Below are positions 1-44,878 of a stretch of DNA of 44,878 bases, piece after piece. The notes beneath the pieces are model-generated. The model saw only the letters and a list, made by a program, of their open reading frames with translations. It had not been told where the DNA came from and searched no databases. The position numbers and the translations under genes are program-made. Each line of letters opens with the position of its first letter. Within the stretch, counting starts at the first letter, position 1. Origin of the DNA: a virus; IMG/VR virus record IMGVR_UViG_3300017971_000101, positions 1 to 44,878 of that record. One strand, written 5' to 3'.

Positions 1-123
1 CACGGGGGAAACTGCATGCAATCACGGCTGCCCCCATTTAGACGAGCCGGTGGAGCTGCGGAAGGATCCCACACCGGAAAAGCGGCGGCCGAGCCAATTC
101 AATTCCAGGCCGGTGCAGGCCAC
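1..123. repeat. Terminal direct repeat, left copy (circular join)
   Basis: Bases 1-123 are identical to bases 44756-44878. The repeat lies inside one reading frame that continues in phase across the join, so it is most simply the overlap of a circular or circularly permuted assembly. A genuine short terminal repeat, as in T7-like phages, cannot be excluded from sequence alone. Confidence 0.95.
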
Positions 124-241
124 CCCGGAGGAGGTCGCGACGTGGCCGATCGTCGGCTACGGCCTCAGCCTCTGCTACGGCAAGCAGTGGCGCTTTGACG
201 AGTTCAAGGACGAGCGGCCGGAGCCCGAAGAAAATGAATAA
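2..241 (+). CDS. C-terminal part of a join-spanning cysteine-containing protein
   Basis: This is the 3' part of a gene that begins at 44619 and runs through the circular join. Joined, it is about 125 residues. The visible part contains the cysteine/histidine stretch CNHGCPH and, near the end, GLSLCYGKQW, followed by an acidic tail. The Cys/His spacing suggests a small metal-binding protein, but I do not recognise a family. The stop TAA (239-241) overlaps the ATG of the next gene at 234, as expected for translational coupling. It belongs to the plus-strand early arm. Function unknown. Confidence 0.8.
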   Translation, partial: TGETACNHGCPHLDEPVELRKDPTPEKRRPSQFNSRPVQATPEEVATWPIVGYGLSLCYGKQWRFDEFKDERPEPEENE

Positions 242-659
242 TCAAATGGAGCCCCTGGCGCTGGGGAGAGATATGCAGCTGCCGGAGATTTTGGCGGCCT
301 ACGATCAGAGCAAGTTTGAGGATCCTCAGCGTATTGAGGAGATAGAAAAAGCCATTAGCTCTGCCGTCCATACGCAGCTGACCCCATTATTCAAGGTTGA
401 AAAAAAGGACGAGTATGCCTGTAATTGCGAGGCCCTGCACGGCGAGGCCCACAAGGGGTATTGCAAAGCCCTTTTAAAACCAAAGCACGAGTGGATGGAT
501 AAGGATATGCAGAAGTGGTATAGGGAAAATCGGGGCACATTTTTCCGTGCCTACGAAACCCCGTATGGTGAAATCGACCTCGACGACCTGCGCCGACGAG
601 ATCTTGTATATCTTATCTTCCGCTACTGTCAACCCCTGACGGGTTGCAAACCAGCTTGA
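234..659 (+). CDS. Hypothetical protein, 141 aa, early arm
   Basis: An unrecognised soluble protein. I chose the ATG at 234 rather than the upstream in-frame start at 195 because it gives a short overlap with the preceding stop codon and leaves a purine-rich GGAG stretch upstream. The middle has the Cys/His cluster ACNCEALHGEAHKGYC, which could bind a metal ion, and the C-terminus is rich in charged and aromatic residues. It is the last gene before a 129-base gap with terminator-like hairpins, so it probably closes a transcription unit. No functional assignment is justified. Confidence 0.7.
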   Translation: MNNQMEPLALGRDMQLPEILAAYDQSKFEDPQRIEEIEKAISSAVHTQLTPLFKVEKKDEYACNCEALHGEAHKGYCKALLKPKHEWMDKDMQKWYRENRGTFFRAYETPYGEIDLDDLRRRDLVYLIFRYCQPLTGCKPA

Positions 660-719
660 CATCCAGCCAGGCCCGGCAACTGGATTAAGAGATAAAACCC
701 GCGTCGTTACACCTATTGC

Positions 720-784
720 GAGCTGTGGGCTTTAGCTTTTTTTTGATGAAAAAAATCAGAACGGGGCAGCCGGGGCCCCATTTT
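720..784 (+). terminator. Possible Rho-independent terminator region
   Basis: Two terminator-like elements lie in the 129-base gap between genes. The first is a short GAGCT/AGCTT stem (one G-U pair) at 720-738 whose 3' side runs into eight T residues (737-744). The second is a GGGGC/GCCCC stem (763-767 with 775-779) followed by ATTTTAATT. Both stems are short, so termination may be weak or partial. Confidence 0.35.
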
Positions 785-788
785 AATT

Positions 789-1253
789 ATGAAAACTCTT
801 GATATAGAAATTGCGCTGGCTCAATATTTCAACCCCAGAACAAACCTGATGATACCCAACGTGCATTGGGGATTTAGTATTCACGAGTGCGATATGTTGG
901 TGATGTCGGCAGCCGGCTATCTCAGCGAGGTAGAGATCAAGGTGTCTTTGTCTGATTTAAAAAAAGATAAAAAAAAAGAGCATGGTCATGAGGACGATAG
1001 AATAAAATGTTTTTATTTCGCCATGCCAAAAAAACTGTTAAAGCACAGCGATCTCGTGCCGGAACGAGCTGGTATTTTAAGTGTAGATTATTCCCCAACA
1101 CCAGGACATTACAAAATATTTTTAGAGCGCGGGGCCGTAATTAATAAAAAAGCACCAAAAATGAGGATCGGAGAAATGTACGAATTGGCCCGCCTGGGCG
1201 CGTTAAGGATATGGACCCTCAAGAGAAAGATAAAAAAATTACAGGAGGAGTGA
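789..1253 (+). CDS. MmcB-like PD-(D/E)XK nuclease family protein
   Basis: A 154-residue protein with the pattern of the MmcB-like branch of the PD-(D/E)XK nuclease superfamily. An acidic residue lies in HECDML (about residue 35), then E-x-K in EVEIKVSLSDL (about 48-56), then a basic KKDKKKEHGH segment and the strand FYFAMPKKL. The D and E-x-K residues are the expected metal-binding and catalytic set. The family is associated with DNA repair and processing. In a phage it may act in recombination or host DNA breakdown (inference). There is no clear Shine-Dalgarno site before ATG 789, only an AT-rich leader. Its TGA overlaps the next ATG at 1253. Confidence 0.65.
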   Translation: MKTLDIEIALAQYFNPRTNLMIPNVHWGFSIHECDMLVMSAAGYLSEVEIKVSLSDLKKDKKKEHGHEDDRIKCFYFAMPKKLLKHSDLVPERAGILSVDYSPTPGHYKIFLERGAVINKKAPKMRIGEMYELARLGALRIWTLKRKIKKLQEE

Positions 1254-1564
1254 TGAAAAAACCTTTTATGAAGTATGTTTTTTTTAAGGTGGATTGGAGT
1301 GGCCAATTCACCCTGCACGAGGACGGGATGGATCCCCTGGATATGCTGTCCCTGGTTAAAATGCTAATTACGAAAAAGATCGGCGGCCTGGATATAGATG
1401 CCGTGATCGAGATGCTAAAGAAACACCGGGCCTCTATTTCACCCGACCACCCAGGCGACGATAAGCCCGCATCACCTTGTCAACATAGCTCTGATTGCAA
1501 AAAACCTTCTTCCCCGTCTGGGGGTCCACCTTCTTTCTTGGACTTCCCTGGTTGTATGAACTGA
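1253..1564 (+). CDS. Hypothetical protein, 103 aa, overlaps the convergent lysis gene
   Basis: The start is ATG 1253, overlapping the previous stop (TGATG) and preceded by GGAGGAG. The first 60 or so residues look like a compact domain (MKKPFMKYVFFKVDWSG, then helices up to MLKKH). The last 40 or so are low-complexity, rich in Pro, Ser, Asp and Gly. That tail is encoded by DNA that is also the 3' end of the minus-strand transglycosylase gene, an antisense overlap of 131 bases. It may be an accidental extension after loss of an earlier stop. It is the last gene of the plus arm. Function unknown. Confidence 0.6.
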   Translation: MKKPFMKYVFFKVDWSGQFTLHEDGMDPLDMLSLVKMLITKKIGGLDIDAVIEMLKKHRASISPDHPGDDKPASPCQHSSDCKKPSSPSGGPPSFLDFPGCMN

Positions 1565-1961
1565 TCACCTTGTCCAGATAATAATATTTATTAATCAGAC
1601 TCTTCACTTTGAGGCAGCCGTGGTTAATGGAGTTGTCAATATCCATCAGCTCCCCCGGCTTGCCCTTAAAGCCCTGGCTGACAGCCACCCCGTACAGGAC
1701 CTGCATCACACCCATTGAATAAAAGGCCAGATCATTGGTCCTGTGCGCGGCCGGGATCATCTTCTTATACCACTGTTTTCTTTTAAGTGCTGGTTCAAAC
1801 CTCAGCGCCTGTGGTTTCTTCTTGCTCTCCACCTGGGCGATCGCGTGGACCAGGGCGATCTCTAGCCCGTACTCCTTCGCATAATAATTTAATCGCTCGT
1901 CAACATTGGCAGCTAAGTTTTCTTTAGTCGCACCACTTATATACATCGTCATTGTGGCCAT
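1434..1961 (-). CDS. Lytic transglycosylase / endolysin (SLT-like, GH23-type fold)
   Basis: A 175-residue peptidoglycan-cleaving enzyme of the soluble lytic transglycosylase type. It has the family signature in order: AIAQVES with the likely catalytic Glu at residue 45, YSMGVMQ (the GLMQ-like motif), and SSYNQGSP (the AYNAG-like motif). A start at 1988 is possible, but ATG 1961 has GGAGG at the right distance and removes nine residues not needed by the fold. No signal peptide or membrane segment is seen, so export would need a holin, or the protein rides in the virion. It lies at the end of the late operon after the ejection proteins, fitting either lysis or cell-wall drilling during entry. 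Confidence 0.8.
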   Translation of the reverse strand: MATMTMYISGATKENLAANVDERLNYYAKEYGLEIALVHAIAQVESKKKPQALRFEPALKRKQWYKKMIPAAHRTNDLAFYSMGVMQVLYGVAVSQGFKGKPGELMDIDNSINHGCLKVKSLINKYYYLDKVISSYNQGSPRKKVDPQTGKKVFCNQSYVDKVMRAYRRLGGRVK

Positions 1962-1984
1962 AACAATCCCTCCTAACTTTTTGA

Positions 1985-4900
1985 TCATCGCGGCTGTTGG
2001 TCATTTACGCGCCGCTGCTCCTCGATGGTTTCCTCTAAGGTCTTAAACTTTTTCCCGAAGGTCCGATGATATGCTCTCCGCATATTGGTGTGGAAGGTCC
2101 TCTGAGCAGCACGTAATTCTCCTATGGTTTTAGTCTTATCTAGTGCAGCATAAAAATCCTTGATCATTTTGTTGGGGTTCTCAATGTCGTACACATACCC
2201 CAGCCCGCCGGTGTTAAAGATCTTCACCGCCAGCGACACGTCCTCGTCAGCCCAATTTGATATGTCAGAGCCAAAGGGAAAGTTCATCCTGAAAAACTCC
2301 CAGGCCAGCTGCTTGGTGGCCTCTGCCCTATTGGGAGATGTCCACAGCGGCTTGCCCGTGACGGGGTTGGTGTTGGTCTTGACGGCCCAGATCCAGCGCA
2401 TACTCGCCGATATGTTGTTTCGTAGAGTGAGGGCGAAGGGCCTGGTGATATATTTCTCAAGCTCAAACAGCGGGGTGGAGAGGGCCAGGTACCGGTACTG
2501 CTCTCCGAATTGAGTTTCAGCCAGCTTGTGGGCCCGGTAGTTGGTAAAGGCATCCCAGGGATCCTCGTAACCATATCCGAGCATACTCACCAGCAGGCCC
2601 TTGATCGCGCCCCTGAGCGCCAGGGCCCGCAGCAGCGGCCCCATTTCAAACAGGGCCTGCTCCCACTTGTTGTCGGACACCATATACATTTGGTCCGGTG
2701 TGCCGCCGGCGATCCGCTTAACTCCCCGGCCGAAGTTTTTAAACATCTCCTTATACATCCGGCCCGTTCCTACACGGTACGTGGGATAGATGAAGAAAAA
2801 GTTTAAGATCATCCGGGTAAAGCTCGGGACCCTGGAATACTGCACCATGTGGAGGTTGGTGTAGTCGGCCGCCAGGAAAGCCGCATGCTCCCGATCGTTG
2901 GGATAGACCTTGATCAGTTTGTCAAACATCGTCTTGGCCATTGTAATCCGCATCACTTCGTCGATCGACCAGGCCAGCTCCTGGTACCCTTTGTACCCCC
3001 TCGAGATCCTTCCGAGATTTTCCTTGACAAAATTGCCGGCCTTACCCAGGGCAGTTTCCGCATCCATATCCGGGTGTCTTTTCCTAAACACCGAGGAGAT
3101 GTAGTGCTTGAGCCCCAGGAATTGATCCTCACCCATTACCTTGTACCAGGCGCGGGTGGCATCGTGGATAATGCTCTCTACTCCCACCGAATGGTTAAAC
3201 AGATCGTACTTGTTCATTAGCCAATAAAACTCGGCATACTCATTCCCGGCCCTGGTGGTAAACCGCTCCTGATATGCCTTGACAGCAAACTTCCAATTCT
3301 TGGCTCCTTTGGCCGCCAAACCCCAGGGAGTACCAATAGTCATTTGCACGATATCATTAGCCATCATTATCGTCGGCTTGTAGAGAGTAATTACTTTTAG
3401 CGTGGAATTGACCCGGCCGATCAGACCCAGGGTTTTATTTAAAAACTCGTATCCGGTCAGCTTTTGGGAGAGGTCGTCACGGAATAAATACTGCTTGAAG
3501 TTTTTTACCGCAACCCGGTCGAAATATAGGCCGTCCCAGCCGGGCAGGTTCGGTGCCAGGGCCTGCGCCCGACGGATCTCCTCGGCGATCAGCGGCTGGC
3601 GATCGGCCCCTACCCTGGCCCGCTTGTAAGCCTCGGTATTAAAAACCTTGTGCTCGGCCCGGTGATCGCTCTCGTGCGTTTTCCAATTAAACGGCATATG
3701 CTGTTCGCCGCCGGTTATAGCCTCCATTATCTTTTCGGTCCAATACCGTTTGCGATCTACGACATCTGACTTGAGCTGGTTTTGGAGATCAGCGTTCATC
3801 TTGGGAATGTTGGGATCGTCACTCTCCCGGAAAAAATTGATCAGCTCCTGGCGCTCCTTTGTAAACTCATAACCAGAGAGCACACGGTTGACGTAGTTCA
3901 TATCCCGGATCTTTTTGGACTCGGCCTGGAGCTTGTCTTTAAGCCTGCGGATCTCTGCCTCCGGCCGCTCCTCTATTGCCTGGAGCTCCTTGATCCGATT
4001 GGCAATATGTTTTTTATTTCGCTTGGCCCTTGAGATCTCGGCATCAACGGGTTTCCAGAAATAGCCACCCATGTCAGCCAGGGTTTCTACCACGGCCTCA
4101 AGCCTGGCCTCTTTCTCGTCGGCAAACTTGTGCATCAGCTTATATTTTTTGGCATCGGAAAAGTCTGCATCCTTGAGCTCTTTCCAGGTCCACTCCCTGA
4201 CCCGGCCCTCGTACTCGATCGGGATCTTGGTGGTGGGTGCCAGCTTTTCAACCAGGTGATTGTGAAATTGTTTTCTAAACCCGTCTGCCATATGCTGATT
4301 ATACAGCCGGGAGAAAAGATAGGTGATCAAAGACTTTTCCACCTGAAAACTATTGAGCTCGACCTTATATCCTTTCTCGATCAGATTGTAAAGGGTGGGG
4401 ATCTCCCTGCCCAGCAGCTCGTCAGCGATCGGGGACAGCTGTTTCGGGCCCTTGACCCGGCCGGCCTCGGCATCCCGGAGCTTGGAATTGATCTCGCTAC
4501 CAAAGACCTTGCGCCCGTCGGGAAAGGCCAGGATCCGGTGGTGCTCATACATCAGCTTTTCCGGTGTAAAATCTATGTAGTGCTTGAGTGTGAGTTCGGC
4601 ATCGATCTTGATTTTCGGATCCTTGATCTGTTTGAATAAATTAACCAGAAACGGTATGCCATTTTTCTCCGATTTAAAATCACCGAAATCGAGCTCGGCC
4701 GCCTTTTTACCGGTGTGGTCGAAGTATTTAGTGACCAGGCCGCGGAGGACTTTACGTTGAGCTTTTTTAAGATTTTCAAATAGATCGAGATTTTTATAAA
4801 AACCAAACTCCTCGCCCAGGATCGTAAACAGCTGGTCAATCGTTTTATAGAAAACATCATCTTTCCTGATCATAAAATCAACCAGGTCTTTGGCTTTGAT

Positions 4901-7900
4901 CCCCAGCTTTTGGACCAGGATCTTACTGATCACCAGGTCGTCGGCGCTGCGTTTCCAGATGTTAAAGATCTCGGCCCCGGTCAAGTGCTTGGGATTACTG
5001 ATAAGGGTTTCGACATCGATCCGGGGGTCGCCGGACCAATTAATCTCCTCAGTGGCCAGGCGCTTGATCAGATCTTCTTTCAGCTGCCGGGCCTCAATAT
5101 CCTCGAAATATCCCTTAAACTCTGTTTCTCTGATAAATGGCTGGAGGCGCTGAAACACCTCGAAGTTGAGGTGCCGCTCCTTCATTGTCGCGCCGGGGAT
5201 CTTGGTCTGAACGAAATCGCTGTAAACCTCCTCAATCAGCCTGGTGCTATCGACATCGGTTAATCGCTCCCTGGCCGCAGCTGCCCTGGTAATAGACTTT
5301 TGCAGGTGCTGAACATTTTTGCGATCCTCCCAGAGAGTGAACTTTTCTTTGAAAAATTGATGGACCCCTTTCCCGAACTTTCTGATTCCTTCAAGCGGTG
5401 GACGGTTTTCTGCATCATTCGCTTTGGCATTGTTGTAAAATCTATCGACAAATTGTTGCTTACTTTCCTCAGCATTTACCCTCGCATAGTTGTGGATCCC
5501 GGACAAGTCACCGTCAAGGTTGGCCATATTCCGGGTTTCGCCGTGGAAGTATGTATTAACCCCTTCCTCCACGGACATATACTGGTCAATGCCCTGGTTG
5601 CGGATCGAGGCCCTGGTTTCTTCTGCGCCACGATTGCCCTCGGACTTTTCCACCATTTCGATATTGTTCCACAGCTCGGACTCTACCACGGCCGGCAGCT
5701 GGGGATCGATCATCTTGAGATCCAGGACCATCTCGTAAAGGGCCCGCTGCGCCCGTACCCTGCGGCCGGGATTTGCATTAAGGAAATCCACCAGGGAATT
5801 AAAATCCCGGTGCGATCCACCGATTACATCCAGGATCCGCTTGGTCCTGGCCTTGATCCCGCTGTCTGACATGTCAAAAAGAACGTCTTTAAACCTGGCG
5901 GCCAGGTCGGGGTTGAGGATATCCACGAGATAATTGATCGTGTTGTGGGCCTTGGCCAGGCCGCCGAGATCTTGAGGGTTCAGGGTATAGGCAGTTGAAA
6001 CATTTTTAAACTTGGAGATGGATTGAATGGATCCATCTGGTTTATGGATATTGATCACAAACCTGCGGTGCTCATTAGCCCGATCGCCCTCGTACCGGCC
6101 GCCCAGCCGGTTGTGTAGATCCAGGATGGCCTCGTCAAAATCCTTTTTAGAAACACCGGAAGATATAAAGATCATTTTGGTATTATCTTCTTCCTCGGGG
6201 TTCCTGATGTGGATCTCGCCCTGGCCGGCGGTTTTGTTAAAATCAACGACGTGCTTTGCCACCAGGTTGGCTGCTTTCTGTAAGAAAATATCAGCAATTT
6301 CCTTACCGTATTGCCGCCCCATTTCGTCGTAAGCCTCTTTGAGGGAGAGGACGTAAGCGCCATTGTCATAGGTGGCGCGGGCCACGGACGGAAGATCATA
6401 CTCTTTGAACATCCCCGTCAGCTCGTTCAATTTGCCCCGCTCGGCCCGCAGCGTATTGTAAAGGATCATTACGTCGGTCGGATCCATTTCCTTCTTCATC
6501 TTAGGATATGCCTCAGCTGCTTTGTTGGCGGCATCGGTGATGCGGCGGCCGATGTGATTTATCTTGTTCTCGATTTGTTTTGCGCTCAGGTCCTGGACCC
6601 CCAGCCGCCACAACAGGCCGCGGTGGAAATCAAGGTTGGTGAAATGACGGTATTTGGAGAGAAAGCGCAGCGCCACATTCATCCAATAAGTGGGATTTTC
6701 TTTGGCAACAACCAGCATCTGGGCCAGCTCGGTCTGGCTCAGGCGCTCGGCCTGGCCCCAATCCCGGCGGTGGCGCTCGGTCTTTTTCCGTAAGACCGCA
6801 TCCTTTCGTCTTTCCAGCGCGGGCAAGGTAGTGACGGATCCGGGCTCATAATCAAAGAGATCGTCACGGATCGCCTCGGTGATAACGGGCTCTTTTTCCC
6901 GCAATTTGGCATAGTGTAATTTCTCAAGATCGGCGGCGCGTTCCAAGGGCCGCATCTGGTCCCAAGCCTCGAGCTCCTTTTTATTAAAACTCTCACCCTT
7001 ATCCAGCTTTTTTTCCAGCACATACCGCTGGTTGGCTGTTTGAATATGCCCTACGACGTTTAGAATCGCCGTGTCTAGGATATGATTAATGCCCTTACCT
7101 TTTTGGACATACTTGACATAGCTGGCCATATTGAGAAAAGCCAGCTCCAGGCCCAGGTAGCCCTGCATATCATCATAGGGGGTGTATTTGGCGAGCTTGC
7201 CGGCGCGGGCGATCTGCCGTTTCAGGTTCTTTTCGATATAGTCCTGGTATTTCCCCAGATTGGTGCGGATCTCTCGCTCCAGCCCCCTGGCTTTCAGTAG
7301 CTCGTCTTTGGTGGCCTGGCTGCGATAAACCTCGGCAACCTCTTTTTCCGACACACCCTTGATGTATTCGTCTTTGTGGATAAAAAACTTTTCCAGCTGG
7401 TCCATCAGCTTGAGGATCCTGGCATGATCCTTCGCCTGGGCCCCTTTATAAGTGCCGGTAAAGGTCTTGGCGGCCCTGGACATTTCATCGATAAACTCTT
7501 TGATATTTATCCCGGCCCCCTCCCTGGTTGCCTTTTTAAACTTGACCGGAGGTTTTTTCTTAGCGTTGCGGAAATCGGCCTCGTCCATTCCAAACCGTTC
7601 TTTGGCAGTTTTTACAACGTTGGCGATCTCTTGCAGATATTCATTTTTCTGCCGATCTATTACGCTATCATCGACACGGCCCTTTTTCTCTTTTTTTATT
7701 ACTGCGTTGAGATCCTTAATCTCTCGCCGATATTTGCCGATCTGTCTTTTGTGGTGTTCTTGCCGCTGGATCAAATAGTTTTTCTCACCCTCTGAGGCGA
7801 GTGTCTTTTCATCCTGGGGCATTTTCTCCAGCTTTTCGATCTGTAGGTTGTTTTCCTCGATCAGCTTTTCGTGGCGCGTTATAAAGTCTTGAAATCCTTT

Positions 7901-9682
7901 AACGGATCCCTCGTACTGCTTGACCTTCGCCTCGTCAACAATGACCTTTCCGCGTTTTTTATCCAGGCCCGCCAGCTCTTTCTCATAAAACTCAAGCTCG
8001 GACCGCATATCCCGCAGATCCTCCAGATCTTGCTTGCGATCGGCCGCCTGCTTTTTCTTAATCGAGGGCGCGGACACTTTTACCTTTAATGGTATTTTTT
8101 CCGCAACGAGAAAATCCTGAAATGCCTTGCGATCTTGCATTATTCCGGCATTGATCGCCCGCTCGATCATCGCCTCGGTCCACCCCATCCTGGATCCCAA
8201 CCTGCGGACCAGGCGCTCCTCGGCAAACCGCATCGCCAGCTGGGGCTCGCTGACATCGATCTTACCCACGAAATCATTTTCAAATACTGTCTTGACCTCG
8301 TGGTTTCTTATGTGGGGGATCAGCGCCGTATCAACGGCATCACGGCGCTGCTCGGCAGTAAACCCCCGGCCGCCGTTGTCGGCCCGGTGCATCGCCTCTT
8401 TCATATCTACCGTGACGGCCGCCTCCAGGAGGATGTCGTCGCCTAATCCGTGCTTAACTGACTCCGGGTGCTTAACCAACAGGGAGTAATTGTCCTTGAT
8501 CCCTGGGTTTTTACTAAACATTTCCTTCCGCAGGTCCGGTGTCATTCTCGACCAGATCTTGCCCTGGACCTCGCCGAGAGCGTGACCCAGGAGCCAATCC
8601 GTGGCAAACTGCTGGTGATCCCAGCGCTCTTGCTGCCCGGTCAGGATCCGATATCCTTGAGCAGCTGCGGACCAGAGGAAGTCGCCGGCAAACCTGGCGG
8701 CCCAGCTGATCGGAGAGTTAATAACGGAGAGGGAATACCCGGCAAAAAAACTTTCCATCCCCGGCAGCAGGCCCGTGCGCCATTCCTTTTCCGTCATTTG
8801 GTCCTCGGCCATATACTTGCGGACCTTTTCGTTTACCTTGTCCCTGGCCAGGGTGAGCAGCCCCATATGGATCTGATTGGCCCCGACCTGGGAGATCTCC
8901 ATCAGTTTCCGACCCTTGATCATCCCGCGCCTGGCCCTGGATGCTACCCGGAAAGCCTCTCCCAGCTTGGAGATCTTCGCGGCATGGTAGGGATAATACC
9001 CCATGGCATTGAGCAGGCGGTACGCGCCCTTGGATCGGCGCATCACATTGGCTAATTTCGCGGGGGTGCCGAGAAATCCCGTCGCGGCGGCAAGGGCCAT
9101 AAAATTACCGACCTCTCCCAGGACCGCCCCGGTGCCATTAGCTATGGGATTGTATTGGCGATGCAGCTGCCCGTAAATGGGGTGCTCGCCCTTATGAAAA
9201 CCAAAGGTGAAATGATCGAGAAAAGAGTCTGCAAAAGCCTGAGCGCCTAAACCAGCGTTCCTGACTTCTATTTTTTTATAATCTTCCGGGACCTTCGCCA
9301 GCCGGTCTTTTTCCTTCTTGTGCCAGAAATCTCTCCAGCGCTTTTCCAGCTGTCTGATGCGGGTCTGGGGAACGTGGAGGGGGTTGTAAGACAGATCGGT
9401 CCAGGACTCACCCCATGCAGCCTCCTCCAGGGCCTCTGGCGCGTTAAACTCGGCCTCTACGACCTCACCCTTAGCCCACTCGTTAAAAAGGTCTAATTTG
9501 CGCTTTTTGAGCGCTTTTTCTTCTTCTTCGTTTTGCTGACGGGCCCACTCCTCAAAAGGCAATTCCTTTTTGTATTCCAGCGAGGGAATGGGTTGGGCAG
9601 AACTCGTGAAGTAATCGGCTCCGGGGAGAGGTTCTATCTCTCGGCCGGCCGCCTGTTTCATTTCTTCTTCAAATGTTGCCAT
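1985..9682 (-). CDS. Giant internal virion / DNA-ejection-type protein, 2565 aa
   Basis: One frame covers 17% of the genome. It starts with a charged, disordered-looking N-terminus. Hydrophobic, alanine-rich stretches follow near residues 180-210 and 307-344, then a long charged coiled coil near 540-700 and a second near 1880-1930. The C-terminal third has hydrophobic segments near 2100 (TLKVITLYKPTIMM) and 2295 (LNFFFIYPTYRV). Position and size match the large ejection proteins of T7-like phages (gp16) and the giant 'polyvalent'-type proteins of other phages, which enter the cell with the DNA. I see no transglycosylase, polymerase or protease motif. The stop overlaps the upstream alternative start of the lysis gene. 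Role inferred from context. Confidence 0.75.
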   Translation of the reverse strand: MATFEEEMKQAAGREIEPLPGADYFTSSAQPIPSLEYKKELPFEEWARQQNEEEEKALKKRKLDLFNEWAKGEVVEAEFNAPEALEEAAWGESWTDLSYNPLHVPQTRIRQLEKRWRDFWHKKEKDRLAKVPEDYKKIEVRNAGLGAQAFADSFLDHFTFGFHKGEHPIYGQLHRQYNPIANGTGAVLGEVGNFMALAAATGFLGTPAKLANVMRRSKGAYRLLNAMGYYPYHAAKISKLGEAFRVASRARRGMIKGRKLMEISQVGANQIHMGLLTLARDKVNEKVRKYMAEDQMTEKEWRTGLLPGMESFFAGYSLSVINSPISWAARFAGDFLWSAAAQGYRILTGQQERWDHQQFATDWLLGHALGEVQGKIWSRMTPDLRKEMFSKNPGIKDNYSLLVKHPESVKHGLGDDILLEAAVTVDMKEAMHRADNGGRGFTAEQRRDAVDTALIPHIRNHEVKTVFENDFVGKIDVSEPQLAMRFAEERLVRRLGSRMGWTEAMIERAINAGIMQDRKAFQDFLVAEKIPLKVKVSAPSIKKKQAADRKQDLEDLRDMRSELEFYEKELAGLDKKRGKVIVDEAKVKQYEGSVKGFQDFITRHEKLIEENNLQIEKLEKMPQDEKTLASEGEKNYLIQRQEHHKRQIGKYRREIKDLNAVIKKEKKGRVDDSVIDRQKNEYLQEIANVVKTAKERFGMDEADFRNAKKKPPVKFKKATREGAGINIKEFIDEMSRAAKTFTGTYKGAQAKDHARILKLMDQLEKFFIHKDEYIKGVSEKEVAEVYRSQATKDELLKARGLEREIRTNLGKYQDYIEKNLKRQIARAGKLAKYTPYDDMQGYLGLELAFLNMASYVKYVQKGKGINHILDTAILNVVGHIQTANQRYVLEKKLDKGESFNKKELEAWDQMRPLERAADLEKLHYAKLREKEPVITEAIRDDLFDYEPGSVTTLPALERRKDAVLRKKTERHRRDWGQAERLSQTELAQMLVVAKENPTYWMNVALRFLSKYRHFTNLDFHRGLLWRLGVQDLSAKQIENKINHIGRRITDAANKAAEAYPKMKKEMDPTDVMILYNTLRAERGKLNELTGMFKEYDLPSVARATYDNGAYVLSLKEAYDEMGRQYGKEIADIFLQKAANLVAKHVVDFNKTAGQGEIHIRNPEEEDNTKMIFISSGVSKKDFDEAILDLHNRLGGRYEGDRANEHRRFVINIHKPDGSIQSISKFKNVSTAYTLNPQDLGGLAKAHNTINYLVDILNPDLAARFKDVLFDMSDSGIKARTKRILDVIGGSHRDFNSLVDFLNANPGRRVRAQRALYEMVLDLKMIDPQLPAVVESELWNNIEMVEKSEGNRGAEETRASIRNQGIDQYMSVEEGVNTYFHGETRNMANLDGDLSGIHNYARVNAEESKQQFVDRFYNNAKANDAENRPPLEGIRKFGKGVHQFFKEKFTLWEDRKNVQHLQKSITRAAAARERLTDVDSTRLIEEVYSDFVQTKIPGATMKERHLNFEVFQRLQPFIRETEFKGYFEDIEARQLKEDLIKRLATEEINWSGDPRIDVETLISNPKHLTGAEIFNIWKRSADDLVISKILVQKLGIKAKDLVDFMIRKDDVFYKTIDQLFTILGEEFGFYKNLDLFENLKKAQRKVLRGLVTKYFDHTGKKAAELDFGDFKSEKNGIPFLVNLFKQIKDPKIKIDAELTLKHYIDFTPEKLMYEHHRILAFPDGRKVFGSEINSKLRDAEAGRVKGPKQLSPIADELLGREIPTLYNLIEKGYKVELNSFQVEKSLITYLFSRLYNQHMADGFRKQFHNHLVEKLAPTTKIPIEYEGRVREWTWKELKDADFSDAKKYKLMHKFADEKEARLEAVVETLADMGGYFWKPVDAEISRAKRNKKHIANRIKELQAIEERPEAEIRRLKDKLQAESKKIRDMNYVNRVLSGYEFTKERQELINFFRESDDPNIPKMNADLQNQLKSDVVDRKRYWTEKIMEAITGGEQHMPFNWKTHESDHRAEHKVFNTEAYKRARVGADRQPLIAEEIRRAQALAPNLPGWDGLYFDRVAVKNFKQYLFRDDLSQKLTGYEFLNKTLGLIGRVNSTLKVITLYKPTIMMANDIVQMTIGTPWGLAAKGAKNWKFAVKAYQERFTTRAGNEYAEFYWLMNKYDLFNHSVGVESIIHDATRAWYKVMGEDQFLGLKHYISSVFRKRHPDMDAETALGKAGNFVKENLGRISRGYKGYQELAWSIDEVMRITMAKTMFDKLIKVYPNDREHAAFLAADYTNLHMVQYSRVPSFTRMILNFFFIYPTYRVGTGRMYKEMFKNFGRGVKRIAGGTPDQMYMVSDNKWEQALFEMGPLLRALALRGAIKGLLVSMLGYGYEDPWDAFTNYRAHKLAETQFGEQYRYLALSTPLFELEKYITRPFALTLRNNISASMRWIWAVKTNTNPVTGKPLWTSPNRAEATKQLAWEFFRMNFPFGSDISNWADEDVSLAVKIFNTGGLGYVYDIENPNKMIKDFYAALDKTKTIGELRAAQRTFHTNMRRAYHRTFGKKFKTLEETIEEQRRVNDQQPR

Positions 9683-9685
9683 ATT

Positions 9686-11377
9686 TTACCTGCGTTTTTT
9701 GGCCTCCTCATCGGCCTCCTTTATCTTTCTGCTTAAATCTTTTTTCCAGGCTTTTTTCACAGAGGGAAAATGCTGCTGGTATTTCACACCCAGGGTGCCC
9801 TCGTCGCCGATGATCGCCTCCTCAATGCCCTGTTTGATGTAGTCGCTGTTCCAGCCCCCAAACCTGGTGTCTTTTTTATTCTTGAGCCGGGGATCGTCTG
9901 TAATATACCCCTGGGCCCTGGCATAAAGGACCAGGCCCCAAAACCGCTCGGGATCGCTCTCGGGATTGTCCAGGACACTTCTGATCGCAAGCCTGACATT
10001 ACTCTTGCCATAGCTGGCCGGAGGTGGAATAAGCGCCCGAAAGTTTTTATTGTCAGAAAACTTTTTAGCGATCTCGCCCTTGATGTCGGCGCTGTCAGGA
10101 TCCCAATCGTAGATGTTTCCGATCTTGGCCCCGCGGTGCTCTCTCCTGAGAATACGGATATATTTGTCAATGATCGGCTCCATATAATCCATAGCATTTT
10201 CGGTACTTTCTTTCAGGAGGCCCTGCCCTTTCATCCTGGCAAGCATAACAGTTTTCATCATTTCCTGAGCGGTCCGCACACCCGTTTCTCCCGTGGACCA
10301 ATTCTGTGGATTGGTGCCAAAAGACCCCATAGTGGTCTGGGCCAGGGGTTCCGCGATCAAATCATTGAGTTTTTCCGGGTTCTCCATCTCCTCAGACATT
10401 CTGATTAAAAGCAGCATTTTCCTGGCCAGGGACTCGGCATTACTCTTGGAGTCCTTATTGATTTTATTTTTCTGGTAAATGTATTTGTTTGCCACATCTC
10501 CCCAGGCTTTTTTTATGACCCTGGCATCGACCTTCGCTTTCCTGGATTGAGGCAGCGCCCTCATATGCGAGGCAGCTGCGGGATTTACCGCGTTCTGGAT
10601 CACAAACTTTTCATAATTAGCCATCGCCTTTTCTGGGGTGGGGATCGTCGCCGGACGTTTAAGCTCGGTTTCTACCCCGCCCAGGGCCTTGGCCTTTTCC
10701 TTTGCCTCGTCTGCCTTGACCTTGCGCTGGTGCTCTAGCCATCGCAAATAATCATCAAAAGGAAGATCCCCCAAACCAGGGACCTTAACCGTTTTTCCCG
10801 GCTTGACCCCTTTGGCCGCGAGCTTTTGCCTGGTAAAAAATACTTCATCGAGTTTCTTTTCCCGGACCTGCTGCTGCTGCCAGATCGCGGCCAGGCCGCT
10901 GTTGGGCCCCGCGATCGAATTAATATCGCGCTGGAGCTGGCGCAGGCGCTTGGCAGGGGTCATTAACACATCTTTTTTGGTATGAAAATCAACGTATTTG
11001 GTCTTATTTGTGTAAAATCCCTCCGGTTTAGTGGCTTTCTGGTGCATTAATTCCCTGGCCTGGTCCACTTTCTGGAGCAAATACGACTCCTGGGCCTCTT
11101 TAAAATAGGGATTTACCTCCTTATTGCCCTGGGTGCCGATAAACTCCTTGCCATAAACCTCTTTTACCAGGTGGTTACGGGCATTACTCAGCTGAAACTC
11201 GTTGCGCCTTTTCGTTAGAGATTGCGCAATCCCGCCGCCGATCGCCCCGGCCAGCTGGCCGAGCTGCGCCGTGCGCTGCCTGCGCTCGGCCCGTTTCCGC
11301 ATCATCTCATTTTCCCGTCGGATCTGGCCCCTTTCCAGGGTGCCTATAATTGATTGCGCTAAACCTTCAAATGCCAC
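9686..11377 (-). CDS. Internal virion protein (ejection protein C-like), 563 aa
   Basis: A long, highly charged, mostly helical protein with a basic N-terminal region (RRENEMMRKRAERRQR) followed by a glycine/alanine segment (LAGAIGGGIAQSL) that could insert into a membrane. The start is GTG 11377, with AAGGAGG eight bases upstream. It lies between two other helical virion proteins and is separated from the giant protein by three bases. That order is like T7 gp14-gp15-gp16, which form the ejection tube through the cell envelope. I do not recognise a sequence family, so the assignment rests on position, size and composition. Confidence 0.6.
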   Translation of the reverse strand: MAFEGLAQSIIGTLERGQIRRENEMMRKRAERRQRTAQLGQLAGAIGGGIAQSLTKRRNEFQLSNARNHLVKEVYGKEFIGTQGNKEVNPYFKEAQESYLLQKVDQARELMHQKATKPEGFYTNKTKYVDFHTKKDVLMTPAKRLRQLQRDINSIAGPNSGLAAIWQQQQVREKKLDEVFFTRQKLAAKGVKPGKTVKVPGLGDLPFDDYLRWLEHQRKVKADEAKEKAKALGGVETELKRPATIPTPEKAMANYEKFVIQNAVNPAAASHMRALPQSRKAKVDARVIKKAWGDVANKYIYQKNKINKDSKSNAESLARKMLLLIRMSEEMENPEKLNDLIAEPLAQTTMGSFGTNPQNWSTGETGVRTAQEMMKTVMLARMKGQGLLKESTENAMDYMEPIIDKYIRILRREHRGAKIGNIYDWDPDSADIKGEIAKKFSDNKNFRALIPPPASYGKSNVRLAIRSVLDNPESDPERFWGLVLYARAQGYITDDPRLKNKKDTRFGGWNSDYIKQGIEEAIIGDEGTLGVKYQQHFPSVKKAWKKDLSRKIKEADEEAKKRR

Positions 11378-11388
11378 GTTGCACCTCC

Positions 11389-13086
11389 TTATTCACCGTA
11401 TTTAAAACCTTCGGATTCAGCTGTGGTGGCGGCCGTGCTCTGTTTTTGTTTAAGCTGCTTTTTGGCTTTCTTGTATTTATCCATAGAGCCATATCCATAA
11501 GCCCCGTAAGCGCCCCACTTTTTCTCCAGGGCCCGCCAACGAGGTCCACCGCGCCGAATGGTCACATTTTTATAATAAGCATCGCCGGTGCCGTCGAAGT
11601 CGTACAGCTTGCCGGCCTGCCATGCCGATTTCCTGTCTGCCCAGCCGCTGCGCTTAAACCGTTTTGCCCTGGTTTTCGCCACCGCGCCGCCGATCGCGTC
11701 ACCGAACAAGGGGATTAAGAAGGTCCCGGTCATTTGCCCAGCTGTTTCTGCGCTCCCCATTCTGTCCTGGATCCGCTGCTGCTGTGCCGCTGATGATAGC
11801 TCCGGCCGCAAAGCCGCCACGGTCGGATCCGCTGTCCCGCCGCCAGCTCCCACACCGCCGATCGCCCCAGCTCCAGCGCCGCCGCCGATCGCGCCGGCAG
11901 CGGTTTCTATTTTCAGGATCTCAGAGGTCAGGCTGTCCATCGCCCGCAGATCCGCATTAAGAGCATTGTCCCAACGCGCCTGAGCACCGAAGGTGATCGT
12001 CTGCTTTCTGGAAAGAACGTCGCTCGCCTGCTTGGTCTGCTGCTCATATTGCCATTGGCTCAATGCCCGGAGGTTTTCCAGCTTGGTCTTGTTCATATCC
12101 ACGGTGAGTTTGCGTTTTTCTTGCATGGTCTGCATCGCCAGGGTCCCTTTCTGCATTTCAATCTTCTGGATCCCCTGGGACCAGGCCGCATCCATCTGCG
12201 CCATCTTGTCCACCAGGGCCAGCTTGCGATCGTCGATCTCACCCAGCCTGAACTTGGAGAGCTCGTTGATTTTCAGTTTCTGTTTTTCCGTGCCCTGGTC
12301 CAGCTCCTTGATCGCGGCGATCATAAAACCCGAAAAACCCAGGCCGCGCCTGGCGGCCTGGCCACGCAGGGTCCGCTTATTGTCCCTGGCTTTCTTTTCC
12401 AGCTCTTTCAGCTGTTCGTCCGTGCGCTTATACTCTTGGTCCACGGCTTTATCGGCACGGGACATCTGGCGCTGGATCGCCCGGCGGCCATATCCGGCAT
12501 TTTCTTTCATATGCCTGGTGGCCATACGGAGCTCGGACAGGCCCTGCTCAAACTTGTCATTTATTTCCAGGACCCCGGCCGCCGTCTGTTCCTTGATCTG
12601 CCGCTTTATCGAGGTGGATTGGGAATCAAAAAGATCGTCCAGGTTCTTCGCCATCGTGGACTCATATGTTTCCAGGTCCTCGAGGGCACTAATATAGAGA
12701 TTTCCCTTTTTATCGACATCAGCCACGTTCTCGCCCGCTGCATAGGCGATCGCGTTCCTGTACTCATTCTGCATCTTGGTCGCCTTATCCTCATAAAAAG
12801 CATAGCGCTTTTTAAGGACACCAACAGCGCGGAGGAGGGCTTGGATCTGCTGCTGCTTGGCAACGTCGCCGACATATTTATCGGCCATAGAATACAGGCG
12901 ATCAGATACCCCGCCCAGGTACGACACACCTGCATTGATAATAGTGCTCCACGGCATCTCAAAACCGCCCCCTCCCCCACCACCTTTGGCAGAGCCTGAG
13001 GCGGTGGAGGGACGGGAGGTTGTGGCCGTAGTAGAGCCGCCCGTGCTTGCGGGGCCCGGTGTTCCGTAATACCCTACGTCGGCCAT
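11389..13086 (-). CDS. Internal virion protein (ejection protein B-like), 565 aa
   Basis: The N-terminus is Ser/Thr/Gly-rich and ends in a run of glycines. A long helical region with heptad-like charged repeats (about residues 70-360) follows, then a glycine/alanine hinge (about 395-420). After that comes a short apolar stretch (TGTFLIPLFGDAIGGAVA) and a basic, tyrosine-rich C-terminus. This composition is typical of phage internal core proteins that unfold, pass through the tail and meet the membrane. It is the first of three consecutive ejection-type genes. The ATG at 13086 follows AAGAAGGG. Assignment is contextual. Confidence 0.6.
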   Translation of the reverse strand: MADVGYYGTPGPASTGGSTTATTSRPSTASGSAKGGGGGGGFEMPWSTIINAGVSYLGGVSDRLYSMADKYVGDVAKQQQIQALLRAVGVLKKRYAFYEDKATKMQNEYRNAIAYAAGENVADVDKKGNLYISALEDLETYESTMAKNLDDLFDSQSTSIKRQIKEQTAAGVLEINDKFEQGLSELRMATRHMKENAGYGRRAIQRQMSRADKAVDQEYKRTDEQLKELEKKARDNKRTLRGQAARRGLGFSGFMIAAIKELDQGTEKQKLKINELSKFRLGEIDDRKLALVDKMAQMDAAWSQGIQKIEMQKGTLAMQTMQEKRKLTVDMNKTKLENLRALSQWQYEQQTKQASDVLSRKQTITFGAQARWDNALNADLRAMDSLTSEILKIETAAGAIGGGAGAGAIGGVGAGGGTADPTVAALRPELSSAAQQQRIQDRMGSAETAGQMTGTFLIPLFGDAIGGAVAKTRAKRFKRSGWADRKSAWQAGKLYDFDGTGDAYYKNVTIRRGGPRWRALEKKWGAYGAYGYGSMDKYKKAKKQLKQKQSTAATTAESEGFKYGE

Positions 13087-13089
13087 TTC

Positions 13090-13239
13090 TTAACCCTTCT
13101 TGCCAGCGGCAGTTTTGAGAATGTTCACGAGCAGTTGAAATACCGAGTTGGATTTCAATTTAGTCAGGGCGATGACCTCACTGATCGCGAGCAGGGCTCC
13201 CAGCACAACCGGGATCCAATTTACAGCTTCATTTTCCAT
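13090..13239 (-). CDS. Small one-pass membrane protein, 49 aa (holin candidate)
   Basis: A short gene in the gap between the tail-fibre-like gene and the first ejection protein. Its translation starts MENEAVNWIPVVLGALLAIS and ends with a basic tail, TAAGKKG. It has one clear membrane segment near residues 9-27, an N-terminal acidic end and a basic C-terminus, the layout of small class II/III holins. The start ATG (13237-13239) has AGAGGAG upstream. It could equally be a small virion membrane-contact protein. Function inferred from topology only. Confidence 0.6.
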   Translation of the reverse strand: MENEAVNWIPVVLGALLAISEVIALTKLKSNSVFQLLVNILKTAAGKKG

Positions 13240-13269
13240 GGTGCTCTCCTCTTAATATTATATACAATT

Positions 13270-14889
13270 TTACTCTCCAAAACCACCGCCGACTACTGTG
13301 CCGACATCGTGGTTCTGGGCTATTCCTTTAACGGGCAAAATCCCCTTATCGGCCGGGGAAAGGCTATAGGGGAAAAGGCTCTGAAAGTTCTGCCGGACCC
13401 AGAGGATCTCGGCATGGGTGAGGTTGACATAGATCTTAACGTGCAACAAATCCCCTTTCAGGTTCCAGGCCGCCTGGCCGTGGGCCCCGACCTTCGTGTA
13501 TTGAGATGCGGTTTCAAAAGAGGTCGAAGGAGAGGGGGCGCGGCATTGTTCTACACCGTCTTGCCAGAGCGAACACCGCTCGCCCGGCCGCCACTCACCC
13601 TCATAAAGGGCCAGGACATCCTCGCTGTCCCCAGCCTCATTGGTGGGTTTATAAGCGCAGGCCGTTTCAGCATCCGTATCATTATCCTTCTCTTGATTGA
13701 CCTGCCAACGCACGGTGTCAAGCCGCCACTCCCGCTTGTTGGTGCCGCCGTACCATTTGCTTATAAGTGTCGCCTGGTCCTTTTCTGTAATGGCCACGGC
13801 AAAAATGTGAACGTTATCCGTAGGATCAAACCAGGATGAGGTGGTACCAGACATCCTGTCGTCCTCGCCCTCGTCCTCCTGGAATCCACCGCCCTGGTCC
13901 ACACCGGCATAAGTGTCTGCCTCTGCATCCGGCCGGCGATCGCCGTCATTTTGCGCAAAACCCCGGCTGGCGAAATAACCAAACTTATCATTTATCTGAG
14001 AGATCTCGCCCTCGCCGTCAACGGTGTAGGTATCACTATCTGAATAATCCAGCCACAACCTTTTTTTCTCAATATCCGTAGGCTCAACCGGGGCAAAGGC
14101 CGTGTCCTCAGCACAAACCTCCCAGGTTTCTATTCCTGAACCCTGACCTGCCGGGCCAACCATTCCGTCCCAGCGGACAACAAGCTCATTATTATCGCCA
14201 ACGTTGCCAACGGTATAAACAGAGTGATTCGTAGCCACTTCCAAATTATCCGTAGAGCCACCAACGGCATTTTTAAAAGCCTGGCCGTGATAATAAAATC
14301 CAATCCAGCCTCCATCTATTGTACCTGTCCCGGTCTTGGGAAAATAAAACTTTTTAAAACCGTTCTGGGATCGCAGCCGAGAGATGATCCCCTCGGCTAA
14401 AAGATCATCAAATAAATTGTTGGGTGTATCATCAGCCGAGGCAAACCCTCGAAAGCTGTCCCAATTATCCGGGGTGGCCGCCGTTTTTGCGGCGATCAGG
14501 CATGCACCATAAGATCCAACCCAGCCCTCATTAAAACCCTCCCACTCCCGATGGTTATCAGTGGTCTGGTCCTCGTGCTTATACTGCCAGCAATAATCAC
14601 CCAGCTTGATAAGGATCGCGTGTTCACCAGCCTCCCCGCCCGCGTTCAATTTAGATATCATCGGCACAAAATTGTTCACGGTATGGTACTGATCGTCAGG
14701 GCTGTCCAAGTTTCCGTCTGTACCGGAAGTGTAAGGATCTGCAACGAAAGCCGGTGGAGGGGTTTCCGGTTCCTCTGGATCAGAAAAAGGGACCACGATC
14801 CTGGGCCCGTCAGAATAGACGGGTGAATAAACCAGCTTGAACGGCTCAAAAACAACGGGCCGAAAATCAAGATTGATCAGTGATGCCAT
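13270..14889 (-). CDS. Tail fibre / receptor-binding protein candidate with lectin-like C-terminal half
   Basis: A 539-residue acidic protein. The N-terminal 45 residues are proline-rich and may anchor it to the particle. The C-terminal half, from about residue 285 (LWLDYSDSDTYTV), has the rhythm of a LamG/concanavalin-type jelly-roll: alternating beta strands, many Asp/Asn/Gly turns, WY..WRL strands and a final LLHVKIYVNLTHAE. Such domains bind glycans and are common in receptor-binding proteins. It lies directly after two other small tail-associated genes (TAATG overlap at 14887-14891) and before the ejection genes. The fold is inferred by eye; no catalytic motif is seen. Confidence 0.6.
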   Translation of the reverse strand: MASLINLDFRPVVFEPFKLVYSPVYSDGPRIVVPFSDPEEPETPPPAFVADPYTSGTDGNLDSPDDQYHTVNNFVPMISKLNAGGEAGEHAILIKLGDYCWQYKHEDQTTDNHREWEGFNEGWVGSYGACLIAAKTAATPDNWDSFRGFASADDTPNNLFDDLLAEGIISRLRSQNGFKKFYFPKTGTGTIDGGWIGFYYHGQAFKNAVGGSTDNLEVATNHSVYTVGNVGDNNELVVRWDGMVGPAGQGSGIETWEVCAEDTAFAPVEPTDIEKKRLWLDYSDSDTYTVDGEGEISQINDKFGYFASRGFAQNDGDRRPDAEADTYAGVDQGGGFQEDEGEDDRMSGTTSSWFDPTDNVHIFAVAITEKDQATLISKWYGGTNKREWRLDTVRWQVNQEKDNDTDAETACAYKPTNEAGDSEDVLALYEGEWRPGERCSLWQDGVEQCRAPSPSTSFETASQYTKVGAHGQAAWNLKGDLLHVKIYVNLTHAEILWVRQNFQSLFPYSLSPADKGILPVKGIAQNHDVGTVVGGGFGE

Positions 14890-15359
14890 TAATCTACCTG
14901 GCCCTCCGTTGCGACGATATTACCGCGGGCGGGGATGAACGATTCCCCGGTCGCGGCCACGAGCTGAATATTAAAGGGATAAATTACACCTGGAATTAAT
15001 TTCTCCGACCAGGTAGGAGTCAGCTCAATTATAATTTTATTAATAACGTCAAGATTGTCAACGAGATAGGCGGGGGGCTCCAAGGCAGATCGAGTGTCCC
15101 CGTACCGGTAAACCCCCTCGTAGGGATCCCCGGAATAATCTGCCGGCACCCGGTTCCTGAGAGAAAAAGAGGTTGATCCCCCAACGGCCATCGGGACCAC
15201 TTCTTTGGTCTGGGGATCAAAGATCGCGACATAAATATTATATAACGAAAGATCTACGGGCAGCTGGTCCCGGCCCCAAAATTGCAGGGGAATATATTTT
15301 GTGTTACCAGGGGTAACTTTGTAATCATATATTTGTTTAGTGTAAATATCTTCGGGCAT
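14889..15359 (-). CDS. Hypothetical virion-associated beta protein, 156 aa
   Basis: Starts MPEDIYTKQIYDYKVTPG and is rich in beta-strand and aromatic residues, resembling the small immunoglobulin-like or baseplate-type proteins beside phage fibres. I chose ATG 15359 because it has GGGAGGAG just upstream and avoids most of the overlap with the preceding membrane-protein gene, which an earlier in-frame start at 15497 would create. It overlaps the next gene by a TAATG junction, so the two are probably translated together. Likely structural; not recognised. Confidence 0.65.
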   Translation of the reverse strand: MPEDIYTKQIYDYKVTPGNTKYIPLQFWGRDQLPVDLSLYNIYVAIFDPQTKEVVPMAVGGSTSFSLRNRVPADYSGDPYEGVYRYGDTRSALEPPAYLVDNLDVINKIIIELTPTWSEKLIPGVIYPFNIQLVAATGESFIPARGNIVATEGQVD

Positions 15360-15360
15360 T

Positions 15361-15612
15361 TTACGCTCCTCCCTTGAATAAATAACCAATACCAATGCTA
15401 ATAATGGCCAACAAAATACCTGCAAGTAAACTAAGTATGAGGCGGCCCTGACTGAGTAATACCGGGACAATTCTAGTGAGTCCGACTTTATCATCATAAA
15501 GTGTTTTCTCCATCGCTTTTAATCTTGCATTATGGCCCATAGCTATTAAATTATGTGCCTTACAATCTTGCTCTCCTAGTTGGGGGAAATCACCCATATT
15601 TCCATTAGTCAT
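15361..15612 (-). CDS. Small protein with C-terminal membrane segment (holin/XhlA-like candidate)
   Basis: An 83-residue protein with a soluble, helical N-terminus (ARLKAMEKTLYDDKVGL). It ends in one hydrophobic helix, LILSLLAGILLAIISIGIGY, with a short basic end. This layout, a cytoplasmic coiled-coil-like part followed by one C-terminal anchor, resembles phage XhlA-type haemolysin/holin accessory proteins. It overlaps the upstream gene by ATGA at 15609-15612 and is preceded by GGAG. Holin or spanin function is possible but not shown by the sequence. Confidence 0.6.
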   Translation of the reverse strand: MTNGNMGDFPQLGEQDCKAHNLIAMGHNARLKAMEKTLYDDKVGLTRIVPVLLSQGRLILSLLAGILLAIISIGIGYLFKGGA

Positions 15613-16262
15613 TTTACATACTCCTCGGTCGATCCGGGCTGGTCCACTTGATAGTGCAAATCCAACTCCTTTAAAAGAACAGACATATTGCCACCGGTGT
15701 TATAGGGACAGGCCCCAGCAAAAAGACCCGAGGCATTTGCCGTGTCCCGATACAATTTCATTTCTAAAATTGCAGATACGTTCTCATTCTCAGGGGGATC
15801 TATCGGGGGGAACTCCGAGATCTGACCCAGATAAGCCTCGTCCTGATAAGGAAAAGCTCCATCAGTAATTATAGATTTGGTCCACGTTTCTGAGAGAGAG
15901 CCGTCGCCAGCATCTTTGCCGTTATTATAAAAGCGATACTCAAGCAGCATATTGGGAATATAATCCCTGCGCTGCGCCCAATGGATATGGGGATGGACCG
16001 GAGAGCCAAACTTTTTTTTATGAGGCATTTGAGCAATAAAACTCACCTGTTCATCTTCCCGGTAAAGGGCATTATATTTAAAATTAACACCCATATTGTT
16101 ATAGCCCCAGGCCAGGCGGCCGGTAGCGGTTGAAAAAGCCGCGCTGAAAGCAGGGAACCGAAGATCGTCCCACCAGGGCCACTCCAGATACTCTTTTATT
16201 ATTTGGAAGTTGATCCGGTTGTCGAGGGGAGTCAGGTTGTCTTTTAAAATTAAATCCTTCAC
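15609..16262 (-). CDS. Tail-associated beta-rich structural protein, 217 aa
   Basis: It contains WWDDLRFPA near the start, then a central HPHIHW motif and many aromatic strands, a pattern I associate with structural genes next to tail proteins in uncultured phages. Its position, directly after the nozzle-like protein and before fibre-like genes, supports a tail or fibre-attachment role. The start is GTG 16262, overlapping the TGA of the nozzle gene (GTGA), which indicates coupled translation. No enzymatic signature is seen apart from the His cluster, which could bind a metal ion in a jelly-roll. Confidence 0.55.
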   Translation of the reverse strand: MKDLILKDNLTPLDNRINFQIIKEYLEWPWWDDLRFPAFSAAFSTATGRLAWGYNNMGVNFKYNALYREDEQVSFIAQMPHKKKFGSPVHPHIHWAQRRDYIPNMLLEYRFYNNGKDAGDGSLSETWTKSIITDGAFPYQDEAYLGQISEFPPIDPPENENVSAILEMKLYRDTANASGLFAGACPYNTGGNMSVLLKELDLHYQVDQPGSTEEYVK

Positions 16263-19200
16263 CTTAACGACCCCCGCAAAATATCAAACCCAAGCAAGAT
16301 CTCGCTGATCTCGGCGGGGTTGTCATTGAGGTCCTGACCGGACAGCTCGATAATAATCTCTGAATCGATGCCGTGATTCGTGACCAGGACAGACATGCCA
16401 TTACCACCGAAATCCACTCCCTGCTGGACCCCACCGGTCGAGCGGATCCCGTCAAGCCAATACGTGACTCTGAGGTTGTTCATATATTGGCCAAAAACTT
16501 TTATTAACTTGTACCGCTTATTAATTAAGCTGCTGTTAATATTAAAGGCTTTGGTGCGGATCACCCAGCCGATCGCCTGGCCAGCATCGTTTTTGTCTAA
16601 GGTAACTTTATAAATTGTCCCCGTACAAGTTGCCATCAAGACCATACGGGCCTCACTAACAACATCGTGCGCCACGGTCTTGCTGGTAATTACGTGATTA
16701 TATTGATAGACACGGAAATAATTGTATTCAATGTTATAGATTATTACACAGTTATTGCCGGAGGGCGAGATATTATTTTCCTTTCTTGGCACAAACCATT
16801 GGATCTCTGCTTTTTTGAGATCGAGGTAAGTAAAAGCACAATTTTCCACCATAGAAAAATCAATGCAATCAGGCCGCTCAGGATCAAAGAAATTATCCAA
16901 CCTGCCCAGGGAAACGTTCCGCAGCGTGTTCTGGACCAGGGCATAGATCCCGTCCTCATTCAAGAAATATGCCGCCCGGTTGTCATAGGAGGTGATCATA
17001 TTTTTATAAGGGCACCCCATCCTGGTTGTAATATCTAAAAATTGCCCGGTTTCGACATCGCCCAGGATCGCGTAGATCTTGTTATTTTTAAAAAGGTAAA
17101 GGAAGTCGCCAACGGAAAGGCCAGCTGTAAGAAAATCACCGTCGGCCGGCTGCACGTCGCGGATATTAAGGTCGGAAAAGTCCTCAGCATAATCAATCCC
17201 GGAAAACCTGATATAGTTTGGATTGTTCCCGGAGTCGTCACCGACCATTATCATTCTGTTTTTGTGGGTGAGGATGTGATAAACAGGATATTTTAATAAA
17301 TTGTCAGAGGGGAAAGATACCAGCGCGGGGGCCTGGGCCTCGTCCTCATATGTTTCAGGAGCAAAGGATCCATAAACCCAATTCCCGCTGCCGTCTTTGG
17401 TAAGGGCCGCGAGCTTGGTCGGCTTAGACCAGGCAGTTTCCTGATAATTTTTTTGCGATCGATAAACCTCAATGGCGCTGATACTATCTTCTTCATAGAT
17501 ACGGACATCAGAGGCATTGAAAAGATTAAGACCAGAAACAATAATCTTTACGGCCTGGTCATTAATCTTTAAAAAGGTCTGGCCAGTAATGCCATTATCA
17601 GCCGTAAGATCTAAAACCCCTCCAGTTACCGGATCTGTTAGCCGCAGAGTATTGCTATCAATAATGTTATAAACTGTATAGTTTTTATCTGCAATTAATG
17701 GGGTAGCTAAGGGGTCCCCGGTGGTAGAAAGACGGACCACATCGCCAGCTACGCAAAGGTGGCTCCCGTTTGTAGATATTCGATTTTCACTTATATTATA
17801 ACTTTGTATAGTTAGGGCAGTGTTGTCGTTAGGGATAATTATCTCGTCTGATTGGAGGGACAGCTGCGAGGTCTTGCCGGCCAGGGTGACAAAAGCCACG
17901 TAATATCGCAAGGTAGTATCGGCAAGAAGATCGGTGCCGGTGCCTGGCGCAAGTGACACACCCGGCCGTTTCGGGGTGCCCAGGTACCGCAGCTGATCAA
18001 TAACTTTGGTGGTAGAGGCGATGGCCTGGCGCTGAGTATATAAAATCACATTTGAGTTTGTTTCGTAAAAATCATACATATCCTCGAATCGCTGGATCGG
18101 TAAGCTGCCGCTGGTACCAAAATATTTTGAGAAAAAACCAGCATCTATGTCATTGTTATAATAATCTCTTTCGAGGCTGACCCAATTATCAGTACCGGGA
18201 ATAAGCCTGGTCGTCACCAAAAACTTAGCTGGATCGGTATAAAAAGAATTATCACTAAGGTCAAGCCTAGAATAGCCGCCATCATCCTCCCCAACAGAAT
18301 TGTCCTGTAACGATGCGCCGAAATAAATATTGGTGCCGTTGCGCTGTATGGCATGCATCGTATTTAAGTCGGCTAATTTTGCAACAGGCAACATCCATCG
18401 CCAATCCACCAGATCCGCGCCTGGATCCAAAGGACCATAGTTTGCTTTCTTTGCCATATACCCGGCATTGGCCCCGGTGTGCTCAATACAAACTAATAAA
18501 GCGTACAAGCTATTCTGGGAATCGGTAAAAAAATCTGTGTTGGTATGGGTGTCGTCGATAAGGAGCATGCACTCGTCATTATTGCGCTCTAGCTTAACCC
18601 CGCCAACGTCCTCGCTATATGGTTTTTTTTCAAGCTCGGCCCCCAGGTTTTTAGCCATCGCCAACCCCCTGGGTACTTCCAATATAAGCTGATCAGCTAA
18701 AGATGTGGTGGGAAAGGCGCGGCCTGGTTGATAGGTTCGCCGCTGTATTTTTACCTCTTTGCCGGTGTAATGATCGGTAAACTCGGTAAGGACACCGGTT
18801 CCACCGTCAAGAAAATACGAGATTTTATATCCTTCAACCTGATTTAAAGAATAAGTATATACACTACCGGGGGGGGTTACTTCCACGGACCAGCCGTGTT
18901 TTTTGGTTATAAAAAGATCGTCGTCAATCGTCGATAAAAAATCGGGGATCACCAGATGGTCAAGATCACCGAGAGGATGGATGTCTGTGCCATAGACAAA
19001 CATATGGCGCTCGCCGCCAGAGGGATAATAATCGCCCTTATACAGCTTGGTAAAAAATTGGGCTTTGCCGTCTGGGGTAGGATCCAGGACATCAGATGCC
19101 CAATGAAGATCGTTTTTTGGGGAGAAATCTTCTGACCAATTATTAGCGTTGTCGGGTATATAAAGAGGATAATAATTAGAAAAATCAGACCTGGCATTTT

Positions 19201-20605
19201 GCAGGGTCCCTTCGTTGTCACTCGAGGCTTTACCTGGGATCGGCTGCCACCAATCTGTTTTGGCCGCGAGCTTTTTGGTATAAACCCACATTCCGGTATC
19301 GTTTACCGCGATAGAATACTCCTTTTTGCTTGATGCGTTAAGCGGGGCCTGTAGGTCTGCAACATCATAAATCAAAAATGGATCATCTGAGAAATTATCA
19401 TCTGGATCCAACTTGGAGATCTTGCCGTCGTTGCACCAGATATAAATAAACTCGTCGTAAACATCAAAATTAAGCACATTTGCATTGGCATCCATCGGGA
19501 TCTCTGCAAACTGCTGGGCAATCAGCCGATCGTCAAACTCAATAATAAAGCATTTATTTGCGGCAAGCTCGTTGTTGGCATTTGAAAGGACAAAATAACG
19601 AAAGCCGTCGGATGCGTTTCCTGTCCTAAGCGCATAACTTAAATTGAGGTCTGCGCTATCAACGATAGGATTGCCGGTCCCGCACAAACCAATATCAACC
19701 AGGCTGTCAAAAATTGGCTTACCCTCTTTGTTGTCAGTAGTAGTGTAGGTGTCCCCGTCAACCCCGATGCGTTTATTCCAAATGAGCTGTCCAACGTTAT
19801 TGCCGGCATTGTCGGCGGTAATAGGGTTGCCGGAAAGTTTTAACCTGGTGTTACCACTTGCAAGTATTATCCCCCCCGACTCTATCTCATAATCACCATC
19901 ATTAACGTTAGCCGAGCCATTACCCTGCACGGTAATAATGTCGCCGACCACAAAAAGGTGACGGACATCGTTGGGAATTGTGATCCAATCGTCGGAGGCA
20001 TCGCTGTCAACCCAGACAGCCGAATCTCTGACAGCGGAGTAATCATAATTGCGGATCCAAATCCTAGACCCAGAAAAGTAGGCGGTTTTGGTTGTGATTA
20101 AATCACTCTCTCCGGTAACGTTTTCTAATGTGGAATAAACATAAACGTTATTCGCATAGTCATTAAAAAAGAGGGAGCCATAAAACTTGGCGATGTCGAT
20201 CGGCTTGACCTTTTCTTGAATGTCGATATTGCCAGAGGGGTTGAGGCAGCGCCACTCCTTTTTACCTTCGGAGTTTTTTGTTTCAATATAGACTTTGCCG
20301 TCGCAAACAACGATGATATACCTGTTACCATCAACGTCGGTAAAGGCATCTATTTTCTGGATCTTCTTGGAAAACCCTAAAAAGTTGGCAACCTCCGGTA
20401 TAGAGATGCTGTCAAAAGATGCTGGGATTGAATTGCTGTTCTGGAGATCTTCCCAGGGGACATACCCCCGCCGGCGCTTGATCCGGCCGGTCTGGGAAAG
20501 ATCGACGTTGCGGGCAACGGTTAAAAAATCCTTCCCGACACGGGCCTCCTCTCCCTCCTGGGAAAAAAGGCCACGAATAAAAGAGAAGATCGACTCTATT
20601 TTCAT
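16259..20605 (-). CDS. Tail nozzle-like protein (tail tubular protein B / gp12-like), 1448 aa
   Basis: A very long beta-rich protein. The N-terminus contains ARNVDLSQTGRIKRRRGY, matching the 'genes-list then RRRPGY' start typical of podovirus nozzle or stabilisation proteins. The body has repeated short strands with Asp/Asn/Gly turns, as in beta-propellers, and the end reads EISEILLGFDILRGSLR. T7 gp12 is about 800 residues, so this version carries several hundred extra residues, probably inserted beta domains. It follows the adaptor gene with an ATGA overlap. Role expected: the distal tube closing the tail and attaching fibres. Confidence 0.7.
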   Translation of the reverse strand: MKIESIFSFIRGLFSQEGEEARVGKDFLTVARNVDLSQTGRIKRRRGYVPWEDLQNSNSIPASFDSISIPEVANFLGFSKKIQKIDAFTDVDGNRYIIVVCDGKVYIETKNSEGKKEWRCLNPSGNIDIQEKVKPIDIAKFYGSLFFNDYANNVYVYSTLENVTGESDLITTKTAYFSGSRIWIRNYDYSAVRDSAVWVDSDASDDWITIPNDVRHLFVVGDIITVQGNGSANVNDGDYEIESGGIILASGNTRLKLSGNPITADNAGNNVGQLIWNKRIGVDGDTYTTTDNKEGKPIFDSLVDIGLCGTGNPIVDSADLNLSYALRTGNASDGFRYFVLSNANNELAANKCFIIEFDDRLIAQQFAEIPMDANANVLNFDVYDEFIYIWCNDGKISKLDPDDNFSDDPFLIYDVADLQAPLNASSKKEYSIAVNDTGMWVYTKKLAAKTDWWQPIPGKASSDNEGTLQNARSDFSNYYPLYIPDNANNWSEDFSPKNDLHWASDVLDPTPDGKAQFFTKLYKGDYYPSGGERHMFVYGTDIHPLGDLDHLVIPDFLSTIDDDLFITKKHGWSVEVTPPGSVYTYSLNQVEGYKISYFLDGGTGVLTEFTDHYTGKEVKIQRRTYQPGRAFPTTSLADQLILEVPRGLAMAKNLGAELEKKPYSEDVGGVKLERNNDECMLLIDDTHTNTDFFTDSQNSLYALLVCIEHTGANAGYMAKKANYGPLDPGADLVDWRWMLPVAKLADLNTMHAIQRNGTNIYFGASLQDNSVGEDDGGYSRLDLSDNSFYTDPAKFLVTTRLIPGTDNWVSLERDYYNNDIDAGFFSKYFGTSGSLPIQRFEDMYDFYETNSNVILYTQRQAIASTTKVIDQLRYLGTPKRPGVSLAPGTGTDLLADTTLRYYVAFVTLAGKTSQLSLQSDEIIIPNDNTALTIQSYNISENRISTNGSHLCVAGDVVRLSTTGDPLATPLIADKNYTVYNIIDSNTLRLTDPVTGGVLDLTADNGITGQTFLKINDQAVKIIVSGLNLFNASDVRIYEEDSISAIEVYRSQKNYQETAWSKPTKLAALTKDGSGNWVYGSFAPETYEDEAQAPALVSFPSDNLLKYPVYHILTHKNRMIMVGDDSGNNPNYIRFSGIDYAEDFSDLNIRDVQPADGDFLTAGLSVGDFLYLFKNNKIYAILGDVETGQFLDITTRMGCPYKNMITSYDNRAAYFLNEDGIYALVQNTLRNVSLGRLDNFFDPERPDCIDFSMVENCAFTYLDLKKAEIQWFVPRKENNISPSGNNCVIIYNIEYNYFRVYQYNHVITSKTVAHDVVSEARMVLMATCTGTIYKVTLDKNDAGQAIGWVIRTKAFNINSSLINKRYKLIKVFGQYMNNLRVTYWLDGIRSTGGVQQGVDFGGNGMSVLVTNHGIDSEIIIELSGQDLNDNPAEISEILLGFDILRGSLR

Positions 20606-21207
20606 CTGTTATGTGACGACAGCCTAAGGGATCGACCACTTTTCGCCTCTCTTGCCTCGAGCCTTTTCAAATCATTAAGCAGACCCTGGAGGCGAGCATA
20701 TTCAATGCGGCTGGAATCATCATCACCGAGAAAGGTTATATAACGAGTGATCGCCATTTGAATGATAATATCGCTATAATTTTTAGTTGCGATATTCTCG
20801 TGTGTGTTTTCCACCAGAGGATAAGGATCCCCACAAGAGGTATAAAGGACGTTGTAAGTTGTGCCGGTCCCGTCAACGTAGATCCCCTCGTTCATCATCG
20901 TAAAAGCCGATGCGTTGGAGGCAGAGGTGATCCACTCCTTGTACGTTTTTTTTGCCAGCGGATCCTGGCCGGTTTCATTGACCAGGATTAAATTGGCAAC
21001 GGGGGCCTGGACTATATCTGCTAAAAGATAGGGCCCGCCAGATCCGTCACTAACAAAAGTGTCAAGGTAAATGAGCTTATTCCATTCGTGTTTCCTGGTA
21101 AACTCAAGGCATGCATCATTAACGAATTGCTTTATCCGTTCATCAACATCGACACCTTCGACTCTAACGTACAGGCGAACCGCTCTAACGAGTTCGCTGA
21201 ATACCAT
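20602..21207 (-). CDS. Head-tail adaptor / tail tubular protein A-like, 201 aa
   Basis: The N-terminal helices (MVFSELVRAVRLYVRVEGVD, then IKQFVNDACLEFTRKHEWN) are typical of podovirus adaptor proteins (T7 gp11-like) that bind under the portal ring. The middle is a beta segment and the C-terminus returns to helices (IIIQMAITRYITFLGDDDSS). Position between the capsid region and the nozzle-like gene supports this. Its stop overlaps the next start (ATGA). Function inferred from motif pattern and gene order. Confidence 0.7.
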   Translation of the reverse strand: MVFSELVRAVRLYVRVEGVDVDERIKQFVNDACLEFTRKHEWNKLIYLDTFVSDGSGGPYLLADIVQAPVANLILVNETGQDPLAKKTYKEWITSASNASAFTMMNEGIYVDGTGTTYNVLYTSCGDPYPLVENTHENIATKNYSDIIIQMAITRYITFLGDDDSSRIEYARLQGLLNDLKRLEAREAKSGRSLRLSSHNR

Positions 21208-21210
21208 TTC

Positions 21211-21828
21211 TTAAATGCCGGAAGTTAAGCCCTGGGAGCCCTTCGGCATCATAGCTGCGGCTTTAGCCAGCTCATCTTTCTTGACTTTCTCAATAGCTCG
21301 CTGGAGGATGAAGATGTGATCGTCAAGCGGCATGATGTAGTTGGGATGCTTTTTCGCATACTCATTGAGAAAGGCAATTTCTTCCTTGTCGTCAGTGACG
21401 TAGCGGCCTCCGATAAACTGGATATACTTGCCGGGGCGGGTCTTAACCCGTTTCAGCTTTTCGTCATAGTAGCGCTCTTTCGGCTCGAGGACAATTTTGT
21501 AATCCGGGTAAGAAGTCGCCATAAAGATTTTTTTCTTTATGTTTTCCTCCTCGCCCCTGGCGATCTTGGCAGACTCTTCCCGCATCGCTTTCTCTTTGGC
21601 AGCCTCTTCCTTCGCCAGCTGGTCAGCAGCTTTCTTTTTTTTCTTATTTTCCTCGATTTCATCCTTCCTGGCTTTCTCGAGGGCTGCCTCTTTCTCGCCA
21701 GCGATCTTAGCTGCCTGCTTTGCTGCTTTTTCTTCTTCTTTTTTCTTCGCAGCAGCCTGGTCCGCAGAACGATCAACCGTGTTTTCGGCTACTTTCTCCT
21801 GGCGAGATTGTTGTTTTTTTTCAGCCAT
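21211..21828 (-). CDS. Hypothetical structural protein with charged helical N-terminus, 205 aa
   Basis: Residues 1-100 are an almost uninterrupted run of Lys, Glu and Ala (a single long helix or coiled coil). The C-terminal half is a small folded domain (YPDYKIVLEPKERYYDEKLK, then IQFIGGRYVTDD) that looks beta-rich. Proteins in this place, right after the capsid protein, can be decoration or head-completion proteins. The FIGGRYVT segment is reminiscent of head-tail joining proteins, but I do not recognise a named family. ATG 21828 has CAGGAG eight bases upstream. Confidence 0.6.
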   Translation of the reverse strand: MAEKKQQSRQEKVAENTVDRSADQAAAKKKEEEKAAKQAAKIAGEKEAALEKARKDEIEENKKKKKAADQLAKEEAAKEKAMREESAKIARGEEENIKKKIFMATSYPDYKIVLEPKERYYDEKLKRVKTRPGKYIQFIGGRYVTDDKEEIAFLNEYAKKHPNYIMPLDDHIFILQRAIEKVKKDELAKAAAMMPKGSQGLTSGI

Positions 21829-21858
21829 AAATTACTCCTGGCTCAATTTTTATATAGT

Positions 21859-21890
21859 AGGGGCGAGCGGCGACCAAACCACTCGCCCCT
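21859..21890 (-). promoter_or_regulatory. Strong hairpin just after the major capsid gene
   Basis: A perfect 9-bp GC-rich stem (AGGGGCGAG at 21859-21867 with CTCGCCCCT at 21882-21890) encloses a 14-base loop. It lies in the roughly 100-base gap after the capsid stop codon, in the same place as the late terminator of T7. On the transcribed strand it is followed by an A/U mix (ACTATATAAAAATTG) and not a U-run, so it may be a partial terminator or an mRNA-protecting or processing hairpin. Confidence 0.55.
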
Positions 21891-21928
21891 GAGGAGGACA
21901 TATTTAAACCTGTTTCCAGGTATGCCGG

Positions 21929-23146
21929 TTAAGAAATACTCGTCGCCCCGTGGAGGATCGCGTGTTTCTTGCGCTGGCCGATCTTCATCGACATCCAGGA
22001 CCGCAGCTCGTCGATGTGCTGCTTGGTCCCGGTTTCTTCGATTCCGACCTCGATGTGGGTGTCAAGGCCCTGGAGGAACCGGTACTCGATGTCTGCCAGG
22101 TCAACGGAAAAGGCCATCCCGCCGAGAGTGGTGCCGGTAAGCAGCTCGCGGTGAGGGGCGATCGGGAGCAGGTCCCCGTAGGGAGTCAGATATTTCCCGA
22201 TTGCCATCCCGAGGGTGGTTTCGCTCCTGACCATCTGGAGATAGGACTGTGCCCATTCGGTCAGGCCCTCAAAGATCAGAGATCCCGAGAAAACCACGGG
22301 GCGCTTGGCCCAGCGGGTGGCGGCGATCGCCCAGGTGCCGAACTCGGCCTCGGTCAGAGCGCCGCTGGCATCGGTGACGGTGTTCGCGCCGATGGCGGGA
22401 TCGGTCATTCCACCCATGAACATCTGCTCATACTTGTTCAGGCCGATCGTGCTGGATCCGTCGGTGAGGCCCTGGGCCTGCCGCGCTTTAAGACCGAAGA
22501 AAAAGTTTTTCTCCATCTTGAAAGCGTGATCGACACCGATCTCAAACTTCTGCTTGTCCCACTCGCTGACACCGCGATAGGCCAGGTGTTTGGCGGTGGT
22601 CGTCATTCCCATCGGGGTCTGAACGATCTGGACATAGTTTGAAACAGTTGTGGGCTGCTCAGACTTGATGATCCCGCGGCCGGTGCCCTGCTCAAACGAG
22701 TTGGACACGAGCAAAATGTTACGGGTGCCGGTGGTTACGGTGGGGGTCGCCCCGTCCACAGTTTCCAGGCTGATTACACCGGTGCTCTGGTTGACCGATG
22801 TGACGTAATACATCTGGGTAAAGCTGACATCGGGCAGCATCACCAGGTCGGTTTCGGAAAACAGCCAGGCATCGCTGGCACCTACGGTAAAGGTCCCGGA
22901 GGTGGATGCGCCGGCCCAGCCTGTCTGTGCGGTAGAAGAAACGGTGTCAGATTTCCGCTCTTGGGTCTGCCACTGGTGCTCCATCCGGCCAACTGCTTTC
23001 TTTTTGATCTTAGAGATAAAACGGAGCAGCATCGTTTTATCTACGTTCAGATAGTCAATTACGTCGTCCATCTGAACGCGCATACGTCCCGTCGGGAGTA
23101 TTTGCGAGTTATCTACATATTCACTGATAATTCCTTGTAAGCCCAT
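21929..23146 (-). CDS. Major capsid protein (HK97-fold type)
   Basis: A 405-residue protein with the usual layout of HK97-fold capsid proteins of the DUF5309-like or podovirus group. An N-terminal arm comes first, then a long helix (LRFISKIKKKAVGRMEHQWQ), an E-loop region rich in Gly/Thr/Ser, and the A-domain strands near the end. The stretch GRMEHQWQTQERKSDT is the part I recognise as typical. It follows the scaffold gene, is flanked by hairpins on both sides of the coding region, and has AAGGAG before its ATG. Assigned by pattern and position. Confidence 0.8.
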   Translation of the reverse strand: MGLQGIISEYVDNSQILPTGRMRVQMDDVIDYLNVDKTMLLRFISKIKKKAVGRMEHQWQTQERKSDTVSSTAQTGWAGASTSGTFTVGASDAWLFSETDLVMLPDVSFTQMYYVTSVNQSTGVISLETVDGATPTVTTGTRNILLVSNSFEQGTGRGIIKSEQPTTVSNYVQIVQTPMGMTTTAKHLAYRGVSEWDKQKFEIGVDHAFKMEKNFFFGLKARQAQGLTDGSSTIGLNKYEQMFMGGMTDPAIGANTVTDASGALTEAEFGTWAIAATRWAKRPVVFSGSLIFEGLTEWAQSYLQMVRSETTLGMAIGKYLTPYGDLLPIAPHRELLTGTTLGGMAFSVDLADIEYRFLQGLDTHIEVGIEETGTKQHIDELRSWMSMKIGQRKKHAILHGATSIS

Positions 23147-23158
23147 AGTTGCTCCTTA

Positions 23159-23174
23159 CCGGTATGGGTACCGG
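23159..23174 (-). promoter_or_regulatory. Hairpin directly upstream of the capsid gene ribosome-binding site
   Basis: A perfect CCGGTA/TACCGG stem with a four-base loop sits five bases upstream of the AAGGAG site of the capsid gene. It has no U-tract. A hairpin so close to the ribosome-binding site could mark an RNase cleavage point or tune translation. Confidence 0.45.
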
Positions 23175-23183
23175 ATTAGTAAA

Positions 23184-23945
23184 TTAAGTTTTGGCAAAGT
23201 TGTTGAAGAAATCGTCGAGCGGGGTCTGCTCCTTCATAGGTGCCAGAAACTTCTCCTTGTACTTAGCAGCAAGACTTTTTTTTCGCCTTTGTGCATCAGC
23301 GGGGGAGAGGGTTGTTTCATAATAAGGCAGCCGGCGGGCCCTTTTTTTACCGTGACCGGTAATTCGGATCGCACGCTCCAGAGCTAACTTCGGATTTTTG
23401 TGTTTGAAAGACGTGTCCAAAGAAGCCAGGGCATCTTGGATTTCCTCCTTGACACCATCCTTCTTCCACGGGACATCGTATTCCATGTTAATTTCCTCCA
23501 TAGCTTTGGCAGCATTTTCCTCAATTTTTTCGACCTGCCTTTCCTCGCGCAGCTTGCTCACTGATTTCTCAACGACTTGGTTTACAAACCCGGTCGGATC
23601 TTCGTCAAAGAGATCTTCTTCGACCTCCTTAACTTTTTCGCCATCTTCCTCAGGAGATGGACCAAAGGCTTTTTCAATCTTCTTGAAATTACCCTTGAGC
23701 TTTTTATTCTCCTCAACAAGCTGACGGACCAACTCTTGGCTGTTTTTATGCTGGCTCTTGACTTGTTCTAACTCCTTTGCTACGTCGATATCCGACTTCT
23801 GAGATCCTGGATCACCCCCTTTGGTAGTGGGCTCACCAATGGCACCCTCGTCGTTCTCGTCGAGCATAGTGTCATACGCGCCAGTGTCAGCATAAATATC
23901 GTCAAGTAAGTCGTCGTCAAGACTTCTTTTTTTCGGTTGTGGCAT
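23184..23945 (-). CDS. Capsid scaffolding protein
   Basis: A 253-residue, very acidic and helical protein. An acidic N-terminus (DDDLLDDIYADTG) is followed by a predicted coiled coil (about residues 55-90, ELEQVKSQHKNSQELV) and a basic C-terminal part (KKRARRLPYYETTL, then KEKFLAPMKEQ). Acidic N-terminus, coiled coil and basic C-terminus that binds the capsid shell is the standard layout of phage scaffolds. It lies immediately upstream of the major capsid gene and has AGAGGAG before its ATG. Confidence 0.75.
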   Translation of the reverse strand: MPQPKKRSLDDDLLDDIYADTGAYDTMLDENDEGAIGEPTTKGGDPGSQKSDIDVAKELEQVKSQHKNSQELVRQLVEENKKLKGNFKKIEKAFGPSPEEDGEKVKEVEEDLFDEDPTGFVNQVVEKSVSKLREERQVEKIEENAAKAMEEINMEYDVPWKKDGVKEEIQDALASLDTSFKHKNPKLALERAIRITGHGKKRARRLPYYETTLSPADAQRRKKSLAAKYKEKFLAPMKEQTPLDDFFNNFAKT

Positions 23946-23965
23946 AATGTTCTCCTCTTAAAAAA

Positions 23966-24361
23966 TTAAATAAGTGATCTGGTAACGGCCTGTTCTTCTG
24001 GTCCCAGGCCAGCACCAGGTACGGGCGGTGCCGTTTCCGGTACGTTCTGAACGACGGACATAACAAAGGTCCCGTCCTCAGCGCGATCATCGACCTGGAG
24101 AGTAAGCGTGTCGCCGATCTCCAGATCCAACAGCTCGGGTACGTCCTCGCCGCTCATGGGGATCCCCTGGGTAGCACCGGTTTCCGGTTCTTCCTCGGTC
24201 AGGTTCTCCTCGGGGATCTCGTCCTCGGGCAGCTCGCCCTCAACCTCGGGGGGCATCCCCCCCTCACCTAAAAGGTCGCCCTCGGCGGGTGAAACACCCT
24301 CAGGCGGTAAGCCCTCAGCGGCCATCATTTCTTCTTCGGGGTATCCTTGATCTTCAGGCAT
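23966..24361 (-). CDS. Acidic hypothetical protein, 131 aa, head region
   Basis: Extremely rich in Glu, Pro and Gly in the first 75 residues. A small beta-like segment follows (IGDTLTLQVDDRAEDGTFVM). It starts at ATG 24361 with AGGAGGAG upstream and overlaps the preceding gene by eight bases. Acidic, proline-rich proteins of this size next to a scaffold can be auxiliary scaffolds or capsid decoration factors, but nothing in the sequence proves it. Confidence 0.6.
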   Translation of the reverse strand: MPEDQGYPEEEMMAAEGLPPEGVSPAEGDLLGEGGMPPEVEGELPEDEIPEENLTEEEPETGATQGIPMSGEDVPELLDLEIGDTLTLQVDDRAEDGTFVMSVVQNVPETAPPVPGAGLGPEEQAVTRSLI

Positions 24362-24677
24362 TTGACTCCTCCTGTTTCTTTTTCTCTATTTTTTTTAAAA
24401 CTTTCTTCACTTTCTTTGCGTTTTGCCTGGCCCTATTAATGATCCCGTTGTAGGCATCGTACTTGGCCCGACGAGCCTTTACCTCCACAGCCAACTTCAT
24501 CGGATCATCCAGGATGTCCTGGCTGATTCCCTTGACGGTGTTGCACTGCTCTGCCAGGTCCCGGATCGCCTCACAAAAATGTTTCCAGCCAGGGGTTTGA
24601 AATAAATCATCGTACATTACCGCCAGCTGTTCCGGGGTAAGGTCCTCATTTTTACGCTCTAATCCTTCGCCGCTCAT
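24354..24677 (-). CDS. Hypothetical helical protein, 107 aa, portal-scaffold interval
   Basis: A short, all-helical, basic-tailed protein (KKVKKVLKKIEKKKQEE at the end). The start overlaps the portal stop codon (ATGA), so it is coupled to the portal. Small helical proteins in this interval are common in T7-like and related podoviruses, where they have packaging or head-assembly roles. No family recognised. Confidence 0.65.
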   Translation of the reverse strand: MSGEGLERKNEDLTPEQLAVMYDDLFQTPGWKHFCEAIRDLAEQCNTVKGISQDILDDPMKLAVEVKARRAKYDAYNGIINRARQNAKKVKKVLKKIEKKKQEESNA

Positions 24678-26530
24678 ACCGTCTGCCCCTCGGCGGTTTT
24701 ATTAAACTCACCTTCTGTTGGGACTCCTGGGGTACTCCCAACATTTTCCCGCGATCTGTTGGCAGCTGCCTGCTCCGCAGACACGATCTGTTGCACGGCC
24801 TGGGCCAGCTGCGGATTATTAAGCAGCTTGGCGGCGATCTCATTCGGGCTCTCAGCAGTAGTCATTTCCTCTATGTCGTCAATGTTGAAAGAGAGGAGGA
24901 TCTTACGCAGCAGCAGCGGCAGGTTGCCACCGGATTGCTGGAGGAGGGGGCCTACGATCCCGACGAGATTGGCCAGCTGTTGCCGTTCCAATTCGCGCCT
25001 GGTCGATAGATCCCGCAGCTCAATGTCCATAATGTTGTCCATCTCCAGCTGCTCGGCCGGCAGGGAGAGGAAGTCGCCCAGCTCGGGCCAGCGCATAAAA
25101 ACTGCACCGGGATTGTTCTGGACTAGGAGGATCATCACATATTTTATAAACTCGATCAGATCATCAGCCACATTGAGCGCGATGATCCCGAACTTGAATA
25201 AGGCATTTTCATTGGCGCGGCCGATCCCCGTCGCGGTTTCCGGTGCGCCCCGGCCGGGCCCGGCCTGGCCCATAAGAACGTCGGGGGTGCCGGCGGTGCT
25301 TTGCATGCTCTGCCGTTTCTCTGCCGCCATAAAGCCAGCCAGCTGGAGGACGTTGGGGATCTGGATCACGTCGATATCGTCCTTGCTCTCGTCCCAGCCG
25401 ATCGCGTTGCCGTCGCCAGCAAACAGCTCCTCTATGTCTATGTCAGCATTTTTGTTGTACTTGAAAAGCAGCTTGACAAGCAGCTTAAAATTATCCATCT
25501 GGAGGGAGAGGATCTCGTTGAGATCGTGGCTGTTGTCGCCGACCAGCTGCGGAATACTTTTCCCGATCAGAGATTTACCCATCCGTAAGGGACGAATCGG
25601 GAACATTAGCCGCTTTCTCCGCGTGGGCAGATCGTTGATCTCGGCCCGGATCAGGGTCCGGCGATTGGCCAGGGTGCAAATCACTTCCTTGACATCGGGC
25701 TCCCAATCGGGATCGGTGCTGTCACCCTCTGAAAAATCATATACACCGTAATATTCAAGCAGCTCTACCTCGTCGGTGGCCTTAATACCCGTGGACTTTT
25801 CCGGTTCCGTGGGGGTGGTGCCGTCGGCTGAGGAGCTGCCGTGCTTGGCCTCGTATTCTTCCTTACGTTTGGCATCGTCGTCCTCGCCGCCGGTGGACGG
25901 TTCCACCTGGTCGAGGTTCATATAAATGTCTTTATGCTGATAAAGCTGATATAGCTTAACAACTTTCTTGACAAAATAATCGGTTTGCTCGGGATCCGTG
26001 GCTTTGGTGTCAAACCAGACATCAAAAAACTTGAAAACATCAAACTCGGCCCGGTACCCCTCGATCGGATTGCCCTCTTTACCCATTCGCTTTGTCGGTA
26101 CCGGCCGCAAATGCAGCCAGGACAGCCGACCGGTCAGCGCCTCCTCGAACATATCCCTGGCTTTGGCCCGGATTTTCAACCGATCCAACTCCTCCTGGAT
26201 CCACAACGTAAGCTGCTGCTCGATCGTTTTAAACTTGGGGTGCTCGACGTAGGTTTTGAGGTAATTTTTGTCTGGGAAAATGGTTTGTATGAGGCGGCCG
26301 ACCATAGTTTGCACCAGGTCGTATAAATAATTTTCTTTTACCTTGCTTTCGTGCTCGAGGCGGGCATCTATGACATCATCTTTTCCGTTAAACCGCTCAA
26401 TTTCTTTGGTAATTTCTTCATCGAGCGTTTTTCGGGCGGTATTCAGGATCTCAAAACGATTGACCAGGAACGATTGCATGTCCTGGAATTGATCTTCTGA
26501 TAGTTCTGCTAAAAGGCCGCCCTCTGCCAT
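24674..26530 (-). CDS. Portal (head-tail connector) protein, podovirus type
   Basis: A 618-residue protein. The N-terminal half has the helix-rich wing region (LVQTMVGRLIQTIFPDKNYL) and conserved tryptophans. The middle carries YYGVYDF, RRKRLMFPIRPLRMGKSL and SLQMDN, typical of podovirus portals in which the long helix and clip follow. The C-terminal part is helical (IIALNVADDLIEFIKYVMIL) with a Gln/Asn-rich end. It lies directly after the large terminase gene, which packages DNA through this ring. Its start follows GAGGT, just downstream of a 12-bp hairpin. Confidence 0.8.
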   Translation of the reverse strand: MAEGGLLAELSEDQFQDMQSFLVNRFEILNTARKTLDEEITKEIERFNGKDDVIDARLEHESKVKENYLYDLVQTMVGRLIQTIFPDKNYLKTYVEHPKFKTIEQQLTLWIQEELDRLKIRAKARDMFEEALTGRLSWLHLRPVPTKRMGKEGNPIEGYRAEFDVFKFFDVWFDTKATDPEQTDYFVKKVVKLYQLYQHKDIYMNLDQVEPSTGGEDDDAKRKEEYEAKHGSSSADGTTPTEPEKSTGIKATDEVELLEYYGVYDFSEGDSTDPDWEPDVKEVICTLANRRTLIRAEINDLPTRRKRLMFPIRPLRMGKSLIGKSIPQLVGDNSHDLNEILSLQMDNFKLLVKLLFKYNKNADIDIEELFAGDGNAIGWDESKDDIDVIQIPNVLQLAGFMAAEKRQSMQSTAGTPDVLMGQAGPGRGAPETATGIGRANENALFKFGIIALNVADDLIEFIKYVMILLVQNNPGAVFMRWPELGDFLSLPAEQLEMDNIMDIELRDLSTRRELERQQLANLVGIVGPLLQQSGGNLPLLLRKILLSFNIDDIEEMTTAESPNEIAAKLLNNPQLAQAVQQIVSAEQAAANRSRENVGSTPGVPTEGEFNKTAEGQTV

Positions 26531-26538
26531 AGTACCTC

Positions 26539-26570
26539 AAGTTAACATAATACCGGAATTATGTTAACTT
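26539..26570 (-). promoter_or_regulatory. Perfect 12-bp inverted repeat between terminase and portal genes
   Basis: AAGTTAACATAA (26539-26550) and its exact complement (26559-26570) flank an 8-base spacer. It sits in the only gap between the large terminase and portal genes and ends two or three bases before the portal ribosome-binding site. No T-run follows on either strand, so a normal terminator is unlikely. It may be an operator, an mRNA-processing hairpin or a translational switch. Confidence 0.55.
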
Positions 26571-26585
26571 GCCTATGATTATATG

Positions 26586-28109
26586 CTAATTTATTGCAGA
26601 AATCAAGCGTTTAATTTTTTTTGGAGAAAATCCCAAAGATTTATACGTCTGAATTAAGTCAAAATGCTTACTTGTATTGCTATATTTTTTGTAAAAAGGT
26701 AGCTTTTTTGCTCTTTTTTCACGATTTTTGGCCCTTTGTGCATTTTTTTGGGCTATTTGACCAGCGAATATTTTAAGGAATTTTTTTAGAAAAACAACCC
26801 CATATCTCATACTATCTACCGCATCATCGTCTTTTTTGACAGGCTCCTCTTTATAATCCAGATCGTCATAATCCATATTCGGGGGCTCTTGCCAACGGTA
26901 CGTTTCCAGCTGATTAAATAAATTGGGGCAGCGGTGAATATCGACATATAGCCGGGGCGGGCCAATCGAGGGCTTAATCAAGTCGTTTACGATCTGGATC
27001 CCCGGCACAACCGCGTTATTTCCAGGCAGCAGCGGGATCCCGTATTCCTTCCTGAGGATATCTTTCGGCCGGACACCAGAGGTCTGGTCCTTTTTTGCGC
27101 TGGCGGGATCGATAATATTGCGAAAATAAGTGTCTTTTGCCAGGACCGATCGCAAGATCTTACCGACATCGCCGGTTAAAAGGCCCTTGCGGAAGATCTC
27201 GTCGTAGATATAGATCGCCCGGCCATCCGTAGCCATCTTCAAAATGCAGGTTTTGTGGGTGATCCCCAGGTCCGTGGAAGTGATTTTGATCAGGCCCTTC
27301 TTTTTCAGGACTTCTTCGGCGGGTTTGTGGTGGATCTCGGAGTTAAAATTGTGATAAACCAGGCCGATATTGGCCGACAGATCCGTGCAATAAACATACC
27401 GATCCATCCACTCCTCGGAATGGACCGCCGCCATATCCGGTATAAAGGTGTCGGGCAGGGTGGGGTTGTCATTGGTGGGGCAAACCCAATAAGCCAGATC
27501 GGACCGCTGCTCCTTGCCGCCCCGGACAATGATGTCGTCGCCGTCGCCGCCCTCTGGCCGGTCCCGCATCCACACCTTCCACAGCCAATTCCTCCCCTCC
27601 CAATTCGCCGTGATCCAGGATTTAAAGGAGGTGGCCTTGACATCCGGGGGATTCCGCATCCGGGACCAGAGAAAAGAGATGGTATCGGAATACTTACCTA
27701 CGTCGGGGTCGTCAATATGAAATCCGCATATATGCAGACCCTTGAGTTTGGCCCGCTTGAGGGTCAGGGGCCGGAAAATAATCTTGCAATCGTTTATCAG
27801 GATGATCGCGTTCTTTCCGCGATCGGCGATAAACTTTTTCATTATGCCGGCGGCCTTACAGATCCGTAGGTAATCCTCTTGGATCTCGTCCTCGACATTA
27901 TCCCAGGTGTTCCTGGAAACTAGAAAAATATGGCCGGGGTTCTGAAAACAGTGCTCAAGGACCGCGTGGATAGTGGGGTAGGTTTTGCCTGCGCCGTAGC
28001 CGCCGATCAGCAGCTTGTTCCTGGCGGCGCTGGCATGGAACTCGGCCTGGCGCTGATTAATCGGGTGATAATACCCGAGCCCGACCGCATTAATCGACTC
28101 AGCTGACAT
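26586..28109 (-). CDS. Large terminase subunit
   Basis: The 507-residue packaging motor. The ATPase part has a Walker A motif (GGYGAGKT, about residues 36-43) and a Walker B-like acidic strand (GFHIDDPD, about 130). The nuclease part has the three acidic sites: STDLG near 277, IDPASA near 334, and DDDAVDSMRY near 427. A long basic tail ends the protein. The start overlaps the small terminase by 11 bases. It cuts and pumps concatemeric DNA into the prohead through the portal. Confidence 0.9.
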   Translation of the reverse strand: MSAESINAVGLGYYHPINQRQAEFHASAARNKLLIGGYGAGKTYPTIHAVLEHCFQNPGHIFLVSRNTWDNVEDEIQEDYLRICKAAGIMKKFIADRGKNAIILINDCKIIFRPLTLKRAKLKGLHICGFHIDDPDVGKYSDTISFLWSRMRNPPDVKATSFKSWITANWEGRNWLWKVWMRDRPEGGDGDDIIVRGGKEQRSDLAYWVCPTNDNPTLPDTFIPDMAAVHSEEWMDRYVYCTDLSANIGLVYHNFNSEIHHKPAEEVLKKKGLIKITSTDLGITHKTCILKMATDGRAIYIYDEIFRKGLLTGDVGKILRSVLAKDTYFRNIIDPASAKKDQTSGVRPKDILRKEYGIPLLPGNNAVVPGIQIVNDLIKPSIGPPRLYVDIHRCPNLFNQLETYRWQEPPNMDYDDLDYKEEPVKKDDDAVDSMRYGVVFLKKFLKIFAGQIAQKNAQRAKNREKRAKKLPFYKKYSNTSKHFDLIQTYKSLGFSPKKIKRLISAIN

Positions 28110-28653
28110 CTTCTTCCTGGGCCGGCTGCTCGATCACAACCGCGTTTTTTACACCCTGGCCGGCATTGGTATTTGGCATAATAATATTAATCGGGGTCTG
28201 GCCCTGGCCGCCCTTATCTGGTTTAAGAAATGCGGATCCGGCCTGCGCCACCAGCTTGGAAACGCGCCGGATCTCAGCGATCACCGCCAGCTTGACACCG
28301 ATCGGCTTGGGGACCGCCACCTCCTTGCCGGTTTTTTTATCGACCACGATCTCGTCCTTGAGCATATCTTCCAGCCGCTGGAGCTGGATCAGCATCTTGT
28401 CGTGGAGGATCTGCTGGGCCTGCCGGGGATCCGCTTTCTTGTTTAGGGTGAAGGTCACATATTTTATAGCGTTACAGATGCTGTGGTGGGACCGCTGGTA
28501 TTTCTTCATCAGCTGCTGGTACGTCAAGTGGTTCTCGACGTAATCGGTATAGATCTCGAAATACTTGGCCTGGATCGCCTTGTTCTTCGGCCGGTAAACT
28601 TCTGAGTGCTTGTACCGGCTTATGTCTGTGACCTCTCCCCGGTTTGTGCCCAT
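28099..28653 (-). CDS. Small terminase subunit candidate
   Basis: A 184-residue protein. The N-terminal part (YFEIYTDYVENHLTYQQLMK, then RSHHSICNAIKYV) is a helix-turn-helix-type DNA-binding domain of the kind used to recognise packaging sites. The middle is helical, and the C-terminus is flexible (GQGQTPINIIMPNTN). It overlaps the large terminase start and is coupled to the DHH gene before it by a TAATG junction. Assigned by domain type and position. Confidence 0.7.
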   Translation of the reverse strand: MGTNRGEVTDISRYKHSEVYRPKNKAIQAKYFEIYTDYVENHLTYQQLMKKYQRSHHSICNAIKYVTFTLNKKADPRQAQQILHDKMLIQLQRLEDMLKDEIVVDKKTGKEVAVPKPIGVKLAVIAEIRRVSKLVAQAGSAFLKPDKGGQGQTPINIIMPNTNAGQGVKNAVVIEQPAQEEDVS

Positions 28654-29516
28654 TAGGTGTCGCGGTACCTCTTAATCTCCAGACCCTTGAAGGGGTAGTC
28701 TGGGGTGACGAATCCGGCCGCATTGACGTGGCCGCCGCCGCCCATCTCCACCGCGATTTTGCTTACGTCGATGTCAGGGTTTTCCGTATAAAGGCTAAAG
28801 GTCCAGCGCTCGCCGTCGAAGAAGAACGGGGCCATAATGTCATAGCTGTCTTTGGGCACACTGTCAAAGACCTGGCTGCCGAGCTTGCCGCAGGCGCTGA
28901 TCACCCGGTAGCCCCAATGGTTGACGTAAAAGGCCCAAGACTTCATCCGGCCGTAGTCCTCTTTGTCGTTGTAGGTCTTAATGGCCGCGCCCTTGCGGAT
29001 CACTTCCTCGGACAGCTTGTGGGACTCATTATAATCCAGCCACCCTTTCCAGGTATCGGCCCAGGGCTGGGTGTTGTAGCACCGGCAGCCCAGCTGAAAC
29101 ATACGGGTGTCGTCGCCGTACTTGAACTCCCAGATGTCGTAATCATCCAGCAATTCCAGGACCCTTGGCGCGGGCTCGTTGGGGAAGTAGTAGTGCCAGG
29201 CCGCCATACAACCGGATGGCTTGTCGTCGTACCGCAGCCCGGCAATTTTGTCAGAGAGGTGACGGTGGAAATCGATGGCGGTTTTATGGTGGTCGATCCA
29301 TGTCACATTCTCGGTGATTTTAAGCAGCCGATCAAACTCTCCCTCGAGGAGAGAGAAATCGACAAATATCACTTCTTCCCCTGGCTTGATCTCGTCCCAG
29401 GGAAAACGGTGATTATAATTAATCGCGGTGAACTTAATCCACTTGTCCGGGAACTTCCGCTTGACGATCGCGGCCGCGCACTTCCCGTCCATATCGATAT
29501 GATAAAAGCATCTCAT
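28653..29516 (-). CDS. DHH/DHHA1-family phosphoesterase
   Basis: A 287-residue enzyme with the full motif set. HIDMDGKC is at residues 6-13, VDFSL near 49, IDHHKT near 74 (the DHH signature) and GGGGHVNAAG near 258 (the substrate-binding DHHA1 signature). Family members cleave phosphodiesters: short RNAs, pAp, or cyclic dinucleotides such as c-di-AMP. It is too short and motif-limited for full RecJ. In phages, such enzymes could scavenge nucleotides or destroy signalling nucleotides used by host defence. The exact substrate cannot be read from sequence. It sits just before the terminase genes. Confidence 0.8.
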   Translation of the reverse strand: MRCFYHIDMDGKCAAAIVKRKFPDKWIKFTAINYNHRFPWDEIKPGEEVIFVDFSLLEGEFDRLLKITENVTWIDHHKTAIDFHRHLSDKIAGLRYDDKPSGCMAAWHYYFPNEPAPRVLELLDDYDIWEFKYGDDTRMFQLGCRCYNTQPWADTWKGWLDYNESHKLSEEVIRKGAAIKTYNDKEDYGRMKSWAFYVNHWGYRVISACGKLGSQVFDSVPKDSYDIMAPFFFDGERWTFSLYTENPDIDVSKIAVEMGGGGHVNAAGFVTPDYPFKGLEIKRYRDT

Positions 29517-29800
29517 TGGTCGTCCTCCTCGTCAAAATTGGTGCATCTGACCTCGTGGGCCAGGCGGTTGTTGGCGCTGTCTTTGTGTTCGCACCTGTCA
29601 CACATCGGCACCGGCGCGAACCGGGCCAGGAAGTCGGCCTCGGTCATAACGGCCAGGGTCCCCTCGGGATCCCTGACAGCGTACATTCCGGCGGCGATCG
29701 TAATCTCCTCGCCTGCGGCAAAGGCATCGATTTCGGCCATATTCTCGCCGTCGTACTGCACGGCATTATAAACCTGTGGTCGTTGGATATATTTGCTCAT
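29513..29800 (-). CDS. Small zinc-site hypothetical protein, 95 aa
   Basis: The N-terminal 65 residues match a phage family of small beta proteins with a conserved strand (GMYAVRDPEGTLAVMTEADF). A CDRCEHKD site and a further cysteine (VRCTNF) follow, which could bind zinc. It overlaps neighbours at both ends (the ATG of the DHH gene and the stop of the lipoprotein gene), so it is part of the late operon. Function unknown. Confidence 0.65.
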   Translation of the reverse strand: MSKYIQRPQVYNAVQYDGENMAEIDAFAAGEEITIAAGMYAVRDPEGTLAVMTEADFLARFAPVPMCDRCEHKDSANNRLAHEVRCTNFDEEDDQ

Positions 29801-30267
29801 ACTGCTGTCCTTAAATAGTCAAAGGCCACTTCGGGCCGGGAGATACGGACACCGCCAAACCAGGCGCTGTTCTCTAAGTTTTTTGCCAGATTTTTTAGGT
29901 AGCGCCGCTGGGCCCGCCGGGTCTTGAAGTTGAGCCGGCCCCAGGTGAGGGACCACCTCTGCCTCTGCGCCAGGCCCCGAGCATCTGCGGCACGGACACG
30001 ATCAGGGCTAAGACCCAGATAAGTGAGAAGATTGCCATCGAAACGATGCGGAAAACGCGGGCCCCCGCCCTGGCTAAGATACTTTTCGGCATAAGCGCGT
30101 GCCCGTGCCATAGCCTCTCGGGAGGAGATCCCAGAGTTTGGTCCCTTCTTCCACTCGTCGAGCGGGGCATCCATTGGAGGCGGCCACTGTTTTTTGTCAC
30201 GGCACCCCAGGAACCCAAGTGCTGTCGAGGCCAGCACAGCCTTTAAAAAATTGCGTCTGTTGGTCAT
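29797..30267 (-). CDS. Putative Tat-exported lipoprotein, 156 aa
   Basis: It starts MTNRRNFLKAVLASTALGFLGC. This has a twin-arginine export motif (RRNFLK), a short apolar stretch and a cysteine in a lipobox-like site (FLGC), after which the mature protein would be lipid-anchored. The rest is basic and polar with no recognised domain. Phage lipoproteins are known for superinfection exclusion or for helping lysis (Rz1-like), but Tat-dependent ones are unusual. It lies in the first part of the late operon beside a one-pass membrane protein. ATG 30267 has GAGGAC upstream. The Tat assignment is from the motif only. Confidence 0.65.
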   Translation of the reverse strand: MTNRRNFLKAVLASTALGFLGCRDKKQWPPPMDAPLDEWKKGPNSGISSREAMARARAYAEKYLSQGGGPRFPHRFDGNLLTYLGLSPDRVRAADARGLAQRQRWSLTWGRLNFKTRRAQRRYLKNLAKNLENSAWFGGVRISRPEVAFDYLRTAV

Positions 30268-30286
30268 AATATGTCCTCATTTTTAT

Positions 30287-30493
30287 TTATCCCCGTTTCT
30301 TCTTAGTCCGGGGGTGTAATTTCTTAACCAGGGGGATCTTGTGCCCCCAGCGCCACAACAGGTAGCCCGCGACAACAACGGCGGCGATCGCGGAAATGCC
30401 GGTAAGTGACAGCTCGAAGTAGTCGCCGATCTTGAGCGTAAAGCCGGTGTCGCGGACCACATCCTCTATGCTCTCAACCGAGTAGCTCTGCAT
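30287..30493 (-). CDS. Small one-pass membrane protein, 68 aa
   Basis: It has an acidic N-terminus, one clear membrane helix (LTGISAIAAVVVAGYLLWRW) and a strongly basic C-terminus (HPRTKKKRG). I start it at ATG 30493, which has AAGGTG just upstream; GTG 30499 is also in frame. The layout is that of small phage holins or spanin-like membrane proteins. It follows directly after the first late gene and precedes the lipoprotein gene, so the two may act together at the inner membrane (inference). Confidence 0.55.
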   Translation of the reverse strand: MQSYSVESIEDVVRDTGFTLKIGDYFELSLTGISAIAAVVVAGYLLWRWGHKIPLVKKLHPRTKKKRG

Positions 30494-30495
30494 CC

Positions 30496-31047
30496 TCACC
30501 TTGCGGGCCGGCTCTGCACCTTGCGGGTCTGGGCGGCCTGGCCGCGCCAGAGCTCGGGATCGCTAATGTCAAAGGGATCGCTCTCGGGGGTGGTCCGCAG
30601 CTTTTTTTCCGGCACATTTTTAAGCCTGGGCTCTTTGGGCGAGGACAGGAAATTGACAATGGCCTCAACCGTCCGGTCCCAAAAGCTCTTTTGCTCGCGG
30701 GAAAGCCGGGCCTTGCGCTTGAGCTCCAGCAGCGTGTCGCGCTGCTCCTTGGGCATATTGGCATAGACAACGGCCTCGGCCGCCTCGTCTTGCTGCCGGG
30801 GCGAGAGCTTGCTGTAATCCGTCACCCCGTACTTCTTCATCACCTGCTTGGTGATGGGATCCAGGGCCTCGTAGTCCCGTTTCTTCTCAGCCGCCACGTC
30901 CTCGTCGTAAAACAGCTTGTCCTCTTTAAAGGCCCGGTCAAACTCCATCTTCTGCGTGCCGCGCAGCTCGCTCTTGTCGGCCGCGCCATATCGCGCCAAA
31001 ACCTGTCGTGATCGCCAATACGGTGATCTTTTCATTTCTTTTGCCAT
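30496..31047 (-). CDS. First gene of the late arm, hypothetical, 183 aa
   Basis: I chose ATG 31047 because GGAGG lies five or six bases upstream and the promoter lies just beyond it; the longer in-frame start at 31140 would begin upstream of the promoter. The protein is charged and mostly helical, with no recognised family. The mRNA leader is very short, about 20 bases. Being first under a strong consensus promoter, it may be expressed early and strongly. Its TGA overlaps the GTG/ATG region of the next membrane-protein gene. Function unknown. Confidence 0.65.
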   Translation of the reverse strand: MAKEMKRSPYWRSRQVLARYGAADKSELRGTQKMEFDRAFKEDKLFYDEDVAAEKKRDYEALDPITKQVMKKYGVTDYSKLSPRQQDEAAEAVVYANMPKEQRDTLLELKRKARLSREQKSFWDRTVEAIVNFLSSPKEPRLKNVPEKKLRTTPESDPFDISDPELWRGQAAQTRKVQSRPAR

Positions 31048-31056
31048 CCGATCCTC

Positions 31057-31084
31057 CGGTATTATGGATATATCCATTATACCG
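31057..31084 (-). promoter_or_regulatory. 28-base near-perfect palindrome over the start site of the minus arm
   Basis: Thirteen of fourteen base pairs are symmetric around 31070/31071, with a perfect 14-base core ATGGATATATCCAT. It covers the -10 box and the expected start point, so a protein bound here would block transcription. This is a good candidate operator for a phage or host regulator. Alternatively the transcript's first bases form a hairpin. Confidence 0.6.
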
Positions 31085-31104
31085 CTTTTTATACCCCCTG
31101 TCAA
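31076..31104 (-). promoter_or_regulatory. Consensus sigma70-type promoter for the minus arm
   Basis: On the minus strand, TTGACA (31099-31104) and TATAAT (31076-31081) are separated by exactly 17 bases, a perfect match to the bacterial housekeeping promoter. Transcription should start near 31069-31070 and read through the late arm. Host RNA polymerase can therefore use it directly, and no phage RNA polymerase gene is present. Confidence 0.85.
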
Positions 31105-31226
31105 TTCATTTTTATAAAAATAATGACAATTTCCTTCCATATCCGGTAACTACGGCCCGCGCAAGCCGTTCTTCGCCGGCTTTCCCGCCCCTGGGTCCTG
31201 GGATAATGTAACTTTGGCCAAGGTTT

Positions 31227-31249
31227 TTTTCGCTCCTGTAAGGCGAAAA
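31227..31249. repeat. Hairpin repeat A (TTTTCGC/GCGAAAA)
   Basis: A 7-bp perfect stem with a 9-base loop. A related hairpin lies about 105 bases downstream. The T-rich side precedes the stem and the A-rich side follows it, the reverse of a terminator, so it is more likely a protein-binding or origin element. Confidence 0.5.
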
Positions 31250-31331
31250 TTCTTAAGGGGTGAGTGAAGTCAAGGCCCTGGGGCCCATAAAATGATAGCA
31301 CGGGGGCAACTTCATTCAAGGTGGGTGAAGG

Positions 31332-31356
31332 TTTTTCGCTCGTATAAAGCGAAAAA
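31332..31356. repeat. Hairpin repeat B (TTTTTCGCT/AGCGAAAAA)
   Basis: A 9-bp perfect stem with a 7-base loop, related to the hairpin at 31227-31249. The flanks also show inverted similarity: CTTAAGGGGT near 31252 and ACCCCTAAG near 31362. The two hairpins could therefore be parts of one larger structure. Confidence 0.5.
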
Positions 31357-31483
31357 ATGATACCCCTAAGGTCCCTTGAAGAAAAAAAATCGGGGTCTGT
31401 TTTTTCGCCAGAGCTGATGTCCGTGGGTGAGCATATTTAATAAGGGCAGACGGCGCAAGACACGGGGTAGAGGGGGGGGGTGG

Positions 31484-31497
31484 TCAATGGCATTACC
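31484..31497 (+). repeat. Direct repeat, copy 1 of 2
   Basis: TCAATGGCATTACC occurs here and again at 31626-31639 in the control region. Both copies lie in non-coding DNA on the plus-arm side. Possible iteron or regulator site. Confidence 0.45.
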
Positions 31498-31625
31498 GAT
31501 TTCCCGGACCTAGACCCGGAAATTGAATAATGGGATCGATTTCTGGCGACTTTTTTGGGAAATTATTATCCCTTTGTCTTGGATAGGTCGGATCATCAAC
31601 AATTAGTCAATAAAAGAGAGAGCAA

Positions 31626-31639
31626 TCAATGGCATTACC
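31626..31639 (+). repeat. Direct repeat, copy 2 of 2
   Basis: Second copy of TCAATGGCATTACC, three bases before the first copy of the early leader repeat. Confidence 0.45.
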
Positions 31640-31641
31640 TG

Positions 31642-31673
31642 GCTGCCCAAACAGGCAAAATCATCAAAAAGTA
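31642..31673 (+). repeat. Early leader repeat, copy 1 of 3
   Basis: It matches the leaders at 33249 and 34371 over roughly 30 bases, with a shared core CAAACAGGCAAAATCA followed by an A-rich stretch. This copy lacks the GGAGG that follows in the other two; ATG comes directly after AAAAAGT. It lies in the control region, not in front of an obvious gene. Confidence 0.6.
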
Positions 31674-31951
31674 TGATCGCAAGCAGCAAAAATCAGCAAA
31701 CACGGCAAGGCTATAGGGAAAGAGAAAAGCTATGCCATAGAAAAGAGCCCAACTACAGGAATATCTTTAGGGGGGGTATAAGTATATTCGTGTTTTATAA
31801 ACTGAATACATATTATATAGTAGATTATATTAAATTATCCAAAAAATGCCTAATATTGATTTTAGTTAGTAGTATTATACTGATAGGCCCTATAGATCAG
31901 GGTAAAAAGTTTGTAGTTAGTTTATTAAGACTTTTTTCTATTATATGCAAT

Positions 31952-31965
31952 TTTCCGGCCGGAAA
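31952..31965. promoter_or_regulatory. 14-base perfect palindrome upstream of the sliding clamp gene
   Basis: TTTCCGGCCGGAAA lies 53 bases before the start of the first plus-arm gene, in otherwise AT-rich DNA. Its position suits an operator near the early promoter. Confidence 0.45.
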
Positions 31966-32018
31966 TACCTCATTTTCGACGGTTAAAATAAAATTATATT
32001 AATAAGTAGGAGTTTATT

Positions 32019-33242
32019 ATGAAAAATGTATTTAGAGTATTTGACAAGATGAGCAAGCGCAAGAGTAATTTTACGATCCTTTCGACGGTAATGGTATCGG
32101 GCGAGGTCGCGACAATGACAGACAATGACACGGTTGTAAAATACCGCAATTCTTTACTTTCGGGCCTGGCGGCCGGATGTTACCAGGTTAGGGATATTAA
32201 AAACTACCTGGAAAGGGGAATAGAGCCCAAAGCGGCCGACATTACCCCAATTACTGACTACCCGGAAGTAGGGGAAATGGATCTAATCAAAGGCGACGAC
32301 ATTGATTTTAACTTATGGCATGAGCATCTGGAAATACTCAAGGCCGTGGGCCCGTCGAAATATAGCCTTGCGGGAGTCTATGTCGAGGCCGATTATATTA
32401 TAGCCATTGACGGCCGCCGCCTAATTAAATCGCCGTCGGGCCTGAAATTGGGGGACGGCGAGGCCGCAACGATTGACGGCGCGGGCCTGGAAATAGTCAA
32501 ATTGGGGTTTACGTCGTGCCGTGTCTATGTCGATATCGAGGGCAAGAAAACGACATTTTCTCACGACAATTTGGCTATATCTGTTAGGCATTTACAGGGT
32601 AAATACCCTAACTGGAAAATGTTTATACCCATATCATTTGATAGTGAAATAACCGTTGACAGTGACAGGTTGCGGGCCATACTAAGGGTGAATAAAGAGT
32701 ATTTAGACAAGGACACGAACAAGGTTATTTTTACGCAGGACAAGGGGCAATTAATTGTCGAGGTACCGGGCGGGCCCGTGTTTAAAACCCCTGTTAAAAA
32801 CAACGTCGGCAAGGCCGCACAATTCGCCCTAAACCATAGCCTATTAAGCGCATATCTCAAGCGGGCACAAGACTATATTATGTTTACCTTCAACGACCCC
32901 ATACAGCCCTTCAAGATCGTACGGAAGGAAAATGCGGACACGACATTTATTTTAATGCCGATGAAAGTATGTGACGAAAAAGAGCAGGCCCCGGTCTATG
33001 ACGTTGACCAGGTAAAGGAAATGCTCGACAGTGTGGGCCCTGTCAAGGTCAAGCGGGCCCAGGTCAAGCCGTCCCGTCCCGCCGCCGCTGCGCCTGCTAG
33101 CTGGGAAAGGGAAAAAGCGGAAATGCTGAAATTGATCCAGGCACAGCAGCAGCAGATCGAGGAAATGCAGGCGGCCGTAAACAGGGCCGAGAGGTCAGAG
33201 CTTGCGGCGCTGCGCCTGGTAAAAAAAGCGGGCCGGATATAA
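32019..33242 (+). CDS. DnaN-like DNA polymerase sliding clamp with C-terminal coiled coil
   Basis: A 407-residue protein with the order and landmarks of the three-domain bacterial beta clamp. A YSLAGVYVEADY strand precedes IAIDGRRLI, where clamps read ATDGHRL. HLQGKYPNWKMFIP matches the clamp's '..fPdy..iiP'. LRAILRVN and the final FILMPMKV match the 'yvlMPm' end. After the clamp there is about 70 residues of extra Lys/Arg/Ala-rich sequence and a coiled coil (MLKLIQAQQQQIEEMQAAVN). It would ring DNA and hold a polymerase. It is the first gene of the plus arm, with TAGGAG before its ATG. Sequence is divergent, so family membership is by motif. Confidence 0.7.
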   Translation: MKNVFRVFDKMSKRKSNFTILSTVMVSGEVATMTDNDTVVKYRNSLLSGLAAGCYQVRDIKNYLERGIEPKAADITPITDYPEVGEMDLIKGDDIDFNLWHEHLEILKAVGPSKYSLAGVYVEADYIIAIDGRRLIKSPSGLKLGDGEAATIDGAGLEIVKLGFTSCRVYVDIEGKKTTFSHDNLAISVRHLQGKYPNWKMFIPISFDSEITVDSDRLRAILRVNKEYLDKDTNKVIFTQDKGQLIVEVPGGPVFKTPVKNNVGKAAQFALNHSLLSAYLKRAQDYIMFTFNDPIQPFKIVRKENADTTFILMPMKVCDEKEQAPVYDVDQVKEMLDSVGPVKVKRAQVKPSRPAAAAPASWEREKAEMLKLIQAQQQQIEEMQAAVNRAERSELAALRLVKKAGRI

Positions 33243-33248
33243 TCCGGC

Positions 33249-33284
33249 CTGCTCAAACAGGTAAAATCATCAAAATACAGGAGG
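33249..33284 (+). repeat. Early leader repeat, copy 2 of 3
   Basis: It reads CTGCTCAAACAGGTAAAATC followed by ATCAAAATACAGGAGG. It lies in the gap between the clamp gene and the ArdC-like gene and includes that gene's ribosome-binding site. Compare copies at 31642 and 34371. Confidence 0.7.
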
Positions 33285-33289
33285 ACACA

Positions 33290-34180
33290 ATGACCACAAC
33301 AACAACGACCAAAACAACCACGACACGGACCAAAGAGGACAAGCGCAAATGGTCCATTGACAAGAAAAAGGCCCTGGGCGAGGCCCTGGACAGTTTTTTA
33401 GAGGCACAATTTACTGATCCCGACAAGATCAAAAACCTGGTAGATCATTACCGGATCGCCAACCTCTACGACTACTCCATGACTAACACGGCCCTGATTA
33501 TGGCGCAGGGCGGCACCCTGGCGCAGAGTTATAAGAAATGGCAAAAGCTGGGCCGCTATGTCAAGAAGGGAGAGCGGGGACAGATTTATATATACGTCCC
33601 GCTGATGGTATCGGACAAGCGCAAGAAGGAGATGCGGGCAGAGATGGCCGAAACATCGGATCCGGCCAAGCGCCTGGAGCTCGGCAGCAAGATACAGAGA
33701 AACAGGCCCTTTTTTGTACTCAAGCCTGTTTTTGATGTGGCCCAGACCGACGGGGAGCCGCTCAAATACGAGCATGACAATGCCGACCTGCTTAATATCC
33801 CCTATGCCGATGTAAAGGACAAGCTCAAGGGCCTGGTCAAGCAGCAGATCATCGAGGCATTTTCCGGCACGAGCCGGGGCAGCTGCGGAGCCGACACCAT
33901 CACCGTCAATCCCTCGAGCAACAACACCGACAAGGTAAAGACCCTGATCCACGAGGTAGCGCATGCCATCCTTCACCACCGGGGCGAGGAGTTCAATACC
34001 ACGAGCAGGGGCGGCCGCGAGGTCGAGGCCGAGAGTGTGGCGCACCTGGTCATGTCATACCTGGGGCACCCGCTGGAATTGTCGGCCGGGTACGTTCAAA
34101 ACTGGCAGCAGCAGGGCGATGATTACGACAAGATCAAGATCCTGACCACTGCGGAAAAAATAATAAAGGCCCTCAAATGA
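33290..34180 (+). CDS. ArdC-like antirestriction protein with zinc metallopeptidase domain
   Basis: A 296-residue protein. After a threonine-rich tail (about residues 1-14) comes the ArdC/DUF1738-type N-terminal domain, known to bind single-stranded DNA, with NTALIMAQGG then the KKWQKLGRYVKKGERG segment. The C-terminal half has a zincin motif HEVAH (residues 221-225) with a downstream Glu-rich helix (REVEAESVAHLV). ArdC proteins protect incoming DNA from restriction. Here the gene follows the clamp and may protect or process phage DNA at the start of infection. The stop overlaps the next frame by ATGA, although that gene's preferred start lies 21 bases further on. Confidence 0.75.
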   Translation: MTTTTTTKTTTTRTKEDKRKWSIDKKKALGEALDSFLEAQFTDPDKIKNLVDHYRIANLYDYSMTNTALIMAQGGTLAQSYKKWQKLGRYVKKGERGQIYIYVPLMVSDKRKKEMRAEMAETSDPAKRLELGSKIQRNRPFFVLKPVFDVAQTDGEPLKYEHDNADLLNIPYADVKDKLKGLVKQQIIEAFSGTSRGSCGADTITVNPSSNNTDKVKTLIHEVAHAILHHRGEEFNTTSRGGREVEAESVAHLVMSYLGHPLELSAGYVQNWQQQGDDYDKIKILTTAEKIIKALK

Positions 34181-34197
34181 GGGCCGGGAGGCAATCG

Positions 34198-34401
34198 GTG
34201 AAAGATCGCCATAAATATAGGAAGTACGGCAGCCCCTGGCGGGACGGGCCCCGGATCAAGGCCAATAAATACCGGGGCCGCTGCGCCCTGTGCGGCGGCC
34301 CGGTCGAGCCCTGGACGGGATTTATTGAGCGGGACGGTGACAAATGGTTAACAAAACACACCACCTGTCCCTCCCAAACAGGCAAAACCACTAAAAAGTA
34401 G
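34198..34401 (+). CDS. Small zinc-ribbon-like protein, 67 aa
   Basis: A basic protein with CALCGGPV, a later Cys (TTCPS) and His residues (KHTTC), suggesting one zinc site. I start it at GTG 34198 with GGGAGG six bases upstream; ATG 34177 overlapping the previous stop is the alternative. Its last codons are formed by the third copy of the early leader repeat. Family not recognised. Confidence 0.6.
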   Translation: MKDRHKYRKYGSPWRDGPRIKANKYRGRCALCGGPVEPWTGFIERDGDKWLTKHTTCPSQTGKTTKK

Positions 34402-34405
34402 GAGG
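34371..34405 (+). repeat. Early leader repeat, copy 3 of 3
   Basis: CTCCCAAACAGGCAAAACCA, then CTAAAAAGTAGGAGG. It overlaps the 3' end and stop codon of the upstream zinc-ribbon gene and includes the ribosome-binding site of the next gene, so the same sequence serves as codons and leader. Confidence 0.7.
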
Positions 34406-34410
34406 ATAGA

Positions 34411-34719
34411 ATGAAATTAATTATCGAAATCGACCTTGACAAATACACCCAGGCTGATTGTGTGGATCGCGCGGCCGTTTGTGACGACCTGCTGGCCGAG
34501 CTGCGCCAGGCCGACCTGGACACGATCGATGATCAGACCGCTATGATCTTCACCGATCAGAAGGAGTTCGCCGGGCATATCGAGGTCCGCGCCGACGAGG
34601 ACCAGGATTATCCGGCCTGTGACGAGTGCAACAATGCCGCCACTACCCAGCTGGGGGATCTGGAATTGTGCGCCGATTGTTATGCCAAGATCCGGCGGGA
34701 GGGGCGGGATAATGCCTGA
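34411..34719 (+). CDS. Zinc-finger hypothetical protein, 102 aa
   Basis: An acidic N-terminal domain is followed by a clear CxxC...CxxC zinc-ribbon (CDECNNAATT, then LCADCY). Such ribbons in phage early genes often bind nucleic acid or polymerase. Start ATG 34411 follows GGAGG, which is part of the third leader repeat. The stop overlaps the next ATG by eight bases. Specific role unknown. Confidence 0.7.
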   Translation: MKLIIEIDLDKYTQADCVDRAAVCDDLLAELRQADLDTIDDQTAMIFTDQKEFAGHIEVRADEDQDYPACDECNNAATTQLGDLELCADCYAKIRREGRDNA

Positions 34720-34969
34720 GGTAATCGATTTTAATCAGAGCCTGCGATCCGAGATCGAGGGCCTGCTCCTAGATCATATCTGGGATTATGAGTACAGCAA
34801 CCCCCAGGATTATAAGAAGGGCAAGCGGGAGATCAGGATCCTGCGCCGGTATGCTGAGGAGTGGCCGGAGCTGGTCCGCACCCTGATCAATGAGCACCTG
34901 GGCAAGCTCACGGAGATAATGCCAATGCCTGAGTTCTGGTTTATCAACCAGGTCGGGCTTATGGTATAG
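34712..34969 (+). CDS. Hypothetical acidic helical protein, 85 aa
   Basis: Starts MPEVIDFNQSLRSEIEG. I chose ATG 34712, overlapping the previous stop codon (ATGCCTGA), over the longer upstream frame, because of the gene-coupling pattern and GGGAGG upstream. It is helical with no recognised motif. It is followed by a 78-base gap containing a very strong GC hairpin. Confidence 0.6.
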   Translation: MPEVIDFNQSLRSEIEGLLLDHIWDYEYSNPQDYKKGKREIRILRRYAEEWPELVRTLINEHLGKLTEIMPMPEFWFINQVGLMV

Positions 34970-35009
34970 GGAGCAGTGGCCTACTTTATATTGGGATAAA
35001 ATAAATAGT

Positions 35010-35035
35010 CCACCCCCCCCTGCGGGGGGGGGTGG
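35010..35035 (+). promoter_or_regulatory. Very GC-rich hairpin (C8/G8 stem) upstream of an early gene
   Basis: CCACCCCCCCC pairs perfectly with the complementary G-rich stretch (11 bp) around a TGCG loop. The next bases are CAAGGAG, the ribosome-binding site of the gene at 35048, so there is no U-tract. It is probably an mRNA-stability or translation-control element. The homopolymer runs could also be an assembly weak point. Confidence 0.6.
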
Positions 35036-35047
35036 CAAGGAGATCAA

Positions 35048-35338
35048 GTGAGATATTTTTATTTTCAGATCAAGTTCACGGCCGGGGATAATTACCGGTT
35101 CTGGGAGGATCATGTTATGGCCCACGACGGGGCCAATGACGAGAGTGTCCGGGAGCTGCTGGCCGAGAAACACCTGCGGGACAGCCACCAGGAGGCAGAG
35201 CTCGATGCCCTGTGCCTGGTCGATCCCACCGTCAGCCGCGTGTTTCATATCAACGGCGGCGAGGTCCTGGCCGAGGTCACAAAAACCGCGGAATTGACAA
35301 GGCGCGAGTTTGACATTATAAATAAATATATATCCTGA
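35048..35338 (+). CDS. Hypothetical protein, 96 aa, early arm
   Basis: GTG start with AAGGAG upstream. It contains an aromatic N-terminal strand (YFYFQIKFTAGDNYRFWEDH) and ends with a helical segment. The RYFYFQIK... EVTKTAEL pattern suggests a small alpha/beta fold, but no family is recognised. It is followed closely by the next gene. Confidence 0.6.
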   Translation: MRYFYFQIKFTAGDNYRFWEDHVMAHDGANDESVRELLAEKHLRDSHQEAELDALCLVDPTVSRVFHINGGEVLAEVTKTAELTRREFDIINKYIS

Positions 35339-35349
35339 GGAGGACATCA

Positions 35350-35697
35350 ATGACCGCTATTGAAAAACTTTTAAAAGAGATCAAGACCGCTCTGCCCAAG
35401 GGCCTGCGGGAAACTACCCGCAAGACCATCACCAAAAACCAGACCTTCATCGAGTACCAGCCTGGCGACGGCACCCGCTATCCGGTATCGATCTACCAGC
35501 TGCCCCGTGAGGCCGAGTATGTAAGTGATGCCCGTGTCGTGATCGTGTGGTGGGATGATCCCATGATCGGGATCCTGGTCCCAGGTGACAGCCCCAAAGC
35601 TATCCAGGAAAAGATGGCGGGCTACCCCTGCACCGAGTACACGGCCCGGATCCTATTTGCAATCGTTCACCAGAACGAGGAGGACGGCCAATGGTAA
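35350..35697 (+). CDS. Hypothetical protein, 115 aa, early arm
   Basis: Strong Shine-Dalgarno (GAGGAGG) before ATG 35350. A beta-rich body has a WWDDPMIGILVPG segment. The end overlaps the RadC-like gene by seven bases. No family recognised. Same transcript as the neighbouring DNA-processing genes. Confidence 0.6.
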   Translation: MTAIEKLLKEIKTALPKGLRETTRKTITKNQTFIEYQPGDGTRYPVSIYQLPREAEYVSDARVVIVWWDDPMIGILVPGDSPKAIQEKMAGYPCTEYTARILFAIVHQNEEDGQW

Positions 35698-36236
35698 ACC
35701 GCAAGTTTGTATTTGCCCGCACCGTCTATGCCCAGGACGTACAGGGAGCTATTATCCAGGTCCTCGAGGACATCGACGGCCGGGGCCTGGACCGGGCATT
35801 TCAGATCAAGGAGGCATCGAGTATGACATCCACCTCCGACGCGGCCCGGATCGCGTCGCAGCTGCTCGCCGGTGAGGACCAGGAGGTTATGATCGTAATG
35901 GCATTGAGCCATAAGTACGAGGTGATCCGCACCCTCGAGGTGGCCCGAGGCACCCAGGCCCGGATGATCCTGGCCCCCCGCGACGTATTCCGGGGCATCC
36001 TGGATCTGCCCGGATCTACTTATGTGGTCCTGGCCCACAACCACCTGGTCGGCCCCCCCCGTCCATCGGTCCAGGACCTGGACCTGACCAGGCGAGTGGA
36101 GGAGCTGGCGACTCAGCTGGACCTGCACCTGCTCGATCACATAATCATCACCCCCAACGGTGAACACCAGACTATTTTCCCTCTCGAGCGCTGGCTTGAG
36201 GGCGACAATAATAAATCAAAATCGGAGGTATTTTAA
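35691..36236 (+). CDS. RadC-like JAB/JAMM-domain protein
   Basis: A 181-residue protein with a complete JAMM metal site, H116-x-H118 and then S126-x2-D129 (in HNHLVGPPRPSVQD), and an upstream Glu near residue 65. The LDHIIIT ending of the domain matches RadC. The N-terminal helix-hairpin-helix of full RadC is absent. RadC-family proteins accompany mobile elements and phages; the metal site implies a hydrolase, but its substrate is not established. It sits just before an SNF2 helicase, and its stop overlaps the next start (TAATG). Confidence 0.8.
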   Translation: MVNRKFVFARTVYAQDVQGAIIQVLEDIDGRGLDRAFQIKEASSMTSTSDAARIASQLLAGEDQEVMIVMALSHKYEVIRTLEVARGTQARMILAPRDVFRGILDLPGSTYVVLAHNHLVGPPRPSVQDLDLTRRVEELATQLDLHLLDHIIITPNGEHQTIFPLERWLEGDNNKSKSEVF

Positions 36237-36451
36237 TGCACCACCACAGCAAATCAAAACCCAAGATGGCGGTAATACGCTGCTTAAAGTGTGACGATCA
36301 GATCCTGGTCCACAACTGCGGGCCCGCGCTGGAAAAGGCGCAGCAATTTATCCGGCGGCCCTGCGGTGAGAATGATTGCGGCGGCAGGCGGGTCCTGGCC
36401 ACCCCCTCCCACCTGCTCAACTGGAACCGGACCGACCTGGATAGAGGCTAA
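36236..36451 (+). CDS. Small cysteine-rich protein, 71 aa
   Basis: Begins MHHHSKSKPKMAVIRCLKCD. It has CxxC (RCLKCD) and a second cluster CGENDCGG, so one zinc site is likely. CGGAGG precedes the ATG, and the TAATG overlaps at both ends place it tightly between the RadC-like and helicase genes. Family not recognised. Confidence 0.65.
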   Translation: MHHHSKSKPKMAVIRCLKCDDQILVHNCGPALEKAQQFIRRPCGENDCGGRRVLATPSHLLNWNRTDLDRG

Positions 36452-38148
36452 TGCTAGTCGGCGATCGCATTTTACTGACCGTGCCCTGGCTGCAAAAAGA
36501 TCTGGCCAGGTCTATCCAGGGCCGGCAGTGGCTAAAGGAACGCAAAAAGTGGTCCTTCCCGGTCGAGCAGTTCCGGCACCTGCTCGAGGCTTTCCCTCAG
36601 ATGCGGGACGAGATCAACCTGGATGCGGCGACATATTATGACCAACCGGACAAGGGGGTGAGTATGGAAAAGGTGGCCGAGCTGGATCTGCGGGATCCCG
36701 AGTTTGATATTGACAAAGAGATCCAGGGGGTGGAGATCCCGCGCGGGGTGGACCTGTCTGTCACCCTGGGCGACGGCAGCAAGAGCCCGCTGTTTGAGCA
36801 CCAGATCAAGATCCTCAAGCTCTGCCTGAAATATTGGCAGTTCGCGGTCCTCTGCGAAATGGGGACGGGCAAGACGATCGCTCTGATCATGGTGATCAAA
36901 TGCCTGCGGGCCCTGGGGGTCCAGGTCCGGGCCCTGATTGTCTGCCCCAAGTCGGTGCGGCACAGCTGGACATCAGACCTTGACAAGTGCGGAGTTTCGG
37001 GATATAATATAGTCAACGGGTCAAAAAATCAACGGCTGTCCCTATTGGCGGGGTCAGCTGAAAGGGGTGAAATTGCCATCATCAACTACGACAGCTTGCT
37101 ACCGACGGGAGAGGACGGGCCGTGGGGGATGTTTAATCTCGTCATACTCGATGAGTCCAGCCGGATCAAGAATCCGTCCGCTAAACGGACCAAGTTCTGC
37201 CTGCGGGCATTTAAGGCTGCACAGTATAGGTACATACTATCGGGAACACCAATCACTCAGAACCCGGCTGATATATATTGCCAATACCATTTTCTCGATC
37301 GCGCTTTTCTGGGTTTCAATAGCTTTTATTCCTTTCGCAATACTTACCTGGTTATGGGAGGTTTCCAGGGCTACCAGGTCATTGGAGTCAGGAACCAAGA
37401 GGAGCTTAGAAAAAAGATTGGGCGGCACTCGATCCAATTAAAAAAGGAGGAATGTCTGGACCTGCCGGAAAAAGTATTTACGACCAGGTGGCTTGATATG
37501 CCTAAGGAGCTCAAGCTGCAATACGAGCAGATGAAAAAGGATTGTATCGTCGAGCTCAATGGCGAGGTCAAGCTGACCGCCAATATCATTTTAACTAAAG
37601 TTATGCGCCTACAGCAGATCACCTCCGGTGCCCTGCTCAAGTATAAAGACAATGCCAAACTACAGGCCCTGCGGGAGATCATAGAGGACCTGGTGCGGGA
37701 CAGCGGCAAGCAGCTGGTGATCTGGTGCCGGTTTAAAAAAAGCATCGCCCTGATCCAGGCCCTGGTAGAAGAAATGGGCATAACGTATGGTATTCTGGAC
37801 GGCGATACCAAAAACCGTGACGAGGTTATAGATGATTTCCAAAGCGGAAAAACAAAAATCTTCATTGGCCAGGTACAGGCGGGGGGTCTTGGGATTAACC
37901 TCTGGGCTGCAAGTACCACTGTCTATTACGAGCGCCCGTTTTCCCTCGAGGAAAATAAGCAGAGCGAGGACCGGATCCACCGCATCGGGCAGCGAAACAC
38001 CTGCACCTACATCGACCTATGCTACAAGGGGACGGTGGACACAGATGTTCTTGGGGCCATACAAAAAAAGCAAGATATGGCCACCTTCCTGGTGGACTCC
38101 TTCCTAAAGGGTGACTACGAGTTGAGGCAGCGGTATGAAAAAACTTAA
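36451..38148 (+). CDS. SNF2/SF2-type helicase
   Basis: A 565-residue ATPase. Motif I is CEMGTGKT (about residue 137) and motif II is DESS (about 233, in place of DEAH). Motif III is SGTP near 265, and motif VI is RIHRIGQ near 508, preceded by the family's QAGGLGINL block. The set is typical of SNF2-like DNA translocases used in replication, recombination or remodelling. Phage relatives often help replication restart. It starts at a TAATG junction. No nuclease domain is fused. Confidence 0.85.
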   Translation: MLVGDRILLTVPWLQKDLARSIQGRQWLKERKKWSFPVEQFRHLLEAFPQMRDEINLDAATYYDQPDKGVSMEKVAELDLRDPEFDIDKEIQGVEIPRGVDLSVTLGDGSKSPLFEHQIKILKLCLKYWQFAVLCEMGTGKTIALIMVIKCLRALGVQVRALIVCPKSVRHSWTSDLDKCGVSGYNIVNGSKNQRLSLLAGSAERGEIAIINYDSLLPTGEDGPWGMFNLVILDESSRIKNPSAKRTKFCLRAFKAAQYRYILSGTPITQNPADIYCQYHFLDRAFLGFNSFYSFRNTYLVMGGFQGYQVIGVRNQEELRKKIGRHSIQLKKEECLDLPEKVFTTRWLDMPKELKLQYEQMKKDCIVELNGEVKLTANIILTKVMRLQQITSGALLKYKDNAKLQALREIIEDLVRDSGKQLVIWCRFKKSIALIQALVEEMGITYGILDGDTKNRDEVIDDFQSGKTKIFIGQVQAGGLGINLWAASTTVYYERPFSLEENKQSEDRIHRIGQRNTCTYIDLCYKGTVDTDVLGAIQKKQDMATFLVDSFLKGDYELRQRYEKT

Positions 38149-38323
38149 AGATTATAAATACGAGCTGGCATACCGTCGCTACCTGCGGAGCCACCCCTGG
38201 CTGCCGGTACGGGAGCCCGTTAAGTTCAGCGCGTTTACCATCTTCGGATCGATCGTGATGCTAAATGCCCTGCACTATTTTTACGAGTTCCTTTATTGGA
38301 TGGTGAGAAAGTTTTGCCTGTAA
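38135..38323 (+). CDS. Small membrane protein, 62 aa
   Basis: A basic N-terminus (YRRYLRSHPWL) is followed by one apolar aromatic segment (SAFTIFGSIVMLNALHYFYE), likely membrane-inserted. The start overlaps the helicase end by 14 bases. It could be a host-membrane effector or a lysis-timing protein; the sequence does not decide. Confidence 0.5.
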   Translation: MKKLKDYKYELAYRRYLRSHPWLPVREPVKFSAFTIFGSIVMLNALHYFYEFLYWMVRKFCL

Positions 38324-38592
38324 AGGACCCGCTGGCGATCCTCAAGGAGGAGCCTATAAATGAGTTCGTCGAAAAGTTTGAAAAGGCCACGGGCCACCGG
38401 GCCGTCGGCAAGATCGACCTCGGCAAAGGAGTCGAGATCCCGTACTACGACACCTATTTTGTCGAGTGCCTGTGCCGAAAAATACAATCCCTTATCGGGG
38501 TGGAAAAAACCACGAGGAAGAACCTGGACATTATCCTCAAGGACCTACGTGGTTACGGACTCAATGAGCTAACGGAGGAATGGCCGGAATGA
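38314..38592 (+). CDS. Hypothetical protein, 92 aa
   Basis: I start it at TTG 38314, where GGTGAG lies six bases upstream; TTG 38296 is an alternative and no ATG exists in frame. It is a charged helical protein (NEFVEKFEKATGHRAVG, then IQSLIGVEKTTRKNL). The stop codon overlaps the next ATG (ATGA). Function unknown. Confidence 0.5.
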   Translation: MPVKDPLAILKEEPINEFVEKFEKATGHRAVGKIDLGKGVEIPYYDTYFVECLCRKIQSLIGVEKTTRKNLDIILKDLRGYGLNELTEEWPE

Positions 38593-38870
38593 AAATGCAC
38601 ACTTTAAAAATACTCGAGGCATACGTTCAGAGGATTATTCACAGACAAAAAACTTTCGAGGTCCGTAAAAACGATCGCGATTTCCAGGTGGGAGATACAA
38701 TTCAGTTCAGAATTATTAACGAGCTGGGCGAGGAGGTAGAGGTCCATTATCAAATGCCCTTATATCTTATTAATTATGTTTTACCTGGTGGACAGTTTGG
38801 AATAGTGAGCGGATATTGCGTAATGTCAATACAGCCCCTGGAGGGGGGACACAATGAACCTGGAAGATAA
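38589..38870 (+). CDS. ASCH/DUF3850-type RNA-binding-like protein
   Basis: A 93-residue protein starting MKMHTLKILEAYVQRIIH. The segments KTFEVRKNDRDFQVGDT and LPGGQFGIVSGYCVMSI match the DUF3850 branch of the PUA/ASCH fold (HxLKIL... K.FE.RKNDR.F.VGD...). ASCH proteins bind RNA or act on modified nucleotides. I use ATG 38589, overlapping the previous stop (ATGA), over 38580, which is too close to GGAGG. Possible role in early RNA control. Confidence 0.75.
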   Translation: MKMHTLKILEAYVQRIIHRQKTFEVRKNDRDFQVGDTIQFRIINELGEEVEVHYQMPLYLINYVLPGGQFGIVSGYCVMSIQPLEGGHNEPGR

Positions 38871-39141
38871 ACTCGAGGAGATCATACACACGATGCGGGG
38901 GGTAGTCACCCTCAAGCAAGAGCACCTGGAGAAAAAGGTCGAGCAATCCAACGAGCTAATGGAGATGCTTAACAGCGGCAAGGACGGGATCGAGATCATC
39001 ACCAGCGTTAGTGCCCAGCTTGCCGAGTTCGAGAAACAGGAGGAGGATTGGGCCCACGAGATCAAGATGGCCGAGTCCCAGCTGATCCGGCTCTATAAAT
39101 ATCTTGTCGAGCAGCACGGGAATAAAGCTAAGGAGAATTAA
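38854..39141 (+). CDS. Coiled-coil hypothetical protein, 95 aa
   Basis: Heptad-like throughout (LEKKVEQSNELMEMLNSGKD, then LAEFEKQEEDW), so a long two-helix coiled coil. GGAGGGGGG precedes ATG 38854, and the gene overlaps the ASCH gene by 17 bases. Function unknown; small coiled coils in early phage arms are often host-protein inhibitors. Confidence 0.6.
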   Translation: MNLEDKLEEIIHTMRGVVTLKQEHLEKKVEQSNELMEMLNSGKDGIEIITSVSAQLAEFEKQEEDWAHEIKMAESQLIRLYKYLVEQHGNKAKEN

Positions 39142-39312
39142 TTGAGCAAAAAAGTTGATGCCAAGATACCGGCCGAGTATGCTGAGGAGTTCGACAAGTT
39201 TGCCGACAAATGGCAGCTGGCCCAAAATGCCCGCTATAAACAGGGCGCAAAAAAACGTCGAAAAAAAAATAAAATAGCAGCCCGCTCAAGACGGGCGCAG
39301 AGGAGGAAGTAA
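39142..39312 (+). CDS. Small basic protein, 56 aa
   Basis: Begins at TTG 39142 directly after the previous stop, with AGGAG six bases upstream, and ends at 39312. The first 30 residues are mixed (KKVDAKIPAEYAEEFDKF); the rest is strongly basic (AKKRRKKNKIAARSRRAQRR), as in nucleic-acid-binding tails. The same TTG start pattern is used by the next gene. Confidence 0.6.
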   Translation: MSKKVDAKIPAEYAEEFDKFADKWQLAQNARYKQGAKKRRKKNKIAARSRRAQRRK

Positions 39313-39678
39313 TTGAGTGAAAAAGCAAAGACCAAAGCGGAGGCTATGAAAGCCTTTAAGAAACAGCAGGCCGATTGCAACAAAACGATGAAGGAAAAAA
39401 AGCTGGTCGCTAGTGACAAGAAGTTCATCCACATTGAGGCCAGGTTCTGGAAAGACAAGGACGGTGACGAGCGGGCCCAAACCGTAGAGGCTGTCCTTTC
39501 CGCTGGCCAGGCCGATGTTGTAAAGATCGTCAGTGAGCTCCTTAGAAAAGTGGGGATCTCAAGTGCCGACGAGTACAAGGCTGCCCTGACCGCTACCAAG
39601 TTTATGGATCTAATGCAGGGCAAGGTCCGTGTCGGAGAGGGGTGCAGCCCCCTGGACATTTTGAAGGAGGTCCTCTAA
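39313..39678 (+). CDS. Hypothetical protein, 121 aa
   Basis: TTG 39313 follows AGGAGG. A basic N-terminus (KTKAEAMKAFKKQQAD) is followed by a compact alpha/beta domain (KFIHIEARFWKDKDGDE, then VKIVSELLRKVGISS). Ends at a TAATG junction with the next gene. Not recognised. Confidence 0.6.
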   Translation: MSEKAKTKAEAMKAFKKQQADCNKTMKEKKLVASDKKFIHIEARFWKDKDGDERAQTVEAVLSAGQADVVKIVSELLRKVGISSADEYKAALTATKFMDLMQGKVRVGEGCSPLDILKEVL

Positions 39679-40178
39679 TGCGGCCGGCCAATGAAGTGTT
39701 AAAGGACCTGGACGAGGCCCTGGTAACTGAGCAGTTCCACAAGGCCCTGCTCTCCGAGCTGGGCAAGCGGATCTGGCAGCTCCAGCAAGAGGCTTACGAG
39801 GCGATGGAGGACCAGGACACCAGCGAGCTTGTCTATGACGGCATTAAGTACCAGACCAAAGAGGAGCTGGACTTCAAGCTTACCGAGGAGGCCCAGAAGA
39901 TCGCCCGCACCTGGGACGACAATCCCGAGTTCAGGGAGTTCGTCGAGCGCGAGGATCCCGGCCTGGGTAAAACCAAGTGGTCGGTGCATGCCGGCCAGCG
40001 CAAAGCCTGGCTCAAGAAAAGGCTGGAGGAGGGCCTGCCCCTCCCCCCCTGCGCCGAGCAGTTCTATACCAACATCATCAAGTACACCAAGACACACATC
40101 GCGGCGAAGATGAAAGAGAAACACACCCAGGACATTGAAAAGTTTAAGGAGAGGATCGGCCTGCGTGAAAAAAATTGA
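39678..40178 (+). CDS. Hypothetical protein, 166 aa
   Basis: ATG 39678 has GAAGGAGG upstream and the TAATG overlap; the longer frame from 39642 would lie inside the previous gene. The protein is charged and helical, with KWSVHAGQRKAWLKK in the middle and a Pro-Cys loop (LPLPPCAEQF). The end overlaps the VRR-NUC gene. Function unknown; its neighbours suggest DNA work. Confidence 0.6.
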   Translation: MRPANEVLKDLDEALVTEQFHKALLSELGKRIWQLQQEAYEAMEDQDTSELVYDGIKYQTKEELDFKLTEEAQKIARTWDDNPEFREFVEREDPGLGKTKWSVHAGQRKAWLKKRLEEGLPLPPCAEQFYTNIIKYTKTHIAAKMKEKHTQDIEKFKERIGLREKN

Positions 40179-40530
40179 AACATCCGAGGCAGCTGTCAAG
40201 GCCAGCATCCGTAACTGGCTGGCCAAGTACCGCTGCTTTCGGTTCGCTATGTCCGGTAACTTTATGGGCGGGATGCCCGACACCATTGTTACGATCCAGC
40301 ACAGTGCGGCTGCCCTTCCCCCCCTGGGTAGTGGGGGTAGAGCGGCCATTCTCAGTACCCATATCGTTATCGGCATAGAGTGTAAGCGCCCAGGTAAAGA
40401 TGCCACGGACAAACAGAAAGCCAAACACGACGAGCTGCGGCGACAGGGCTGGCTGGTCGTAGTGGTCCACAGCCTCGACGAGCTGAAAAAGTTTCTGGCC
40501 GATCACAACATTGACCTGGGTAATGGGTAG
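40165..40530 (+). CDS. VRR-NUC domain nuclease (PD-(D/E)XK superfamily)
   Basis: A 121-residue protein from GTG 40165 (GGAGAGG upstream; TTG 40135 is also possible). The motifs are GMPDTIV near residue 37, ECKRP near 72 and a Q in TDKQKAKHDELRRQGW near 84. These are the D, E-x-K and Q residues of VRR-NUC, a small nuclease family that resolves branched DNA and is found alone in phages. The gene's last bases and stop codon are the 5' end of the tRNA. It may act with the SNF2 helicase and MCM-like helicase. Confidence 0.8.
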   Translation: MKKIETSEAAVKASIRNWLAKYRCFRFAMSGNFMGGMPDTIVTIQHSAAALPPLGSGGRAAILSTHIVIGIECKRPGKDATDKQKAKHDELRRQGWLVVVVHSLDELKKFLADHNIDLGNG

Positions 40531-40606
40531 GTATGCAAGCGGTTCAAAGCAGCCGGTCTGTAAAACCGGTCCGTAAGGTTCGGTGGTTCAAATCCACCCC
40601 TGCCCA
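40525..40606 (+). tRNA. tRNA-Tyr (GUA anticodon)
   Basis: A full cloverleaf can be drawn. The acceptor is GGGTAGG/CCTGCCC with one G-U pair, the D stem TGC/GCA, and the anticodon stem CCGGT/ACCGG with loop CTGTAAA. A 12-base variable arm, typical of bacterial tRNA-Tyr, and T stem GGTGG/CCACC with loop TTCAAAT complete it. The discriminator base is A, and CCA is not encoded. The tRNA starts six bases before the end of the VRR-NUC coding region. Confidence 0.92.
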
Positions 40607-40650
40607 AATGTCGGTGTATTCCGGCACAAATAAATTAAGCGAGGAATAAT

Positions 40651-41502
40651 ATGAGCGAAAAAAAACCAGTTGACTTAGTGCCCCAGGCACAAGACCAGGT
40701 ACCGGATTTTCTGCGTACCTCACCAGGAGAAACAGGAACAGAGCATATGGACGGGGAGGACACCATCGTCCCCCGACTAAAGATCTGTCAGGCCATGACC
40801 CGCAAAGCCGTTAAAGAGGACATAGCCGATCTGGATCTAGGCGACCTGTATCACACCACCAAGAAAGAAAACTACGGCAAATCCCTGGACCTTTACATCC
40901 TGTACCATTGGCGCAGCGAGGTCTGGTTTAGTGACGGCCGGACCCTGATCGGCACCAGGTTCAAAAACCCCAGGGACAAAAAGCAGTGGATCACCTACGG
41001 ATCCGAGATCGACGAGATCCTGGAGGACCTGAAAAAACCGGCGGCCGAGCGCAAGTACACCGGCAAGCAGGCAGGTACCGACAACCACAACTATATGTGT
41101 GTCCGGGCCAGCTCCATCGACAACGGCGAGCTGCCCGAGATCTTCATTTACTCTGCCGGATCCGCTGCATGCAAACCCGCCAAGCAGCTGAACAGCTATC
41201 TCAAAGACAAGGCCAGGCACGGCTGGCCGATCTACTCCCACCGCGTAACACTCAAGACCGTTGAGCAATCCTTTGATGCCGGCGATGCCTGGATGCCGTC
41301 CTTTGCCTGGGGTAAAACCTGCGAGGACAAGGACCAGGCCGCTACCCTCAAGCGGCTATACGACGAGGCCCAGAGGCTGATGGCCCTCGAGGACACCCAC
41401 GTTAAAGGCGCTGACGATTCCGAGGGGACCGGTTCCCAACCTTCACCTGGCCAGAAAGATCCCGGCCCTGGCACAACGGGTGATGGTACGATCCCCTTTT
41501 AA
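40651..41502 (+). CDS. Single-stranded DNA-binding-like protein with IPF tip
   Basis: A 283-residue protein. The first part reads VPRLKICQAMTRKAVKEDIAD and has beta-rich core strands (SLDLYILYHWRSEVWF). From about residue 250 it becomes a Gly/Pro/Ser-rich flexible tail ending GDGTIPF, close to the C-terminal IPF tip of bacterial SSB that docks DNA-repair partners. The tail is less acidic than in E. coli SSB. It lies right before the MCM-like helicase, fitting a replisome role. The DNA-binding fold is not clearly recognisable, so the call rests on the tail and context. Confidence 0.55.
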   Translation: MSEKKPVDLVPQAQDQVPDFLRTSPGETGTEHMDGEDTIVPRLKICQAMTRKAVKEDIADLDLGDLYHTTKKENYGKSLDLYILYHWRSEVWFSDGRTLIGTRFKNPRDKKQWITYGSEIDEILEDLKKPAAERKYTGKQAGTDNHNYMCVRASSIDNGELPEIFIYSAGSAACKPAKQLNSYLKDKARHGWPIYSHRVTLKTVEQSFDAGDAWMPSFAWGKTCEDKDQAATLKRLYDEAQRLMALEDTHVKGADDSEGTGSQPSPGQKDPGPGTTGDGTIPF

Positions 41503-41526
41503 TCCGTACCCCTTCATCACCCCCTA

Positions 41527-41564
41527 GCCCCCGGCCGCTCCTCCCAATCAGTTCGGCCGGGGGC
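41527..41564 (+). promoter_or_regulatory. 11-bp all-GC hairpin before the MCM-like helicase gene
   Basis: GCCCCCGGCCG (41527-41537) and its exact complement (41554-41564) flank a 16-base loop. It occupies the gap between the SSB-like and helicase genes. No U-run follows. It may slow transcription, stabilise mRNA or set relative expression of the two proteins. Confidence 0.6.
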
Positions 41565-41582
41565 CCCCATTCCAGGAGTCTT

Positions 41583-43745
41583 ATGAAGAAGTTTACACCA
41601 GAGCAATTAGCTAAAGAGATCCCAGAAAAAATGAAGTTCCTCATGCAAAATGAGGCGATGCAAGAGTTCCTGGTAATGAAGAAAGGGATCCCCTGGGAAG
41701 ATGCGATCGAGAATATGTTTGGCTGGGATCCCGCCAGCCAGGAGTTCTGGGTCCCGATCAAGAACGAGATCGGCCGCCCGATCGACATCGAAACCTTCCC
41801 CCTCACCGACGAGAGCGATTGGCTTGAGGCGGCATTACAGTGGTATAAGAACGTAGATTTATCCGAGAGCATTAAGAGCGTATATTACAACAAAAACATT
41901 TCCTTTTCCGGTATTGCCATCGGGAAAGAGCTCTCACCCTATACCATCCCGCACGAGATCAAGGCCACTTGCCAGGAAGGAAACCCCGACAGAAAAAAAT
42001 GTAAGCAGTGTATTTTAAATAACAACCAGGAAGTCACCTGGAACCTCAAGATATCGGACGAGAAAGACAAGGAGCTCCTGGTGTCTATGATCGGCTGCTC
42101 CAACCAGCAGGTCGTGGGCCTGGTCCGCAAGTATATGGGGATCCCCACCTACAACACCTGCCGGCAGGTCGAGCTCGATCTGAACAACCGCATTGACGTA
42201 GAGGAGATAAGGCTGACCAGCGAGGTCGATCACGACCGTATTGACACCGAGTACGTGGTCCATAAATGCCTGGTGTTTGGTCCGCAGATCCAGACCAATG
42301 CCAGGTACCAATGCTGGGGCACGACCTACAACGACCCACGATCTCAACACGCAATACACATAATTAAGAAGGTCCATTCCAAGCGGGACAGCCTCTCCCA
42401 ATGGAAACTTGACAAGGAGGCCAGGGAAAAGCTCGAGGTCTTTTCCGTCAAGGATCCTCAGGACGAGGACCAGGTGCGGGAAAAGCTGCACCATATCCAG
42501 AGCGACCTCGCAGCCAACGTCACCAAAATGTATAAGCGGGAGAGCGTGATCCAGGCCACCGACTTTGTATATTGCACCCCCCTCCACTTCAAGTTTATGG
42601 GTCAGAAGGTCCTCAAGGGCTGGGGGGAATGTGCCATAATTGGGGACACGCGGACGGGTAAAACCGAAACCGTCAAAAATCTTGTCCATCACTATCGAGC
42701 TGGCGAGTTCGTTACCAGCGGTGAGAATACCACTTTGGCTGGACTACTAGGTGGGGTGCAGCAAACCCACAACGGCAGATGGAGTCTTACCTGGGGTAAG
42801 ATGCCGATGAATGATCGCCGGGCCGTAATCATAGACGAGGCCGATACCCTGGCCGAGCAGGGCATTATGGGGCATTTGTCCGGTGTCCGCTCGTCCGGGG
42901 TGGCCGAGCTGGTGAAGATCCAGACCCAGCGCACGATGGCCAGGACCAGGCTGCTCTTTATCGCCAACCCGCAGAAACCCCAGCTCTCTGTATATAACCA
43001 CGGGGTTGACGTAATACCCGAGATCTTCGGCAAGGCCCAGGACATCAGCCGCCTCGACTTCGCCATCTTTTGCAGTAAGGACGACGTGAGCGATCGCGAC
43101 ATCAATGCCATTAGAGAGGCCACCGTCCCCCATTTATACACCAGCGAGCTCTGTCACGAGCGCATTATGTATGCCTGGACCAGGGGGATCGACGACGCGA
43201 TCTGGGCCGACGGATCTGAAAAACTAATTTTGGATCTGGCCGTGACCTTCGGCGAAAAGTATATCCCCGACATACCGCTAGTGCTCGGTGCCGAGTTCAG
43301 GATCAAGCTGGCCAAGATGTCCTACTCCATAGCCCTCCAGACCTTCTCCGTCAACGAGAACGCAAGCAAGGTCGTGATCTACCCCAGCCACGTCAAGGTG
43401 GCGGCAAAGTGGCTCAGAGAGCAGTATGACAGCCCCGTGTCCGGGTACTACGATTTCTCGATGCAGAAGAAAACCGGCAATAAGATCCGCAACGAGATAG
43501 AGCTTGACACCCTTATGGCTGAGGACGTGGAGTTGATAAACTCTCTATTATCTGTCGATAAGTTGCAGCTGGGCGATGCCGAGGACCTGTTTGAAACGGA
43601 CCGGACCGAGGCCAGGAAGGTGATCAGCAAGCTGCGGAAGTGCTCGGCCATTATCAAGCACCGGTATTACTATGTAAAAACACCCCATTTTATAAGGTGG
43701 CTTAAAAAAAAACGATTAGATCTGAATAAACAGATCCCCTTTTAG
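41583..43745 (+). CDS. MCM-like AAA+ replicative helicase
   Basis: A 720-residue protein. The AAA+ core has Walker A IGDTRTGKTE (about residue 354), then TSGENTTLAGLLG, a Walker B IIDEAD (about 415), a pre-sensor beta hairpin, a sensor 1 ANP (about 460) and ISRLD near 488 (MCMs have SRFD, the arginine finger). The order and spacing match the MCM family. N-terminal cysteines (C...CKQC near 129-142) suggest a zinc site. The very end is KQIPF. It is the likely replicative helicase. No primase is fused, unlike phage DnaB-type helicase-primases. Confidence 0.7.
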   Translation: MKKFTPEQLAKEIPEKMKFLMQNEAMQEFLVMKKGIPWEDAIENMFGWDPASQEFWVPIKNEIGRPIDIETFPLTDESDWLEAALQWYKNVDLSESIKSVYYNKNISFSGIAIGKELSPYTIPHEIKATCQEGNPDRKKCKQCILNNNQEVTWNLKISDEKDKELLVSMIGCSNQQVVGLVRKYMGIPTYNTCRQVELDLNNRIDVEEIRLTSEVDHDRIDTEYVVHKCLVFGPQIQTNARYQCWGTTYNDPRSQHAIHIIKKVHSKRDSLSQWKLDKEAREKLEVFSVKDPQDEDQVREKLHHIQSDLAANVTKMYKRESVIQATDFVYCTPLHFKFMGQKVLKGWGECAIIGDTRTGKTETVKNLVHHYRAGEFVTSGENTTLAGLLGGVQQTHNGRWSLTWGKMPMNDRRAVIIDEADTLAEQGIMGHLSGVRSSGVAELVKIQTQRTMARTRLLFIANPQKPQLSVYNHGVDVIPEIFGKAQDISRLDFAIFCSKDDVSDRDINAIREATVPHLYTSELCHERIMYAWTRGIDDAIWADGSEKLILDLAVTFGEKYIPDIPLVLGAEFRIKLAKMSYSIALQTFSVNENASKVVIYPSHVKVAAKWLREQYDSPVSGYYDFSMQKKTGNKIRNEIELDTLMAEDVELINSLLSVDKLQLGDAEDLFETDRTEARKVISKLRKCSAIIKHRYYYVKTPHFIRWLKKKRLDLNKQIPF

Positions 43746-43753
43746 GAGCGAGT

Positions 43754-43960
43754 ATGCCAAGAATAAAAAGAGATCCAGAGCTTACGGCGATGATTAGGTC
43801 CACTCAGGTCATAGCCGAGCGCCTGTCAATCTACCCCAAGATCCGTGTCGTGGCGATCCTGATGAAAACCAATGTAAGAAATATTCTTACAGAGGCGCTG
43901 ACGTTGTGGTGGGAACAGAAAGGAAAAGCCGTGTTCCGCAGCAAAGGAGGCAGGGGGTGA
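43754..43960 (+). CDS. Small ribbon-helix-helix-like protein, 68 aa
   Basis: It begins MPRIKRDPELTAMIRSTQVI, and its helical stretch NVRNILTEALTLWWEQKGK resembles the C-terminal helix of Arc/CopG-type regulators. It could be a DNA-binding autoregulator, and it is the only candidate regulator in the plus arm. RHH assignment is tentative. GGAG lies upstream of ATG 43754. Confidence 0.55.
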   Translation: MPRIKRDPELTAMIRSTQVIAERLSIYPKIRVVAILMKTNVRNILTEALTLWWEQKGKAVFRSKGGRG

Positions 43961-44229
43961 GCGCATCAGCTGTTCTGACGGCGATCCTGACGGCGCTGCT
44001 CAATGCCATTAAAAACTTTCTGCTGGGGACCAGCAAGGACGAGATCCGGCAGTTCCACGACAAGGCCCTGGTATGGCAAGAGGAGAGCAGTAAGCGCCGC
44101 CGCACCAGGTTCCAGCTGTGGCGGGAGAGGATGAAGGACCGGCGGTTCCACCGCAAAGCCTGCCGGCGATGGCGGCAGATGGAGAGGACCTGCGCCAGGT
44201 GGGAGCGGAAGAATGGCTTACTTCCCTAA
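43957..44229 (+). CDS. Small protein with apolar N-terminus and very basic C-terminus, 90 aa
   Basis: GTG 43957 overlaps the previous stop codon (GTGA) and has AAAGGAGG upstream. Residues 5-24 are apolar (VLTAILTALLNAIKNFLLG) and could insert into the membrane. The remaining residues hold about 20 Arg/Lys (RRRTRFQLWRERMKDRRFH). A membrane helix with a basic tail resembles holins, but a nucleic-acid or membrane-disrupting role is equally possible. Confidence 0.55.
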   Translation: MSASAVLTAILTALLNAIKNFLLGTSKDEIRQFHDKALVWQEESSKRRRTRFQLWRERMKDRRFHRKACRRWRQMERTCARWERKNGLLP

Positions 44230-44479
44230 CGGATCAGCTGGCGAGTGTTTTACCGAGGAGTGCTGCACCTGTAAGTACGGGGCCGAGCCCTGTCCGATCG
44301 CCGCAGTGCAGCTGCATTTTAATTATGATGCTGCCAATAACAAGGTTGCCACCGAGATCCTTGACTACCTGGTAAAAGACGACGGGACCTGTGCTATGAA
44401 AGAGTTTATGAAAACGGCTAAAGGGGAACACCACCCCGACAATCTGTATTTTAAAAATCTATTAAATAGGGGAGAGTGA
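44213..44479 (+). CDS. Cysteine-rich hypothetical protein, 88 aa
   Basis: Cysteine pattern C-x4-CC-x-C-x6-C near the start (GECFTEECCTCKYGAEPC). It looks like a small metal-binding or knottin-like domain followed by a helical tail. Starts at ATG 44213, inside the previous gene. I have seen this pattern as an uncharacterised phage protein. Function unknown. Confidence 0.65.
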   Translation: MAYFPNGSAGECFTEECCTCKYGAEPCPIAAVQLHFNYDAANNKVATEILDYLVKDDGTCAMKEFMKTAKGEHHPDNLYFKNLLNRGE

Positions 44480-44622
44480 TGGATAATATAAAAATAAAAG
44501 AGGCTGCAAAAACTATAATGTCTATGTGTCTTGATTTTTTACAGGGAGGGATAACCGTTGAAACCTTCGTAAACAATTTAAGGACCTTTGCAAGTTATAT
44601 AGAGGAGGCTGAAAACCTATGA
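44479..44622 (+). CDS. Small hypothetical protein, 47 aa
   Basis: Begins MDNIKIKEAAKTIMSMCLDF and ends YIEEAENL. The frame is 48 codons including the stop. Its start overlaps the previous gene (GTGATG), with GGGGAG upstream, and its TGA overlaps the start of the next gene (ATGA). Helical, no motif. The overlaps at both ends support its being real. Confidence 0.55.
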   Translation: MDNIKIKEAAKTIMSMCLDFLQGGITVETFVNNLRTFASYIEEAENL

Positions 44623-44878
44623 GCAAAAAAAAAGATGAAGAAAAAAAACCCCAAAGTGAAGAAAAACACTTCAAAATGGTGGGGCACTTCGACAAGGACG
44701 GGCACCTGTCCATTACCCGTGCTGGCAAGCTGGTCAGACAATGGTGCCCCTTCAACACGGGGGAAACTGCATGCAATCACGGCTGCCCCCATTTAGACGA
44801 GCCGGTGGAGCTGCGGAAGGATCCCACACCGGAAAAGCGGCGGCCGAGCCAATTCAATTCCAGGCCGGTGCAGGCCAC
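44619..44878 (+). CDS. N-terminal part of the join-spanning gene (cysteine-containing, about 125 aa in full)
   Basis: Starts at ATG 44619 (MSKKKDEEKKPQSEEKHFKM), which overlaps the previous stop codon, with GAGGAGG upstream. The frame is open to the end of the window and continues at base 124 through to 241. The first 18 residues are charged and flexible; the body has CPFNTGETACNHGCPH, a likely metal site. It is split only by the arbitrary cut of the circular sequence. Confidence 0.8.
   Translation, partial: MSKKKDEEKKPQSEEKHFKMVGHFDKDGHLSITRAGKLVRQWCPFNTGETACNHGCPHLDEPVELRKDPTPEKRRPSQFNSRPVQA
44756..44878. repeat. Terminal direct repeat, right copy (circular join)
   Basis: Identical to bases 1-123 over 123 bases. 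See the left copy; together they show circular closure. A read-spanning check would tell whether the ends of the packaged DNA are here. Confidence 0.95.

Follow-up and report, generated by a model that had tools for sequence, protein, structure and literature searches.

A stand-alone MCM-like gene in a podovirus-type genome

A gene for an MCM-like AAA+ helicase that stands alone in a small phage genome raises the question of what this protein is, where it came from and which enzymes it would work with. The DNA analysed (hereafter the window) is the whole IMG/VR virus record IMGVR_UViG_3300017971_000101 of 44,878 nucleotides, and the genome is very probably complete because a 123-bp direct repeat was found at its ends. 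The minus-strand arm encodes an SU10-type portal and capsid, a terminase and an SLT transglycosylase, which together indicate a podovirus-type phage of a bacterium. The match of the SU10-type portal and capsid profiles agrees with the original prediction of a podovirus-type genome, and the SLT transglycosylase points to a bacterial host. The window ORFs that were scanned included no integrase. The plus-strand arm encodes clamp-like, ArdC-like, RadC, SNF2 helicase, VRR-NUC, Pam3 gp33-like and gp34-like and MCM proteins, and an MmcB-like protein is also encoded in the window. The features of this arm that are needed below are as follows:

32019..33242, plus strand: sliding-clamp-like protein (phrog_947, 3.7e-14)
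36451..38148, plus strand: SNF2-family helicase (PF00176), conserved in sister phages
39642..40178, plus strand: Pam3 gp33-like protein (PF23984), conserved in sister phages
40135..40530, plus strand: VRR-NUC endonuclease (PF08774), start codon uncertain
40651..41502, plus strand: Pam3 gp34-like protein (PF23977, 63.4 bits), C-terminal tip GDGTIPF
41574..41578, plus strand: AGGAG ribosome-binding site before the ATG of the MCM-like gene, read from the sequence
41583..43745, plus strand: MCM-like AAA+ helicase gene, 720 aa, ATG start, stand-alone

The GC content of the MCM gene (0.527) compared with that of the genome (0.515) gave no signal of a recent transfer of this gene, and such a transfer was set aside. 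A tRNA-Tyr (GTA) of 84 nt, a bacterial-type length, lies at 40524-40607 between the VRR-NUC and gp34 genes. A DHH phosphoesterase gene (28653-29516) adjoins the terminase genes, and no homologue of it was found in the sister contigs. The product of 33290-34180 has an ArdC-like N-terminal domain and a metallopeptidase domain and is possibly an anti-restriction protein.

The predicted product is a divergent MCM

Judged from its motifs and its model, the 720-aa ORF product is a divergent MCM-like AAA+ helicase. It matched the Pfam MCM profile PF00493 with 30.3 bits (cutoff 23.3, E = 2.8e-7), and an AlphaFold model built on 71 sequences had a mean pLDDT of 91.6 and a pTM of 0.82. The domains and motifs were located as follows:

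41895..42380, plus strand: beta-rich N-terminal domain, residues 105-266 (DSSP on the model), a fold-level match to the MCM N-terminal region
42525..43097, plus strand: MCM P-loop AAA+ core, residues 315-505 (region of the PF00493 match)
42642..42665, plus strand: Walker A GDTRTGKT, residues 354-361
42750..42794, plus strand: beta hairpin at the position of the MCM helix-2 insert, residues 390-404 (model strands 390-394 and 400-404)
42822..42839, plus strand: Walker B AVIIDE, residues 414-419 (D418 in 62/71 relatives)
42900..42938, plus strand: beta hairpin at the pre-sensor-1 position, residues 440-452 (model strands 440-444 and 448-452)
42963..42971, plus strand: sensor 1 ANP, residues 461-463
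43047..43058, plus strand: SRLD arginine finger, residues 489-492
43299..43301, plus strand: R573, candidate sensor 2 by inferred role (R in 69/71)
43494..43730, plus strand: C-terminal helical domain with a small hairpin in the model, winged-helix-like by inferred type

The motif order read earlier from the letters (Walker A, TSG, Walker B, hairpin, ANP and SRLD) was confirmed by these residue positions, with the TSG segment at residues 378-380. G354, K360, E419, N462 and R490 are identical in 71/71 aligned relatives. When the model was searched against the PDB, the best 50 matches listed were all MCM structures (best E = 1.1e-23) and most alignments spanned about 560-660 columns, the N-terminal domain included; the assignment to MCM rather than to another AAA+ clade is thus supported at the level of structure. 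The two hairpins were found at the sites expected for the helix-2 insert and pre-sensor-1 hairpin of an MCM, their placement being by position in the model (pLDDT 91.6) and not by residue-level superposition.

Cellular MCMs of archaea and eukaryotes share the full-length fold with the window protein (TM about 0.4-0.6) but only about 15% identity, and the Pfam models of the MCM OB, lid and N-terminal domains (MCM_OB, MCM_lid and MCM_N) did not match the 720-aa protein. The AAA-lid PF17855 and winged-helix PF21120 profiles also found no match in it, and helical C-terminal domains were seen in its model. The N-terminal OB/zinc region is aligned by the fold search and has four conserved cysteines, C130, C140, C143 and C193 (in 70, 69, 70 and 70 of 71 relatives), yet MCM_OB does not match it. 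The canonical MCM cysteine pattern is two CxxC pairs, whereas the window protein has C-x9-C-x2-C-x49-C, and these four cysteines possibly form a zinc site.

The nearest relatives are primase-helicase fusions

MCM had been considered sporadic in bacterial phages, which was not borne out: relatives of the window MCM are encoded at no fewer than 268 IMG/VR loci, and tblastn returned 50 cultured-phage records with ~30% identity, mostly annotated as primase or primase/helicase. Only three relatives were found in GTDB genomes. In most relatives, one ORF encodes the MCM part preceded by a CHC2 zinc ribbon and TOPRIM domain. PHROG 18685 (1028 positions), to which the DnaG-type fusions of Microbacterium phages Krampus and Sparcetus, Bacillus phage BSTP12 and Weizmannia phage Youna2 belong, matches residues 98-707 of the window protein at model positions 392-1011 (3e-73); this match and the MCM tree indicate common descent of the window MCM part with the fused DnaG-type primase-MCM proteins. 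These fusions are homologous to the window protein over the whole MCM part (28-31% identity), with the same motifs and cysteines; they differ in their length of about 940-1005 aa and in having CHC2 and/or TOPRIM in the chain, whereas the window protein has neither.

In a few relatives (vB_BboS-125 and a B. velezensis plasmid), an archaeo-eukaryotic primase takes the place of the DnaG-type one. Such BcMCM-type AEP-MCM fusions, found in a Bacillus cereus prophage, Bacillus phage vB_BboS-125 and B. velezensis plasmid p3, resemble the window protein in their related MCM part (24-28% identity) and their location on a mobile element of bacteria, but their primase module is the archaeo-eukaryotic PriS (PF01896), which is absent in the window. 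In the literature, AEP-MCM fusions of bacterial phages go back to 2005 (McGeoch and Bell, as cited in PMC4538821 and PMC5862659). For DnaG-type primase-MCM fusions or their loss, no description was found in the literature searched.

Haloarcula tailed virus 3 (HATV-3) and Haloferax tailed virus 1 also have a stand-alone MCM in a small tailed virus, and its AAA+ core aligns with that of the window protein. The similarity is seen in this core only (hhalign probability 96), however, the hosts are archaeal, and the viral MCM is canonical: the OB, lid and N-terminal Pfam models match the HATV-3 protein, with the winged helix near the cutoff. Acquisition of a canonical archaeal MCM was therefore rejected, since the haloviral similarity is limited to the core and the nearest relatives are phage fusions.

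The window MCM descends from a dismantled primase-helicase

The CHC2, TOPRIM and AEP profiles were all negative for the window MCM, in keeping with the earlier statement that it has no fused primase. This absence is, from comparison of the sequences, a secondary loss, because most relatives are primase-MCM fusions. In the window protein and its two nearest relatives, the proteins of the sister phages L013 (53% identity) and L014 (49%), no more than about 90 residues precede the MCM part, and two segments were distinguished in this short N-terminus:

41613..41804, plus strand: DnaG-type primase remnant, residues 11-74 (HMM of fused relatives)
41805..41858, plus strand: low-confidence junction, residues 75-92, the TOPRIM site in the alignment with fused relatives

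The remnant corresponds to the segment between CHC2 and TOPRIM of the fused relatives, which is the N-terminal subdomain of the RNA-polymerase domain in a DnaG-type primase. It scored 17.2 bits in the window protein, 20.5 in L013 and 30.7 in L014 at the same model positions, and the best of 3000 shuffles of each reached 4.0, 5.5 and 8.2 bits, respectively. The test had first been made with 8 sequences (10.1 bits against a best shuffle of 6.8) and was repeated with 64. When the primase model was run on the six frames of the window, its best match was this same segment and nothing besides it was significant. The pLDDT of the junction was 61-68 in blocks 71-90 and fell below 50 at residues 81-85.

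Two further sister proteins were informative. L015 (47% identity) has kept TOPRIM and lost CHC2, and L016 (38% identity) is without CHC2, TOPRIM and the remnant. In the MCM tree, the window protein and L013-L016 form one clade, with support of 99 for the window with L013, 99 on adding L014, 98 on adding L015 and 99 on adding L016, and L015 lies between L016 and the group with the remnant. By this placement, the primase losses are nested, and two or more losses of TOPRIM are probable in the clade. Both the remnant and L015 connect the window protein with the DnaG-type fusions. The alignments and the tree together indicate that the window MCM descends from a dismantled primase-helicase, in which the catalytic CHC2 and TOPRIM were lost and a remnant was kept, and this origin is what is new here. 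That the short N-terminus instead arose artefactually in assembly or sequencing, by in-frame deletion of CHC2-TOPRIM from an intact fusion gene, is hardly credible: the window is a single metagenomic assembly, but L013 and L014, which are independent contigs of other metagenomes, have the same truncation and the same remnant, and the ATG of the window gene has a good ribosome-binding site. A frameshift upstream of this ATG was also rejected, as the frame is open for only 33 codons further upstream and holds no primase motifs.

The series from fused proteins through TOPRIM only to remnant only shows how a primase-helicase gets dismantled. The bacterial-type DnaG primase module is the common partner of MCM here; the motor is conserved, whereas its primase part is open to exchange or loss.

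No primase or polymerase of the families searched is detectable

The search for replication partners used four primase and three polymerase profiles, and the absences found cover known families only. Neither the primase profiles (CHC2, TOPRIM, AEP and Prim-Pol) nor those of PolA, DnaE and PolB found a match in the window, in the L013 genome, which is complete (144-bp repeat), or in the L014 and L016 contigs. In the window, CHC2 (PF01807) is absent from the six frames; TOPRIM (PF13155) and its EGE and DxD motifs are absent by profile, motif table and six-frame HMM scan; and the AEP profiles PF01896 (PriS) and PF09250 did not match. A split primase elsewhere in the window genome was rejected, none being found in the six frames.

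The 4/4 primase-less sister contigs are also polymerase-less, and PolA or DnaE was found in 32/36 contigs of other relatives. The correlation gave a Fisher p of 0.0008, yet it represents one independent pair on the tree, in one clade, and is therefore not put forward as a statistical proof; two changes on the tree suffice to explain the polymerase absence. The four fused members without a polymerase may well belong with the primase-less clade, as this grouping was acceptable (p-AU 0.61). Because these fused lineages can be grouped there, the association of primase and polymerase may be one evolutionary event, and the polymerase may have been lost first.

The window holds its sliding-clamp-like gene without a detectable polymerase, and this gene is absent from the complete sister genome L013. 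A clamp as hallmark of polymerase-less phages was rejected, as only one fused relative besides the window was found to have it.

The host may supply primase and polymerase

As no recognisable primase or DNA polymerase was found, the phage probably borrows both from its bacterial host. We give a probability of roughly 60% to the reading in which the phage MCM unwinds and host primase and polymerase synthesise. As archaeal MCM and the phage enzyme BcMCM suggest by analogy, the window MCM would form a hexamer, translocate 3'->5' on single-stranded DNA and open the fork in phage replication; BcMCM is a primase-helicase with 3'->5' helicase activity (PMC4538821). The adjacent gp34-like protein would coat the single strands, its SSB-type IPF tip would recruit host replication enzymes, and host DnaG and host DNA polymerase would do priming and synthesis. 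The outcome would be a hybrid replisome, in which an archaeal/eukaryote-type helicase works with bacterial priming and synthesis.

The gp34-like gene is present in 34 loci, mostly directly upstream of MCM. Its product ends in IPF or LPF, as bacterial SSB does, in the window and in 7/30 other aligned relatives, and the gp34 of L013 is without this tip. Such an end also occurs in other proteins of the loci, several of which are DUF669 or SSB-like and occupy the same operon position. A fold search with gp34 gave no match with E below 0.001; the tail and the gene position suggest that the gp34-like family (PF23977) may consist of ssDNA-binding proteins of phages. QIPF is also the C-terminal end of the window MCM. 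An IPF end was noticed in 3/71 aligned MCM-like helicases (L029, L035 and the window protein), and in two of these an acidic run precedes it, as it does in bacterial SSB. A more specific form of the host-supplied reading, that the MCM ring replaces host DnaB at forks with host DnaG and polymerase, and that residues 11-74 and the IPF tips of gp34 and the helicase are docking points, is tentative, and we would sooner doubt it than rely on it.

The phage could also encode its own primase and/or polymerase of an unrecognised family, so that the MCM would have its partners from the phage itself in a self-sufficient genome. Several window ORFs have no family match, and unusual primases are indeed known from mobile elements, such as A-family polymerase-SSB pairs (PMC10061031); the four primase and three polymerase profile families were negative in two complete genomes, however, and the larger unmatched ORFs sit in the minus-strand structural arm, so that we regard such self-sufficiency as unlikely. 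It is still less probable that the MCM is a motor of recombination or repair, acting with the SNF2 helicase and VRR-NUC while priming comes from strand invasion or transcripts. The conservation of the SNF2, VRR-NUC and gp33/gp34-like genes beside MCM in sister phages would suit this role, as would RadC and the MmcB-like protein in the window, but no ring helicase of replicative type other than MCM was found, the fused relatives of this MCM clearly are primase-helicases, and the scanned window ORFs yielded neither a RecA-like gene nor an annealing protein. If the host does supply primase and polymerase, an archaeal/eukaryote-type 3'->5' helicase would drive a bacterial replisome, and the phage offers a testable case of an MCM ring having to work with enzymes of another replication system.

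Other arrangements of the MCM gene

A second set of stand-alone MCM-like proteins of about 620-640 aa was noticed in L075, L142, L143, L145, L146 and L155. No CHC2 or AEP primase was found in the tested contigs of this set, where PolA is present, and their operons appear, from translations judged by eye, to hold nuclease-, RecA- and SSB-like genes. As PolA is kept with the stand-alone MCMs of L075, L142, L143, L145 and L155, primase-free MCM has arisen more than once. In L062, a short overlap divides the gene in two (8957-10516 / 10507-11790), and L067 is similar, its second ORF being known from frame translation only. The split falls in both exactly at the boundary of the MCM N-terminal domain with the AAA+ motor, which would give one protein of primase and N-terminal domain and a separate motor protein.
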